DNA from: a virus
DNA length: 52,482 nucleotides
Virus record (IMG/VR): IMGVR_UViG_3300006790_000022
Coordinates: 1-52,482 of that record
Reading direction: 5' to 3' (one strand)
The notes beneath the pieces are model-generated. The model worked only from the letters and a program-made list of their open reading frames with translations, had not been told where the DNA came from and made no database searches. Each line of letters opens with the position of its first letter. The stretch's first letter is position 1. Made by a program: the position numbers and the translations under genes. This document shows, in pieces, positions 1-52,482 of this stretch.

Positions 1-22
1 AGAATAATTCATATATAACAGG

Positions 23-57
23 AAGCCTCGGACTACAAAGTTCCGGGGCTTTTTTAT
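23..57 (+). terminator. Rho-independent terminator before tRNA-Arg
   Basis: A ten-pair stem (23-32 with 42-51, one G-U pair) encloses a nine-base loop and runs into a T-tract. It presumably ends transcription of a gene that lies left of the window. The CCTCGG/CCGGGG core is nearly the same as in the terminator at 3615-3640, so the phage reuses one terminator design next to tRNA genes. Confidence 0.85.
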
Positions 58-59
58 TT

Positions 60-133
60 GGCCCCGTAGCTCAACTGGATAGAGCATCCCCCTTCTAAGG
101 GGACGGTTCCAGGTTCGAATCCTACCGGGAGTA
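60..133 (+). tRNA. tRNA-Arg (anticodon TCT), imperfect stems
   Basis: The D-arm is canonical (GCTC paired with GAGC around a GG-containing loop). The anticodon stem TCCCC/GGGGA holds the loop CTTCTAA, giving anticodon TCT (Arg, AGA codons). The T-loop TTCGAAT is canonical. The acceptor stem has two mismatched pairs (positions 2 and 3) and the T-stem has two at its outer end, so the gene is either decaying or tolerates weak pairing. CCA is not encoded. It stands alone, about 3.5 kb before the main tRNA array. An AGA-reading tRNA would suit the AGA-rich arginine usage of the neighbouring genes. Confidence 0.75.
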
Positions 134-147
134 CTTTATATTTTTAA

Positions 148-157
148 TAATTTTTTG
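148..157 (+). promoter_or_regulatory. Possible -7 element (TAATTTTTTG)
   Basis: A TA followed by a T-run and TTTG lies 15 bases before the start codon at 172. It resembles the Bacteroidota TAnnTTTG element but with wrong internal spacing and no clear -33 TTTG. The gene could equally be read through from the tRNA. Confidence 0.25.
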
Positions 158-171
158 TACATTACCTAGAT

Positions 172-2436
172 ATGGGTATATTATTAAAATACCAAAAAGG
201 TGGCGGGATTAAATACGGAACTTCTGATTATAAAAAAGCTTATAAAAAAGGTACCGTAACTAAGTATAACCCTAAAACAGATGTTTATCAGGCACCTGAT
301 TTATCAGAATTTACAGTTAAATCTAAGTCTACAACTGAAGAATTAGATCAAATAGGTCATAGTGTTATGAATTTTTTAGGTGATATAACACCGTTTAATT
401 CTATGACAAGAATTATAGATGACCCTGTAGGGACAGCAAAAGGTACCGCGAAGACTGCCGCAGATTTAACTATGTACGCAAACCCAGGTTCAGCTATGTA
501 CGCTCAAATGTCTTATGTAAATCCTATCACTAAGAGCCCTTATTGGGAAGGTGTTGATCAAGCTTTAGATGTAATTGCTGTAGCCCCAGAAATAGGTGCA
601 GCAGCGCATACTCTTAAACTTGGTAAGTATGTTAAACCTGTAAGTAAGAGTGGTTTAGGATTACTAAGAAAATCCCCTTCACCTAAAGTATATAAAGGAA
701 CAGTTATATATCCTAAACTAAATAAAACAACTCTTGACCCTAAATTAGAACCTTATTTATCTAAAAAGAAACCGATTTATAGTAAAGAAGAGGAAATATT
801 TAATTCTTTTTTATCCCCAGAAGGTAAAGCAAAGATAGATACAAAGAGAACTATACATTATAATCAGGATGGTAGTGTAAAAAATGTATATGACGCTTTA
901 AATACAAATACTAATAATATTAAGTCAGTTGATGATATATTAAAATTATCAAATGATAAAATTAAATTATTAACATCAAAAGATAGAGAGTTTTGGGAAA
1001 TAGTTAAAAAGTCTCCAAAAGATAAACAACAACATATTATAAATAAGCAATTATATAAAAAGAAAGATTTATTAAACACACCTACTGTGATACCAAGTAA
1101 GAAGAATTTGGAGGTAGTACAAAAAGCATTTAAAGAACAAGAAAATTGGTTAAAATCAGATGAATGGTTAAAACGTAGAATGTCTGTAGCCAAAGAAAGT
1201 AAGGCTGATGCTAAGAGAGCTAGAGCAATAGCTTTACATAAGTTAAATAAAACTGAAGTTACGTATAAAGATATGACCGGGGTAGATACTAGACAGTTAG
1301 GATTTTCTTCTACTATAGATGAAAACCCGCATGTTTGGTTAGGTATAGATAAAAACGTTAATAATAAGGAGTTAAGTAATATAGCTAACCATGAATTTAT
1401 ACACGCCTCAAATACGTATAATATTGACTATAGTATGAAAGGGATACCTTTTAAAACTATACGACAACAATCTGATAATCCACAAGTTATTCGTACAATA
1501 GAATATTTAAATAAAAAACCAGAACAACAAGTTAGAGGTGTTAGAGCTCTATCCTATCTAAAAGAAAAGGGCTTATGGAGTGGTGGGGATATATCTGATG
1601 CAGCCATTGATCAATTAAAATCTAGCAGTAGAATAGGAGGAGATTTACCAAATGATATTACTAATTTAGTAGTGAATTTAGATAAAAAAGACCTAAAACA
1701 GTTTTTAAATGCTGTTTACACTACAACACCTTTGGTGGGAGTATCTGGAGCTGTATCAATACAATCAAAAAGGAATGGAGGAGTGTTATTGAAGTATCAA
1801 CAAGGTGGGGTAATGCTTGATAACATCTATAATAAATATCCAGCATTTAAAAACATGGGTGAAGTTACTATAAAATCTGACCCAGAGTTCACAAGAGATA
1901 AGACTGGTGTTGGTAGTATAGAGTATTTCAGTCCTAAAGAAGGACGAGAAAAAGTAACTTATTATAGTGGATATTCATATGATCACCCTAAACCTGGTAC
2001 TCATGGTATAGTCTATGACCCTAAAACTAACAACGAGCAGTCTATCATGTTAGATATGATGCATGGTATGACTAGTGATAAAGTGTACAAAAAACATAGA
2101 AAAGAATTTGAGGATGCTTTCTTGGAAAAACATAAAGGAGATTTTGAGCGTGATTGGGAAATGTCTAAGGAAGATTATGGAGAGGGAGATGGTAAAGAGC
2201 AGTTTAAAGAGAATTGGATAGATGGACAGATCAGGGGATTAATGTTTGAAGGAACTGAAGAAGAGTTTGAAAAGGCTAGATATTGGCCTAAAGCTAGAGA
2301 AGTATATTTAAAAGATACCAAGATTAAAGAGAAGTTTACCCAGTTACAAGATTATTTAAAGACTGGAAATGCTTATACATTACCAGAATTTAAAACAAAC
2401 TCAGTAAAAAAGAGTAATCTATTACCTTATAAATAA
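172..2436 (+). CDS. GG-tagged virion-type protein with HEXXH zincin motif
   Basis: This 754-residue protein has no family I can name. It opens with the recurrent tag LLKYQKGG (residues 4-11) and carries a second copy, GGVLLKYQQGG (about 536-546), near the junction of two regions. The N-terminal region contains H407-E-F-I-H411, an HEXXH zinc-metallopeptidase signature, preceded by a predicted helix (NNKELSNIANHEFIHA), as in zincins. I did not identify a third ligand with certainty. The C-terminal region (about 547-754) is charged and mostly helical. There is no signal peptide. A weak hydrophobic patch lies around residues 100-160. The tag links it to seven other proteins in the window, so I infer a virion or encapsidated protein. 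Protease activity is plausible but not shown; a prohead protease or an ejected host-directed peptidase are both possible. The ATG follows an A/T-rich leader and is the first in frame. Confidence 0.8.
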   Translation: MGILLKYQKGGGIKYGTSDYKKAYKKGTVTKYNPKTDVYQAPDLSEFTVKSKSTTEELDQIGHSVMNFLGDITPFNSMTRIIDDPVGTAKGTAKTAADLTMYANPGSAMYAQMSYVNPITKSPYWEGVDQALDVIAVAPEIGAAAHTLKLGKYVKPVSKSGLGLLRKSPSPKVYKGTVIYPKLNKTTLDPKLEPYLSKKKPIYSKEEEIFNSFLSPEGKAKIDTKRTIHYNQDGSVKNVYDALNTNTNNIKSVDDILKLSNDKIKLLTSKDREFWEIVKKSPKDKQQHIINKQLYKKKDLLNTPTVIPSKKNLEVVQKAFKEQENWLKSDEWLKRRMSVAKESKADAKRARAIALHKLNKTEVTYKDMTGVDTRQLGFSSTIDENPHVWLGIDKNVNNKELSNIANHEFIHASNTYNIDYSMKGIPFKTIRQQSDNPQVIRTIEYLNKKPEQQVRGVRALSYLKEKGLWSGGDISDAAIDQLKSSSRIGGDLPNDITNLVVNLDKKDLKQFLNAVYTTTPLVGVSGAVSIQSKRNGGVLLKYQQGGVMLDNIYNKYPAFKNMGEVTIKSDPEFTRDKTGVGSIEYFSPKEGREKVTYYSGYSYDHPKPGTHGIVYDPKTNNEQSIMLDMMHGMTSDKVYKKHRKEFEDAFLEKHKGDFERDWEMSKEDYGEGDGKEQFKENWIDGQIRGLMFEGTEEEFEKARYWPKAREVYLKDTKIKEKFTQLQDYLKTGNAYTLPEFKTNSVKKSNLLPYK

Positions 2437-2477
2437 TACTTAAATTAAATAGTTTGTAATTAACCTTGTATTTACGA

Positions 2478-2487
2478 TAAATTTTTG
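2478..2487 (+). promoter_or_regulatory. Possible -7 element upstream of 2538
   Basis: TAAATTTTTG lies 50 bases before the ATG at 2538. A TTTG at 2453-2456 lies 31 bases before the downstream TTTG, slightly more than the usual spacing. The 101-base gap suggests a new transcription unit, and the gene downstream looks well expressed. The spacing of TA to TTTG is not canonical. Confidence 0.3.
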
Positions 2488-2537
2488 TATTCTTTAGTCG
2501 TATAAACAATATTAATTAATATTTTAAATAAAAAATT

Positions 2538-2972
2538 ATGGCAACTATTACAGGATCCGCGGGTCTTAAAACTAGAATCTTAGCTGACTTACAATACAAT
2601 TCAGATAGAAAAGATTTTACTACGACCCTTAGAAACTTCATGACTGATGTAGCTAACTACTTAACAGGTGAAGCTTCAGACAACACAACAACAGGTGCAA
2701 CACCTACATTAAATAACTCAGTTGGTAAATCTACTACTGCTGCGTTATCAACTGCTGCTCTTACAGAAGCAACTGTATTAACTATTTCTAATACTTTACT
2801 AACTACAGGTTCAATTGTTACAGCTGTAATCTCTAGTTATACAGGAGCTGGAATGCCTGTAATCTCTAAAGTAGAGCCTACAGATGATACCCTTACTATT
2901 AAGATCTTTAATGCTCACGCTTCTAACGCATTAGACGCTGCAATGGTAATTGATTGGTCAGTTAAGAGTTAA
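2538..2972 (+). CDS. Small beta-rich virion-type protein
   Basis: This 144-residue protein is rich in Thr, Ala and Ser. After a short helical start (residues 9-45) it shows alternating beta-strand segments. The C-terminal stretch (about 85-144: ...VEPTDDTLTIKIFNAHAS...) reads like the small beta domains at the ends of phage decoration and fibre proteins. There is no signal peptide and no GG tag. Codon choice leans to the ACT/GCT/AAC forms also seen in the capsid gene, which hints at high expression. It precedes a second small beta-rich gene by 26 bases, so the two probably share a transcript. A head decoration or fibre role is inference only. Confidence 0.75.
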   Translation: MATITGSAGLKTRILADLQYNSDRKDFTTTLRNFMTDVANYLTGEASDNTTTGATPTLNNSVGKSTTAALSTAALTEATVLTISNTLLTTGSIVTAVISSYTGAGMPVISKVEPTDDTLTIKIFNAHASNALDAAMVIDWSVKS

Positions 2973-2998
2973 TAAAATTTAATTAAAAATAATCAATT

Positions 2999-3445
2999 AT
3001 GGGACAAGTATCTGATACTACAGATTCTATCAAAGCCAATATACAACATACTGGTAAAGATGTAAAAGATATTAATAGACTTAGAGAGGAACTTATAGCT
3101 TTAGCCAATAAGACTGTAAGACCCTATAGAGTATATACAGCAACATTAACACAATCAGGTACTAGTGCTCCTGATGCTACTGTATTAGAAAATACTTTAG
3201 GAGGAACACCTGTTTGGAGTTATGCTGGGTACCCAGGTGGTTATTATATGACCTTAGCTGGAGTATTTACAGAAGGTAAAACTGCAGTTTTTCATAATAA
3301 TACAGCACAAAATGGTAATAGTCACGTATTAGCGTATTGGGAAGATGTAAATACTATTTATTATGAAATGGTTAACTCTGCTGGAACTTATGTAAATAAC
3401 GAGTTTTATAAAAATCACACTATAGAAGTTCGAGTTTACGATTAA
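2999..3445 (+). CDS. Small virion-type protein with fibre-like C-terminal domain
   Basis: This 148-residue protein starts with a polar helical segment (about 1-40, coiled-coil-like, DVKDINRLREELIALANK). A beta domain follows, beginning YRVYTATLTQSGTSAPDATV and continuing with 'LENTLGGTPVW'. That pattern recurs, in my recollection, as a stand-alone domain in many phage structural proteins. A helical oligomerisation segment followed by a small beta head fits a trimeric head fibre or decoration protein, but the exact role is unknown. It lies directly behind 2538-2972 and ends before the promoter-like motif at 3473. Confidence 0.75.
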   Translation: MGQVSDTTDSIKANIQHTGKDVKDINRLREELIALANKTVRPYRVYTATLTQSGTSAPDATVLENTLGGTPVWSYAGYPGGYYMTLAGVFTEGKTAVFHNNTAQNGNSHVLAYWEDVNTIYYEMVNSAGTYVNNEFYKNHTIEVRVYD

Positions 3446-3472
3446 CCCCATTTTACTTTTAAATTTTATTAT

Positions 3473-3480
3473 TAAATTTG
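3473..3480 (+). promoter_or_regulatory. Bacteroidota-type promoter -7 element TAAATTTG
   Basis: A perfect TAnnTTTG lies in the gap after the gene ending at 3445. The -33 region is only T-rich (TTTT at 3451-3454). If it is active, transcription starts at about 3485 and would cover the short region ending at the terminator at 3615-3640, or read on into the tRNA array. Confidence 0.45.
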
Positions 3481-3484
3481 CAAT

Positions 3485-3640
3485 ATGAAAACATTACGCA
3501 CATTAGAACTTTGTTTATGGCTGTTGGAAGAATCCAACGGAGGTTCTGGTGTATGCGCTAAAGATATTTGAATTTGATTGACATAATTTAAAGTTTTAAA
3601 GTTAAACACTAAAGAACCTCGGTAACCACCGGGGTTTTTT
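3485..3640 (+). ncRNA. Candidate small RNA (or leader with a 28-codon ORF)
   Basis: This unit of about 155 bases is bounded by a perfect TAnnTTTG motif and a strong terminator. It contains an eight-pair hairpin (3521-3528 with 3533-3540, loop AGAA). It also holds an ATG-initiated 28-codon ORF (3485-3571, beginning MKTLRTLELC). The ATG falls almost exactly where transcription would start, so a leaderless mini-gene, a leader peptide or a true noncoding RNA are all possible. I do not recognise the sequence. Confidence 0.35.
3615..3640 (+). terminator. Rho-independent terminator before the tRNA array
   Basis: The stem AACCTCGG (3615-3622) pairs with CCGGGGTT (3629-3636), with one G-U pair, around loop TAACCA. 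It is followed by a T-run. It lies only 12 bases before tRNA-Glu. The tRNAs therefore need read-through or their own promoter. Confidence 0.85.
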
Positions 3641-3647
3641 GTTTTAT

Positions 3648-3723
3648 GGCCCTATCGTCTAATTGTTGGTTAGGACGTCGCGTTTTCACTGCGGAAAAGA
3701 GAGTTCGATCCTCTCTAGGGCTA
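3648..3723 (+). tRNA. tRNA-Glu (anticodon TTC)
   Basis: The acceptor GGCCCTA pairs with TAGGGCT (first pair G-U). The D-stem is GTCT/GGAC. The anticodon stem TCGCG/TGCGG (with wobbles) holds loop TTTTCAC, giving anticodon TTC. The T-arm AGAGAG-type stem with TTCGATC loop is intact. CCA is not encoded. It is the first gene of the six-tRNA array. Confidence 0.9.
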
Positions 3724-3728
3724 CAAAT

Positions 3729-3811
3729 AGCTTCGTGCCGTAAAGACGAATGGAAGAGTACCTTGCCTTAGAAGCAAGAGGTTTGTGGGTTCGAATCCCA
3801 CCGAAGCTACA
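3729..3811 (+). tRNA. tRNA-Leu (anticodon TAG), abnormal D-arm and short variable arm
   Basis: The acceptor AGCTTCG/CGAAGCT, anticodon stem CTTGC/GCAAG and T-stem GTGGG/CCCAC are all perfect. The anticodon loop CTTAGAA gives TAG (Leu, CUA). Two points are irregular. The variable region is only about six bases, although bacterial tRNA-Leu is class II with a long arm. The segment between acceptor and anticodon stem is about 24 bases and forms no canonical four-pair D-stem, only a weak GTGC/GTAC pairing with a small internal CGT/ACG hairpin. It is probably functional given the perfect stems, but the identity rests on the anticodon alone. Confidence 0.65.
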
Positions 3812-3871
3812 ATGTTCAATAAAAGTCCCTGTTCACTGTACGTGAATGGTAATGAAACAAATATAATCTAT

Positions 3872-3954
3872 GGCCGGGTGGCGGAACAGGTAGACGCGAC
3901 GGACTTAAAATCCGTTGTCCCTAGAACGTGCGGGTTCGATTCCCGCCCCGGCTA
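3872..3954 (+). tRNA. tRNA-Leu (anticodon TAA)
   Basis: This is a regular class II leucine tRNA. The acceptor is GGCCGGG/CCCGGCT and the D-arm is GCGGAACAGGTAGACGC. The anticodon stem ACGGA/TCCGT holds loop CTTAAAA (anticodon TAA, UUA codons). There is a long variable arm, and the T-arm is GCGGG/CCCGC. UUA is clearly the dominant leucine codon in this window, so this tRNA matches phage demand. Confidence 0.95.
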
Positions 3955-3960
3955 CAAAAC

Positions 3961-4017
3961 TTGTTATTTATATCTGGTTAGTCACTTATAACCTTACTAA
4001 TCGGATATAAATAACAA
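3961..4017. repeat. 22-bp inverted repeat (long hairpin) within the tRNA array
   Basis: Bases 3961-3974 are the exact reverse complement of 4004-4017. The pairing continues inward through one T-G pair and GGTTAGT/ACTAATC (one G-U) to a 13-base loop (3983-3995). The stem is AT-rich with no following T-tract, so it does not look like a terminator. It sits between tRNA-Leu(TAA) and tRNA-Trp, where it could be an RNase cleavage site, an insertion scar or a protein-binding palindrome. Confidence 0.9.
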
Positions 4018-4022
4018 TATTT

Positions 4023-4093
4023 ACTTCAGAGCGTAGGTTGTGCTGATCGGTCTCCAAAACCGTATCATGAAGGTTCGAATCCTTCCTGTCGTG
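4023..4093 (+). tRNA. tRNA-Trp (anticodon CCA), weak acceptor stem
   Basis: The anticodon loop CTCCAAA sits on stem TCGGT/ACCGT (outer pair mismatched), giving anticodon CCA. The T-arm GAAGG-TTCGAAT-CCTTC is perfect. The D-arm is reduced (GCGT/GTGC with wobbles and a five-base loop). The acceptor ACTTCAG/CTGTCGT has two internal mismatches. The discriminator is G, as usual for bacterial tRNA-Trp. The irregular stems leave some doubt that it is charged efficiently. Confidence 0.65.
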
Positions 4094-4097
4094 CTAC

Positions 4098-4168
4098 GCA
4101 CCTGTGGCCGAGTGGCTAGGCAGGGGTCTGCAAAACCTCAGACGTAGGTTCGAATCCTACCAGGTGCT
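4098..4168 (+). tRNA. tRNA-Cys (anticodon GCA)
   Basis: The acceptor GCACCTG/CAGGTGC is perfect. The D-arm is GCCGAGTGGCTAGGC-like. The anticodon stem GGGGT/ACCTC holds loop CTGCAAA (anticodon GCA). The T-arm GTAGG/CCTAC is perfect. The discriminator is T, as expected for cysteine. CCA is not encoded. Confidence 0.92.
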
Positions 4169-4174
4169 CTATAT

Positions 4175-4247
4175 TGCCTTGTAGTTTAATTGGATAAAAC
4201 AGTGGGTTACGGCCCCGCAGATCTGGGTTCGAGTCCTAGCGGGGTAA
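4175..4247 (+). tRNA. tRNA-Arg (anticodon ACG)
   Basis: The acceptor TGCCTTG pairs with CGGGGTA using G-U pairs. The anticodon stem GTGGG/CCCGC holds loop TTACGGC, giving anticodon ACG (CGN codons after A34 editing). The T-arm CTGGG-TTCGAGT-CCTAG is intact. It is the last gene of the array. The following 100 bases hold short palindromic bits (CATATC-AC-GATATG at about 4257) and an AT-rich leader for the gene at 4352. Confidence 0.88.
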
Positions 4248-4351
4248 CAATATTCCATATCACGATATGCAATACGCGAATCGCGAATCCCATTGACCTT
4301 ATTAAAAACTTTCTTATATTAAAGTAATATAAATTTTAATGTTAATAAGTT

Positions 4352-4570
4352 ATGAGTATGGTATATTTTGTTCCTGGAGAAGTTGTAGAGTTGAAACAGG
4401 AAATTATGTTTAGACCTCAAATGATCGTTAAAGAGATCAAGAAAAGTCGAATGAAAGATGAGAAGACTAATAAACCTCAGCTAATGGGTGTTTTATGTTT
4501 TTGGTTTACAAATAAAGGAGAATATCAAGAACAGATCTTTAATACTAAAGATTTAGTACATTCGAAATAA
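4352..4570 (+). CDS. DUF2158/YodC-like small protein
   Basis: This 72-residue protein follows the general pattern of the DUF2158 (YodC-like) family as I recall it: FVPGEVVELK near the start, then a Met-Ile-Val strand (RPQMIVKEI), then GVLCFWF and a closing F-x(3)-DLV. The family is small, beta-rich and of unknown function. It has no membrane segment. It leads the packaging operon, 23 bases before the next gene, and may be a small regulatory or accessory protein. The match is by pattern only. Confidence 0.6.
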   Translation: MSMVYFVPGEVVELKQEIMFRPQMIVKEIKKSRMKDEKTNKPQLMGVLCFWFTNKGEYQEQIFNTKDLVHSK

Positions 4571-4593
4571 TAATATAAGATAATAAGAAGAAT

Positions 4594-5196
4594 ATGATAT
4601 CGTTTACACTACTTGGTGGTAAACTAGCTATTGATCCTAAATTAGCTATGATTGAGGAATTTACTAATATCCTTGAATACGCTAGTAAAAAGAACAAAGA
4701 AGAGCTAGGCATGCGTATGTTATTATACGTATTTTATTGTTGTGATCTTACAAACAGCAATCCTATGAAAGATGTAGACTACCGCGAAAAACCTAGACAA
4801 GCCATGGTCAGAGCTCTAGGTCCTATCAATAAAACATCATTCACTAATAAAGAACAGAGTCTTATAGATGCTGCTATGGACGCATACAACTACTTTAATG
4901 AGGATGCGTTAGAAAGATCTGCTATGGTACAACAAAAGAAAATTGATGAAATCAGTGCTTTATTAAATAAAACAGAACCCTTTATAGAGATTGTTCATGA
5001 TGAAGACGGTCAACTAGATAAGGTTGTTACTAATGAGAGAGCTATTGCTGGATTTGTAAAACAATTAGAAGTACTAGCAGTTGGTATGTTAAAAGCCAAG
5101 GAAACAGCTAAGAAAGTAGAAAATGTTGGTAGAGTTAGAGGAGATAAGGGAAGTTCTATGATAGAACGTGGCGTGTTTAGGGATGATGAAGAGTAA
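4594..5196 (+). CDS. Candidate small terminase or packaging accessory protein
   Basis: This 200-residue, mostly helical and charged protein overlaps the large terminase gene by one base (TAATG). Hydrophobic helices lie at about 10-60, and a long charged helix at about 100-170 precedes a basic, Gly/Ser-containing tail. Position directly before the large terminase, size and helical content fit a small terminase subunit. No helix-turn-helix is obvious and I know of no clear small terminase in crAss-like phages. Treat the function as positional inference. Confidence 0.55.
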   Translation: MISFTLLGGKLAIDPKLAMIEEFTNILEYASKKNKEELGMRMLLYVFYCCDLTNSNPMKDVDYREKPRQAMVRALGPINKTSFTNKEQSLIDAAMDAYNYFNEDALERSAMVQQKKIDEISALLNKTEPFIEIVHDEDGQLDKVVTNERAIAGFVKQLEVLAVGMLKAKETAKKVENVGRVRGDKGSSMIERGVFRDDEE

Positions 5197-7520
5197 TGAC
5201 AACTAGAGAATTACATAAACCAAAACCGGTAAAGTTTATTGATATTAATAAACTTCCAAGAGCTGCGTTTGAAAATGACTATGATAAGTTTGATTTAGAT
5301 TTCTTAGTTAAGAAAGATGGAAAAATCATGAATGGTGAGTTTGATGTTACTGATGTACCAGATAAATTATATGGTTGTCCAACAGGTAATGAAGAAATTA
5401 ATTTAAAAGATTACTTAGTATATAGACCTGTACCTAAAGAACTAATACAATGGAGAGACTTACCAGCTTATCATCCGGATTCTTTAGATATGGAGAATTG
5501 GTATCGAGATCTTATAGAATATTGTAAACATGGTGTTTGGGTTGATGGTGAGTATTGGAATCCTTATATGGTTTACTGGTTAAATGTTTTTGTATTCCCA
5601 GTCCCAAAATATGATGAAGACGGAAACTTAGTTCCTGATTTTGACCCAGGTCATCCTTTTTATTGTAATATCGATAGATATATACTTGATATAGCTTGGA
5701 AGGCAAGACTTACAAAACAAGATGTATCTTTAATGGGAGGTCGTGGTATAGGTAAATCATACCTATGGGGCTCGATTATGGATAGAGAATATAGATTATT
5801 CCCTAACTCTTGGACTGTAGTATCTTCTACAAATGATGAAACAACTTCCGAGGCTTGGAATAAGGTTGAGGAATGTTTAACAGCTATTGAAAAGTTACAT
5901 AGAGCTCTTAAACATAAACGTATTACCGACTCGCTAACAATGAAATATTCTGGAGAGGTGGTAGAATTACCAGATGGTACAACAGAAGATAGAGGGTATC
6001 TAGCTAAAATGGAAAAAATTACTTATGGTAAAAACGCCGGTAAGACAAGGGGTAAGCGTCCTACTATACAGTTAATAGAGGAGTTTGCTGCGTTCCCACC
6101 TACAGGACAAAAAGGAGATCTTAAATCATGCATGAGAGAATCTAGAGGATCTTGGTATGTAATGGGTGGTATGAAGAAATGTACAGTTTTATATTCTGGG
6201 ACTGGAGGTACTGTAGAAAATGATCAAGCAGAAGGGATATTTATGGATCCTATTGCTAGTGAATGTATACCAACATGGGATTGGGAAGAAGCTGGCGATA
6301 AAGGTTGTGGAATATTTATCCCAACACATATAAAACGTTCTGGTACTTGGGAAGATAGTGGATGCCCAGATGTAGCTTTAGGTAGAATGGAAACGGAAGA
6401 AGAGAGAGCCAAGAAGAAATCAGACCCAATTGCATACATGGGGCTTCTACAAGAATTCCCTATGACTATTAAAGAGGTATTCTTACGTACAGGAGTAAAT
6501 ATCTTTGATCAGGATAAGATAGCCACACAAAGGACCACAATTGACTTTGGTAAAGATAATATACCAAAACCTGGTAGAGGTTTCCTTAAATGGAAACAAG
6601 CTGAGAATGGTAAAATTATTGGGGTAGAATGGGATCCAGCACCAACTACTGGTGATATAGAAATACTAGAGCATCCACACTGGTTGCAGGATATAACAGA
6701 TTTACCTGACGACGAGAAACAACCAATGAAAGATTTATATGTATCCGGTTGTGATAGTATTGATCAAGGTAATATTGATTCATCTTACGCAACAGATAAT
6801 AAAAAAGGTTCTGAACTTTGTATGATGGTTAAAAAACGTGTTGTGGATAAAGGGTACTTTAAATACACATCAAATATTTATGTTGCTAAATATAATAAAC
6901 GTTCTGACGATGTTAGGGATGATTGGGGTAATGCACTTAAGCTGGCCATATACTATAACTCTCAAGTAAATATAGAGTATACTAAAATTGGTATTGTTGG
7001 TTATTTTAGAGATATGGGGTTTTATCACTTACTAAAGAAGAGACCATCTATTGCTTTACAAGGGGGAGACCCTAAGAAGAGCTCTAATTTAATAGGTACT
7101 CAGGTAAGTTCTTATCTTATTGATCATATGGACGGTAAAATTAAATCATATATTGATGATAGTTATGATAAAATATGGTTTCCGGATTTACTAGCTCAAC
7201 TACAAGATTATGATAGAGATAATCGTACTAAGTATGATATGGTAATAGCTATGGGGTTATGTGAATTATCAGATGAAGATTTAATGGGTAAGGTAGCTAA
7301 ACCACCAGTAAGAGAAACTCAACAATTACAATCTTTTGGTTATTGGACAGAAAAGTTACCAGACGGTCGTAGAATTAAAAGGTACGGAGTAATTCCCGAG
7401 AAAAAAGGTCAAGGAGGAAATGAGATGGAGCAATTCTTAGAAGCTGAAAAATTTAAAAAACATGGTGGGGTAAGATGGATAGATATGACCGATCCTGATG
7501 ACCCAAAGCCAATGTATTAA
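5196..7520 (+). CDS. terL: Terminase large subunit
   Basis: This 774-residue protein is the ATPase-nuclease that pumps DNA into proheads. The Walker A motif is GGRGIGKS (181-188) and Walker B is IQLIEE (291-296), with the catalytic Glu doublet. A C-terminal RNase H-like nuclease region starts near GCDSIDQGN, about residue 526, where the first Asp of the metal site is expected. Asp residues in a late segment (...YDMVIAMGLCEL) fit the last acidic cluster. The roughly 170-residue N-terminal extension before the P-loop and the overall length match large terminases of crAss-like and related Bacteroidota phages. It is followed after 58 bases by the tandem-GroES gene and then by the portal. Confidence 0.95.
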   Translation: MTTRELHKPKPVKFIDINKLPRAAFENDYDKFDLDFLVKKDGKIMNGEFDVTDVPDKLYGCPTGNEEINLKDYLVYRPVPKELIQWRDLPAYHPDSLDMENWYRDLIEYCKHGVWVDGEYWNPYMVYWLNVFVFPVPKYDEDGNLVPDFDPGHPFYCNIDRYILDIAWKARLTKQDVSLMGGRGIGKSYLWGSIMDREYRLFPNSWTVVSSTNDETTSEAWNKVEECLTAIEKLHRALKHKRITDSLTMKYSGEVVELPDGTTEDRGYLAKMEKITYGKNAGKTRGKRPTIQLIEEFAAFPPTGQKGDLKSCMRESRGSWYVMGGMKKCTVLYSGTGGTVENDQAEGIFMDPIASECIPTWDWEEAGDKGCGIFIPTHIKRSGTWEDSGCPDVALGRMETEEERAKKKSDPIAYMGLLQEFPMTIKEVFLRTGVNIFDQDKIATQRTTIDFGKDNIPKPGRGFLKWKQAENGKIIGVEWDPAPTTGDIEILEHPHWLQDITDLPDDEKQPMKDLYVSGCDSIDQGNIDSSYATDNKKGSELCMMVKKRVVDKGYFKYTSNIYVAKYNKRSDDVRDDWGNALKLAIYYNSQVNIEYTKIGIVGYFRDMGFYHLLKKRPSIALQGGDPKKSSNLIGTQVSSYLIDHMDGKIKSYIDDSYDKIWFPDLLAQLQDYDRDNRTKYDMVIAMGLCELSDEDLMGKVAKPPVRETQQLQSFGYWTEKLPDGRRIKRYGVIPEKKGQGGNEMEQFLEAEKFKKHGGVRWIDMTDPDDPKPMY

Positions 7521-7578
7521 CACATTTTTAATTAAATAGAATTTAATATATTATCGAGGTAATGTAAATATAAATAAT

Positions 7579-8166
7579 ATGGAAGTAAATGATGTAAAAC
7601 CAGAAAATCAACATGTTCTGGTAGAAGTTGAAAAACTAGAAGAAGTATCTGAAGGTTTATACGTAGGAAATCAAAATGCTGTCGAGACAGATGCACATCC
7701 AACAGAGTTTTATATAGGTAAAATTCATAAGTTTGGACCTAAAGCAAAAGATAAGGATCAGTGTCCTAGTATAGAAGAAGGTAAGTATGCAATATTTTCA
7801 CAGTGGTCAGGCCACGCACTAGCAACCAAAGGTGTTTATACGAAAATAATTCCAGCATATAATATAGTAGCAATTTCAGATAGTTTAGAGATGACAAAAG
7901 AAGAACTTAAACCTACTAATGATAGAATTTTAGTAGAACTTATAGAAGATCAAAAAGTAGAAGACGAAGTATATATAGGAGATCACAATGACCCGAGAGA
8001 GGCTGTAACACAAAAGGGAAAGGTTATTAAATGTGGTATAAACTCTACCGGTTATTCGGAAGGTACTGTAGTTTTCTTTGAACCTCATGCAGGTAATTTA
8101 ATTGTAAATAAACCTGGTGAGCAGATAAAAACATTAAACAGTAGAGATATACTGTGCACATTATAA
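7579..8166 (+). CDS. Tandem GroES-like co-chaperonin
   Basis: This 195-residue protein reads as two GroES folds in series. The second (about 107-195) is clear: KPTNDRILVEL, a mobile-loop region with a hydrophobic triplet (VYI), QKGKVIKCG, GTVVFFEPHAG and a closing strand ending SRDILCTL. The first (about 6-100) repeats the plan in divergent form: KPENQHVLVEV, triplet LYV, GKIHKFG, KYAIFSQWSGHA and YNIVAIS. Double GroES proteins are known for plastid Cpn20, and phages such as T4 (gp31) encode a single-domain GroES substitute for capsid folding. Location between terminase and portal and upstream of the capsid gene supports a capsid-folding role with host GroEL. Whether it assembles as a ring is unknown. 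Confidence 0.85.
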   Translation: MEVNDVKPENQHVLVEVEKLEEVSEGLYVGNQNAVETDAHPTEFYIGKIHKFGPKAKDKDQCPSIEEGKYAIFSQWSGHALATKGVYTKIIPAYNIVAISDSLEMTKEELKPTNDRILVELIEDQKVEDEVYIGDHNDPREAVTQKGKVIKCGINSTGYSEGTVVFFEPHAGNLIVNKPGEQIKTLNSRDILCTL

Positions 8167-8178
8167 TAGCTAGTATCA

Positions 8179-10545
8179 ATGCCATATGTAACTAATAAAA
8201 ATATAGAAGATGTATATACTACAGAAAAGGAAAAGAATACCTTTGAGTATCTACACAAGTGTATAGACTTCAGTATTGCTCAATTAGTTTACGAGAGAGA
8301 TCATATTAGAAGAGCCAGAAACCTTTACGAAGGTATTAGGGATGATGATGAATTTCGTTATTTACAAGAGACTTTCGGAATTGAAACCCCGTTAGCGCTT
8401 AAAATGACCCCTCTTGTAAAAACAAGGATTGATGTATTACTTGGAATTTTATTAGATGAAACATTTACATATAGGGTAACTGTTAATGATTCTGTATCCC
8501 TAGAAAACATAGAGACACAGAAAACAGAGGAGAGAGTAAAACGTGTTAGAGCAAAGTACCAAGAGCAGTTAAGTAGGAATAAAACAAATCTCCAGAAAGG
8601 GATGCCTATAGAGGATAATATGGTTAGCCAAAGATATTTGGAATCCATTGACTCTTTGATAAATGAATCCTTTATATCTTCCTTCGAAATAGCTGCTCAA
8701 TCATTAATTAAATTCTTTTCACAAGACCCAACTATAGACTTAAAGCAGAAGGTTAAATTATTCTTTTTAGACCTTTTAGTTACTGGGGAAGCTTACTATA
8801 AAACATCAGTACCTCAGATAGGTGCTGACCCTGTTTTAGAGATAGTTAAACCAGAAAATATATTCTTTAGTAAGAATACTAACCATCAATTTATGTCTAC
8901 AGGAAATAATCCTAATGTAGACACTGTTGTTCAGAGAGAGTATATGAAGAGGGAAGAGATCTTAAATAGATGGGGGCATTTACTAAGTAAACAGGATAAA
9001 GAAGACTTATTTGGTAAAGCACCTGGTAGAGGTACTGGACATACAAATATAGTAAGATCTACAAGAGAAATCGAGTATGCCAATAGAAGTATTGATGGAA
9101 CTATAGGTAAAACTAATCAATACACTAGAAGAGGAACTGATTATATACCGGTATATTTTGTTGAGTGGTTAGCTAGTAATGAGGTTGACATTGATGACGA
9201 GACACAAGACGACTTACAAGTTGTAAATGAAAGTAAAGTATCAACAGAGGAGTATAGAGAATTTTATGGAGCAGATGCTGGGGCTAGTAAGGTAAAAAAG
9301 AAAGCTTATAGACTTGATAAATATCAAGGAATTAGAATTGGTTATAATATTTACCTGGAATGTGGTAAGAGTAGAAATACCGTAAGAAGTATAGGTACCC
9401 CGTGGAAAACTAAATTATCTTATAATGGTGTAGGGTATAATGAAAGAAATGGAGAACCATATTCATTAGCATGGTCTTTAAAGGATTTACAAGACTCTTT
9501 TGATATTGTAATGTTCTTTAGAGATAACTTAATAGCTAACTCTGGTGTTGATGGGTCACGTATTAACCTAGCAGCTATACCAAAAGTACTTGGTAATGAT
9601 TTTATGGAGCGGTTATTAAAATTTATCGCACTAAGAAAGCAAGGCGTTGAAATAATAGACCCTACAGAAGATGGGGCAAATTTATTCCAACATTACGGAG
9701 ATTTTAAAGGTTCGGTAGATGGTAATGTTATAGCCTCATTAAATGCGGTACTTGAGACTATACAAGCTCAAGCAGATGTTGTATCTGGTATAAATAGACA
9801 TATGTATCAAGCCGCTGAGGTTAGAGATGCGGTTAGTAATGTTAAAGTTGGTCAACAACAAACATCTTTAATCACGAAAGATTTATTTGAATTAGTTCAT
9901 ACGGCTAGGAGATATATGCTTATTGACTTAATTAATAGAGCAAGATACTCCTATATAAAAGGTAAGCGAGGTTCTTATATTGTTGGTCATAGATCAATTT
10001 TATTTGATGTCCAAGCTAAAGACTTTTGTTTTACAGATTTCAATATACAAGTTGTTAATTCTAGTAGGGAGAACGCTAAGTTAGAGAAGTTATCAGCTGC
10101 TGTACCAGAGTTAATTGCAGCTGGTGTTATAGATCCAGAAATTTTAATCGAAATGATTATGTCTGATTCTACTACAAATATCCTACAACTAGTACAAACT
10201 AGTATAAGGAAACGTAGGGAGGAGAACGATATGGTTGGTCAGTTAGAGGGTCAGGTAGAGCAAATGAGTAATGATAGCCAAGAACAAGCTAAATTAATAG
10301 ATCAGTTACAAAAAGAGATTGATAAAAAATCTCAAGAGGATGTAGACCTAAAAAATAGAGAGTTAGCTCTTAAAGCTAAAAATGATCAAGATAAGATTGA
10401 TCTTGGTAAAGAAGAGATAGAACGTAAAATTAAGAAAGATGCCGCAGATATTGAAAAAGATAGGGAGATTGTACAATTAGAAAGAGAACAACTATATGCT
10501 GAGAACACTGCCGGTAATGCGAGAGAAATTAGAAATAATATATAA
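8179..10545 (+). CDS. Portal protein
   Basis: This 788-residue protein occupies the portal position after the terminase. It is alpha/beta in the body, with a crown- or stem-like region. The last 100 residues (about 690-788) form a strongly charged Glu/Lys/Gln coiled coil, with repeated heptad-like segments such as LIDQLQKEIDKK and IEKDREIVQLEREQ. A long C-terminal helix of this kind is usual for portal barrels of podoviruses, and the length suits crAss-like portals. The central part contains DLQDSFDIVMFFRDNLIANSG and a conserved-looking Gln-rich helix (LETIQAQADVVSGINRHMYQ), typical of portal wing-stem regions. It overlaps the next gene by one base (TAATG). Identity rests on position and architecture. 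Confidence 0.82.
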   Translation: MPYVTNKNIEDVYTTEKEKNTFEYLHKCIDFSIAQLVYERDHIRRARNLYEGIRDDDEFRYLQETFGIETPLALKMTPLVKTRIDVLLGILLDETFTYRVTVNDSVSLENIETQKTEERVKRVRAKYQEQLSRNKTNLQKGMPIEDNMVSQRYLESIDSLINESFISSFEIAAQSLIKFFSQDPTIDLKQKVKLFFLDLLVTGEAYYKTSVPQIGADPVLEIVKPENIFFSKNTNHQFMSTGNNPNVDTVVQREYMKREEILNRWGHLLSKQDKEDLFGKAPGRGTGHTNIVRSTREIEYANRSIDGTIGKTNQYTRRGTDYIPVYFVEWLASNEVDIDDETQDDLQVVNESKVSTEEYREFYGADAGASKVKKKAYRLDKYQGIRIGYNIYLECGKSRNTVRSIGTPWKTKLSYNGVGYNERNGEPYSLAWSLKDLQDSFDIVMFFRDNLIANSGVDGSRINLAAIPKVLGNDFMERLLKFIALRKQGVEIIDPTEDGANLFQHYGDFKGSVDGNVIASLNAVLETIQAQADVVSGINRHMYQAAEVRDAVSNVKVGQQQTSLITKDLFELVHTARRYMLIDLINRARYSYIKGKRGSYIVGHRSILFDVQAKDFCFTDFNIQVVNSSRENAKLEKLSAAVPELIAAGVIDPEILIEMIMSDSTTNILQLVQTSIRKRREENDMVGQLEGQVEQMSNDSQEQAKLIDQLQKEIDKKSQEDVDLKNRELALKAKNDQDKIDLGKEEIERKIKKDAADIEKDREIVQLEREQLYAENTAGNAREIRNNI

Positions 10546-10703
10546 TGGCAGAGATTTCGGAAAATACAAGTCAAAAGTATAAAATTGAGTTAGAAAATAG
10601 AGCGGTTGTAACTGTTAATATTAGACAACTTTTTAAACCGAGATGGATTAATTACTTTGGTTCTGTAGATAAAGTAAAAGAATTTATTAAAAATTATAAA
10701 TAA
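10545..10703 (+). CDS. Small conserved-position protein, 52 residues
   Basis: A 52-codon gene is fitted exactly between portal and the next gene, sharing one base with each (TAATG at both ends). This tight coupling is strong evidence that it is real. The product (starting MAEISENTSQ, ending KNYK) is basic, without membrane segment or tag, and contains a VTVNIRQLFKPRW strand-helix segment. No function recognised; it may bind portal or DNA. Confidence 0.75.
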   Translation: MAEISENTSQKYKIELENRAVVTVNIRQLFKPRWINYFGSVDKVKEFIKNYK

Positions 10704-11773
10704 TGGATATTAGAATAGTAGAGTCAATGCCTACTGCAGGTAGTTTATCTGACTCAGCATTTAGATTAAACCCTAATGTTGAGAATATATCATTAGACTA
10801 TGATTTCACTGACAAGGATCTAGCTCTACTTGATACTAATTTAAATTACGCTGTATTACCGTGGCAATTAGGGACTGATATGGTTAAGAAAACTTTCTTA
10901 ACTTATAATGGTATTTCTTGTGAAACTCAGGAATTAATACAAACTGTAGTTATGGAATCTGATTCAGGGGCTAGCGCTACACAATTAGCCGGGTATAACA
11001 ACTCAAATGAATGGGTATATAAACCAGCAGAATTTCAACTACCTGGATCCTTTCCAGAAACATCTAACCCATTAGATACAGCTAACTGGCCATACGATCA
11101 ATCTCAAGGAATTACTGTTGTAAAACAATTTTTAGGTGGAGAGTCTGGTTTAGTTGAAAATAGATATACAGCTTTCTATAGGGCTCCAGTTCAACACTCG
11201 TTTGAATTAGCTAATGCTATAGGGACTAAAATTTATACAGATGGTTGGTATACTTCTTATGTTATAGCTTGTAAGACTTGGACTGCTGCAAACGCTGCTA
11301 CAAGTGCAGCTAATGGACAAATCATTTACTACCCAACTCAAGAAAAGTTTTATGTGAATATTACAGGTAATACAGGAGCACCTGTTGTAGACCCTAATGA
11401 TTCTAATTTAACTATACCAGATCCAACAGATTGGAAAGAAACTCCTACGTTTGTAGAGTGGATGGATTTTTTAAGAAATAATATGGGACCAGCAATGACT
11501 AATGATCCTGTTTATTTTGTTGAAACTCAACATTTAGCTACACCAGATTTAAACGAGGCGATTAGAAAGGAGTTATTAAAAATAGCATGTTGTTGTGATA
11601 AAAAGGATTTTGGTATGTCTACTATCCATAACTGGATAAAACTAACTCAGAAGAGAGTTGGGGCATTAGTTAAATTTAACGCTGAGGTATTTAAAACATC
11701 TCAAAAGATCATTGAATCTACAAGAGAATTATGTTACCTATGCTTATACCATGATAAAGAACACTTATGTTAA
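10703..11773 (+). CDS. Structural protein with Cys-rich C-terminus
   Basis: This 356-residue protein lies between portal and scaffold genes and is of unknown family. The N-terminal two thirds are Asn/Thr/Tyr/Trp-rich and beta-like, as in virion surface proteins. The C-terminal third is helical and unusually rich in cysteine: IACCCDKK (about 295-300), then ELCYLCLYHDKEHLC at the extreme end. Together with ISCET and IACKT this gives nine cysteines in an otherwise Cys-poor genome. Metal binding or disulfide cross-linking is possible. It overlaps the next gene by seven bases, indicating translational coupling. Confidence 0.7.
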   Translation: MDIRIVESMPTAGSLSDSAFRLNPNVENISLDYDFTDKDLALLDTNLNYAVLPWQLGTDMVKKTFLTYNGISCETQELIQTVVMESDSGASATQLAGYNNSNEWVYKPAEFQLPGSFPETSNPLDTANWPYDQSQGITVVKQFLGGESGLVENRYTAFYRAPVQHSFELANAIGTKIYTDGWYTSYVIACKTWTAANAATSAANGQIIYYPTQEKFYVNITGNTGAPVVDPNDSNLTIPDPTDWKETPTFVEWMDFLRNNMGPAMTNDPVYFVETQHLATPDLNEAIRKELLKIACCCDKKDFGMSTIHNWIKLTQKRVGALVKFNAEVFKTSQKIIESTRELCYLCLYHDKEHLC

Positions 11774-12105
11774 TTAAATTTACAGATAGTTATGAGCCTT
11801 ATCTTATAGAGGGTAGAGCTCTTGTTGGTAGACTTATAGATAAGATTGCCAGCAAGGAGCCTTTTGTAGGTAATTCAGTAGAATTAGATAAGATGTATGC
11901 TTTATCTATTGCAATTGGAGCTATTATTGATCACTTAGAGTATGAAGATAATGAAGAAGTTGCAGATAATGAGTATTTATTAGATATATTAAAAGAATTA
12001 TTGACTAAGGATCTTTGCGGAACAAATAGTCAATTACCTGATAGAGTGTTTAATAATTTACCAGATCCAGTAGATCTGAATGCATTAAAAAACTCTAACA
12101 ACTAA
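11767..12105 (+). CDS. Small acidic protein in head operon
   Basis: This 112-residue acidic, helical protein (LIKFTDSYEP at the start, then helices rich in Leu/Glu/Asp) has no recognised domain. It overlaps the Cys-rich gene upstream and is 11 bases from the next gene, so all three are co-expressed. No membrane segment or GG tag is present. A partner or chaperone of the upstream structural protein is possible but unproven. Confidence 0.65.
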   Translation: MLIKFTDSYEPYLIEGRALVGRLIDKIASKEPFVGNSVELDKMYALSIAIGAIIDHLEYEDNEEVADNEYLLDILKELLTKDLCGTNSQLPDRVFNNLPDPVDLNALKNSNN

Positions 12106-12116
12106 AAATTTAAATT

Positions 12117-12536
12117 ATGGCAAATACACCTATATTAGAACAAGCAACCAGGAATAGTAAAACACTTAAAAATACTGATGCTCCTGATACAGATAGCAGA
12201 GAGATTGAATTAGTATCTTACGGTTTAACCGTTTCACCTGATTTAATGCATGACCATACTAGGATGAAATATACTTCTCCAGTAAATCAAGCACAAACTG
12301 TTTATATTAATTCTCCGGTTAATTGGGAGGATAGAACTATGCATTGGTTAGAATTGGATAATTCAAATAATACAGTAAGTAAGATTTTTATCTTTAATAC
12401 AGATCATATATTATTAGATGATCCTGCTAATACAACCAGGTCTTATACTATTACTGCTGGAAAGAAAATGTCCTTCTTTGGTACATTAATAGATGGTCAG
12501 TTTCACTGGAGATTATCTAGTGAAAGTACTAACTAA
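12117..12536 (+). CDS. Small beta-rich virion-type protein
   Basis: This 139-residue protein has a polar N-terminus followed by regular beta-strand segments. It shows a YTITAGKKMSFFGTLIDGQF stretch near the end that resembles small jelly-roll or Ig-like decoration domains. The leader TAAATTATGG matches other start regions here. Its position between portal-linked genes and scaffold fits a head decoration or completion protein; there is no motif that decides it. Confidence 0.65.
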   Translation: MANTPILEQATRNSKTLKNTDAPDTDSREIELVSYGLTVSPDLMHDHTRMKYTSPVNQAQTVYINSPVNWEDRTMHWLELDNSNNTVSKIFIFNTDHILLDDPANTTRSYTITAGKKMSFFGTLIDGQFHWRLSSESTN

Positions 12537-12603
12537 TACCAAAAAGAATACATATATTATATAATGAAAAAATTAATAAGTTAATAACTTAAATAAGAAT
12601 AAT

Positions 12604-13848
12604 ATGGCAATTACATTAGAAGATCTTCACAGTGATGAAGATGACAACTTAGAACAAGGAAAAACGCCAGAAGGCGGAAAAGCACCAGAAGGTGATGACA
12701 AAGGGGATCCAAATGATCCTAATTACGTAGTTAACCCAGAAGGGAATCCTAGAAGCGCTACAACCCCACCAAATGATCCAGACAATAACCCTGAAGGGGG
12801 AGATGAACCAGGTGATGGTAATGAACCAGATGGAGGTAATGAACCTACCGGAGGGTCTGATGATGACGGCGGTGATGATACAGGAGGTAATGACGATGAT
12901 GTGGTAGTATCTGGTATCGAGCAGTATCTTTCTGAATTTGGTATCCAGGCTGGACTCATTGAAATGGAAGATGAGGAAGGTAATACTGTTGAGCGTCACT
13001 TCAATGAACTAGATGAACAAGAACAGTTTAATGTCCTTAAATCTTTAGCAGACTTAGGCGCACGACAATCTGTTCAACAACATGGTTTAGACGAAGATGA
13101 GGTAGGTTTAATTAATTACATTAGAAGTCAAGAAGGTACTGTAGAAGAAATTCTAGAGGGTATGGCTAAGTCTAGATTAGCTGAAGAAAGAGCTTTAGCG
13201 GAATCTACTGGAATTGACTATCAAGGTATGTCTGAAGATGCTATTTACACAAAGTTTATTAAAGAGGCTAATCCGGAAGCAACTGACGAAGAGGTTGCGG
13301 AAGATCTATCAAAAGCTAAAGAAGGTAAATTCTTTGAGGCTAATGTGGAGCGTATGAGAGAGTCTTTTATACGTACTCAGCAAGAGGAAGCAAAGAGGTT
13401 AGCAGCTGAAGAGCATGAAGCCTATAAAGCAGAGCTAGAGCAAGACAGAACTACTATCGTTAATGCTGTAGCTGATATTGAAAACGTTGTAGGTTTTCCT
13501 GTAGATAATGATGTTAAGAATGAGGTACTAAGTAAAATTCTAGAGGTAGGTGAGAGTGGTGACTCTTTGTTTATGGAGGAGGTTTTCTCTGATCCAGCTA
13601 AGTTATTTAGAGTAGCTTATTTACATTATAAAGGAGAAGAAGCACTTGATACTTTAGATAATTATTGGAAGAAAGAGGTAACTAAAGCTCATAAAAAGGG
13701 TAGAGCTAGCGTTACTGACGGTATGCCTACTAAACCTATTAGTGGTAGAACAGAAAAGCCAGAAGGTGGAAAAGGTGATGATAGACCACCAACTCCATAT
13801 AGAGAACCAGAGAGGATTACTCTAGATGAACTTCATGATGACGTTTAA
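12604..13848 (+). CDS. Probable scaffolding protein with matching end motifs
   Basis: This 414-residue, very acidic protein lies immediately before the major capsid gene, the classic scaffold position. Residues about 8-100 are low complexity (Asp, Gly, Glu, Pro, Asn). The rest is helical and charged (about 105-375), followed by a basic, Pro-rich linker. The two ends carry the same peptide: ITLEDLHSD at residues 3-11 and ITLDELHDD at 405-413. Scaffolds typically contact capsid protein through a terminal helix-turn-helix, so duplicated end motifs could bind the same partner twice. No tag of the KYQxGG type is present. It could instead be an internal head protein. Confidence 0.75.
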   Translation: MAITLEDLHSDEDDNLEQGKTPEGGKAPEGDDKGDPNDPNYVVNPEGNPRSATTPPNDPDNNPEGGDEPGDGNEPDGGNEPTGGSDDDGGDDTGGNDDDVVVSGIEQYLSEFGIQAGLIEMEDEEGNTVERHFNELDEQEQFNVLKSLADLGARQSVQQHGLDEDEVGLINYIRSQEGTVEEILEGMAKSRLAEERALAESTGIDYQGMSEDAIYTKFIKEANPEATDEEVAEDLSKAKEGKFFEANVERMRESFIRTQQEEAKRLAAEEHEAYKAELEQDRTTIVNAVADIENVVGFPVDNDVKNEVLSKILEVGESGDSLFMEEVFSDPAKLFRVAYLHYKGEEALDTLDNYWKKEVTKAHKKGRASVTDGMPTKPISGRTEKPEGGKGDDRPPTPYREPERITLDELHDDV

Positions 13849-13865
13849 TAAAATAATTTTATTTT

Positions 13866-13873
13866 TACCTTTG
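13866..13873 (+). promoter_or_regulatory. Promoter -7 element TACCTTTG of the capsid gene
   Basis: A perfect TAnnTTTG lies 86 bases before the capsid start, with a weak -33 (TTTA at 13844-13847). A second motif, ATATTTTG (13885-13892), shared with the promoter regions at 15457 and 37381, follows closely. The same octamer TACCTTTG occurs before the structural gene at 17281. Confidence 0.6.
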
Positions 13874-13920
13874 TGAATTAAAAAATATTTTGCTTAGGTG
13901 GATATATCAATAATAATCAA

Positions 13921-13937
13921 GGGAGGAACTACCTTCC
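13921..13937 (+). promoter_or_regulatory. Hairpin in the capsid gene leader
   Basis: GGGAGG (13921-13926) pairs with CCTTCC (13932-13937) around AACTA, 21 bases before the ATG. The 5' arm would pass as a Shine-Dalgarno sequence but is too far away and paired, in a genome that otherwise lacks such sites. It may stabilise the mRNA or control initiation. Confidence 0.5.
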
Positions 13938-13958
13938 ATAAAACAAAAGCTAAATAAT

Positions 13959-15371
13959 ATGAAAATTGTAGACAGAAATACTATCCCTCAGAATATGAGC
14001 GATACGAAAACTATCCAACATTTTGGTACTCTTTTAGGAGAAAAGCCTCACAAATTGGGTACTGTGGTTACAATGTACCCACACTTAGCAATCAGTACTT
14101 TGACTGATGCATTAAAAAATGTTTATTACAATCCTAAGAAATCAGAAGGGTCTTTTAGCCCTGTGAACTCAATGTGTATTGAGTGGGATATCAACGTTAA
14201 CTTTATTAAGAAAGTTAAGATTGTTGGTGCTATCTCGGGAGACGGTTCTCAAGAGCAAGTTGAGACTATCATCTTGGAGGAAAGATATTATGACAAAAAT
14301 GATACTTTCACATTAGAGAACAAGCAACAATTATTTGTTACTGCAGTTCCTAAGAAAATCTCACAAAAGAAATATGAGTACAGAGTAAGATTGGTGACTA
14401 ATGATCCAACCAAGACTATTAACACTGCTTACGCTGCTGCTGGTTTCACTACTAGATACAGAAGTAACTACTTCCCAGAGTTATCTGAGAGAGGATACAC
14501 TAAATTTGTAAGTAACACTGAAAAGCACAGAAATTACATTTCTCGTCATAGAGCTTCTGTAGACTGGTCATCTGACTATGCTAGACAAGAAGATATCTAT
14601 ATCCAAACTGCTAAAGGTAAGGATGATTCAGCTTACTACAAAATGAATAAAAAAGAGAAAGATTGTTTAGATCACTTCTTGAACTCAAGAGACCAAGCAT
14701 GTGTTTGGGGTGAGACTAACTACGATGTGAACGGTAAATGTCGTTTGCAAGATGACCACGGTCGTGACATCCCTATGGGAGATGGTGTAGTAGCTCAAAT
14801 CGAGAGATACTGTGATAAATTCTCTTACTCTATTTTAACTGCTGACATTTTAGATGACGTTATCACTTCAATGGTTGAAAAATCAGATAACCCAACTGGA
14901 AATGTTTATGCTGTTATCTGTAACGAAAGATTATGGAGAGCATTTGGTAAATTGATGAAAGATGACTTGAGATTTATTTCTCCATCTGATGGATCTTACT
15001 TCTACTCTAAAGCTAAAGGTAAAGAGGTTGAAGTTGGAGCTACTTTCAAATCTTACCATGTACAAGGTAATACAATTACTTTTATGCCAGATAGATCTTT
15101 AGGTCAAGAATATCCTGATCATGGATACGGTATCTTCTTAGATACAGGTGTTGACTTAAACTCTGGAAGACCTAATATCGCTATGTTTACGTTAAAAGGG
15201 TCAGAAATGATTTCTGGAAACTTAAACGGTATGGGTGGACAAGACGGTATGACTTCTGGAGAAGTTTCTACAGGAGTTGCTGGTTCTCAGTACCACTTGT
15301 TAGGGTTCGCTGGTACAGTTGTATTCAACCCTTACAAATCTTTCATCTTGGAAGAGTCAGTAATTGTGTAA
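13959..15371 (+). CDS. Major capsid protein (putative)
   Basis: This 470-residue protein lies downstream of portal and scaffold. It has its own promoter (13866), structured leader and terminator (15394). Its codon choice is the most biased in the window (AAC, TTC, ATC, GGA/GGT, TTG), as expected for the most abundant protein. Length fits HK97-fold capsid proteins of crAss-like phages (about 490). The sequence shows an extended N-terminal arm, a beta-rich E-loop-like region (about 70-140) and a mixed alpha/beta core (e.g. GNVYAVICNERLWRAFGKLM, about 315-335). A Gly-rich C-terminal segment ends in VVFNPYKSFILEESVIV. There is no GG tag and no obvious cleaved propeptide. No sequence motif is diagnostic, so the call combines context and expression signals. 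Confidence 0.85.
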   Translation: MKIVDRNTIPQNMSDTKTIQHFGTLLGEKPHKLGTVVTMYPHLAISTLTDALKNVYYNPKKSEGSFSPVNSMCIEWDINVNFIKKVKIVGAISGDGSQEQVETIILEERYYDKNDTFTLENKQQLFVTAVPKKISQKKYEYRVRLVTNDPTKTINTAYAAAGFTTRYRSNYFPELSERGYTKFVSNTEKHRNYISRHRASVDWSSDYARQEDIYIQTAKGKDDSAYYKMNKKEKDCLDHFLNSRDQACVWGETNYDVNGKCRLQDDHGRDIPMGDGVVAQIERYCDKFSYSILTADILDDVITSMVEKSDNPTGNVYAVICNERLWRAFGKLMKDDLRFISPSDGSYFYSKAKGKEVEVGATFKSYHVQGNTITFMPDRSLGQEYPDHGYGIFLDTGVDLNSGRPNIAMFTLKGSEMISGNLNGMGGQDGMTSGEVSTGVAGSQYHLLGFAGTVVFNPYKSFILEESVIV

Positions 15372-15393
15372 TAATAATTACTCGTAATATACT

Positions 15394-15424
15394 AAGAGGT
15401 ATCTATTTAGGTACCTCTTTTTTA
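15394..15424 (+). terminator. Rho-independent terminator of the capsid gene
   Basis: AAGAGGTA (15394-15401) pairs perfectly with TACCTCTT (15412-15419) around a ten-base loop and leads into a T-run. Together with the promoter at 13866 it makes the capsid gene a one-gene transcription unit. Confidence 0.9.
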
Positions 15425-15456
15425 TTATACACATAGAAAATTAAAATATTATGACT

Positions 15457-15464
15457 ATATTTTG
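15457..15464 (+). promoter_or_regulatory. Possible promoter element ATATTTTG
   Basis: The octamer ATATTTTG, preceded by CT as CTATATTTTG, lies 40 bases before the ATG at 15504. It falls just after the capsid terminator, where a new promoter is needed. The same octamer occurs at 13885 and 37381. TA-to-TTTG spacing is one base longer than the TAnnTTTG consensus. Confidence 0.35.
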
Positions 15465-15503
15465 GTTGTTATAAACATTTTAATAAAAACAAATAAGAAT
15501 AAT

Positions 15504-16364
15504 ATGAGTGAAAAAGGAATGCTTAATTTAGAGCAGAAGGAGAATGGTACTCCTATTGATAAGATTATTACCCTTAGGGGAATCTTTAAAACAAAGCATA
15601 CAGTTCAACCGGCTTTTGACCCTAAAGTAGGGTGGTATAGAGGCGTAAAAAGAATTACAGAGGATGATAAAAAATCCCTTACTTATTATGTAACTGTAGG
15701 TGAAACAGGCGAAAATGCTAGAAAAAATACTTCAATTGTCCTTGAGGATGGTATTGAGTTTAACCTTGATAATGAAGTAGATGCTATTAACTGGGCCTGG
15801 GTAAAGGAGACTAAAGAAGTTGCTTCATCATTTGAGGAAGCACAAAAATCAAAGACAGCAAGATTCTACGTAGAAATTGAAGGTAAAGAAGCTTTAAAGA
15901 AAAATATTGAAGTTGAGAAGAAATTCGAAGCTATTAAATATGTATTAGAGGATTCACCAGTAAACTATGAAAATAGAGCTTTGTTATTAGGATTTGACAT
16001 GAAGGGTGAAAATCCTGAGGTTGTTAAACAGTTCCTATTAGAACAAGCTAATAATAGTAAAACTTGTAAAAAAGTAATCGAAGTATATGAAAGTAAATTC
16101 TTAGGTATTCACTTACTTTATTTGAAGGCTAAACAAAAAAATGTAATTACTACAACTCCTAATGGAGCAATTAAGTTTGGATCTCAAGTATTTGGAATGT
16201 CTGACGAAGCTGCAATTTCTTTCTTACAAAACAAAGATAATAAGGAAGTATTAGCGTTATTAGAAAAAGAAACTAATCCTGATTACTTTGTGAAAGATAA
16301 TGACCCCGCAAACGACAAAGAGGAAGGTACAGAACAGGGGGCTGCTTTCGACTTCACAAAATAA
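15504..16364 (+). CDS. Uncharacterised head-region protein
   Basis: A 286-residue product begins at the ATG preceded by AATAAGAATAAT, the same leader as the gene at 12604. An upstream in-frame TTG at 15462 would lie inside the promoter-like motif and is unlikely. Residues about 1-110 look like a small beta domain (QPAFDPKVGWYRGVKR...). The middle (about 110-230) is helical and charged, and the C-terminus is acidic. It has no tag, membrane segment or known domain. It lies between capsid and connector genes, seven bases ahead of the next gene, so a head completion or cargo function is possible. Confidence 0.65.
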   Translation: MSEKGMLNLEQKENGTPIDKIITLRGIFKTKHTVQPAFDPKVGWYRGVKRITEDDKKSLTYYVTVGETGENARKNTSIVLEDGIEFNLDNEVDAINWAWVKETKEVASSFEEAQKSKTARFYVEIEGKEALKKNIEVEKKFEAIKYVLEDSPVNYENRALLLGFDMKGENPEVVKQFLLEQANNSKTCKKVIEVYESKFLGIHLLYLKAKQKNVITTTPNGAIKFGSQVFGMSDEAAISFLQNKDNKEVLALLEKETNPDYFVKDNDPANDKEEGTEQGAAFDFTK

Positions 16365-16370
16365 TAATAA

Positions 16371-17147
16371 ATGACTCACAGACAATTTTACGAATATCTA
16401 CTAACAGAGCTTAATACAGTAAAAGCTCCGTCATTACATCTTGAAGATTTCTTATACTTTGGTAATAAAGGTATTCAAGAATATGTCAATGAGAGATACA
16501 GAAAGTATCAAGATACACAACAACTTACAGATGATTTACAAGCGCTCCACTCTTCTACGAGTGGGGTGTATGTAACAAATTCATCCCCAGCCACCACTAC
16601 TTTTACAGGAAGTTTTTCCGGGTCTAGAAATACTTATTTTGGTAATAAGTATAATAGTGCTTTTATGGTTGTTGGGCTTCCTAGTGATTATTTTCACTTA
16701 CTAAGTTGTAATACAAGTGTACAAACTAATATACCTTATAAGTGTCAACCTGCTGGGTATATACACCAAGGTGTTACGAAAAGATTGACATCTGATCTAG
16801 CCGTTGGTATAATGAATAATGCATTTTTAAAGCCTGATTATAGAACTACTTATTATAAAATAGTAGATGATTATAGAGATAATATTAAACCTGGAGCTAT
16901 AGAAATTTATTACGGTGATCCCAATAAGTTTTCCGTGACAGAGTTTAATATTGACTATTTAAAACAACCAGCTTTAATAACGATGACTGCTACACAAAGA
17001 GATGCAGTAACTGATAATACCCCACAAATGGAATTTCCAGAATATGTTTGTAATGAAATTATAAAACGTACAGTAAAATTAATTTTGGAAAACCAACAAA
17101 ACCCTAGATTACAGACACATATACCGACAAATGAGTCGATTGAATAA
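16371..17147 (+). CDS. Putative head-tail connector or ring protein
   Basis: This 258-residue protein begins with a helical segment (FYEYLLTELNTVKAPSLHLEDF, then FGNKGIQEYVNERY), continues with a Thr/Ser-rich beta insertion (about 60-85), and ends in helices (EFPEYVCNEIIKRTVKLILE). The helix-beta-helix plan resembles podovirus adaptor (P22 gp4/T7 gp11-like) proteins and the genes at 20174 and 20877 here. In crAss-like phages several such ring proteins stack below the portal. The assignment is architectural inference. The gene ends exactly at the TACCTTTG promoter of the following unit. Confidence 0.6.
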   Translation: MTHRQFYEYLLTELNTVKAPSLHLEDFLYFGNKGIQEYVNERYRKYQDTQQLTDDLQALHSSTSGVYVTNSSPATTTFTGSFSGSRNTYFGNKYNSAFMVVGLPSDYFHLLSCNTSVQTNIPYKCQPAGYIHQGVTKRLTSDLAVGIMNNAFLKPDYRTTYYKIVDDYRDNIKPGAIEIYYGDPNKFSVTEFNIDYLKQPALITMTATQRDAVTDNTPQMEFPEYVCNEIIKRTVKLILENQQNPRLQTHIPTNESIE

Positions 17148-17155
17148 TACCTTTG
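17148..17155 (+). promoter_or_regulatory. Promoter -7 element TACCTTTG upstream of 17281
   Basis: This is a perfect TAnnTTTG, identical to the capsid promoter octamer, overlapping the stop codon region of the preceding gene. No clear -33 TTTG is visible. It would produce a leader of about 120 bases for a one-gene transcript ending at 18325-18353. Confidence 0.55.
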
Positions 17156-17200
17156 TAGTTAGAATTTAATTTAGTATACTACAAAAACAATAGGTTGCGG

Positions 17201-17253
17201 ATACCAGCTGTGACCTTATAAAATTTATAAAAACGATTTTACTACACTGGTAT
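17201..17253 (+). promoter_or_regulatory. Structured 5' leader of the 17281 gene
   Basis: ATACCAG (17201-17207) pairs with CTGGTAT (17247-17253). Inside lies a small AT hairpin (TTATA 17216-17220 with TATAA 17226-17230). The paired ends close a leader fold about 28 bases before the start codon. It does not match a riboswitch I know, and mRNA stability or translational timing is a possible role. Confidence 0.4.
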
Positions 17254-17280
17254 AAGTAAGATCAAAAACAAAAGAAAATT

Positions 17281-18300
17281 ATGTTTACATTAGGAGACAA
17301 ATTAAGAGTATTAAACTCAGATGCCGAAGTTATCGTAAGAGATAATACCGGAGCTACTGTAGCCACAAGTGGTGCTGTAGCAAATACTGATACTATCTCA
17401 ATTGAAGGTTTTGGTACCTTTGCTATTGCTGATATTTCAGATATGAAAATGCACAGAGGAATTACTGCTGCTAACGAATCAATTGATTGGACTATTGTTG
17501 CTCCAGCTGGTATTGTTATTGGTGATGCTGTAGAAGTTAGAGTATACGCTAAGACTGGAAGATATCAATCAGAAGTTAAAAATAACTTTATTGGTGCTGC
17601 TAGACCAATTACTTTTATGACCCAACCATTAACAGCTGTTACCGCTGCTGCTATTAGAACTGCAATTGTAACTGCTTGGACTAATAGAGTAACTCAATTC
17701 CATATTGAGGATCCAGTAATTAATATTACTAACGGTGCTGCTGCTGCTGATATCGATGTTGCTACTACTGCTGGTTATGAGTCAGTTGAAGTAACTAAAA
17801 TTGAAATTTCTAGAGCTAACTCTGGTATTGGAACTCAAACTCCAGTATCATTAGCTAAAAACGTAACTAACTCATCTGCTGAGCCAGGATTAGGTACTGG
17901 TAAATTCTTAGAAGAGTCTGTAAAAATGGCTACAGGATACAATACTGATCCTTATGGATTAGATCAAGATTCTACTAACGTAGATATTAGAGGATTGTAT
18001 ACTGAAGTATCTTTCACTATTGATACTACTTTCGATGAGAATCTATCTACTTTAGCTGCTGACCATGGTCCGCTTCCAGCTACTCACAGATTTACTATCT
18101 GGATGAATGAGTCTACAATGATTGCTGCTAACGCTGCTATTTCTAAAATGGCTGCTGCTGCTATCTTAGCTGCTGCTGCTAACGCTGGATCTACAGCTAC
18201 TGTTCAAGCTGCTCCTTTAACAAGAGCACAAGAAGAGACAGAATCATTAATCTTAGCTGATAGAAGTTCTGTTGCTACTGTTGCTGCGTTTATCGCGTAA
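17281..18300 (+). CDS. Abundant structural protein (auxiliary capsid or tail candidate)
   Basis: This 339-residue protein is rich in Ala and Thr. Beta-rich segments come first (about 1-110, with ADISDMKMHRGI and WTIVAPAGIVIGDAVEVRVYAK patterns). Mixed segments follow, and an Ala-rich helical tail closes the protein (about 275-339). Codon use is strongly biased to GCT/ACT/GTT/ATT, and the gene has a private promoter, structured leader and terminator, like the capsid gene. These features mark it as one of the most abundant virion proteins. Auxiliary capsid, head-tail ring or tail-tube protein are all compatible, and no motif discriminates. It has no GG tag. Confidence 0.75.
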   Translation: MFTLGDKLRVLNSDAEVIVRDNTGATVATSGAVANTDTISIEGFGTFAIADISDMKMHRGITAANESIDWTIVAPAGIVIGDAVEVRVYAKTGRYQSEVKNNFIGAARPITFMTQPLTAVTAAAIRTAIVTAWTNRVTQFHIEDPVINITNGAAAADIDVATTAGYESVEVTKIEISRANSGIGTQTPVSLAKNVTNSSAEPGLGTGKFLEESVKMATGYNTDPYGLDQDSTNVDIRGLYTEVSFTIDTTFDENLSTLAADHGPLPATHRFTIWMNESTMIAANAAISKMAAAAILAAAANAGSTATVQAAPLTRAQEETESLILADRSSVATVAAFIA

Positions 18301-18324
18301 TAGTCTAAGAAATAGATTAAAAAG

Positions 18325-18353
18325 AAAGCTCGTCTACAAAGGCGGGCTTTTTT
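18325..18353 (+). terminator. Rho-independent terminator after 17281 gene
   Basis: AAAGCTCGTC (18325-18334) pairs with GGCGGGCTTT (18341-18350), with two G-U pairs, around TACAAA and is followed by T residues. Confidence 0.88.
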
Positions 18354-18407
18354 ACTTTATATATTCAAGTATTTTTACTATAATGTATAATACGCAAAAC
18401 TTGTATT

Positions 18408-20171
18408 ATGGGAATATTAAAATATCAAGGAGGTAATAAATTAATAGCCGCTAAAGGAGATAATATTATAGCTACTAGAGCTGCTTCTGCTCCAAATTAT
18501 AAAGCACAACCAAATAAAGTGGTTAAACCTGCAGTTTGGGATAAATCTGGATATGAAAAGTATATAAGTGACCCAAATTATGTAGCAGCAGCATCCCGAG
18601 GTAATACAAAACAACAAGGTATTGTAGATTACTATAAAAGTTTACCGGGGTCTACAGGAAGAGAAGGAGGAGAACAATTCTTTCAAGATGTAGCTAGAGA
18701 TATGGGAGAAGTATACTCGTATGATGCAGATGCTACAAAGGCAGACTGGATATTTGATAGAAAAGCTACTGATGAATTAGCTGCTAAAAGAAAAGCTGAT
18801 GCTATAGCTGCACAGAGACAATCAGATAGTGCTAGAGGGTTTACACCTGGATTTAAATATGAGGATGGTCAACTATACCAAAGAAGACAAGGTAAGGATA
18901 CAGGAAAAGAACATTGGGAAGCTTCCAACTATAATATGGCCAAAATGTACGCTAAGAAATATGGTACAGATGGTTTAAGTAGTAAAGAGATAGTTCAACA
19001 GGTTAAAGAAAACCCAAGAGCATTTGCCTCTACTTGGGGCACACCACAAAATATAGCTCAAGCACAAGGAATTAAAATTAAGGAAAATAATATGACAAAT
19101 TATAGAAATGGAGGTAGATTACTAAAATACCAAACCGGTAATAAAGTAGACTCTGTAAATACTTACCAGATTACACCTAAGGCAGTAAACGGTGTACAAA
19201 GAACAAATACAGCTGTTTTAACTCCAGGTGAAGTAGATCCTAAACAATATCAAGGTTTAAGCGAATGGCAGCCAGCCTATGATCCAAACAGACCTACTCA
19301 ATTAGATAGTAAAGCCAAAGCTAATGCAGCTATAATGGCAGAAAGAAATAGAAGAAATCAAGAGATAATTAAATTTAGACAAGGGGTTCAGAAGAAATAT
19401 GGCATAGATCCTAATACTATGGATATAAACCAAACAATCGACCCTAATGCTGTTTATCCGGAAGACCACAAACAAGCAGGTCAAAGAATGATACCAGCAG
19501 AAGACTTAGAAAATTTTTATAAAAATCTAGAGTGGAAAAATGCTTATAGAAGAAGAGCGGGGTTTAAAGAAAAACAATATTACGGAAGTAAAGAAGCTGA
19601 ACAGCAAGGTTATACACCTCAGACAAATATTAGAGATTTAAACTTTGGTTATAGATTAACTACTGGATCTCAAGCGCCTGCTAGAAAACATAAAAGAGGT
19701 GGGGTTTTACTTAAAAAATCACAGAAAGGTGGTAAGTTAACTACTAAAGTTGAGGGTTACGATGGGGTAGTAAGTGAAACTTATGGTAAGTGGCTTACTA
19801 AACAATCTAAAAAACGTAAGAATAAAAGAAAGAAACAAGGTGGTGGAGATGGTTCATTAGAGGAACTATATAAAAAAGAATTACGTGTTTTAAATAAAGC
19901 TAAAAGAAAAGCTGAAAGAAAAGCAGATAGTAAAACAGCTAGCTATAACTGCGGTGGTAAATCTCACAAAGGTGGTGGGGTTTTACTTAGAAAAGGTCAA
20001 AAAGGTTTTGTAGTAAAGGATAATTCGGTTACTAAAAAGAATGACAAAGATTATAAAAAGTCTCAGAAAGATAAAGAAAAAAGGGCTAAGAAATCTGAAA
20101 AGACTTATAAGAAAGCATTAAAAAAACAAGGCTCTTTAGATTTAAATAAGATTGCTACTATAAAGAGATAA
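18408..20171 (+). CDS. Basic protein with four GG-tag copies
   Basis: This 587-residue protein begins MGILKYQGGNKL and carries three more related segments: GGRLLKYQTGNK (about 235-246), GGVLLKKSQKGGKL (431-444) and GGGVLLRKGQKGF (about 524-536). The tags divide it into blocks: a helical first block, a second block after the internal Met229, a short third block, and a very Lys-rich tail (about 450-587) with a small Cys-Gly spacer. Met229 is preceded by GGAAAATAAT, which looks like the start regions of genes here, so a gene fusion or an internal start is possible. The basic tail suggests contact with DNA or with the acidic scaffold. It is probably a virion or encapsidated protein. It is followed after two bases by a connector candidate. 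Confidence 0.78.
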   Translation: MGILKYQGGNKLIAAKGDNIIATRAASAPNYKAQPNKVVKPAVWDKSGYEKYISDPNYVAAASRGNTKQQGIVDYYKSLPGSTGREGGEQFFQDVARDMGEVYSYDADATKADWIFDRKATDELAAKRKADAIAAQRQSDSARGFTPGFKYEDGQLYQRRQGKDTGKEHWEASNYNMAKMYAKKYGTDGLSSKEIVQQVKENPRAFASTWGTPQNIAQAQGIKIKENNMTNYRNGGRLLKYQTGNKVDSVNTYQITPKAVNGVQRTNTAVLTPGEVDPKQYQGLSEWQPAYDPNRPTQLDSKAKANAAIMAERNRRNQEIIKFRQGVQKKYGIDPNTMDINQTIDPNAVYPEDHKQAGQRMIPAEDLENFYKNLEWKNAYRRRAGFKEKQYYGSKEAEQQGYTPQTNIRDLNFGYRLTTGSQAPARKHKRGGVLLKKSQKGGKLTTKVEGYDGVVSETYGKWLTKQSKKRKNKRKKQGGGDGSLEELYKKELRVLNKAKRKAERKADSKTASYNCGGKSHKGGGVLLRKGQKGFVVKDNSVTKKNDKDYKKSQKDKEKRAKKSEKTYKKALKKQGSLDLNKIATIKR

Positions 20172-20173
20172 GT

Positions 20174-20869
20174 ATGACTCTAAACGAGATAACATCAGCA
20201 ATACGTAATAGAGTTTCAGATGGTTTATCTGGAAATATTTCTAACCAAGCTTACTCAGTTAAACAAATTGAGGAGGAAGTTGATTTAGAAAGAGCTGCTT
20301 ATATACAAAAATATGCAGACTCCGGAAGAAAGCTTAATCCTAAATATTTATACCAAACTATAGATGCTTTACACGTAACCTGTCACGACTTATCACAGAA
20401 TGCTCCATGTGGGTTTTCTTCCGGGGATGGAGTACCAGCTGTTAAAATACCACCTGTAGCAGCTACATTCGATGATAGTGCTGTAGAATATTTTGGTCTT
20501 ATGAATAAGCAGGAAGACTTTATTGTGTATTTTGATACCGATAGTATGCAAAACCATAAATATCGCGTTAGAACGTCTAAAAGACCGTTTATTTGGATTG
20601 ATACAACACAAGATAAAAATGGCATGATGACAGCTTATCTAATGAATGCTGGTCAACATGTTGGTTTAAAATATATGTCAATAAGAGCTATTTTTGAACA
20701 CCCATCAAGAATTGGGGATGATAGTCCTGATTTTGGTGATAAGGAATATCCAGCACCAGGACACGTTCAACAAGCTATAATTGATACTTTGACTGAGAAA
20801 TATGTTAGATACTATAGACAGATGAATCTGCCTCCTTTACCTAATACTCAGTCTGACCCAGTAACTTAA
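20174..20869 (+). CDS. Putative connector or ring protein
   Basis: This 231-residue protein has a helical N-terminus (LNEITSAIRNRVSDGL..., then QIEEEVDLERAAYIQKYADSG). A central beta domain with Cys and Pro-rich loops follows (about 70-190), and a final helix (QQAIIDTLTEKYVRYYRQMN). This resembles the architecture of the proteins at 16371 and 20877, and of ring proteins in podovirus connectors. No catalytic motif is present. It is seven bases from the next gene, in an operon leading to the giant tail protein. Confidence 0.6.
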   Translation: MTLNEITSAIRNRVSDGLSGNISNQAYSVKQIEEEVDLERAAYIQKYADSGRKLNPKYLYQTIDALHVTCHDLSQNAPCGFSSGDGVPAVKIPPVAATFDDSAVEYFGLMNKQEDFIVYFDTDSMQNHKYRVRTSKRPFIWIDTTQDKNGMMTAYLMNAGQHVGLKYMSIRAIFEHPSRIGDDSPDFGDKEYPAPGHVQQAIIDTLTEKYVRYYRQMNLPPLPNTQSDPVT

Positions 20870-20876
20870 TTAATTT

Positions 20877-21644
20877 ATGGCACAAGAAGAAGCTCAAGAG
20901 CGTTTATATGAATACTTGACTAGTAAGCATAGAATGAAAGCATTATTTGGAATATCTATGACTGATGATGATTTCGTTGAAGATTCTTACTTTATATTTC
21001 GCGACCTAGGAAATGTTGCTACAGCTGTACATGGGTTTACGGCTAATATAGATCAAGATGGTTTTGTAGACCTTCCTTGTAATTTCGAATATATAGAGGC
21101 TGTATCAGAGGGGTCAACAGCAGATTTTAGTGATGATGATCTAGTAATTCTATATGGAGACCCTACAACTATAACTATAACAGCTAGTTATTCATTTTTA
21201 CCTGATGTGGTTAGTGATCCGTCTTTTAAAAGACATAATTTATCTAGATCAGACCTTCATCCAAAGGGTGATTTTGTTCCATATGAAATTGATGCATCTG
21301 GTACTTGTAAGAAACTTAGATTTGATAAGAAGTTTGTTGGTAATATGGTTACCGTTATTTATAGGGGTATTTTAATGGATTCCGATCAAAACCCGTTGTT
21401 AACTAGGAAAGAAGTTGAAGCCATTGCTTATAAGATGGCCTTCTTAGTAACACAAAAGAAAGCTTTTATGGGGGATGATCAATCTACTAAATTCCTACCA
21501 TATATTAAACCAGAAGCTGAGCGTATGGCCGCTGCAGCTAAAATTCCTGAATATTTATCTCAAAACTTCTTAGACAGACTACTTTCTGCAAAAACTAGAT
21601 CAGATAGAAAAGTATTTTATAGTAGTTATAAAACTTTAGAATAA
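20877..21644 (+). CDS. Putative connector or ring protein
   Basis: This 255-residue protein starts with helices (EAQERLYEYLTSKHRMKALF). A beta domain includes a DLPCNFEYIEAVSEG segment, typical of tail-tubular or adaptor proteins where a 'Pro-x-Asn/Asp-Phe-x-x-Ile' turn leads into a strand. It ends in helices (KEVEAIAYKMAFLVTQKKAFM and beyond). It overlaps the next gene by one base (TAATG). With 16371 and 20174 it forms a set of three size-matched proteins that could build successive rings below the portal. This is inferred from architecture and neighbours only. Confidence 0.6.
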   Translation: MAQEEAQERLYEYLTSKHRMKALFGISMTDDDFVEDSYFIFRDLGNVATAVHGFTANIDQDGFVDLPCNFEYIEAVSEGSTADFSDDDLVILYGDPTTITITASYSFLPDVVSDPSFKRHNLSRSDLHPKGDFVPYEIDASGTCKKLRFDKKFVGNMVTVIYRGILMDSDQNPLLTRKEVEAIAYKMAFLVTQKKAFMGDDQSTKFLPYIKPEAERMAAAAKIPEYLSQNFLDRLLSAKTRSDRKVFYSSYKTLE

Positions 21645-22417
21645 TGCCTACTCATGTTTATAATGAGGACGGAAAATTAATAAAGGTAGCAGCATTTGAC
21701 GCAAGTCTTATGCTTACCCTTAAGGATATATTTCCTAACGATAAAGAATTCGCTAAGGAAGTATTGGAAGTTAAATCAAACTCACCTAAGGGTAAACTAC
21801 AAAAGTTATATAATGTTAAAGATAATTCTTCATTAGTTAGGAAGATCTTTAGATTATATATAAAAAGTGTTCTTTGGGATATAATATCTGGAAATTGTTC
21901 ATATATGTTTCCAGGTAATTGTAAAGCTGAGATATATACAGCTGAAATGAAAGATTCAGTTGTTAAGTATAGAAGGCAGAAAGGTCAGTTACATGAATTC
22001 GATCTTTTAGCCACTAATTATAAAATACCTAGAGTTAAGTATAGATTTTCTAAACACTCTAGACGTCAGCAATTAGAAGTTTATGTTAATAAACCATATT
22101 ATAAACATCTAGTAGATACAGCTAATAGTGGTAAAAACTTCTCTAAGCGACCAAAAAATATTAATCACTTTCTACCGGAGATTTACGAACAATTTCCTTA
22201 TATTAAAGAAAGTAGTATAAATAAGATTGTAAGAATAGGATCCAGAAGAATGGCTTACAATTTAAGGAGAGGGGAAGAACTTAGGATCATAGATAAAGAC
22301 GGTGAGATCAGATTTTATAGACCTCTAGGTAAAAATCATGATAAAGTAATGAGATCCGTCAAGAAGAAAAGATTAAATAGAGAAAAGAAACAAAATGAGT
22401 CAAGAACAGTCAGTTAA
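21644..22417 (+). CDS. Basic tail-operon protein
   Basis: This 257-residue protein is strongly basic, with helical segments and a Lys/Arg-rich C-terminus (VKKKRLNREKKQ). A conserved-looking block INKIVRIGSRRMAYNLRRGEEL lies near residue 200. There is no membrane segment and no tag. It overlaps the start of the giant tail protein gene by 23 bases, so the two are translationally coupled and the products may assemble together. No family recognised; a tail assembly or tail-tip factor is an inference. Confidence 0.65.
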   Translation: MPTHVYNEDGKLIKVAAFDASLMLTLKDIFPNDKEFAKEVLEVKSNSPKGKLQKLYNVKDNSSLVRKIFRLYIKSVLWDIISGNCSYMFPGNCKAEIYTAEMKDSVVKYRRQKGQLHEFDLLATNYKIPRVKYRFSKHSRRQQLEVYVNKPYYKHLVDTANSGKNFSKRPKNINHFLPEIYEQFPYIKESSINKIVRIGSRRMAYNLRRGEELRIIDKDGEIRFYRPLGKNHDKVMRSVKKKRLNREKKQNESRTVS

Positions 22418-25400
22418 TCAGTTTACAGAGCTTAACACAGATTCACATCCGATTAATACAAAACCTAATGTGATGACTGACGCTATTAACGCGGCTCTTA
22501 CAACTAAAGGGAAAAACCAGCTTATCCTTCAAAATATGAATGGTAATGAGCATGTTACTCAACTTACTGAGGGATTTCAGCCATTAGGTGTTGAAGTATT
22601 TAAAGGTATATCTTATATAGTATCTGGTAGATTTGACTCTAACGGAAATTTTATCGAAGGAGAAATAGGGTCTTTCCCGTCTCCAGACTGGGACAATCTG
22701 GTAAATAATGGTATAGATGCTAGTTATTATTTACCTATGAAGGATAAGTATGCCCCACTAAAGAATTTTTCTACTATACCAAATAATTCACCAGTTATAC
22801 CTCATCCACTAGATGATGATGTAAACTATAATGAACCTTTTAGAACTCCAGAGTTAAATTTTTTAAGTGATAGATTAATAGAAGTAGAGATACAACCATC
22901 ATACGATGATTCAGTGAATATTATATTTACTGATGATTATAACCCTGTTAGATTAATTAACAGTAGATTTAAAGTGAGTGAGGATGGGAAAAATGCTGCT
23001 ATTGCTGATAGGCGTCAAGATAAAGATACAAATACTTATGCTGAAGCGAGGTTTGGTGCTACTAAATTACTAAGACAGTCGGATACTATAGTCGACTTAA
23101 CTTATAATGGTCTTAGTTATGGTGGGGCTATTAAAGGTGGCGGATATAGATTTTATTTTAAATACACGGATAGTGATGGCGGATTAACAGACATTATAGA
23201 AGAATCTCGTTTAATTTCTATGGGTTATGATGATCATGGAGCAACTGATCAAGAAGATACTGGTAAAACAATAAGTTTTACATTAAATAACTTAGACCAG
23301 AAATTTAGTGGTATAAAGGTATATTACTCTCATGCTGTAGGAGAAACCGATACTACAACTACAATTTATGAAATTCAAGATATTTATGATTTACCAGCTA
23401 CTGGTGGGTCTATGAATATCACTGTATATGGTACTGAAGTCACAGATGTAATATCATATGCTACTCTTAACATAGATTATTCTTCTATTGATACCGTAAA
23501 AACAATCGCTCAGCATGATGATAGACTTGTTTTAGGTAATATTACAAATACTACAGATAATTTTGATATATTTAGTGATGCCGCCCAAGGATTACACATA
23601 GAGGAGATTACTAAAGATATAACTATAAAAGAGAAAGGTGAAGGATATGCTGATCCTTCTAACGTTTACTATAATTTAGGTTATTGGTCTGGAGAAACTT
23701 ATGAAGTTGGTATTATATTTATTTTAAATAATGGACGAGGTCTAACACCAGCATTACCTATAAGAGGTGGTGATAATTATGATGGGACTTTCTCTTATAC
23801 AGGAACCTCTCCAATAACAAGTGCTGACGGTTTTGTTGGCAACACATCTGAAAATAGACTTGGGGTTTACAGAACTCACAAACGTAAGGTACTTTTAAAG
23901 GGGGCAGCTTACGACACTACTGAGGTAAAAGGTCTTAGAGTTAATGTACAATCATTAATTAATAATTCTATTATTCAGTCTGAGACTGATGGATTCTTTT
24001 TTGTTAGGAAAGAAAGAAAAAATGACGCCTTAGTTCAGGGTTACATGTGTAACACTGCAGAAATACCTACGCTGTTAAGCCCAACCACACCTACATACAA
24101 GTCTGTTCAAGATTGTAGATGGGGCATTGGTAAAGATAGATATGGTTCAAATAATCACGGTCAACCTGCTTTTGAAGATAATGTAAAAGTTATGCCTTCC
24201 CCAGGTAGAATATGGGAAAATATTATAATGTATCAAGATACACCTATTGTTACTAATAATAATGTACCTGGTATAAAAAGAGGTGATCCATTATCTATGC
24301 AAGGTATAGTTTGGCCAGATCCAACTTATTACTCTCATAATGGGAAAGCTGTTCCAATGTCTTACGCATTCTATACACCTGATGCTTTAGTTAATAAGCC
24401 TTATATGTCGTCTATATTTAATGGATCAAATAAAGGATTAGCTATAAATGGTGTTAATGGTAATACAGTTATAGGTCGTCAAGATGTAGTAGAGAACTTA
24501 CAAGTAACTACAACTCCAGGTGGTGGTACTGGGTACCCAATACAGTGGCAGGGTAAGTTTCCAATACCAAGTAACCAAACTATTAACTCACATATATGTA
24601 CTACGGGAACGGCTACTACAGGTAATTTAACTTGTGGTACTAATCCGCCAGCAAACGGTGATTTAACTATATTAGGGCCTTGGGGTGGTGGTTTTGAAAC
24701 AGCACCTAATAGTAATATAACATTAAATTTAGATGCTGAGTTTAGATCTTTAGATGGGGCATGGAGTATAGGACCTGTTACACATACATATGTTGATCTC
24801 CTAAATATCTCTCATACTAGAACAGAGACCGGGTTTTTAAAAATAGATTTACAAATAGATTCTTCTGGTAATTATGTTCCAGGATCTGGTACTGTTGGTG
24901 GGTACGCGTTAGATGCTACATATAGCACGGGTACTAGTGCATGGACTGCATTTAGGTATTTAGAAGTATTTGATTCATCACCTAAGAAGCCATCTGTATA
25001 TGGTAATCAATTTGCTCAATCACCGCAACATGATAGGGAAATTGGGGTTGTTAACTCAGCTGTTTTCTCCGTTCCTTTAAATACAATGTCTGTCGGACAA
25101 ACTGGTACATTTACAATACAAGTAAAATTACCTATCTATAGATATTATAAATATTATGGTAATAGTGAGGGTAATACACCTACTCTAGCGTATACTGAAA
25201 CAGTAGAAGTTACTGGTACATATACTTTAACTGGTATGCAAAATACAATTAATAATAATTTACATACTGTATCTTCTACAGATAATACACCTATTCAAGA
25301 TATACGTATTGAGAATATTGTATTTGATCCTACACCATTAGATGATCTAGATACTGGTGAATCTATTAAAGTTAATTATATACCCGATAATCAAGATTCT

Positions 25401-28004
25401 TTCAGTAACGGGCAGTTTGCCTCTAAAAGTGATCGAAACCTATTCTATACTGCAAGAGATGCGCAAGATAATAATTTAATTGATCAACCTTATTCTAGTA
25501 ACCCTAATAGTGAGCAAGCATTAAGCGGTGTAAATACTGGTATTATATGGGCAGCTGATCAAATTCGTTTTGCAGATTATATTGGGGTTAAAATATCTAA
25601 GATAGAACAAAATGATAAAGCAGATATATACCTAGCTAATGAACTTAGAAATGATGATCAGAGTGTTCGTAATTATTTAGCATTTCAACAAAATGGATAT
25701 GGATTAGCTGGTACAGATATAGCTGATTGGACATATAAAGTACAGCATGAAGGATTCAGACTTGGTGTTGTTTCTAACATCTATAGTTCACCAATAGGTC
25801 CACAAACACAAACAGACTGGAAAAATAAATATAATAATTCTGGTGTTGTCGAACCTTATTATGCAATTTCTAAAAGATATAGTTGGGAAGATGTAATAAA
25901 TAATGCAGATATAGATATTTATGATGGGGATTGTTTTATAAATTATGCTTATAAAAGATTAAATTACTCTTTAGGTATTGAAGGTACACCTTCAGCCACA
26001 GACCCTACTTTATATGCATATCTATTACAACCAGGTTTATATGATAGAGGTACTGTATTCCCTATTGTATGTGAGAGTAATTATAATACATCTATGAGAA
26101 CATTTGAGTTCTTTAGCCCGGAAGAAAAAGTATTATATGGTAAAAATAGAACTTATTTTCCAATAGATACTATTGAAGATATTAGAGGTTCTAGACAAAA
26201 TGAAAGTGCTGGTTATAACCACGGGTACCATTATGCATTTAGTGATCGTAATTATACAGCTCTTAATGATAGGTCTCCTGTTTTAAATATAAATTATGGT
26301 AACCGTGTAATGGTTTCTGAGTCAGCTGTTGCTGGTAACTTTAAAAATGGTTACACAGACTTTAGTGGTCTTAATTTTAGAGATTATAATAAACAATTAG
26401 GAGAGATTACAAAATTAGTTGCTCATAATAATCACTTATTCTGTATTTTTGAAAAGGGTACAGGAGTTGTTCCTATGAACCAACGTACTATGGTTGGGGG
26501 TGAAGGAGACGGAGTATTTATTGATGATGCTAAGATCTTAGCACAGAAAATGAAAATAATTTCTACTGAATATGGTAGTGATCAACAATTTAGTATTATT
26601 AAAACAGATGAGTACATATATGGGTGTGATTTAAATAAAACCAAAATATGGAGAATTGTAAGCCAAGGTGAGCAGCATAGTATGGAGCTTATTAGTGATT
26701 TTGCAGTACAAGTAATATTAAACGAGTACAAGGACAGGTTAGATAATAATAGATTACCAAGTTTCGTAAAAGCTAATTATGATAGGGAAAGAAATAATGT
26801 TATATTCTCATTCTTAAACCAATTAGATGGTAAGTATACTACAGATTTATATCAAATGGTTGCAGTTCCCCCTAATGACCCAGATCCTATAGGTGATGTA
26901 CCTGTAGAGGTTGGTGATGTTGGAGGAGATACTCCAGTTGATCCGCCGGTAGACGATGAATTTACAGATATAGATTTAAGTGGTCCTGTAAATGCTGCTG
27001 ATTTTGCTGCGTATGAAACCGCTAAGAAAACAAAAGCAGCTTCTGACACACCTGTCACAGATGCTTCTGCGGGAACAGCAACTGATGACGCAGTAGATGG
27101 TTTAGATACATTAAGTCCTAATAGTAAAGGGGAGGTTATATTGCCTGGCGGTTATACCACTATACCGGGATATAATGAACAACTTCAAATATATGAGCCT
27201 GTATTAGTAGAGACTAATAAATTAGGTAGTTTATATTTTAATGAAACTATAAGTAAGTGGGTATCTAGATTAAGTTGGAATCCTCTGTTTACATTTAATA
27301 TAAGTAATGATTTATATTCATTTAATGCTGTAGATAATATGGATAAGGTTTGGGAGCATTTTTCACCTAATGTACCTTATTGTCATTTCTATGGTAATCA
27401 AGATAAGTTTGAATTTGAATTTGTGTTGGTTGATAATTCTTCAGCTCAAAAGATATTAAATAATTTACACTTTATATGTAATAGAACTTTCCCGGGTAGA
27501 ATTACATATAAGATTGATTCTGATGTTGATTATGAGACATTCGCAGTTACTGACGGATCTTATACGCAATTAATGAAACAAAGACATGAATATATTTCAT
27601 GGACTGCTACTCAGTTTATGAATGGTGGAAACTTACTTATAGACTTTGGAATTAGTGCTGAAGAAGCCGAACGTATTGTAGGATCCCACTTTGTACATAA
27701 CAATATTTTTTATATCATTGGGAATGCTATTACGTTGAATGGAGTAAACTATGTAGGCATAACTGATGAGTTTGGAGCTCCTGTTACAGCACCACTTACT
27801 GGTCTGAATATCAATAGATTAGAATTCGGGATCATCAAACAAAATATGGAATATAGGGAAGATCACTTATATGTTGAAGTTGGTAAGGGTACTGATAAAT
27901 CAAGGGTAAGAGATAAAGCAATAAAAATAAGAATTGTATATGAAGGAAACGACTATGTTACGATACAGTCAATCATTTCTAAGTTCGTTTACTCATTTAA
28001 CTAA
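22395..28004 (+). CDS. Giant tail protein (crAss-like 'stabilization'/muzzle-type)
   Basis: This 1869-residue, beta-rich protein is the largest in the window. Its opening (SHPINTKPNVMTDAINAALTT, then QLILQNMNGNE and LTEGFQPLGVEVFKGISYIVSG) matches what I recall of the tail stabilization/muzzle proteins of crAss-like phages and Cellulophaga relatives. Those close the distal tail. The body alternates beta-propeller-like and Ig-like segments. A Pro/Asp/Gly/Thr-rich insert (about 1491-1578) interrupts an otherwise folded C-terminal part. The last 250 residues resume beta structure. It starts inside the previous gene and is followed after six bases by fibre-type genes, as expected for a baseplate hub. 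It has no GG tag. Confidence 0.8.
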   Translation: MSQEQSVNQFTELNTDSHPINTKPNVMTDAINAALTTKGKNQLILQNMNGNEHVTQLTEGFQPLGVEVFKGISYIVSGRFDSNGNFIEGEIGSFPSPDWDNLVNNGIDASYYLPMKDKYAPLKNFSTIPNNSPVIPHPLDDDVNYNEPFRTPELNFLSDRLIEVEIQPSYDDSVNIIFTDDYNPVRLINSRFKVSEDGKNAAIADRRQDKDTNTYAEARFGATKLLRQSDTIVDLTYNGLSYGGAIKGGGYRFYFKYTDSDGGLTDIIEESRLISMGYDDHGATDQEDTGKTISFTLNNLDQKFSGIKVYYSHAVGETDTTTTIYEIQDIYDLPATGGSMNITVYGTEVTDVISYATLNIDYSSIDTVKTIAQHDDRLVLGNITNTTDNFDIFSDAAQGLHIEEITKDITIKEKGEGYADPSNVYYNLGYWSGETYEVGIIFILNNGRGLTPALPIRGGDNYDGTFSYTGTSPITSADGFVGNTSENRLGVYRTHKRKVLLKGAAYDTTEVKGLRVNVQSLINNSIIQSETDGFFFVRKERKNDALVQGYMCNTAEIPTLLSPTTPTYKSVQDCRWGIGKDRYGSNNHGQPAFEDNVKVMPSPGRIWENIIMYQDTPIVTNNNVPGIKRGDPLSMQGIVWPDPTYYSHNGKAVPMSYAFYTPDALVNKPYMSSIFNGSNKGLAINGVNGNTVIGRQDVVENLQVTTTPGGGTGYPIQWQGKFPIPSNQTINSHICTTGTATTGNLTCGTNPPANGDLTILGPWGGGFETAPNSNITLNLDAEFRSLDGAWSIGPVTHTYVDLLNISHTRTETGFLKIDLQIDSSGNYVPGSGTVGGYALDATYSTGTSAWTAFRYLEVFDSSPKKPSVYGNQFAQSPQHDREIGVVNSAVFSVPLNTMSVGQTGTFTIQVKLPIYRYYKYYGNSEGNTPTLAYTETVEVTGTYTLTGMQNTINNNLHTVSSTDNTPIQDIRIENIVFDPTPLDDLDTGESIKVNYIPDNQDSFSNGQFASKSDRNLFYTARDAQDNNLIDQPYSSNPNSEQALSGVNTGIIWAADQIRFADYIGVKISKIEQNDKADIYLANELRNDDQSVRNYLAFQQNGYGLAGTDIADWTYKVQHEGFRLGVVSNIYSSPIGPQTQTDWKNKYNNSGVVEPYYAISKRYSWEDVINNADIDIYDGDCFINYAYKRLNYSLGIEGTPSATDPTLYAYLLQPGLYDRGTVFPIVCESNYNTSMRTFEFFSPEEKVLYGKNRTYFPIDTIEDIRGSRQNESAGYNHGYHYAFSDRNYTALNDRSPVLNINYGNRVMVSESAVAGNFKNGYTDFSGLNFRDYNKQLGEITKLVAHNNHLFCIFEKGTGVVPMNQRTMVGGEGDGVFIDDAKILAQKMKIISTEYGSDQQFSIIKTDEYIYGCDLNKTKIWRIVSQGEQHSMELISDFAVQVILNEYKDRLDNNRLPSFVKANYDRERNNVIFSFLNQLDGKYTTDLYQMVAVPPNDPDPIGDVPVEVGDVGGDTPVDPPVDDEFTDIDLSGPVNAADFAAYETAKKTKAASDTPVTDASAGTATDDAVDGLDTLSPNSKGEVILPGGYTTIPGYNEQLQIYEPVLVETNKLGSLYFNETISKWVSRLSWNPLFTFNISNDLYSFNAVDNMDKVWEHFSPNVPYCHFYGNQDKFEFEFVLVDNSSAQKILNNLHFICNRTFPGRITYKIDSDVDYETFAVTDGSYTQLMKQRHEYISWTATQFMNGGNLLIDFGISAEEAERIVGSHFVHNNIFYIIGNAITLNGVNYVGITDEFGAPVTAPLTGLNINRLEFGIIKQNMEYREDHLYVEVGKGTDKSRVRDKAIKIRIVYEGNDYVTIQSIISKFVYSFN

Positions 28005-28010
28005 TAAACA

Positions 28011-28715
28011 ATGGCAAAAGATAATATTTACGATTTAACGATCTCTGAGATCATTCTAAGGCTAGAAGATCTGCAAGGTGCAAGTCTTAATACAGCCCGC
28101 TTAGAACTTTCATCATCTATAGGTGAAATTACAGTACCGGAAAATTATAATAATGGTGCTGTAGTATTTACTTCTACAATAGTAAACATGCCAACTGGTT
28201 ATAGTATTGTAGCCAGTTCTCATGTTATTACATATCCTACAGCTGAACCAAATACAGTAGGTAGTGCTACTCCGTTATCTGGTGTACCTACCAGTGTTAT
28301 TTTAGGAGCAGTTGGGTCTACATTCGTAGTAACATCTACAGTCGATATTACTGATGGTGTTACTCCGGTAACTTTAAATGCCTCACTTACCATTACATCT
28401 GTACTACCAACTTATTATGGAATGAAGACGGCTCCTGTTGGAGCTCCAGATAGTACATCTCTATCTGAAATATCTAGTTCATTAGATACATTTGAAATTA
28501 CAACAAATGGGGTACCAGAGAGATTATATGTAGCTATACCCACAGCTAGTGGAGGGGCCAATTTTAAAGGGGTGGCTATCGAACCAAATAAAGTATGGAT
28601 TCCAGCATCAGATTTTACTCAAACCACTGTAGGATCTCATGAATTTTGGGTATTAAATTATGATACTATATTTACGGAACCGCATAAGAAGACATTTACG
28701 ATTAAAACAACATAA
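28011..28715 (+). CDS. Tail fibre-associated Ig-like protein
   Basis: This 234-residue protein opens with a short coiled segment (ISEIILRLEDLQ). Ig-like beta strands (about 35-130) follow, then a C-terminal module starting YYGMKTAPVGAPDS that ends in alternating strands (FWVLNYDTIF...TFTIKT). The gene at 30204 has a similar Ig-plus-C-module layout, so the two may be distant paralogues. Lying directly after the giant tail protein, it is probably a fibre or appendage subunit. Confidence 0.65.
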   Translation: MAKDNIYDLTISEIILRLEDLQGASLNTARLELSSSIGEITVPENYNNGAVVFTSTIVNMPTGYSIVASSHVITYPTAEPNTVGSATPLSGVPTSVILGAVGSTFVVTSTVDITDGVTPVTLNASLTITSVLPTYYGMKTAPVGAPDSTSLSEISSSLDTFEITTNGVPERLYVAIPTASGGANFKGVAIEPNKVWIPASDFTQTTVGSHEFWVLNYDTIFTEPHKKTFTIKTT

Positions 28716-28720
28716 TTAAT

Positions 28721-30202
28721 ATGGCAACAGAAATTAATAATAATCTAAATCCTAAGATAAAAGAATCTTTAGATGCAAGGTTAGCTCCTGTGGCTAATGT
28801 TGCTAGTTTACCAGATCCTAATGCCGCTGCTAATTTTATCCCAGAAGGGGCTATTATTTATGTACAGGATGTACAATTAAATTACCAAGCCCAAGAATCA
28901 GCTCCTAGCGTGCTAGCATGGGTTAATATTGGTGGAGCTACAACTACATCTAAAACGACTGGAGCTCTTAATATAACACCTACTACTACTGTATTAGATT
29001 TATCATTAGTGTCTCCAGCTATTGCTACATGTCATAGTGTAGTAGTTACTGTAGTTGGTGGTGGATCCGCTACTATTGCTAGCATTACAAATGCAGTTGC
29101 AGGTGAGCAAGTTACATTTTATATAGCAGATGCACAACAATTAACTTTTGTACATAAAGATTATGATGTTGCTGGGTCAAACGATATTGTAATGGAAGAC
29201 GGGTTTGATATGACTATTAATGGTCGTGTAACCGGTAATGAATCTGTTACATTTAAGAATCATGGTACAGCAATGTGTCAGTGGGATGCTGTTCAGTATA
29301 TAAAGAAAGGGGATTTAATCACTAACTTCTTAGATGCTATAGGAGTTATTAATAATCTTACATCTACAAGTACAACATCTCCACTATCTGCTTACCAAGG
29401 AAATTTACTTAACCAAGCTATACAAGGAAAGGTAGATAATTTTAATCTTGGTACACATTTAGCGTGGACTGGAACTGATCCAAATGTATTATATGCTTTA
29501 CCATGGGCATGGGAAATTTGGTCTGGTACTAGACCTAAATCTATAGATCCTACAACATGGATACCAGGTCTTTACTCTACACCGGCCGATAATTATTATT
29601 GGGTAGATTTAAGGTCTACTGACCAAGGTGCTTATCTATTACCGCCCCAAAAAGACCCTACGGTATTTAATAACTGGATTCAAATAGATCAACCGTTAAA
29701 TAACTCTAAGATAGTTAGATACGATATTGCAGCAGATGCATCTTTAACTGCTGTAGGTTCTAATTATAACCCTAGAGTTGACACAACTACTGCAAATGGG
29801 GACGCTTTGGTATCCGCGTGGAATGCAGACGGACCAGCCACGGAAAAAGTATCGTTCACATTACCTGAAGGTACATATAAAGTAAAGGTAAAGATAAATG
29901 TTGTATCTGATAAACATAATGATTTTACATTTAATTTTTACAGTATAAATGGATTAACTACTGCAGCTGCAGGTGTTCCAGGTACTACTGTTTTAAAAGA
30001 TATTGCAACAGTAGCTAGTCCTACAACAGCGTGGACTGATTCTGACCAAGCTTCTTATGAAGTAGAGGCTTTACTAATTATTGGATCTACAGCTGGGGTT
30101 GGTGACGGCGTTATCCTTGGATTAACAACTACTAGTTCTTGGGCTGCCAGTTCTTTAAATACTACATTAGCTGGTTATTTAGAAATAACTAAATTGAAAT
30201 AA
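28721..30202 (+). CDS. Tail fibre protein with N-terminal connector domain
   Basis: In this 493-residue protein, residues 1-75 (KIKESLDARLAPVANVASLPD, then GAIIYVQDVQLNYQ) match a connector pattern seen at the start of many phage fibres of Bacteroidota. A beta domain follows, and then 'SPLSAYQGNLLNQAIQGK' (about 225), a form of the LSAnQGKxLN motif common in trimeric fibres. The C-terminal part has aromatic-rich beta segments and a jelly-roll-like end (YKVKVKINVVSDKHNDFTF). It probably forms a shaft with a carbohydrate-binding head. It is two bases from the next gene. Confidence 0.72.
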   Translation: MATEINNNLNPKIKESLDARLAPVANVASLPDPNAAANFIPEGAIIYVQDVQLNYQAQESAPSVLAWVNIGGATTTSKTTGALNITPTTTVLDLSLVSPAIATCHSVVVTVVGGGSATIASITNAVAGEQVTFYIADAQQLTFVHKDYDVAGSNDIVMEDGFDMTINGRVTGNESVTFKNHGTAMCQWDAVQYIKKGDLITNFLDAIGVINNLTSTSTTSPLSAYQGNLLNQAIQGKVDNFNLGTHLAWTGTDPNVLYALPWAWEIWSGTRPKSIDPTTWIPGLYSTPADNYYWVDLRSTDQGAYLLPPQKDPTVFNNWIQIDQPLNNSKIVRYDIAADASLTAVGSNYNPRVDTTTANGDALVSAWNADGPATEKVSFTLPEGTYKVKVKINVVSDKHNDFTFNFYSINGLTTAAAGVPGTTVLKDIATVASPTTAWTDSDQASYEVEALLIIGSTAGVGDGVILGLTTTSSWAASSLNTTLAGYLEITKLK

Positions 30203-30203
30203 C

Positions 30204-30893
30204 ATGATAAGCGGAAAACAATTTAAAAATATGGCAGATTATATGTTCTCAGGAATACCTGGGTACACTCCGCCTACCTCAACATTTACAGCTACACCAG
30301 ATACATACGTAGATACTTCATTACCTGGTAGTATCGTTTTATCCGGAACTATTACACAAAATGATGGTACTGTAGATAGTTGGGCAATTAATGAAGGTGT
30401 AACACCAACTCCTATAGCTACAGGAACTAATTTAACACCATCTACAACATTAACCGGAGGTAGTATACCATCTTCACCTGGTACATATAATTACTATTTA
30501 ACTGTATATTATACAGATTCAAATGGAGATCCACAAAGTTTTATTGAGTCTATAACTGTTGTGGTTACTGCTGCGTTTAAGTACGGCCAATTATCAGGTC
30601 CTGGAGATAATATTACTGTTCCTGGAGATTTAACAGCGCCTTTAGAAGCTGCTTTAACTGTGACAGATAAAGCGACTATTATTAATATATTTAGTTTAGT
30701 TGCTGCAGTAACAGCTAGGGTAGTGTTTGTTGTACCGGATTCTTATGGTACTGTTACGGCTATTGAGGATGGAGCAGGTCTAGATATTACTAGTCAATTT
30801 AATGTTATTGTAGATGCTGGTAACAATAGAAAAATATATTGCAGTATAAATACAATAGCACCAGCTACTTACTATTATAAATTTATCTTTTAA
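30204..30893 (+). CDS. Ig-like tail appendage protein
   Basis: In this 229-residue protein, residues 25-125 look like an Ig/PKD-like domain (SIVLSGTITQNDGTVDSWAI..., TYNYYLTVYYTDSNG). The C-terminal module (FKYGQLSGPGDN..., then VVFVVPDSYGTV) parallels that of the protein at 28011. It overlaps the next gene by one base. A short helical N-terminus (SGKQFKNMADYMF) may anchor it to the tail. No enzymatic motif is seen. Confidence 0.6.
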   Translation: MISGKQFKNMADYMFSGIPGYTPPTSTFTATPDTYVDTSLPGSIVLSGTITQNDGTVDSWAINEGVTPTPIATGTNLTPSTTLTGGSIPSSPGTYNYYLTVYYTDSNGDPQSFIESITVVVTAAFKYGQLSGPGDNITVPGDLTAPLEAALTVTDKATIINIFSLVAAVTARVVFVVPDSYGTVTAIEDGAGLDITSQFNVIVDAGNNRKIYCSINTIAPATYYYKFIF

Positions 30894-31435
30894 TGTCAGC
30901 TATTACTAATAAAAATGCTCAAGGAGAAGGTCTTCGTATAGGATCTCAAACACCTGTAGATGATAGGGTTGTATTTACAGATCTTACAGACTTACAAGAT
31001 TTAGGTGCCGGGGATTCTAATGCATATCGTTATTATGAAGGTATGCGTGCTTGGGTACTTTCTACAGAAAGGGAGTATGTATGGAAGGAGTCTGCAACAG
31101 GTGAATTACCATCATCATTTACTTACCCCGCTGGATTGACAGTTAATGGTATATCTTATGGTGGACGTGATTTTAACTTTGTTGAGACTGGTACTGTTAG
31201 TTTATCAGTTGTAGCCAGTACTCATATAGTTACATCTGTATCTTTAGTAGCTTCAACTCCTTATGTTGTAAATGTACCCGGAGCAGCTGATATTATATCT
31301 GTAAGTGTTTACACTGCTACAGGTGAAAATATAACTGATGGTATTAATATTGAATTAACAGCAGTTGATGATATAACCTTAACTTCATTAGATTCGTTAG
31401 CTAATTTATCTGTAAAAGCAACTTATATATTATAA
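30893..31435 (+). CDS. Fibre-type protein with connector domain
   Basis: This 180-residue protein begins with a connector-like region (about 20-75: DDRVVFTDLTDLQDLG, then YYEGMRAWVLSTEREYVW), which has the same plan as the starts of the fibres at 28721 and 31444. A small beta domain follows (about 105-180). It overlaps the gene before it and is eight bases from the large fibre. It probably attaches to the same tail site as those fibres. Confidence 0.6.
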   Translation: MSAITNKNAQGEGLRIGSQTPVDDRVVFTDLTDLQDLGAGDSNAYRYYEGMRAWVLSTEREYVWKESATGELPSSFTYPAGLTVNGISYGGRDFNFVETGTVSLSVVASTHIVTSVSLVASTPYVVNVPGAADIISVSVYTATGENITDGINIELTAVDDITLTSLDSLANLSVKATYIL

Positions 31436-31443
31436 TTTAAATT

Positions 31444-34400
31444 ATGGCAGACACTAATAATATACACGTACATATTGACCATAATAAACATGAGATAAGA
31501 AATTTTTCTGTTGAAAAGTTAGGTGCCCACCCTACTGGAGGTGATCTTTATGAGGGTAGAATGTGGCAATTAACTACAGGCGAAAAAGACATTTATATTT
31601 ACTCCGATACTACTATTAAAAAGATAGTAACTGCTGATGATTTAAATAAATTTGGAGCTTTAATTGGTACTTATGACGCCTCAACTGGAGCTATCCCTGA
31701 CGGCGTTACGGCTGGTCAAATAGGTTCTGGTGTAGATGATGAAGGTTTATCAGCTACTGCACCTGCTAATATTCAAAAGGGTGATTTTTGGATAATTTCT
31801 GTTAGTGGTACTATTGCTGGTATTGCTGGGGAAACTACTCTAAATATAGGTGATATATTAATGGCTACTGCAGATTCTGCTATTTTAGCTGCAGATTTTT
31901 TAGGTATTAAATCTAATGTTGATACTTTAGCTCAAGTATTGGCGGCTGGAAATACTACTAATGATGGTCAAACTATTGATGCATTAAATGGTGGTGGTCA
32001 GATTAATTTAAGAGATAGTTCTGACAATGTTGTAGCTATAACGAATGATTCTGGTGGATATGCTAAAGCAAACATCTATTTTGATGATGCTGAAGCTACT
32101 ATGGGGTTTGATTATATAGGGGTAACACCTAAAGCAGGGTTTCAAGCATTTGCTTCTGATAATATTATACAGGTTAAAGCTGGTGATAAGATAATACTTA
32201 AATCTGGTTTAAACACTTCTACTCACTCAATTCTTAACGCAAGTGTATCACCTGTACTTATAGGTACTTCTAGTAAAATCCAGTCTGATATAGGTGTAAC
32301 AGGGTCTGTTGCTATTGGTGGGGGTTCTGCTGGGGTTCTTAGACATTTAAAAACTAACGATACAGCTTATGTTGATAAGCTTGGATTTTTTAGTAGTAGT
32401 ACAACTAATGTAGAATCAATATTTACATTTGCTGGTATTGCGGATAGAGCTGTTACTGTTCCCGATAAGTCCGGAACACTTGCTATGTTAAGCGACATCA
32501 CACCGCTTAGTTATGGTATTTACGCAGGAAGTGGTACTGTACCTACATCAGTAGTTGCTACTTTAACTGATGATTTTACATTTTTTACTGGCGGTGGATC
32601 TAACTTATTTTGGATAGACGGAGGATCAGAGCAGATAGCTATTAATACAAGTTCTCCTACTGTAGGGACTAAATTTGAAGTTAGAGACGGTCTTGTAATG
32701 TTTGTTAAAGGTGGTGGGCCAACCGCAGGATTACTTCAAGACGTTGGTAGTTATACAGAAAATACAAAAACTGTTCTTCCTGGAGCTGCTTTCTTTGGGA
32801 CTCAATCTGTAGGAGTTTTACAAGATGTTGTTGCTGGTGATGCCCTTACCTCTATTAGAGGGTCTAGAAATATGGCTGTTTGGAATCAAACAACTGCTGG
32901 ACAATCACTTACCGCATCTAGAGGTATGGTTGGTAGTGCTAATAGAATTATTTTAGTTGATCAGGGTACTGTAACCCAAGGTATTGGCATTCTTAATGAA
33001 TTTCAAACTGTTACAGCTAATGGTACTATAACCGAAGCTATAGGATCTTGGAGTGGTTTATCTACTTCTAATTTAGGTACTATTACAGGATTTAAAGCTT
33101 ATTATACACCTGATCTAAGTGCTGTAACTGGAGCGCCTGCTGTTGGAGCTAGATACGGTTTATATTTATCTGATTCTGGTTATAACTATATAAATGGTAG
33201 GTTAGGGATAGGTGATGATGCTCCAGATGCAAAATTACATGTTCAAGGGGAAGGGACAGATGCTGGAACTACCTCTTTTCTTGTTGAAGATTCTGCGGGG
33301 GTTGACTTTTTTCAAATTAGAGATGATGGTTCTTGGTCATTAGGCGAAGGTGCTGTTCCTAATACTAACACTACTGTTATTATAGGTCTTAATGCATCAG
33401 CTACCCATGCTTCATCTATCGTGATTGGAAATGGAGCAAGTGATAATGCGGGGAGTACAAGAGAACAAATTATTATAGGTGTAGGTGCTACTCAAAGTGC
33501 AGCAGGTGCTGTATATGGAGTTGCTATTGGAACTAATGCAAGTGTAGCCTCATCATCTGTAGCTATCGGGAAAGATGCTACAAACACAGCTAATGGAGGT
33601 ATTGCTATTGGAGTAGGATCAACTACAGGGGCAGGAGTTGCTATTGGAAATGGCGCTGATGGTACAGGAAATAATGCTGTTGCACTTGGCGGTTCATCAG
33701 TATCTACTGGGTTTAGAGCAACAGCAGTTGGATTTCAAGCAAATGCTGGGGCAGGGTATTCAGTAGCAATAGGTAATGGAGCGACAACTGCCGGGGCTAA
33801 TTATGCAATAGCTATTGGAACATCTGTTGTTACTACAGCAGCAAACTTTTTAATAGGATATTCTGTAACAGATACTGGAGCATCTAGCGGTGTAGGTATA
33901 GGGCATACAGCAATAGTTGGTGCTGCTCATACTATTGCAATAGGTACAGAAGCAGAGGCTACAGGTATAGAATCTATAGCAATAGGTGGAGGATGTGTTG
34001 CATCGGCAGCTGGAGCTATAATAATAGGTAGATCAGATAATCCAACATCAACAGATTTAACTAATTCAGTTGGAAATTCTTTTGGTATAGGTTGGGAGGA
34101 AACTACGCCAAGTTTCTTATTAGCTAAGACAGCCGATTCTTATATGGCTGGTACTGGTAAATTAGGTATTTTTGTTAAAGTGCCTGCTAATGATTTATCT
34201 GTATCTCCTATACAGTATGAAACAGGTACAGCATCACAATCTGGTAATACTATTACAGGTTCTGGTACAACATTTACAGCAGCGATGGTTGGTTCTCAAT
34301 TTATTTTTGCTGATGGTACTAATGCAGGTACAATTACTACATATACAAGTGGTACTTCTATTGATGTAGATACAAGTGCAACAGTAGGATCACAAGCTTA

Positions 34401-34839
34401 TAAAATACATTATACAGGATTACAATTAGATAGTACAGGAAAAGTAGGTATAAATACTACCTCTCCTACAGAGGCACTAGATGTAAAAGGTAACCATAGA
34501 GTTGAAGGTCAAGCATATTCTGCGGCTGCTTCTACTTTAACACCTACAGGAACTACTGAAACAATTGATTGGAATGATAGTAATGCTGCTACAGTAGATT
34601 TAGCCTCTGCCACGGGAGATGTTACCTTAACATTAAGTAATCCTAAAGCAGGAGCATCTTATGTAGTAAAAGTAATTCAAGACGCTACTACACCAAGAGA
34701 CCTTGTGTGGCCTGCAGCAGTTAAATGGCCTGGAGGTACTGCACCAGTAATTTCTACTGGAGCTTCAGCTATAGATTTAATTATTCTTTTTTACGACGGG
34801 ACAAACTATCTAGCATCATTCAATCAAACTTTTAGTTAA
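31444..34839 (+). CDS. Large tail fibre with YadA-like beta-roll
   Basis: This 1131-residue protein starts with an N-terminal connector (HIRN-type segment, then YEGRMWQLTTGEKDIYIYSD). Beta-rich shaft segments follow, including 'IAINTSSPTVGTKFEVRDG', 'LGIGDDAPDAKLHVQG' and 'VGINTTSPTEALDVKG', the repeats often seen in trimeric fibres and chaperone-terminated adhesins. Residues about 645-865 hold roughly 13 copies of a (S/G)xAIG(x)nA-type repeat, as in YadA/Hia trimeric autotransporter heads. The end is a compact beta domain (VTLTLSNPKAGASYVVKVIQD...). No S74 chaperone domain is evident. It is likely the main host-binding trimer. Confidence 0.82.
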   Translation: MADTNNIHVHIDHNKHEIRNFSVEKLGAHPTGGDLYEGRMWQLTTGEKDIYIYSDTTIKKIVTADDLNKFGALIGTYDASTGAIPDGVTAGQIGSGVDDEGLSATAPANIQKGDFWIISVSGTIAGIAGETTLNIGDILMATADSAILAADFLGIKSNVDTLAQVLAAGNTTNDGQTIDALNGGGQINLRDSSDNVVAITNDSGGYAKANIYFDDAEATMGFDYIGVTPKAGFQAFASDNIIQVKAGDKIILKSGLNTSTHSILNASVSPVLIGTSSKIQSDIGVTGSVAIGGGSAGVLRHLKTNDTAYVDKLGFFSSSTTNVESIFTFAGIADRAVTVPDKSGTLAMLSDITPLSYGIYAGSGTVPTSVVATLTDDFTFFTGGGSNLFWIDGGSEQIAINTSSPTVGTKFEVRDGLVMFVKGGGPTAGLLQDVGSYTENTKTVLPGAAFFGTQSVGVLQDVVAGDALTSIRGSRNMAVWNQTTAGQSLTASRGMVGSANRIILVDQGTVTQGIGILNEFQTVTANGTITEAIGSWSGLSTSNLGTITGFKAYYTPDLSAVTGAPAVGARYGLYLSDSGYNYINGRLGIGDDAPDAKLHVQGEGTDAGTTSFLVEDSAGVDFFQIRDDGSWSLGEGAVPNTNTTVIIGLNASATHASSIVIGNGASDNAGSTREQIIIGVGATQSAAGAVYGVAIGTNASVASSSVAIGKDATNTANGGIAIGVGSTTGAGVAIGNGADGTGNNAVALGGSSVSTGFRATAVGFQANAGAGYSVAIGNGATTAGANYAIAIGTSVVTTAANFLIGYSVTDTGASSGVGIGHTAIVGAAHTIAIGTEAEATGIESIAIGGGCVASAAGAIIIGRSDNPTSTDLTNSVGNSFGIGWEETTPSFLLAKTADSYMAGTGKLGIFVKVPANDLSVSPIQYETGTASQSGNTITGSGTTFTAAMVGSQFIFADGTNAGTITTYTSGTSIDVDTSATVGSQAYKIHYTGLQLDSTGKVGINTTSPTEALDVKGNHRVEGQAYSAAASTLTPTGTTETIDWNDSNAATVDLASATGDVTLTLSNPKAGASYVVKVIQDATTPRDLVWPAAVKWPGGTAPVISTGASAIDLIILFYDGTNYLASFNQTFS
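33379..34035 (+). repeat. YadA-head-like repeat region within the fibre gene
   Basis: About 13 imperfect repeats of roughly 13-16 codons encode the core AIG, VIG or VAIG followed by a small loop (e.g. GVAIGTNAS, SVAIGKDAT, GIAIGVGS, SVAIGNGAT). In YadA-type adhesins such repeats form a left-handed trimeric beta-roll. Repeat number could vary between strains. Confidence 0.8.
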
Positions 34840-37049
34840 TGCTTTTTCATTCTAGTTTATATGCGGGAGCAAAGCCTCCGTCTTTACCGGTAATATATAA
34901 TAAGTATAGCCCTTTACATATGTGGAGTGCTGAAAATATCAGTGAATACTCTACTAAGAATGCTTTAACTGTAGTTACAGATGAGTATGTTAATTTTGAT
35001 AATGTATTAACTGCTGTTGCATCTCAGACTACAGGTACAATTTCTACTTGGGTATATTTACCAGATGTAATAGCTGGTGTTACTCACAGATTAATAACAT
35101 TTGGTGATACAGATGCTAATGAATTTTTAGTCTTCCAAATAGATACTCTTGGAAGATTTGTAGTGGCTTTAGGTATTGCCGGTACTACCCAGTGGAATAT
35201 TAGATCTACCTTCGCTATAGATACAACTGATGGTAATTGGGTACATTTATTAGTGGCTCATGATGGAGTTAAACCTAATTTATTTGTGAATGGGGTTGAT
35301 ATATCTACTATATGGGCTGTGGATGTAGATCGTACAAAATGGTTTACAGATTGCACGGGATTGGATAATGGTAGACTTGGGTGTTTAAATTACAATTCAG
35401 GTGGTAATACCGAATTTTTTGACGGTAAGTTTGGTGATATCTTAATTACAAGTGATGCTAAAAATGCAGCTGCTGTAACTGATATATATAATAATGGTTT
35501 TCCTAAAGATGAAGGTAGTATATCTAATGCTATAGTTTACTATAGATTTGATAATGCTTCTGATAATTATAATAGCGATGTAGTTAATGAGTGGAGATTT
35601 TATGATGAAATAAGTAGTATAACAGCTGATTCGGTAAATTGTGAGGTTGGTGATATAGCTGAAACTGAAATAACTTCTCATGTGGTATTGTATGATTATG
35701 CTGGGACGCACGATTTATCTAGTCATGGATGGAATTACCCCACTATACAATATGATGATTCTAACTACAAAGGAAGACAGACGTTTAAATTTAATGGTAC
35801 ATCTACTGGATTTAATAAAAACTTTTCAGATTTTAGATCAGGAGATAACGTAGGTATGATAACTTATATTTGTACCCCCAACGATGATTTAATTTATGCG
35901 TTTTCAACAGCTGATAAATCATCGAATAATAGATATTTTATTGGTGGTGGCACTGGTTCTAGTAATTTTGGGCGTATAAGATCTATTAACGGAACATCTA
36001 CTATTAATAACTTTCAAAACACTCAACCTAGAGGATATCCTAAAATGATTTGCACTGTGTTGTCTGATGGGGTAAATTTTAAAATATGGGTAAATGGTAT
36101 TGAGCAATCTACTGCTACAATAACAGCTGATGGTCAGTGGTTAAATGATATGGTTGCTGGGGAGCTTGATAATATTTCTATAGGGTTTTCTAATCAATCT
36201 ACAGAATCTTTTGCCTCGATGGATTGGGCATTAACTATGTACCATGATTCGGTTTTAAGTGACGCTGATCTAAGATCTATGCACCAAGATATTATGAAGT
36301 ATTATGGTATGGATTTTGAGGTAGCGATAAGTGAGATAGTTAATACTTATAGTACACATAATATGTGGAATGCTAATATGAGTTTCGTAGACGGTACAAC
36401 TACAACACTTTTTGATATTCTGGGGAAATATGATATGGCTAACCCAGCTGCTGCTAATCAACCTACATTTACTACATCTGACGTAGATTTTAATAATGAA
36501 TCTAGTATTACTTTTGTAGATGCAGGAACAGATTATTTAGAAAATTCAGTGGCTAATTACGGTAGTACTTTAGGAACTACTGGTGTATTTACTGTTGTAT
36601 GTAAAATAACTGATCTATCTGCTACAAATATTTTATATTCTGTTGTAGACGTAGCTACAAATACCGAGAGACATCTAGGGGCCGTTACTACATCAGGTAA
36701 TGCTAGGGTTTTATATAATAAGGATGGTGCCGGGGTATTTTTTAGAGATGCTACAACTACTACAATCACAGCTGGAAATACCTATATAATGTCATTTATG
36801 CAAAAAGGCGCTTCTACATTAGCTGTTATAATAAATGGGGTTAATGAAGTTATGTCAGGATCTTCTACAGGAGACTGGTTAGATGACTATACTGTATCCG
36901 ATGCAATACAGATGGGGGCAAAAGTAAATTCAGCTGCTACTTATTCTCCAGATGTAGAGATGGCTTATATGGATTATGCTCCTTATACTGATGTAGCTAC
37001 TGTTCAAAATTTACACGCTAAATTAAATAAAATTTATAATATATACTAA
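34839..37049 (+). CDS. Multi-lectin (LamG/ConA-like) receptor-binding protein A
   Basis: This 736-residue protein has three successive concanavalin A/LamG-like beta-sandwich modules. The first (about 20-240) shows TISTWVYLPD, a GNWVHLLVAHDGVKPNLFVNG core typical of laminin-G-like lectins, and TGLDNGRLGC. The second (about 255-480) and third (about 500-736) repeat a WSAEN/WNAN start and a 'VNGxxQ...W..D' core. The protein at 43403 is a clear paralogue over the whole length, e.g. NNG-PKDE-S and VNEWRFYDEISSIT. I infer glycan binding at the tail tip. There is no catalytic motif. Confidence 0.78.
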   Translation: MLFHSSLYAGAKPPSLPVIYNKYSPLHMWSAENISEYSTKNALTVVTDEYVNFDNVLTAVASQTTGTISTWVYLPDVIAGVTHRLITFGDTDANEFLVFQIDTLGRFVVALGIAGTTQWNIRSTFAIDTTDGNWVHLLVAHDGVKPNLFVNGVDISTIWAVDVDRTKWFTDCTGLDNGRLGCLNYNSGGNTEFFDGKFGDILITSDAKNAAAVTDIYNNGFPKDEGSISNAIVYYRFDNASDNYNSDVVNEWRFYDEISSITADSVNCEVGDIAETEITSHVVLYDYAGTHDLSSHGWNYPTIQYDDSNYKGRQTFKFNGTSTGFNKNFSDFRSGDNVGMITYICTPNDDLIYAFSTADKSSNNRYFIGGGTGSSNFGRIRSINGTSTINNFQNTQPRGYPKMICTVLSDGVNFKIWVNGIEQSTATITADGQWLNDMVAGELDNISIGFSNQSTESFASMDWALTMYHDSVLSDADLRSMHQDIMKYYGMDFEVAISEIVNTYSTHNMWNANMSFVDGTTTTLFDILGKYDMANPAAANQPTFTTSDVDFNNESSITFVDAGTDYLENSVANYGSTLGTTGVFTVVCKITDLSATNILYSVVDVATNTERHLGAVTTSGNARVLYNKDGAGVFFRDATTTTITAGNTYIMSFMQKGASTLAVIINGVNEVMSGSSTGDWLDDYTVSDAIQMGAKVNSAATYSPDVEMAYMDYAPYTDVATVQNLHAKLNKIYNIY

Positions 37050-37051
37050 TT

Positions 37052-37360
37052 ATGGCTACTTTTAGAGGAATAGTTTGTAATAACGATACTGATTACAGAA
37101 ATAAAGAACAACTTATACATAATTTTTTATATGGTAAGTATGGTAAGCAATCTACTGATGAAGATGGTAATGTATTAGAGTCGGGGGATTATACCAGTCA
37201 AAATTTTGCTGGGGCAGGCGGTAGAGTAGATTTACGAACAACTGAAGGTAAACCTATCTTAGTTGAGCCATCAAAATCGGAATGGGCTTCTGAAATGCCT
37301 ACCTTACCATTAAACTTTCAAGACCTTGATACGTCAATAATCGATCGAGGAGAACTTTAA
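37052..37360 (+). CDS. Small protein after lectin gene
   Basis: This 102-residue protein has no recognised domain (start MATFRGIVCN). It contains an aromatic helix-like stretch (EQLIHNFLYGKYGK) and an acidic end. It follows the lectin gene after two bases and precedes a 66-base gap with a promoter-like motif, so it closes the fibre operon. It could be an assembly factor for the lectin protein. Confidence 0.6.
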   Translation: MATFRGIVCNNDTDYRNKEQLIHNFLYGKYGKQSTDEDGNVLESGDYTSQNFAGAGGRVDLRTTEGKPILVEPSKSEWASEMPTLPLNFQDLDTSIIDRGEL

Positions 37361-37380
37361 TAGAACATTAAAATTTAGAG

Positions 37381-37388
37381 ATATTTTG
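37381..37388 (+). promoter_or_regulatory. Possible promoter element ATATTTTG
   Basis: The octamer, also found at 13885 and 15457, lies in the gap before the tagged operon at 37427, with TTTA (37356-37359) at a suitable upstream distance. TA-to-TTTG spacing is one base off consensus. Confidence 0.35.
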
Positions 37389-37426
37389 CTATATATTAAG
37401 ATATCTAAGAAATAAATACACATAAT

Positions 37427-38854
37427 ATGTTACTAAGAAATAACGCTTTTAACAGATACCAACCAGATGCTTATGGGAATAGTCTTAATAGTATGACCCC
37501 ACCTGGAACTATTAGACCATCTTCTAATCTTAATATGAGAAGTAAGGATAAAGAATTATCTTCTGTTGAAAAAGATAAAAAAAGAAGAAAATTTTTAGAC
37601 CATAATAAAACTATGTCAGAGGCTAAGGATAAGGCTGATTTACTTAAAGAACAAGAAGCCCCTGAGTTTGAAAAAACTGACTTTGATTATGCTGGAGCTA
37701 CGACTGGAGCTATGCAAGCTGGTATAAGTGGTTATCAGAGTGGGAAACAATCTGGAGGATCTGGAGGTGGTATGTTTAGTGGTATGGGTAAAAGTAAAGG
37801 GTATTCTGGATATAAATCTAGTGCTGGGGAAGGTGCTATGTCTAGGGCTGATTGGAAAGCTGCTGGTAAACCTACAGGCGGTGGAGCTGCTACAGCTAAA
37901 GGCGGTGGAGCTGCTGCTTCTGGTGGCGGTAAATCCGGCGGTGGTGGAGGAGGTGGTTTCTCTGCTGGTGGTGGAGCTGCTGTTGCGGCTGGTACTGCTT
38001 TAGTTGGTGCTGCTGGTGCTCAACAATCTGCTAATAAAAATGAAGATGTTGGCGGTGCTATGTCTGGTGCTGCTACCGGTGCTAGTATTGGTATGACCTT
38101 AGGACCTATTGGTGCTGCAGCTGGAGCTGTTATTGGTGGTGTAGCTGGGTATTTTTCTGGTAAAGGAGCTAAGGAAAAGAGAGAAAAAGCTGAGAAAAAA
38201 GCAGCCGCTGCTAGGGAAAGACATAATGCTGCTATTAGGGAGCAAAAAAGAAAGATAATTGGTAAAGCTACTGAAAAGGCTAGATATCAAAGAGTAATGA
38301 ATGAAGCATCTAGATATGATGCTCAAGGTAATCTTAGATATAAAAAAGGTGGTGTGCTTAGATATGGTATTATCTCTGTGAATGAAATAGCTTCTATTAA
38401 AGCAGAAACTGAAAAAAGAGACGAGCCAACACCAGAAGCTAAGCCTAGAAAAATTACACATAGGTATGAGAAAGGTGGTACACTCTTAGGGAGAGAAACT
38501 AAACCTACAAAAGTTATTTTCAAGAAAAACGGAAGTAAAACTGTACCTGTATTTAGAAGGGGCGGTAAAATAGATGTGGCTAAAACTAATGTAATTGTAG
38601 ATGGGCCATCTCATGATGAGGAAAATAATACAAGTGTAAAGGGCGATAGAGGTTTACCCGTTGTAAAAAATGGTGCTAAAGTAGCTGAGATAGAAAGTAA
38701 GGAATTAGTTATTAATAAAGAATCTACTTTAGAAATAGAAAAACTAGCTAAAGAAGCTAAAAAGAATCCGGAAGCTAAGAAAAAATTAGGGGAACTAGTG
38801 AATAAAGAATTAGCTGATAATACGTTTGATTACTCTGAATTAATGACAGATTAA
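37427..38854 (+). CDS. Gly-rich, glycine-zipper, GG-tagged protein
   Basis: This 475-residue protein has a charged N-terminus (about 30-90), a very Gly/Ala/Ser-rich region (about 105-195), then a glycine-zipper hydrophobic segment (about 205-245: GAATGASIGMTLGPIGAAAG). Basic helices follow, then three tag relatives YKKGGVL (about 305-311), YEKGGTL (about 346-352) and FRRGGKI (about 376-382). A C-terminal module, NGAKVAEIESKELVINKE, resembles the end of the next protein. Glycine zippers can insert in membranes, as in ejected pore-forming internal proteins. It overlaps the DUF192 gene by one base. I infer an internal, ejected virion protein. Confidence 0.72.
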   Translation: MLLRNNAFNRYQPDAYGNSLNSMTPPGTIRPSSNLNMRSKDKELSSVEKDKKRRKFLDHNKTMSEAKDKADLLKEQEAPEFEKTDFDYAGATTGAMQAGISGYQSGKQSGGSGGGMFSGMGKSKGYSGYKSSAGEGAMSRADWKAAGKPTGGGAATAKGGGAAASGGGKSGGGGGGGFSAGGGAAVAAGTALVGAAGAQQSANKNEDVGGAMSGAATGASIGMTLGPIGAAAGAVIGGVAGYFSGKGAKEKREKAEKKAAAARERHNAAIREQKRKIIGKATEKARYQRVMNEASRYDAQGNLRYKKGGVLRYGIISVNEIASIKAETEKRDEPTPEAKPRKITHRYEKGGTLLGRETKPTKVIFKKNGSKTVPVFRRGGKIDVAKTNVIVDGPSHDEENNTSVKGDRGLPVVKNGAKVAEIESKELVINKESTLEIEKLAKEAKKNPEAKKKLGELVNKELADNTFDYSELMTD

Positions 38855-39513
38855 TGGGGCTATATAAATTAAATATAGGTGATAAAAAATTAAAGGTCGC
38901 CGTGGCCAATACAGAAGAGACCTTATATCAAGGTCTTTCTGGTACTAAGAGGTTAGGTAAAAATAAAGGAATGTTATTTATGTTTCCAAAACCTTCTAAC
39001 GTTACTATGGTTATGCGCGATATGAATTATGATCTTGATTTTGTAATGCTAGATTCTAACTGGGAAGTTATACAGGTAGGATCTTTAGATAAAGATGATA
39101 GGTTTGGTATTACAGCTCTTATGCCACCTCATATGGTATTAGAGTTAAATAAAGGCGATATAGATCGTTTAGGGATTAGACTTGGCATGACTTTAAACCC
39201 TGAAAAAGATTTATCTACTCAATTAAAAGGGGTACAAAAATTTAAACATGGCGGTAGGTTTGAAATGGTTGGTGAGAAGGTATTTGAGGTTAAAGTTGAT
39301 GATATAAAAGTGGATCCTAATAAATTGCAAATACTTAACACGGACGGAGAAGTTGTTGCTAATATAGAACCTGGAGCTCGTATTTTTAGTAGAGAGGATA
39401 CTAAAAGATTAATTAGTAAACATAAAAATGGGGATAAACTTGCTTTAGCAGAAGCTATGATTGAAATGATCGATAGGCAAGATAATCAAAAACAAGAGTA
39501 CGTTACAAAGTAA
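38854..39513 (+). CDS. DUF192 protein with tag relative and C-terminal module
   Basis: In this 219-residue protein, residues about 10-118 follow the DUF192 pattern: LKVAVANTEETLYQGLSGTK, then GMLFMF, a 'V-x-M-V-M-R-D-M-x(3)-LDFVMLDSNWEVI' stretch and PPHMVLELNKGD. DUF192 is a small beta-barrel of unknown function in bacteria, and I do not know it as a usual phage gene. KFKHGGRF (about 129-136) is a tag relative at the border to a C-terminal module (ILNTDGEVVANIEPGARIF...) that resembles the end of the preceding protein. It overlaps both neighbours by TAATG. It is probably packaged or ejected with them. Confidence 0.78.
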   Translation: MGLYKLNIGDKKLKVAVANTEETLYQGLSGTKRLGKNKGMLFMFPKPSNVTMVMRDMNYDLDFVMLDSNWEVIQVGSLDKDDRFGITALMPPHMVLELNKGDIDRLGIRLGMTLNPEKDLSTQLKGVQKFKHGGRFEMVGEKVFEVKVDDIKVDPNKLQILNTDGEVVANIEPGARIFSREDTKRLISKHKNGDKLALAEAMIEMIDRQDNQKQEYVTK

Positions 39514-40361
39514 TGGGGGTTTTAAAGAAATATCAAAAAGGTGGCGAATTTATCGGTACTGATCCTAGTACTATTCCTCAGGATATAATTGACCTTAGTC
39601 GTTACTCTGGTGATGTAAAACCTATGGACCATATGATCTCACAGCCTCACGGGTATAAACATAATACTATACCTGGAGAATTTGAGTCACCAGCTAGAAG
39701 ATATTTTAAAGCTGCATCTATTACAAATAAAAAACCTATTAATAGAAGTAAAACAACGCAGTCTAAGGATAAAGAAGTTATAGATGGTAAGTGGCATAAC
39801 TTTTCTGTAGAAGATGGCTATAACAGTCTTAAAGAGGGTGATAAGGTTAAAGTAGGGGATGCTACGATTAAAGTTACTGGAGGGTACGGATTAAGAAATT
39901 TAAAAGGGAGAAAAGAAGAACACTCTAGAGGAATTGATATTACAACTTCTACTGGAAAAGCTCATGCTTTATCAGATGGGGTTATTGAAAGTGTTTTATT
40001 GGAAGGCGATGGATCAAAAGTAGGAACCGGAGCAAAACCTGCAGCTGGGTATTATGTAGTGGTTAGAAATTCTGACGGTACTAAAACACAGTATATGCAT
40101 CTTGATCCTATGACAGAAACTGATATAAAAAATCTTAAAGGTAAAAAGTTAAAAAGGGGGGATGAAATTTGGGGGTATACAACTGGATCAGGTTCTATGA
40201 CAGCACCACACGTTAAAGTTAGACACTATGGTACATCATCTAAGTATAATGTAGACCCCTCACAACTTATTCAAGGTATAGCATATAAATATATACCTGA
40301 TGGAGAAGGTAATAATATATTTAGTTATAAACAAAAGAAGAAACCATTACTTAAAAGTTAA
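39513..40361 (+). CDS. GG-tagged M23-like peptidase with altered zinc site
   Basis: This 282-residue protein begins MGVLKKYQKGG (tag, residues 6-11). An M23 (LytM/lysostaphin-type) fold spans about 118-250, including GGYGLRNL, HSRGIDI (H137, D142), YYVVVRNSDGTKTQYMHLD (H196) and SGSMTAPHVKVRHYG (H233). Active M23 enzymes use H-x3-D and H-x-H. Here the first pair is separated by four residues and K235 replaces the second His, a zinc ligand. Activity is therefore doubtful. M23 domains in virions normally help DNA passage through peptidoglycan. The gene overlaps the DUF192 gene and shares its operon. It may be a structural or cell-wall-binding relict, or use a shifted ligand such as H238. Confidence 0.8.
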   Translation: MGVLKKYQKGGEFIGTDPSTIPQDIIDLSRYSGDVKPMDHMISQPHGYKHNTIPGEFESPARRYFKAASITNKKPINRSKTTQSKDKEVIDGKWHNFSVEDGYNSLKEGDKVKVGDATIKVTGGYGLRNLKGRKEEHSRGIDITTSTGKAHALSDGVIESVLLEGDGSKVGTGAKPAAGYYVVVRNSDGTKTQYMHLDPMTETDIKNLKGKKLKRGDEIWGYTTGSGSMTAPHVKVRHYGTSSKYNVDPSQLIQGIAYKYIPDGEGNNIFSYKQKKKPLLKS

Positions 40362-40364
40362 GGT

Positions 40365-41144
40365 ATGAGTAAAGTTATATTTGATTATATACTTAATAGG
40401 TATAGATTGGTTTCTCGAGCTAGCCAGGTAAACTATGATAATACTGCGTCCGGGTTAACATCTGTTAATGTTAAAGACGCAATAGATGAGGTATCTGGAA
40501 CGCTAACAATAATAAATAATAATGAGTTACTTATCACATATTATGAAGTTGTCGCAGGAACAAGCTCACCAGACTCGGTTACTGTACCGACGAATGGGAC
40601 GATCGTACTCGACAAGTTTGGAGCCTCAAAAGATGCAATTCTTTCAAAGATTGATGGGAACAATAACGTCACTTGGGAAAGCCCTCAAACTAGTGGGGGA
40701 ACGATAGTAACAACATCACTAGATGCAGATGGAAATTATGTATTCTCTGGAACTCCGGCAGATACAAATGTTGCTATAATATATACTTTTAAAATAAAAT
40801 TTTCTGACTTACAAAATGCAAATATTTCAAATATTCTATATGAGTCAGAGTTAAATTCTCAAAGAGGCGACGGGTCTACAATAACAGAAGTGTCTAATAA
40901 TTATAACGCTTCTGCTGGGGATTTTGTTGTAATGACAACTGGAGGAAGTGATAAAACAGTAACCTTACCACAATCACCTAGTAAAGACGATGTTATAAAT
41001 GTGTATAAGTATGATAATGCCGGTGGTAAAATAATAGTAGATGGGAATGGAAATAATGTAGACTTTGAAAGTCAAACAGAAGTAGTTTTACAGGGAGAGA
41101 ATCATACTTATCAATTTACAGGGACTGAGTGGTTAATAAAATAA
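40365..41144 (+). CDS. Tail fibre-type protein with IFDxILNR start
   Basis: This 259-residue protein starts with VIFDYILNRYRLVSR, an adaptor-like peptide also found at the start of the protein at 42994. Next comes the trimer-type motif TSVNVKDAIDEV, a beta domain with a GTIVLDKFGASKDAILSK segment, and a C-terminal domain typical of fibre caps (DKTVTLPQSPSKDDVINVYKY..., QFTGTEWLI). No catalytic site is seen. It follows the M23-like gene by four bases, so tagged and fibre genes share a transcript here. Confidence 0.68.
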   Translation: MSKVIFDYILNRYRLVSRASQVNYDNTASGLTSVNVKDAIDEVSGTLTIINNNELLITYYEVVAGTSSPDSVTVPTNGTIVLDKFGASKDAILSKIDGNNNVTWESPQTSGGTIVTTSLDADGNYVFSGTPADTNVAIIYTFKIKFSDLQNANISNILYESELNSQRGDGSTITEVSNNYNASAGDFVVMTTGGSDKTVTLPQSPSKDDVINVYKYDNAGGKIIVDGNGNNVDFESQTEVVLQGENHTYQFTGTEWLIK

Positions 41145-41156
41145 ATTATAATAATA

Positions 41157-42614
41157 ATGTCGGTAATTAAATCGAATAATAATGAATATGGTGCTTTTGG
41201 GGAGCAAATAACTTCCCATTTAACTCCTGTTGTTCAATTAGCAAATAAATATAAAATAGATCCTTCTAATTTACAAGAATTAGAAACTTTTACGGCAACT
41301 GGTGGTATAGCAGATAATGTTGGTAACCTATTTAGATGTCAATCGGGGACTTCTTTAGGCGGATATGGTGTGGTAAGATCTAGAGAAACTTTAAATTATA
41401 GGGCTGGACAAGGTATAGTTTGTAAATTTACAGCTGCTTTTACTACTGGTATAGCTAGTTCTTTACAATTTGGTGGAATGTTTAATCTAACGGAAACTAT
41501 TGCATTTGGATATGATGGAGCTAATTTTGGTATTATTCATTCCTATGATGGGGCTGCTGAAGAACAAATAATTACTGTAACTGCCACAGGTGCCGGGACA
41601 TGTACTGTAACTTTGGCTGATGATGCAGTAGGTATATCAGTAACTAATAGTAATACAGAAACAAATGCAGAAGAAATAAGAGCAGGATTGGCTGCTGATG
41701 GTACGTTAAGTGGGAAATGGCGTTTTGAACAAGTTTCAAATGTAGTATATTGTATAGCTAAGTCAGCAGCAGTACAGACTGGTACATTTTCAGTTAGTGG
41801 TGGAGTCACGGCATCTATCGCACAAAAAACAGCAGGTAAAGCCAAAACAGATGGACATGAAGCACAAACAAACTGGAATATAACTACAACACCATTTAGT
41901 GGGTTTGACCCCACAAAACTAAATGTATATAAAATACGTTACGGGTATCTAGGTGTAGCTAATATTACATTTTCTGTATATGATCCAAATAAAGGTATTT
42001 TTGTAGAAGTTCATCGCATCAAATGGTCTAACACTGATACAGTTACTCATACAGGAAAACCTAATTTAAAAGTTGGGTGGGCTTCTGCTAGCCTTGGTAG
42101 TAGTGGAACTAATTTAACAGTTTTAGGAGCTTCTGCTTCCATATCTCTTGAAGGGGACGAGCTTGTTAAAAATAATACATTTTCTGATAATGATATTGTT
42201 AGTAGTCTTGGAACTACTCTTACTAATTTAATTACTTTAAAGAGTAGATTAGTTTATGGAAATTATTATAATTTAGGAAAAGTTTTTCCTGTCACAGTAT
42301 TTGTGGATAGTGAACATAATAAAGCAGTTATTGTAGAAATTTATAAAACTCCTGATGTAGATGGTACTACTAATTATCAATTTGTGGATGAGTTTAATAG
42401 TATTTCAGTTATTGATAAATCAGGTACTACTGTAACAAATGGTACGTTAATTTTTTCCTTTATTGTAGCAGCTAATGGGGATGCAAGTGCAGACTTAACA
42501 AAATTAAAGACAGAGTTATTACCAGAAGAAACTTTTGTGATAGCAGCTAAGACAGTATCAGGAACAAGTGCTGGAGATACTACTGTATCTATTGCCTGGA
42601 AAGAGGAGAAATAA
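41157..42614 (+). CDS. Virion adsorption-type beta protein
   Basis: In this 485-residue protein, residues about 10-130 (FGEQITSHLTPVVQLANKY, then GQGIVCKFTAAF and FGYDGANFGI) match a domain I recall from tail or capsid-surface proteins of many environmental phages. An inserted beta module (about 140-235: ITVTATGAGTCTVTLADD...) follows. The rest resumes the parent fold (YKIRYGYLGVANITFSVYDP) and ends in a beta-rich C-terminal domain. It has no tag. It is probably an adsorption or fibre-tip protein. An 85-base gap with a promoter-like motif follows. Confidence 0.65.
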   Translation: MSVIKSNNNEYGAFGEQITSHLTPVVQLANKYKIDPSNLQELETFTATGGIADNVGNLFRCQSGTSLGGYGVVRSRETLNYRAGQGIVCKFTAAFTTGIASSLQFGGMFNLTETIAFGYDGANFGIIHSYDGAAEEQIITVTATGAGTCTVTLADDAVGISVTNSNTETNAEEIRAGLAADGTLSGKWRFEQVSNVVYCIAKSAAVQTGTFSVSGGVTASIAQKTAGKAKTDGHEAQTNWNITTTPFSGFDPTKLNVYKIRYGYLGVANITFSVYDPNKGIFVEVHRIKWSNTDTVTHTGKPNLKVGWASASLGSSGTNLTVLGASASISLEGDELVKNNTFSDNDIVSSLGTTLTNLITLKSRLVYGNYYNLGKVFPVTVFVDSEHNKAVIVEIYKTPDVDGTTNYQFVDEFNSISVIDKSGTTVTNGTLIFSFIVAANGDASADLTKLKTELLPEETFVIAAKTVSGTSAGDTTVSIAWKEEK

Positions 42615-42653
42615 TATTCTTCACTATAAAACTTTAACTTTAAAAAATTAATA

Positions 42654-42662
42654 TAAATTTTG
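42654..42662 (+). promoter_or_regulatory. Possible -7 element TAAATTTTG
   Basis: It lies 38 bases before the ATG at 42700, with TTTA (42633-42636) as a weak -33. TA and TTTG are separated by three rather than two bases. The intergenic gap supports a new start of transcription. Confidence 0.35.
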
Positions 42663-42699
42663 TATATTCATTGATAGTATATAAATAAACGTAATCAAT

Positions 42700-42990
42700 A
42701 TGGGACGAGAATTACAATTAGACGAATTAATAGATATTTTAAGAGAATCGAATACACCACCATTATCAATACATGTTAATGGTACTATTACTTATGTAAT
42801 ATATGGAGCCAGAGCAATTAATGGTGTTTCTGGATATCCGATTTCTCGAGTAACCGAACCTAGTGCAAGTCAGACTTATTTTGACGCGGGGTTTTTAACA
42901 GAAGCAGCTAGATTAGCTGACTCTGATAGAAATATAAAGACAGACTCTGCCGGTACTATTGCATTATTAGGAACATTATCATACGGATAA
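42700..42990 (+). CDS. Small fibre-operon protein
   Basis: This 96-residue protein has an acidic helical start (LQLDELIDILRESN), a short beta segment (SIHVNGTITYVIYGARAI) and a polar end. No domain or membrane segment is recognised. It is the first gene of a set leading to the second lectin-like protein, three bases ahead of 42994, and may be a fibre assembly factor. Confidence 0.6.
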   Translation: MGRELQLDELIDILRESNTPPLSIHVNGTITYVIYGARAINGVSGYPISRVTEPSASQTYFDAGFLTEAARLADSDRNIKTDSAGTIALLGTLSYG

Positions 42991-42993
42991 TAA

Positions 42994-43401
42994 ATGGCTA
43001 TTATATTTGATCCCATATTAAATAGATTAAGAAAAGATAATGTAAAGAATCATTATTTCTTTGCCGGGTCTGATGAAACGTCAGATCTAGTAGCTGATGC
43101 GTCTACATCAGTATTTACTGATTATATACCATATGCGATATCCTTAGATAGTGTAATGATAAGTGTTGTTACTGCCCCTACCGGAGCTGCTATTTCAGTC
43201 GATATTAAAAAGAACGGAACTACTATATTTAGTACCCCTATTACAATAGATGCTAGTGAAAATACTAGTCTAACAGCTGCCACACCTTATGTATTAGATG
43301 GTGATATAGCTTTTGTACAAGGAGATAAAATAGAAGTATTTGTTACACAAGTAGGCTCTACGATCGCTGGGGCCGGTCTTAAGATTAAATTATTAGATTA
43401 A
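42994..43401 (+). CDS. Fibre-type protein with IFDxILNR start
   Basis: This 135-residue protein starts with IIFDPILNRLRKDN, matching the start of 40365. The rest is one beta-sandwich-like domain (about 35-135: SVMISVVTAPTGAAISVDIKK, ending GAGLKIKLLD) common as a short appendage unit in phages. It directly precedes the lectin paralogue at 43403. The shared N-terminus suggests both proteins dock on the same tail component. Confidence 0.65.
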   Translation: MAIIFDPILNRLRKDNVKNHYFFAGSDETSDLVADASTSVFTDYIPYAISLDSVMISVVTAPTGAAISVDIKKNGTTIFSTPITIDASENTSLTAATPYVLDGDIAFVQGDKIEVFVTQVGSTIAGAGLKIKLLD

Positions 43402-43402
43402 T

Positions 43403-45553
43403 ATGTTTGTAGTTAATCCTTATATAATGGCACCTTCTTTAAGTAGTGTGTACAAGGACTTTTCATTTACAAATATGTGGAGTGCTGAGAATACAGAAAC
43501 TCACACTATAGATAAAGCTTTAACAGTTTCTACAGATGAACTTGTTGTTGCAGATAATGTATTAACTCCTCTAGCAACAACTACAACTGGTACGTGGAGT
43601 GTTTGGGTTAAACCTACTGATCCAACACCATTAACTAATAATGTTATTATTTGTTTTGGAGACACTGATGCTCAGACAGATTTTATGTTATATATGCATA
43701 CATCTGGCACATTAAGGATGTTGGCTCGAGAAGCAGGTTCATCTAAATTTCTTAGAGAGACAGATAATCCTGTATTTGTGGCTGATTTGTGGACCCATGT
43801 TGCTATTGTTCAGGATGGAGTTACTCCAACACTTTATGTTAATGGGGTAGCGGTTCCACAAAGCTATGTAACATCTGGACAACCTCAATATTGGTTTAAT
43901 GATATGACAGGTTTGGATAATGGAAGATTTGGTTGTAGAAAATATAACTCTGCTGGCGATGATTTATTTTTTGATGGTTCAATGACTGATGTATTATTGA
44001 TCAATAGAGTATTAACAGCCCCTCAAATCGTAGATATTTATAATAATGGAGTTCCTAAAGATGAAAGTTCTATTGCTAATGCAATTGCTTACTACAGATT
44101 CTCAAATGCTTCAGATAACTATAACAGTGATATAGCTAATGAATGGAGATTCTATGACGAGATTAGTAGTATAACTGTTGATACAACTAATTGCGAAGTG
44201 GGAGATGTGGCAACAGATGATTATTTTGCTGCTAACGATTACGCAGGAGAACACAATCTATATAGTGTATCAGGGGAAGAACCAACATATAATGCAAGTT
44301 CAGCTCTTACAGCTAGTGGATTACCATCATTAACTTTTAATGGGTTGTCTACTGGGGTAGAAAAACATACTAGCGATTGGAGGGGGTCAGACTCGCAAGG
44401 AATGGTTACTTGGTTATTAAAGCCAGAATCCACAAAAGTAACAATGGCTCTAGTTGCTGCAGATAATGGGACAACAAACCGTTATTGGGGCGGAGCTGCA
44501 AATTTTGGTTCTAATAATATTCTAAGGGTAAATACTGGTGGGGCTGGAGATAACAGAATTAGAAATGTAGCAAATGATAACACTACACAGTTTCCGTTAT
44601 ATTTATGTACTGTATTATCTACTGGCACAGAATACAAAGTATGCATTAATGGAATTTTTCAAGATGTTGATGTTAATGGGATTAATAACGGACAATGGAT
44701 TGATGATCTAACTATAAATACAGATAATATTACTATAGGTAAATCTATAAGAAGTTCTGTTAATTATGGGGATATGGAGTGGTTTTTATCTGGATATCAT
44801 AGTATTGCCCAATCTGAAGCTGACGTCATAGCAATGCATCAAGATATAATGAGAGTATATCAAATGGATATTCAACTATCTATGAGTAAGTTAAATCAAA
44901 TAAACCCTATTATACATGGGTGGACATATAACTGGACAGAAGAGATTTCTACCACTACATATGGATTTGATTTAACTGGTGAAATTACAATGAATAACCC
45001 TGCAGCAGCAAACCAACCAACGTTGAATGCTGACCATCTACATTTCAATGCTGCTGGGCCAGAGTATTTATCAAATAGCTACGCTAATTTCAGGAGTAGT
45101 GACTCTACAGGTGTAATGCACTTTTTTGTAGAAAATGAAAATGCTTTAATAGTGTTTGGTAGTGCCGATAGTTCACAAACTCTCGAATATTGGGATGCTT
45201 TGTTTCAATCAGGGAGCGACCAACTAAGGGTTATTCATACTTTAGGGGGAGGTACACCTTCATTGAGGTCTACAAATGATTATGCTGGTTATGGCGTTTT
45301 TTCAATAGTTCAAGATGGAGTTCAAATGAAATTTTATTGGGATGGTGTTGAAGTAACGGATTACGACATAACAACTCTAACTGATGATTGGTTTAACGAC
45401 AGTACAACAAACGACATTATTTCAATAGGGGCAGTATTAGATAGTTCACCGTTATATGGAACAGGAAAAATAAAAGGGGTGTTTTATTCAGCTTATGTAG
45501 ATCAAGCAACAGCAGTTTCTGAAGCAGTGGCTATTAAAAATTCAGGTTTATAA
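43403..45553 (+). CDS. Multi-lectin (LamG/ConA-like) receptor-binding protein B
   Basis: This 716-residue paralogue of the protein at 34839 has the same three-module plan: 'FTNMWSAENTE', 'TWSVWVKPTD', 'LWTHVAIVQDGVTPTLYVNG', 'GLDNGRFGC' and 'ANEWRFYDEISSIT' in the first module. The sequence is most alike in module 1 and its end (about residues 10-270). Modules 2 and 3 differ more, as expected for receptor-binding parts under diversifying selection. A lone cysteine pattern is shared (GCRKY versus GCLNY). It ends before a 77-base A-rich gap and the lysis genes. Confidence 0.78.
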   Translation: MFVVNPYIMAPSLSSVYKDFSFTNMWSAENTETHTIDKALTVSTDELVVADNVLTPLATTTTGTWSVWVKPTDPTPLTNNVIICFGDTDAQTDFMLYMHTSGTLRMLAREAGSSKFLRETDNPVFVADLWTHVAIVQDGVTPTLYVNGVAVPQSYVTSGQPQYWFNDMTGLDNGRFGCRKYNSAGDDLFFDGSMTDVLLINRVLTAPQIVDIYNNGVPKDESSIANAIAYYRFSNASDNYNSDIANEWRFYDEISSITVDTTNCEVGDVATDDYFAANDYAGEHNLYSVSGEEPTYNASSALTASGLPSLTFNGLSTGVEKHTSDWRGSDSQGMVTWLLKPESTKVTMALVAADNGTTNRYWGGAANFGSNNILRVNTGGAGDNRIRNVANDNTTQFPLYLCTVLSTGTEYKVCINGIFQDVDVNGINNGQWIDDLTINTDNITIGKSIRSSVNYGDMEWFLSGYHSIAQSEADVIAMHQDIMRVYQMDIQLSMSKLNQINPIIHGWTYNWTEEISTTTYGFDLTGEITMNNPAAANQPTLNADHLHFNAAGPEYLSNSYANFRSSDSTGVMHFFVENENALIVFGSADSSQTLEYWDALFQSGSDQLRVIHTLGGGTPSLRSTNDYAGYGVFSIVQDGVQMKFYWDGVEVTDYDITTLTDDWFNDSTTNDIISIGAVLDSSPLYGTGKIKGVFYSAYVDQATAVSEAVAIKNSGL

Positions 45554-45630
45554 TTAAAACACTACTAAAAATAGAAAATAATAAGTACTAATAAGAGAAT
45601 AAATAACTAATTAGAAAAAAGATTTAACTA

Positions 45631-46170
45631 ATGTCCAAATTATTACTACACACCTTAAAAGGATTTGGGTTTGAAAGCCTTCAAGATTTAGGTCAAAGTC
45701 TTATGCATATGTGCATAGGATTTACTAAAATAGCTAAAATAGGAGTTGTGTTGGGTACCGTAGCAACCGTGATAGAAACTTTTATAGGATTAACTCCAAT
45801 GGCATATTTGGCATTTATATTATTAATAGGTCTTGAGTTTTTTACTGGTTTAAAAGCTAGTTTAAAACAAGGAAAGAAGATACAAAGTAGAAAGTTTGGT
45901 CGTATGATCGTTAAAATCGCTGCTTATACTATAACTTTAGGTATCATACATATATTTAAAACTCAATTAACTATTCCAGAAATATTTGGGTACGGAGTTA
46001 ATATTTATGAGTGGTTTTATTATGTAATATTAAATATGATATTAGTACAATTAATTATTAGTGTTATTGAGAATTTTAGTAGGATGGGACTAATGGAAGC
46101 TAATAAATTATTAATTGTAATTAAGAGACAGATAAATAAATGGTTTGACTTAGACGTTGAAAGAGATTAA
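45631..46170 (+). CDS. Holin (phage holin superfamily, Phage_holin_4-like)
   Basis: This 179-residue membrane protein has hydrophobic segments at about 36-55, 57-76, 95-113 and 128-148. The stretch LIGLEFFTGLKASLKQGKKIQSRKFGRMIVKIAAY matches the conserved core of toxin-secretion/phage-lysis holins (TM helix, Gly-containing linker, basic Ser-Arg-Lys turn, next TM). Holins permeabilise the inner membrane and trigger lysis. The next genes encode two small membrane proteins, a cell-wall enzyme candidate and a spanin-like protein, consistent with a lysis cassette. Confidence 0.85.
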   Translation: MSKLLLHTLKGFGFESLQDLGQSLMHMCIGFTKIAKIGVVLGTVATVIETFIGLTPMAYLAFILLIGLEFFTGLKASLKQGKKIQSRKFGRMIVKIAAYTITLGIIHIFKTQLTIPEIFGYGVNIYEWFYYVILNMILVQLIISVIENFSRMGLMEANKLLIVIKRQINKWFDLDVERD

Positions 46171-46172
46171 TT

Positions 46173-46556
46173 ATGAATGATTTTGGTAAAAACTTATTAA
46201 AGATTGCTGGTTATATTGGAGCTATAGTTACTATTTGGGGGTTTCTTACAGGGGCTGGTGGATACGTAATTGAGAAGGTATATCATAAAGAGATTACCGA
46301 AATTATGGAAACTATTCATTTTGCTGATTCTGCAAGAACAAAAATTATCCCCGATTTTGAGAGGAGAGTTACTGAATTAGAATCCTGGAAAGAATTAAAA
46401 TCAAAAACTAAAGCTATCGGCCTCAGAAAGAACACAGAAACAAACGAATTATTTTACAGAGCTGGTATGGATCTTAGATTATACCGTGCTTATTATAATC
46501 CAGCCTTAGGAGCATATTATTATGATTTCCAAGGCAGAGCATATGAATGTCACTAA
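46173..46556 (+). CDS. Small single-span membrane protein of the lysis cassette
   Basis: In this 127-residue protein, residues 8-32 form a transmembrane segment (LLKIAGYIGAIVTIWGFLTG). A predicted helical or coiled-coil part (about 33-95) and a Tyr-rich end (YRAYYNPALGAYYYDFQGRAYE) follow. It begins two bases after the holin and overlaps the next gene by TAATG. It could be an inner-membrane spanin subunit, an antiholin or a holin partner. The sequence does not decide. Confidence 0.68.
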   Translation: MNDFGKNLLKIAGYIGAIVTIWGFLTGAGGYVIEKVYHKEITEIMETIHFADSARTKIIPDFERRVTELESWKELKSKTKAIGLRKNTETNELFYRAGMDLRLYRAYYNPALGAYYYDFQGRAYECH

Positions 46557-46801
46557 TGAGTAAATTTAAAAGATTTCTAAATAAATATATTTTACCTAGA
46601 TTATCTGATAATAAGTTTTTTATTGATAAAAATGGTAAACCTTCTTCTAAAAGGCTTGGTGGTCTTGCCCTTATATTTACTGGGGTTATAGCCGCATTAT
46701 TAAACGGAATGCATTGGTTCACTTTAGATACTCCATTAATATTAGGTATCCTTACAATAGGAGCTGGATTACTTGGTATGCCAAAAGACCAACAAATTTA
46801 A
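46556..46801 (+). CDS. Small two-span membrane protein of the lysis cassette
   Basis: An 81-residue protein starts at the ATG that shares one base with the previous stop (TAATG), the coupling used throughout the window. An ATG nine bases upstream is possible but overlaps the previous gene. A basic N-terminus (KFKRFLNKYILPRL) is followed by two hydrophobic segments (LGGLALIFTGVIAALLNG and TPLILGILTIGAGLLGM). Two-span topology and location suggest a second holin or a holin regulator. Confidence 0.68.
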   Translation: MSKFKRFLNKYILPRLSDNKFFIDKNGKPSSKRLGGLALIFTGVIAALLNGMHWFTLDTPLILGILTIGAGLLGMPKDQQI

Positions 46802-46807
46802 TCCTAG

Positions 46808-46815
46808 TACCTTTA
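46808..46815 (+). promoter_or_regulatory. Near-consensus -7 element TACCTTTA
   Basis: It is one base off the TACCTTTG octamer found before the capsid and 17281 genes, in a 71-base gap ahead of the gene at 46873. No -33 TTTG is visible. Confidence 0.3.
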
Positions 46816-46872
46816 AGAATTAATAAATTAACATTATATTATTAGTGATTATAAATTAATAAATATGTAAAT

Positions 46873-47142
46873 ATGACACAAGAAGAATTAGACAATATTC
46901 AAGTTACATTAAAGTTACCAGTAGTAATAATTAATATAGCATTAGAAGCTTTAAGTGAATTACCTTATAAAACTGCTAGTGGTACGATTAATGCTATACT
47001 TGAACAGACTGAACCACAAATTAAAGCTTATCAAGTGGCTTCGTTAAAGAAAAAAGAAAGTGAAGAAGCTGAAGCAAGTGAAGAAAAAGGTGAAGAAGCA
47101 AGTGAAGAAAAAAGAGAATTTGATCCAGAAGATATAGGATAA
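46873..47142 (+). CDS. Small acidic protein in lysis region
   Basis: This 89-residue protein has a helical N-terminal half (IALEALSELPYKTASGTINAILEQTEP). The C-terminal half is very charged, with a short internal duplication (EASEEK occurs twice). No membrane segment or known motif is seen. It overlaps the lysin candidate by one base, so it may be its chaperone or regulator, or unrelated to lysis. Confidence 0.65.
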   Translation: MTQEELDNIQVTLKLPVVIINIALEALSELPYKTASGTINAILEQTEPQIKAYQVASLKKKESEEAEASEEKGEEASEEKREFDPEDIG

Positions 47143-47729
47143 TGATAGATTTATCAGAAGAAAATATAAAGAAAGCATTTGATTGTAAGGGGTATAAGTT
47201 TTTTACTGCCCCTTACTCTATTAATGTATTTGGTATTAGAATGCAAACAAATACCAATTTATTTGATGATTATATATGTGTTGCATACTATAATAATGAC
47301 GGATGTTTTCAAGTAGTTTCGTTTGAGGCGACTACAGATCCAGGGTCACATTGGTTAAAGAATCCAATGAGAAAAACTGGGTGTGCAATCATGGTAGAAG
47401 GTCAATACAGAGGAGCCTTTAAAATAGGTCCTCACGGAAGGAAAAGATATAAAGCTGGTAGACAATTTAAAGCTATACCAGTATATAGAGATAATAATAA
47501 GGATACAAACCACGATTTAGACCCATCTACCATTGAAGAAGGGATTTTTTATACTAATATACACCATGCTTGGAGTGCAAAATATATTGGAAAAAATTCG
47601 GCCGGGTGTCAGGTTATTAAGAGTAAACCTAGGTTTGAAAAAGAATTTATACCCTTACTTGAAAAAAGTACAGGATTATACGGTAGCACCTTCACCTACA
47701 CCTTATTTAACAAATCAGACTTCGAGTGA
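47142..47729 (+). CDS. L,D-transpeptidase-like (YkuD-type) lysin candidate
   Basis: In this 195-residue protein the part around residues 135-160 reads GIFYTNIHHAWS...GKNSAGCQVI. A His (141/142) about 15 residues before S153-A-G-C156 matches the spacing of the YkuD catalytic motif (H-x14-17-[ST]-HGC). The His of HGC is replaced by Ala, a variant I recall from phage and Bacteroidota proteins with SAGCQ. YkuD enzymes act on peptidoglycan stem peptides, and cleavage by such a fold would serve lysis. No classical endolysin domain is present elsewhere in the cassette. It has no signal peptide, consistent with holin-dependent release. It overlaps the spanin-like gene by four bases. Confidence 0.7.
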   Translation: MIDLSEENIKKAFDCKGYKFFTAPYSINVFGIRMQTNTNLFDDYICVAYYNNDGCFQVVSFEATTDPGSHWLKNPMRKTGCAIMVEGQYRGAFKIGPHGRKRYKAGRQFKAIPVYRDNNKDTNHDLDPSTIEEGIFYTNIHHAWSAKYIGKNSAGCQVIKSKPRFEKEFIPLLEKSTGLYGSTFTYTLFNKSDFE

Positions 47730-48352
47730 AAAACAATTGGATCATATTAGTGATTGGACTAGTTTTGGGGGCTGTTATTGCTACATCATTTAAAGGGTGT
47801 GGTAATGGTGATATATCTGAACCAAAGGTAGAATATATTGAAAAGATAGTAGAAGTTCCAGTAGAAAAAATTGTATACAAAGAAGGGCCTAAAGAATATA
47901 TTGAAGTTCCAGTTAAAATTTATATTCCGGTTATTGATTCTATTACAGGTGATACAACATATATAGAGAAACAAATAGAGGCTGAGGTACCAACAGTAGA
48001 TAGAGAGTTTAAATATGAAACTGATAGTTTATCTTCTACTGGAGATAGTTTATCAATTACTGGTGATCTATCTATACAAAAAGACTCTACAGAAGGATAT
48101 CTATTTCCTAAACTAGACAATCTACAGATTAAATACACGGAAAAACAAACTACTGTAGTAAAGAAAAGAACATTTGGGTTATACGCTGGAGCTGGTTTAG
48201 GACTTTATCAATGGGATTTAAAATCTGTTAGTTTAGATCTGGATTTGACTATTAAGCAAAGAACTATTATAGGTACTTCAATAGAAAAACCTCTGGTCTC
48301 AGGATCTGAACCTATTTATTGGATAAGAGTAAAACGCTCTATATTCAAGTAA
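47726..48352 (+). CDS. Spanin-like N-anchored protein (GTG start)
   Basis: This 208-residue protein starts with GTG overlapping the previous stop (GTGA). A transmembrane segment at 5-23 (WIILVIGLVLGAVIATSFK) is followed by a Cys (GCG), then a repeated Glu/Val/Pro-rich stretch (VEYIEKIVEVPVEKIVYKEG, then YIEVPVKIYIPV). A beta-rich C-terminus (about 140-208) looks like a few outer-membrane-type strands (FGLYAGAGLGLYQWDL). An inner anchor with a periplasm-spanning part and a membrane-active end suits a unimolecular or inner spanin. The last gene of a lysis cassette is the usual place. I cannot name a family. Confidence 0.6.
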   Translation: MKNNWIILVIGLVLGAVIATSFKGCGNGDISEPKVEYIEKIVEVPVEKIVYKEGPKEYIEVPVKIYIPVIDSITGDTTYIEKQIEAEVPTVDREFKYETDSLSSTGDSLSITGDLSIQKDSTEGYLFPKLDNLQIKYTEKQTTVVKKRTFGLYAGAGLGLYQWDLKSVSLDLDLTIKQRTIIGTSIEKPLVSGSEPIYWIRVKRSIFK

Positions 48353-48422
48353 TTACCCATACGAATTTGAAATAATTTTAATATAAATACATAATATAAT
48401 CATTACATAAAACAAAAATCAA

Positions 48423-48713
48423 ATGAAAGATTATTTAAACACTTACGGCGAAAACGTAACTAAACACCAAGCTGGTGGGCCTGTACCAGGTGCTGCTCCT
48501 GCAGCTGCTCCTCAAGGACCAGATGTAGAAGGTATGCTACAAGAGTATGCTGCAAACCCTAACCCAGAATTAGCTATGGCTATTTGTGATACTTTAGTAG
48601 CTATGTTAGGCGCTGCTCAAGGTGCTCCTGCTCCTGAAGGTGCTGCTCCTATGGCTAGAAACGGTATGCGTATGTCTGGTGCTCCTAAGTTTAAATTAGG
48701 CGGAAAACTGTAA
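48423..48713 (+). CDS. Small Ala/Pro-rich protein tagged at both ends
   Basis: This 96-residue protein begins MKDYLNTYGENVTKHQAGG (tag, residues 14-19) and ends with KFKLGGKL (89-96), a tag relative. Between them lie Ala/Pro-rich linkers around one short helical domain (about 35-65: MLQEYAANPNPELAMAICDTLVAML). Strong GCT/CCT bias suggests high expression, unlike the lysis genes before it. It has its own AT-rich leader with a TTTG at 48366-48369 that could be a -33 element. It is possibly an abundant internal virion protein. Being so short, it is the best example of the tag plan. Confidence 0.75.
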   Translation: MKDYLNTYGENVTKHQAGGPVPGAAPAAAPQGPDVEGMLQEYAANPNPELAMAICDTLVAMLGAAQGAPAPEGAAPMARNGMRMSGAPKFKLGGKL

Positions 48714-48725
48714 GATAACACTTAC

Positions 48726-50960
48726 ATGTTAGATTATTTAAAGAAATATCAAACTGGAGGTTCGGTCGGGTCTTCGGCTTCTTACGTTGAAAGTGAGCTT
48801 TCTTATATAGACCCTAAAGTTAAATCTATTATGGGCGGATTTTCTAAATCTGTTTATTATGATGAAGATAAGACAAATCTAAAATCATTACATAAAACTT
48901 TAGGAGATCTTGGGAAAGAAATTGAAAACAGAAGAGCTGGTAAGGAGCCGGGGGAGAAATATAAGGATCAATCAATGGATAAATTGATGAATCATTATAG
49001 AAAGCTTGATAAACACTTTAATAATACTATCAAACATAAAGCACAAGGTTATGCTGAAGCTGCTGTACGTTACCTAAACGGTGAAAGACGTATGGCTCTT
49101 AGTATGGACAGGTATAACGAGGAGGATAGAAAAGAAATTAATAGGTACATTGATAAGAAGATATATCAATATACTAATGTAGCAAATGAGGTATTTAAAG
49201 ACCCAACATTAAAAACTGCACAGGAAAGTATGAAAAAACGAGAAATTGGTTATACTGTTACTGATGTTGCTAAATTTAAAAATGGTGGTAAGTTAGTTCC
49301 TAAATATCAATCAGGTAGTAGTATACTTAATGATAGCTACATATTGGATCTTATCCAAGATCCTGGGACTAATACTGACCCGAGTTCTTATAATCCTCCT
49401 GTAATGTTAGACCCTAGATATACAACACCTACTACAGATGGTAGTACATATGGTAGACCTAATGTAGATGGTAGTTCTTACACAGTTCCTACACCACTAG
49501 ATCCTAATAAATTTACTGTACAACCTGCACAAGACGCTTCAGGTTATAGAAGTCCTGTTTATAATGCAGCGCCATATCAAGGTGTTCCAGTACAAAATGC
49601 TGGGCAATATAAAAGTATTGGTGATATTTTAAATATTAATACTTATAAAACACCTGGTTCAGATCCTAGTAATTATATACAAGAAACTACTAACCCTATT
49701 AATGTAGCTAATTATGGCACACCCGGGGATGATGTTGATTATCAGGACTATATTCCAGAAAGATCTAAAGATACGGAAGGGGATTACACAACGCCGTCAC
49801 AGAAGGATGTTAGTAAATACGGAACTCCTACAGGATACTTATTACCTAGAACAGAATCTATAAATAAATTCGGTAGGAATGTTGATCATAGTTTTGGGCA
49901 GAATCAAGCTACACAATATTCATCTGTTATAGATGATTATGCTAGCGCTGATTTAGAGGAGGATTTAGTTCAAAAAGCTAGAGGTCATAAAAATACTGGT
50001 GTAGTTAGAGAAGGAATGGCACCTATAGTTTCTAGGACTGGATTTAATACACCATTAGGTCCTATTCAATTTAATGATATAGCGCAGTTATGGTTAGCTA
50101 AAAAGGCTTATGATAGACCAGTAGCTGTAACACCTGTATATCAGGAAGATTACCAAGGAAGAGGTTCTAGAACTGTTAGATCTATTTCTGGTATCGACCC
50201 TTCTATAAGAAGTAGGGTACAAAAAGATATAGCTAAGATAGGTGGTTCCGGATATCAAGGTTCTGATCCTATTATGCAGATGATTACTGGTATGAAAATC
50301 AGTGAAGCTAAAAGGGATGCTAGAATGGACTGGGCTGTTAAAGAGGCTGAACATTTACGCGCTGAAGAGGAAAGATTTGCTAGAGAGTCAGAAGAGAAGA
50401 GACAGCAAATCTCAGATGACTTAGTAGAGGCTAATAGAGTGAAGAATGCGAACGAATTACGTGTTACTGAGGGGAAAGTTAAGGATGCTGCAAATGAAGT
50501 CGCTAGAGAAGCTCAATGGGCTTCTAATTTAGGTGCTGTATTTAATACTATACAAGGTAGATGGAATGCTAATGCTAAACAAAGAAATACTGCTAGAGCG
50601 GCTATTTGGAAAGAAAATAAAGATAGAGAATATAACTTAGCTCTTAAACAATACGATGATAACGAAAGAACACTTCGTTATGCTGAAGGTACACATAGAC
50701 TAGATAGACAAAAGTATGTAACTGGGTTAGATAAAAACTTAAGTGAGGCAGAGAGACAACAAAAGGTTAATGATTATGATAAAGCCTTTAAAGAGTCTAA
50801 TAAAGAATTATATGAGAACAGATCTAAGTATGCTGAGAAACTAGGACTTTTAGGTGAGACAGATATGGAAGAAACTATGTATAAGCATGATGTGTTTAGT
50901 AAAGGGGACTCACTTTTAAATCTTAACTACGGAGCTCGTGAAGTAGATGAAAATAAATAA
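48726..50960 (+). CDS. GG-tagged cargo-like protein with Tyr-Pro repeats and coiled coil
   Basis: This 744-residue protein starts MLDYLKKYQTGG. Helices follow (about 15-175), then a second tag pair FKNGGKLVPKYQSGSS (about 184-199). Next is a low-complexity repeat domain (222-371) of about ten-residue units beginning Y-x-x-P, and a long charged coiled coil (about 520-720: AEHLRAEEERFARESEEKRQQ...). The coiled coil suggests a tape-measure, ejection or cargo protein. The two tags split off the first helical block, as if it were a removable or separately sorted part. It is followed by a small hairpin and a terminator. Confidence 0.75.
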   Translation: MLDYLKKYQTGGSVGSSASYVESELSYIDPKVKSIMGGFSKSVYYDEDKTNLKSLHKTLGDLGKEIENRRAGKEPGEKYKDQSMDKLMNHYRKLDKHFNNTIKHKAQGYAEAAVRYLNGERRMALSMDRYNEEDRKEINRYIDKKIYQYTNVANEVFKDPTLKTAQESMKKREIGYTVTDVAKFKNGGKLVPKYQSGSSILNDSYILDLIQDPGTNTDPSSYNPPVMLDPRYTTPTTDGSTYGRPNVDGSSYTVPTPLDPNKFTVQPAQDASGYRSPVYNAAPYQGVPVQNAGQYKSIGDILNINTYKTPGSDPSNYIQETTNPINVANYGTPGDDVDYQDYIPERSKDTEGDYTTPSQKDVSKYGTPTGYLLPRTESINKFGRNVDHSFGQNQATQYSSVIDDYASADLEEDLVQKARGHKNTGVVREGMAPIVSRTGFNTPLGPIQFNDIAQLWLAKKAYDRPVAVTPVYQEDYQGRGSRTVRSISGIDPSIRSRVQKDIAKIGGSGYQGSDPIMQMITGMKISEAKRDARMDWAVKEAEHLRAEEERFARESEEKRQQISDDLVEANRVKNANELRVTEGKVKDAANEVAREAQWASNLGAVFNTIQGRWNANAKQRNTARAAIWKENKDREYNLALKQYDDNERTLRYAEGTHRLDRQKYVTGLDKNLSEAERQQKVNDYDKAFKESNKELYENRSKYAEKLGLLGETDMEETMYKHDVFSKGDSLLNLNYGAREVDENK
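49389..49838 (+). repeat. Degenerate ten-residue Tyr-x-x-Pro coding repeat
   Basis: Units read YNPPVMLDPR, YTTPTTDGST, YGRPNVDGSS, YTVPTPLDPNK, FTVQPAQDASG, YRSPVYNAAP, YQGVPVQNAGQ, and after a spacer YKTPGSDPSN and further degenerate copies to residue 371. The period is about ten residues with Tyr first and Pro fourth. It probably forms an extended, flexible linker. Confidence 0.8.
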
Positions 50961-50967
50961 AAAATAA

Positions 50968-50983
50968 CTCTCAAGTAGGAGAG
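50968..50983 (+). promoter_or_regulatory. Short hairpin after the 48726 gene
   Basis: CTCTC (50968-50972) pairs with GAGAG (50979-50983) around AAGTAG, about 20 bases before the main terminator hairpin. It may shield the 3' end of the mRNA. Confidence 0.4.
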
Positions 50984-51001
50984 ACTTAATATATGACGAA
51001 G

Positions 51002-51030
51002 AGCCTTGGTATAAAAATCAAGGCTTTTTT
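51002..51030 (+). terminator. Rho-independent terminator
   Basis: AGCCTTG (51002-51008) pairs perfectly with CAAGGCT (51019-51025) around an A-rich ten-base loop and runs into TTTTTT. It separates the 48726 gene from the next tagged gene. Confidence 0.9.
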
Positions 51031-51093
51031 ACTATTATAACCTTAATATATTAGACTATTTTTAGTATATTAACAGACATAAACAATGTATTT

Positions 51094-52482
51094 ATGATAC
51101 TTTTCAGGAAAAAACAACCAATAAAGAAACACCAGGCCGGTGGATCTGTAACACACTATTACCCATACAAAGTACAACTAAGACAAGAGTCTACAGCTGC
51201 TGATATTGGGGTAATGTTAGATAAACACAAACCAAAAACTAAAGCCTCAGGTAAGGGAGACTCAAAAGTTGAGTTACCAAATCCTTATAAAGATATTAAA
51301 GGACTACAGGTAGATAAGCAGGCTTATATGGCTAAAGCTAGAGATTTAGAAGATAGACTAAACCTTGTAATGACTACAGACCCTAATTACCAATCGAACC
51401 CAGAATTTCTTGATCTTAATAGTAAATTAAATCAATTATATAGTACGGAATTAGATCATTTAGCTCAGGAAAAAGCAGCTCATGATGATGCGTCACAAAG
51501 AATTAAAGATGGGGGATATGGTGACCAGTGGGTAATGCAGAATGGTGTTGGTGTTGCTATAAATAATAAGACTGGTAAAACCGAGTATATCCAAGCAGCT
51601 AGTATACACGCTACTGATAAAGACGGTAGTAAAATTTATAGACCTGTAAAATATAAAAAAGGATTACAGCTTAGAGAAAATAGTCTTGATGAGATTATTA
51701 ATATTGATAATACTAAAGGCAGTATGATTGTAAATGGTGATTTTACAAATACATTAGCTAGCGGTATATCTACTAAAGATGCTTATAAGGAATTAATAGA
51801 CCCGGTATTTACTGATATTGGATATACTGCCGATTCAGCTAAAGAAACTTATAAAAATGTAACATTTGATGGGGCGACTTTTTATACGGAAAAAACAGAT
51901 AGAGAAGATGCTAAGTCTAATATTAACCAATTAAATAGTGCGCTTGAAACATTACCGGATAGGTTAGCTAGTTCACCAGGGTTTAATACTTTAGTAGCTG
52001 ATGCTTATCAGGAAAGTTCTGTTGCGAAAATTATAGAAGATGCTTATAAAGAGGCAAGAATGGCTGATAAAGAGCAGGCAAAGAAGATAATAAATAATGC
52101 ATATGCTGCTGCAGATGTTCAAGCGTCTCAGATAGTTATTAATCGATTAAAGCTAGAAGCAGCTAAACGACTTCAAACTGAGGGGCTTACTGTTAAAGTA
52201 CGAGACTTAGAAGAAACAGAAGAGGAGAAAGCCGCTAGAACTGGAGAAGGCCCTCATAAAGCTTTACCAGAATCGTTAGATGCTGTATTAGGTATGACTC
52301 GTAGGGTGTCTTTTACATATGATATAGATCCAGAAGGAACTAATTTTATTTATACTGGTGATGATGATAATGCATTTAAACCTAAGGAGAAGTTTGATTT
52401 TACCACAAGGTTAGAGGGGCATGTTGATGATAGAGCTAAAGAATCTATTGATTTTCAAAAACCAATATCTAAACAACGAGAT
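51094..52482 (+). CDS. GG-tagged large protein, cut by window end
   Basis: The open frame runs 463 codons from the ATG at 51094 to the last base of the window without a stop, so the protein is incomplete. It starts MILFRKKQPIKKHQAGGSV (tag KHQAGG, residues 12-17). The visible part is soluble, mixed helix and strand, with charged helices (e.g. DKQAYMAKARDLEDRLNLVM and EARMADKEQAKKIINNAYAAADV) and no membrane segment or known catalytic motif. An upstream ATG at 51086 is followed at once by a stop. It follows a terminator, so it has its own promoter. By tag and size it belongs to the cargo-like set with 48726. Confidence 0.82.
   Translation, partial: MILFRKKQPIKKHQAGGSVTHYYPYKVQLRQESTAADIGVMLDKHKPKTKASGKGDSKVELPNPYKDIKGLQVDKQAYMAKARDLEDRLNLVMTTDPNYQSNPEFLDLNSKLNQLYSTELDHLAQEKAAHDDASQRIKDGGYGDQWVMQNGVGVAINNKTGKTEYIQAASIHATDKDGSKIYRPVKYKKGLQLRENSLDEIINIDNTKGSMIVNGDFTNTLASGISTKDAYKELIDPVFTDIGYTADSAKETYKNVTFDGATFYTEKTDREDAKSNINQLNSALETLPDRLASSPGFNTLVADAYQESSVAKIIEDAYKEARMADKEQAKKIINNAYAAADVQASQIVINRLKLEAAKRLQTEGLTVKVRDLEETEEEKAARTGEGPHKALPESLDAVLGMTRRVSFTYDIDPEGTNFIYTGDDDNAFKPKEKFDFTTRLEGHVDDRAKESIDFQKPISKQRD

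Follow-up and report, generated by a model that had tools for sequence, protein, structure and literature searches.

A gene for two fused Cpn10/GroES units between the terminase and portal genes of a crAss-like phage, and its probable role as a tandem co-chaperonin

Plastid and apicoplast Cpn20 proteins carry two Cpn10 domains head to tail in a chain of about 200 aa. In apicomplexan Cpn20, the mobile loop and the roof are kept in both domains (PMC3542282). Plasmodium Cpn20 serves as the sole co-chaperonin, acts as a homo-oligomer and replaces GroES in E. coli (PMC3542282), while the Cpn20 assemblies reported so far comprise homo-tetramers, trimers and 3+1 hetero-rings, the ring of three Cpn20 and one Cpn10 being documented in Arabidopsis (PMC3542282, PMC5780408). 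The literature searched, with most subscription journals outside its reach, describes tandem co-chaperonins only for plastids, algae and apicoplasts, and none for phages. Among phage co-chaperonins, the single-domain gp31 of T4 works with GroEL in the folding of gp23, and its larger, more open cage is credited to the lack of roof loops and to an extended mobile loop (PMC6318259). In the crAss-like phages, gp15 of crAss001 and the 'putative chaperonin' of cr114_1 are GroES-like genes of one domain, located upstream of the gene of the large terminase subunit (TerL).

The window analysed here is a whole record of 52,482 bases that represents a partial genome of a crAss-like phage. The assignment is based on TerL, the portal protein and a Crass_capsid major capsid protein (MCP) as neighbours, which provide the Crassvirales markers phrog_6681, phrog_6547 and PF23898, respectively. 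TerL (5196..7520; phrog_6681, E 2.1e-44), the portal gene (8179..10545; phrog_6547, E 6e-43) and the gene of the 470-aa (~52 kDa) MCP (13959..15371; Pfam Crass_capsid PF23898, 69.5 bits with a cut-off of 27) are all on the plus strand. The matches of TerL in the annotated phage collection are largely crAss-like phages, and a contig of 80,990 bases (L001/G001) is identical to the record over the genes compared. Directly before TerL, a clade-conserved plus-strand gene (4594..5196) encodes 200 aa with a weak match only to phrog_15746; a counterpart precedes TerL in nearly all clade loci extending that far, and its position suggests that the product may be the small terminase subunit. Four tRNA genes were found at 60-134 (Arg, tct), 3872-3955 (Leu, taa), 4098-4169 (Cys, gca) and 4175-4248 (Arg, acg); three of these form a cluster that precedes the terminase genes. 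The open reading frame (ORF) listed at 3785-3991 shares sequence with the Leu tRNA gene and probably does not represent a gene itself.

Between TerL and the portal gene, a plus-strand ORF at 7579-8166 (ATG at 7579, stop codon at 8164-8166) encodes a 195-aa protein of two fused Cpn10/GroES units, as identified by Pfam, PHROG, six-frame, AF2, Foldseek and PDB profile analyses. Pfam Cpn10 (PF00166) matches the whole protein in two stretches (48.5 bits, E 9.2e-13), and after splitting at the linker, half 1 and half 2 score 26.2 and 28.1 bits, each above the curated cut-off of 21.1 bits. When all six frames of the window were searched, the only Cpn10 matches were these two halves (25.1 and 27 bits). 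The first domain covers residues 6-99 (7594..7875, plus strand) and the second residues 110-194 (7906..8160, plus strand), and the protein is assigned to PHROG 3188, 'co-chaperonin GroES'. A scan for promoters and terminators around the gene gave results at chance level.

The AF2 model computed from 25 family members consists of two GroES barrels (pLDDT 82, pTM 0.78), and an earlier model from 12 members reached a pLDDT of 80.5. Values below 50 occur only at the two mobile-loop positions, that is residues 22-40 and 126-132 with 25 members, and 22-39 and 125-137 with 12. Chlamydomonas Cpn20, one of the few tandem entries in the PDB, is the best match there by both fold and sequence: Foldseek placed Cpn20 and Cpn23 (7ekq chains R and Q) on top with full-length TM values of 0.70 and 0.63, the Cpn20 superposition having a deviation of 4.5 A, followed by single Cpn10/GroES proteins and T4 gp31, and the sequence-profile search ranked 7ekq_R first (E 6.6e-9). 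The full-length superposition of the monomer model suggests that the two domains may be placed like neighbouring ring subunits, as in Cpn20. An earlier note on this DNA had read 7579-8166 as two divergent GroES-like halves resembling Cpn20, encoded between the terminase and portal genes. Its coordinates proved exact, and the two halves, the Cpn20-like architecture and the location, which is conserved in the packaging/head cluster of the clade, are all supported; the first half, for which structure prediction had been proposed as the check, adopts the GroES fold in both models and passes the Pfam cut-off by itself.

The predicted mobile loop 1 (residues 22-39; 7642..7695, plus strand; pLDDT below 50 in both models) contains LYV (residues 27-29) at 7657-7665, and the predicted mobile loop 2 (residues 125-137, or 126-132 in the second model; 7951..7989, plus strand) contains VYI (residues 131-133) at 7969-7977. 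The hydrophobic triplet that the earlier note saw in each half is therefore present twice in this copy, but the retention of both triplets is ruled out as a family feature, since in 20 of 25 relatives the loop 2 triplet closes with Asp or Asn at its third position. Judged from the alignment, VYI is a peculiarity of this phage, an exception within its family. The first two triplet positions of both loops are conserved (25/25 and 22-23/25 sequences); the loop 1 triplet begins with V, I or L in all 25 members, mostly continues with Tyr or Phe, and has a hydrophobic third residue in 18 of 25 relatives. Binding strength is probably split unequally between the halves, because loop 1 is usually of the hydrophobic GroEL-binding type, whereas the usual end residue of loop 2 is Asp or Asn. 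The deep member L050 shows the reverse, with a good loop 2 (GLII) and a degenerate loop 1. Relative to GroES, the stretch between the conserved Pro and Gly is extended by 3-6 residues in loop 1 and by 1-3 in loop 2. With 13-15 residues in half 1 and 9-10 in half 2, as against 18 in GroES, the roof segments are short, and they lack strands in both AF2 models (DSSP), so that neither half has a GroES-type roof hairpin. The hairpin is a variable, non-essential feature of co-chaperonins, as the accepted co-chaperonin gp31 also lacks a roof (PMC6318259).

The phage protein thus shares with Cpn20 the head-to-tail arrangement, the chain length and an even domain count against the seven-fold GroEL. It differs in being only 20% identical, in lacking both an N-terminal extension for a transit peptide and the roof hairpins, and in a second loop that usually ends in Asp or Asn; moreover, no single-domain partner was found in the clade records. 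In contrast to the apicomplexan proteins, it does not keep mobile loop and roof in both domains: its roofs are short, and most relatives have a degenerate loop 2. With T4 gp31 and the other single-domain phage co-chaperonins of PHROG 3188, it has in common a phage-encoded co-chaperonin fold, a short or absent roof and a longer mobile loop, and the loop motif GLYVG of the crAss-like protein resembles GLIIG of gp31. However, gp31 has one domain instead of two per chain, the site between TerL and portal is particular to the crAss-like protein, and sequence similarity is undetectable, the half profiles scoring gp31 below zero bits. The likeness to gp31 is one of design (short roofs, long first loop) and not of detectable sequence.

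The GroES-like genes of crAss001 and cr114_1 occur in the same phage order and also lie in the stretch ahead of the packaging genes, but they encode a single domain, precede TerL and score 17.7-18.4 bits with Cpn10, below the cut-off. A single-domain GroES-like ORF upstream of TerL was also found in the human-gut contig MT835470. In the Azobacteroides phage ProJPt-Bp1 (L022), the gene right after TerL was considered as a possible tandem and ruled out for want of a Cpn10 match; the whole 99.5-kb record of this phage gave none, so that a recognisable GroES is not present in all crAss-like phages. Outside this order, Foldseek against the BFVD viral models aligned gp96 of Cellulophaga phage phi18:3 (Pachyviridae; S0A356, 'chaperonin cpn10') over its full length with the tandem protein. 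This 200-aa protein, annotated as GroES and encoded one gene upstream of TerL (L051:41458-42060), is apparently a tandem, as read from the structural alignment; its second half exceeds the Cpn10 cut-off, whereas its first half is not recognised by Pfam. It is present in four Cellulophaga phages. Since tandem-like proteins occur in these cultured phages as well, the tandem form, which had been set apart from the usual single-domain phage co-chaperonins, is not unique to the clade. No usable match was obtained by hhalign of the clade alignment against phi18:3 gp96 alone, so a separate origin is possible. Unlike the clade records, phi18:3 also encodes a separate 84-aa single-domain GroES, gp80 (L051:31108-31362), and thereby pairs the two forms whose combination gives seven-domain rings in plastids. 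A 187-aa 'hypothetical protein' of MW202828 (L062:4896-5459, UOF82516), encoded two genes upstream of TerL, weakly resembles gp96 and may be a tandem GroES. Tandem-like phage co-chaperonins are thus present in databases under plain GroES names.

Loci were gathered from many samples by scans with TerL, the portal protein and the tandem protein. About 30 environmental relatives carry the tandem GroES between TerL and portal, and the order TerL, ~195-aa tandem GroES, portal was seen in every fetched clade locus having both TerL and portal. The set compared consisted of 25 distinct close members and two deep ones (L050 and L019); L056, an L050-like member found later, is included in the 25-row alignment (A2). 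Some loci showed further peculiarities. An extra 548-aa ORF lies between TerL and the tandem gene in L017 and L033 (L017:5682-7328), ~4.5 kb without a long ORF separate the tandem gene from the portal gene in L019 (L019:3467-8009), and the 1129-aa TerL frame of L046 (L046:2465-5854) is interrupted in frame after query residue ~190 by an insertion that may be an intein. By tblastn, the tandem proteins of this phage, L050 and L019 had no match in the annotated phage collection; scanning of genome contigs of bacteria and archaea revealed no relative of the tandem protein.

The dN/dS ratios over the 25 closest pairs listed range from 0.09 to 0.31, mostly 0.1-0.2, and by this measure the tandem gene is under purifying selection. 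In a tree of the halves, all first halves split from all second halves (support 96/90), so that the tandem form and the divergence of its halves predate the radiation of the clade. Profiles of each half scored the other half at 27.6 and 17.2 bits, above the crAss-like single-domain GroES proteins, and E. coli GroES at 14.7 and 13.6 bits; hhalign of half 1 against half 2 gave an E value of 1.8e-11. On these comparisons, and with the root of the tree not fixed, the tandem likely originated by internal duplication, the alternative being fusion of two different GroES genes.

A possible partner is encoded by one relative, G003 (the contig of L025), which has the same gene order. Its 523-aa group I GroEL (L053:4211-5782, minus strand) shares 31% identity with E. 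coli GroEL, retains the ATPase residues (D52, D87-GTTT) and finds its best PDB match in a reconstructed Fibrobacteres-Chlorobi-Bacteroidetes ancestor, which fits a Bacteroidota host. The surrounding genes are presumably of replication type (ligase-like and primase-like, names read from sequence). The window and two ~81-kb relatives show no GroEL; this was not taken for a real absence, because the replication genes flanking GroEL in G003 are missing from these contigs too. Aligned to E. coli GroEL with Met as residue 1, the G003 protein has Lys in place of Leu234 and Val264, two GroES-contact positions, and Leu in place of Arg268, and loop 2 of the tandem GroES of the same phage reads IYD. A charge pairing between these Lys positions and the IYD loop would be a tempting idea, drawn from one sequence. 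A further reading would be a lid alternating two functionally different GroES subunits, with hydrophobic half-1 loops and Asp-ended half-2 loops, in some members matched to a dedicated phage GroEL with Lys at L234/V264, so that the pair would be partly insulated from the host; we regard this as speculative and improbable.

Considering the above, we think it likely, with good though incomplete confidence, that the protein is a phage co-chaperonin, forming a tandem GroES lid ring on a group I GroEL and closing the cage while phage head proteins fold. Several tandem copies would form the lid on a GroEL that would normally be that of the Bacteroidota host and, in one relative, possibly the phage's own. 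The gene may be expressed together with the head genes, and the enclosed proteins may be the capsid protein and perhaps the portal; location beside the head genes is a circumstantial pointer to clients, among which the 470-aa MCP seems the likeliest. Tandem units give an even domain number, and the lid would consist of three chains that leave one GroEL site unoccupied, four chains with a surplus domain, or three chains joined by a single-domain GroES of the host. The points counted for the co-chaperonin reading are the tandem fold, the Cpn20 match, the flexible loops, the fixed gene order, the dN/dS values, GroES in other crAss-like phages and Pachyviridae, and the GroEL of G003. Those counted against it are the degenerate loop 2 of most relatives, as a result of which half the domains may bind GroEL weakly, the degenerate loop 1 of L050, and the partial genome.

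The last form of the lid is derived directly from the plastid precedent: the phage protein would never act alone, and three tandem chains and one single-domain GroES of host or phage would complete a Cpn20/Cpn10-like seven-domain lid. This would solve the even-number problem in the way known from Arabidopsis (PMC3542282, PMC5780408), and phi18:3 does encode both the tandem-like gp96 and the single-domain gp80. However, neither the window nor any of the clade records, the largest of which has 81 kb, yielded a single-domain GroES, so the partner would have to come from the host or from regions not covered by the sequences, and Plasmodium Cpn20 is active as a homo-oligomer (PMC3542282); we consider this form possible but rather doubtful. 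Alternatively, the tandem GroES might no longer fold proteins and instead have a structural or assembly role in the head or the packaging motor, either as a virion part or as an assembly factor of portal or terminase. The fixed place exactly between TerL and portal, the one degenerate loop of most relatives and the absence of roof hairpins speak for this. Yet both loops are flexible with conserved first two triplet positions, the active co-chaperonin gp31 is also short-roofed (PMC6318259), one relative encodes a GroEL, and the 200-aa Cellulophaga protein has no MS/MS note whereas neighbouring structural proteins have one. A structural role is accordingly quite unlikely.

The degenerate loop could be taken differently, as producing a poorly releasing or incomplete lid, by which the protein would act as a decoy, tying up the GroEL of the host and stopping host protein folding instead of promoting that of the phage. 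The gene, however, lies among head genes and not among small early genes, its whole fold is strongly conserved, and the documented precedent is that of phages with capsid-folding co-chaperonins (PMC6318259), all of which makes a decoy very unlikely. Finally, the best structural match, 7ekq, is a ClpP-bound co-chaperonin complex, and binding and inhibition of ClpP by Chlamydomonas Cpn11/20/23 are reported (PMC8889267 and its reference 48). A phage protein that caps host ClpP and blocks degradation, as this complex does with chloroplast ClpP, is nevertheless very improbable, since 7ekq, as a solved tandem co-chaperonin, would rank top regardless, and both the position among the head genes and the GroEL encoded by the relative point to folding.

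Under the preferred reading, a co-chaperonin lid on GroEL, the clade represents a conserved phage family of tandem GroES, a form that the literature searched describes only in plastids, algae and apicoplasts. In those systems, the fit of an even number of GroES domains to the seven-fold GroEL is still debated, and this family, together with the Cellulophaga phages that have tandem-like and single-domain forms side by side, offers an independent and experimentally easy case. For the phages themselves, the finding suggests that crAss-like phages rely on a dedicated lid for the folding of their head proteins.
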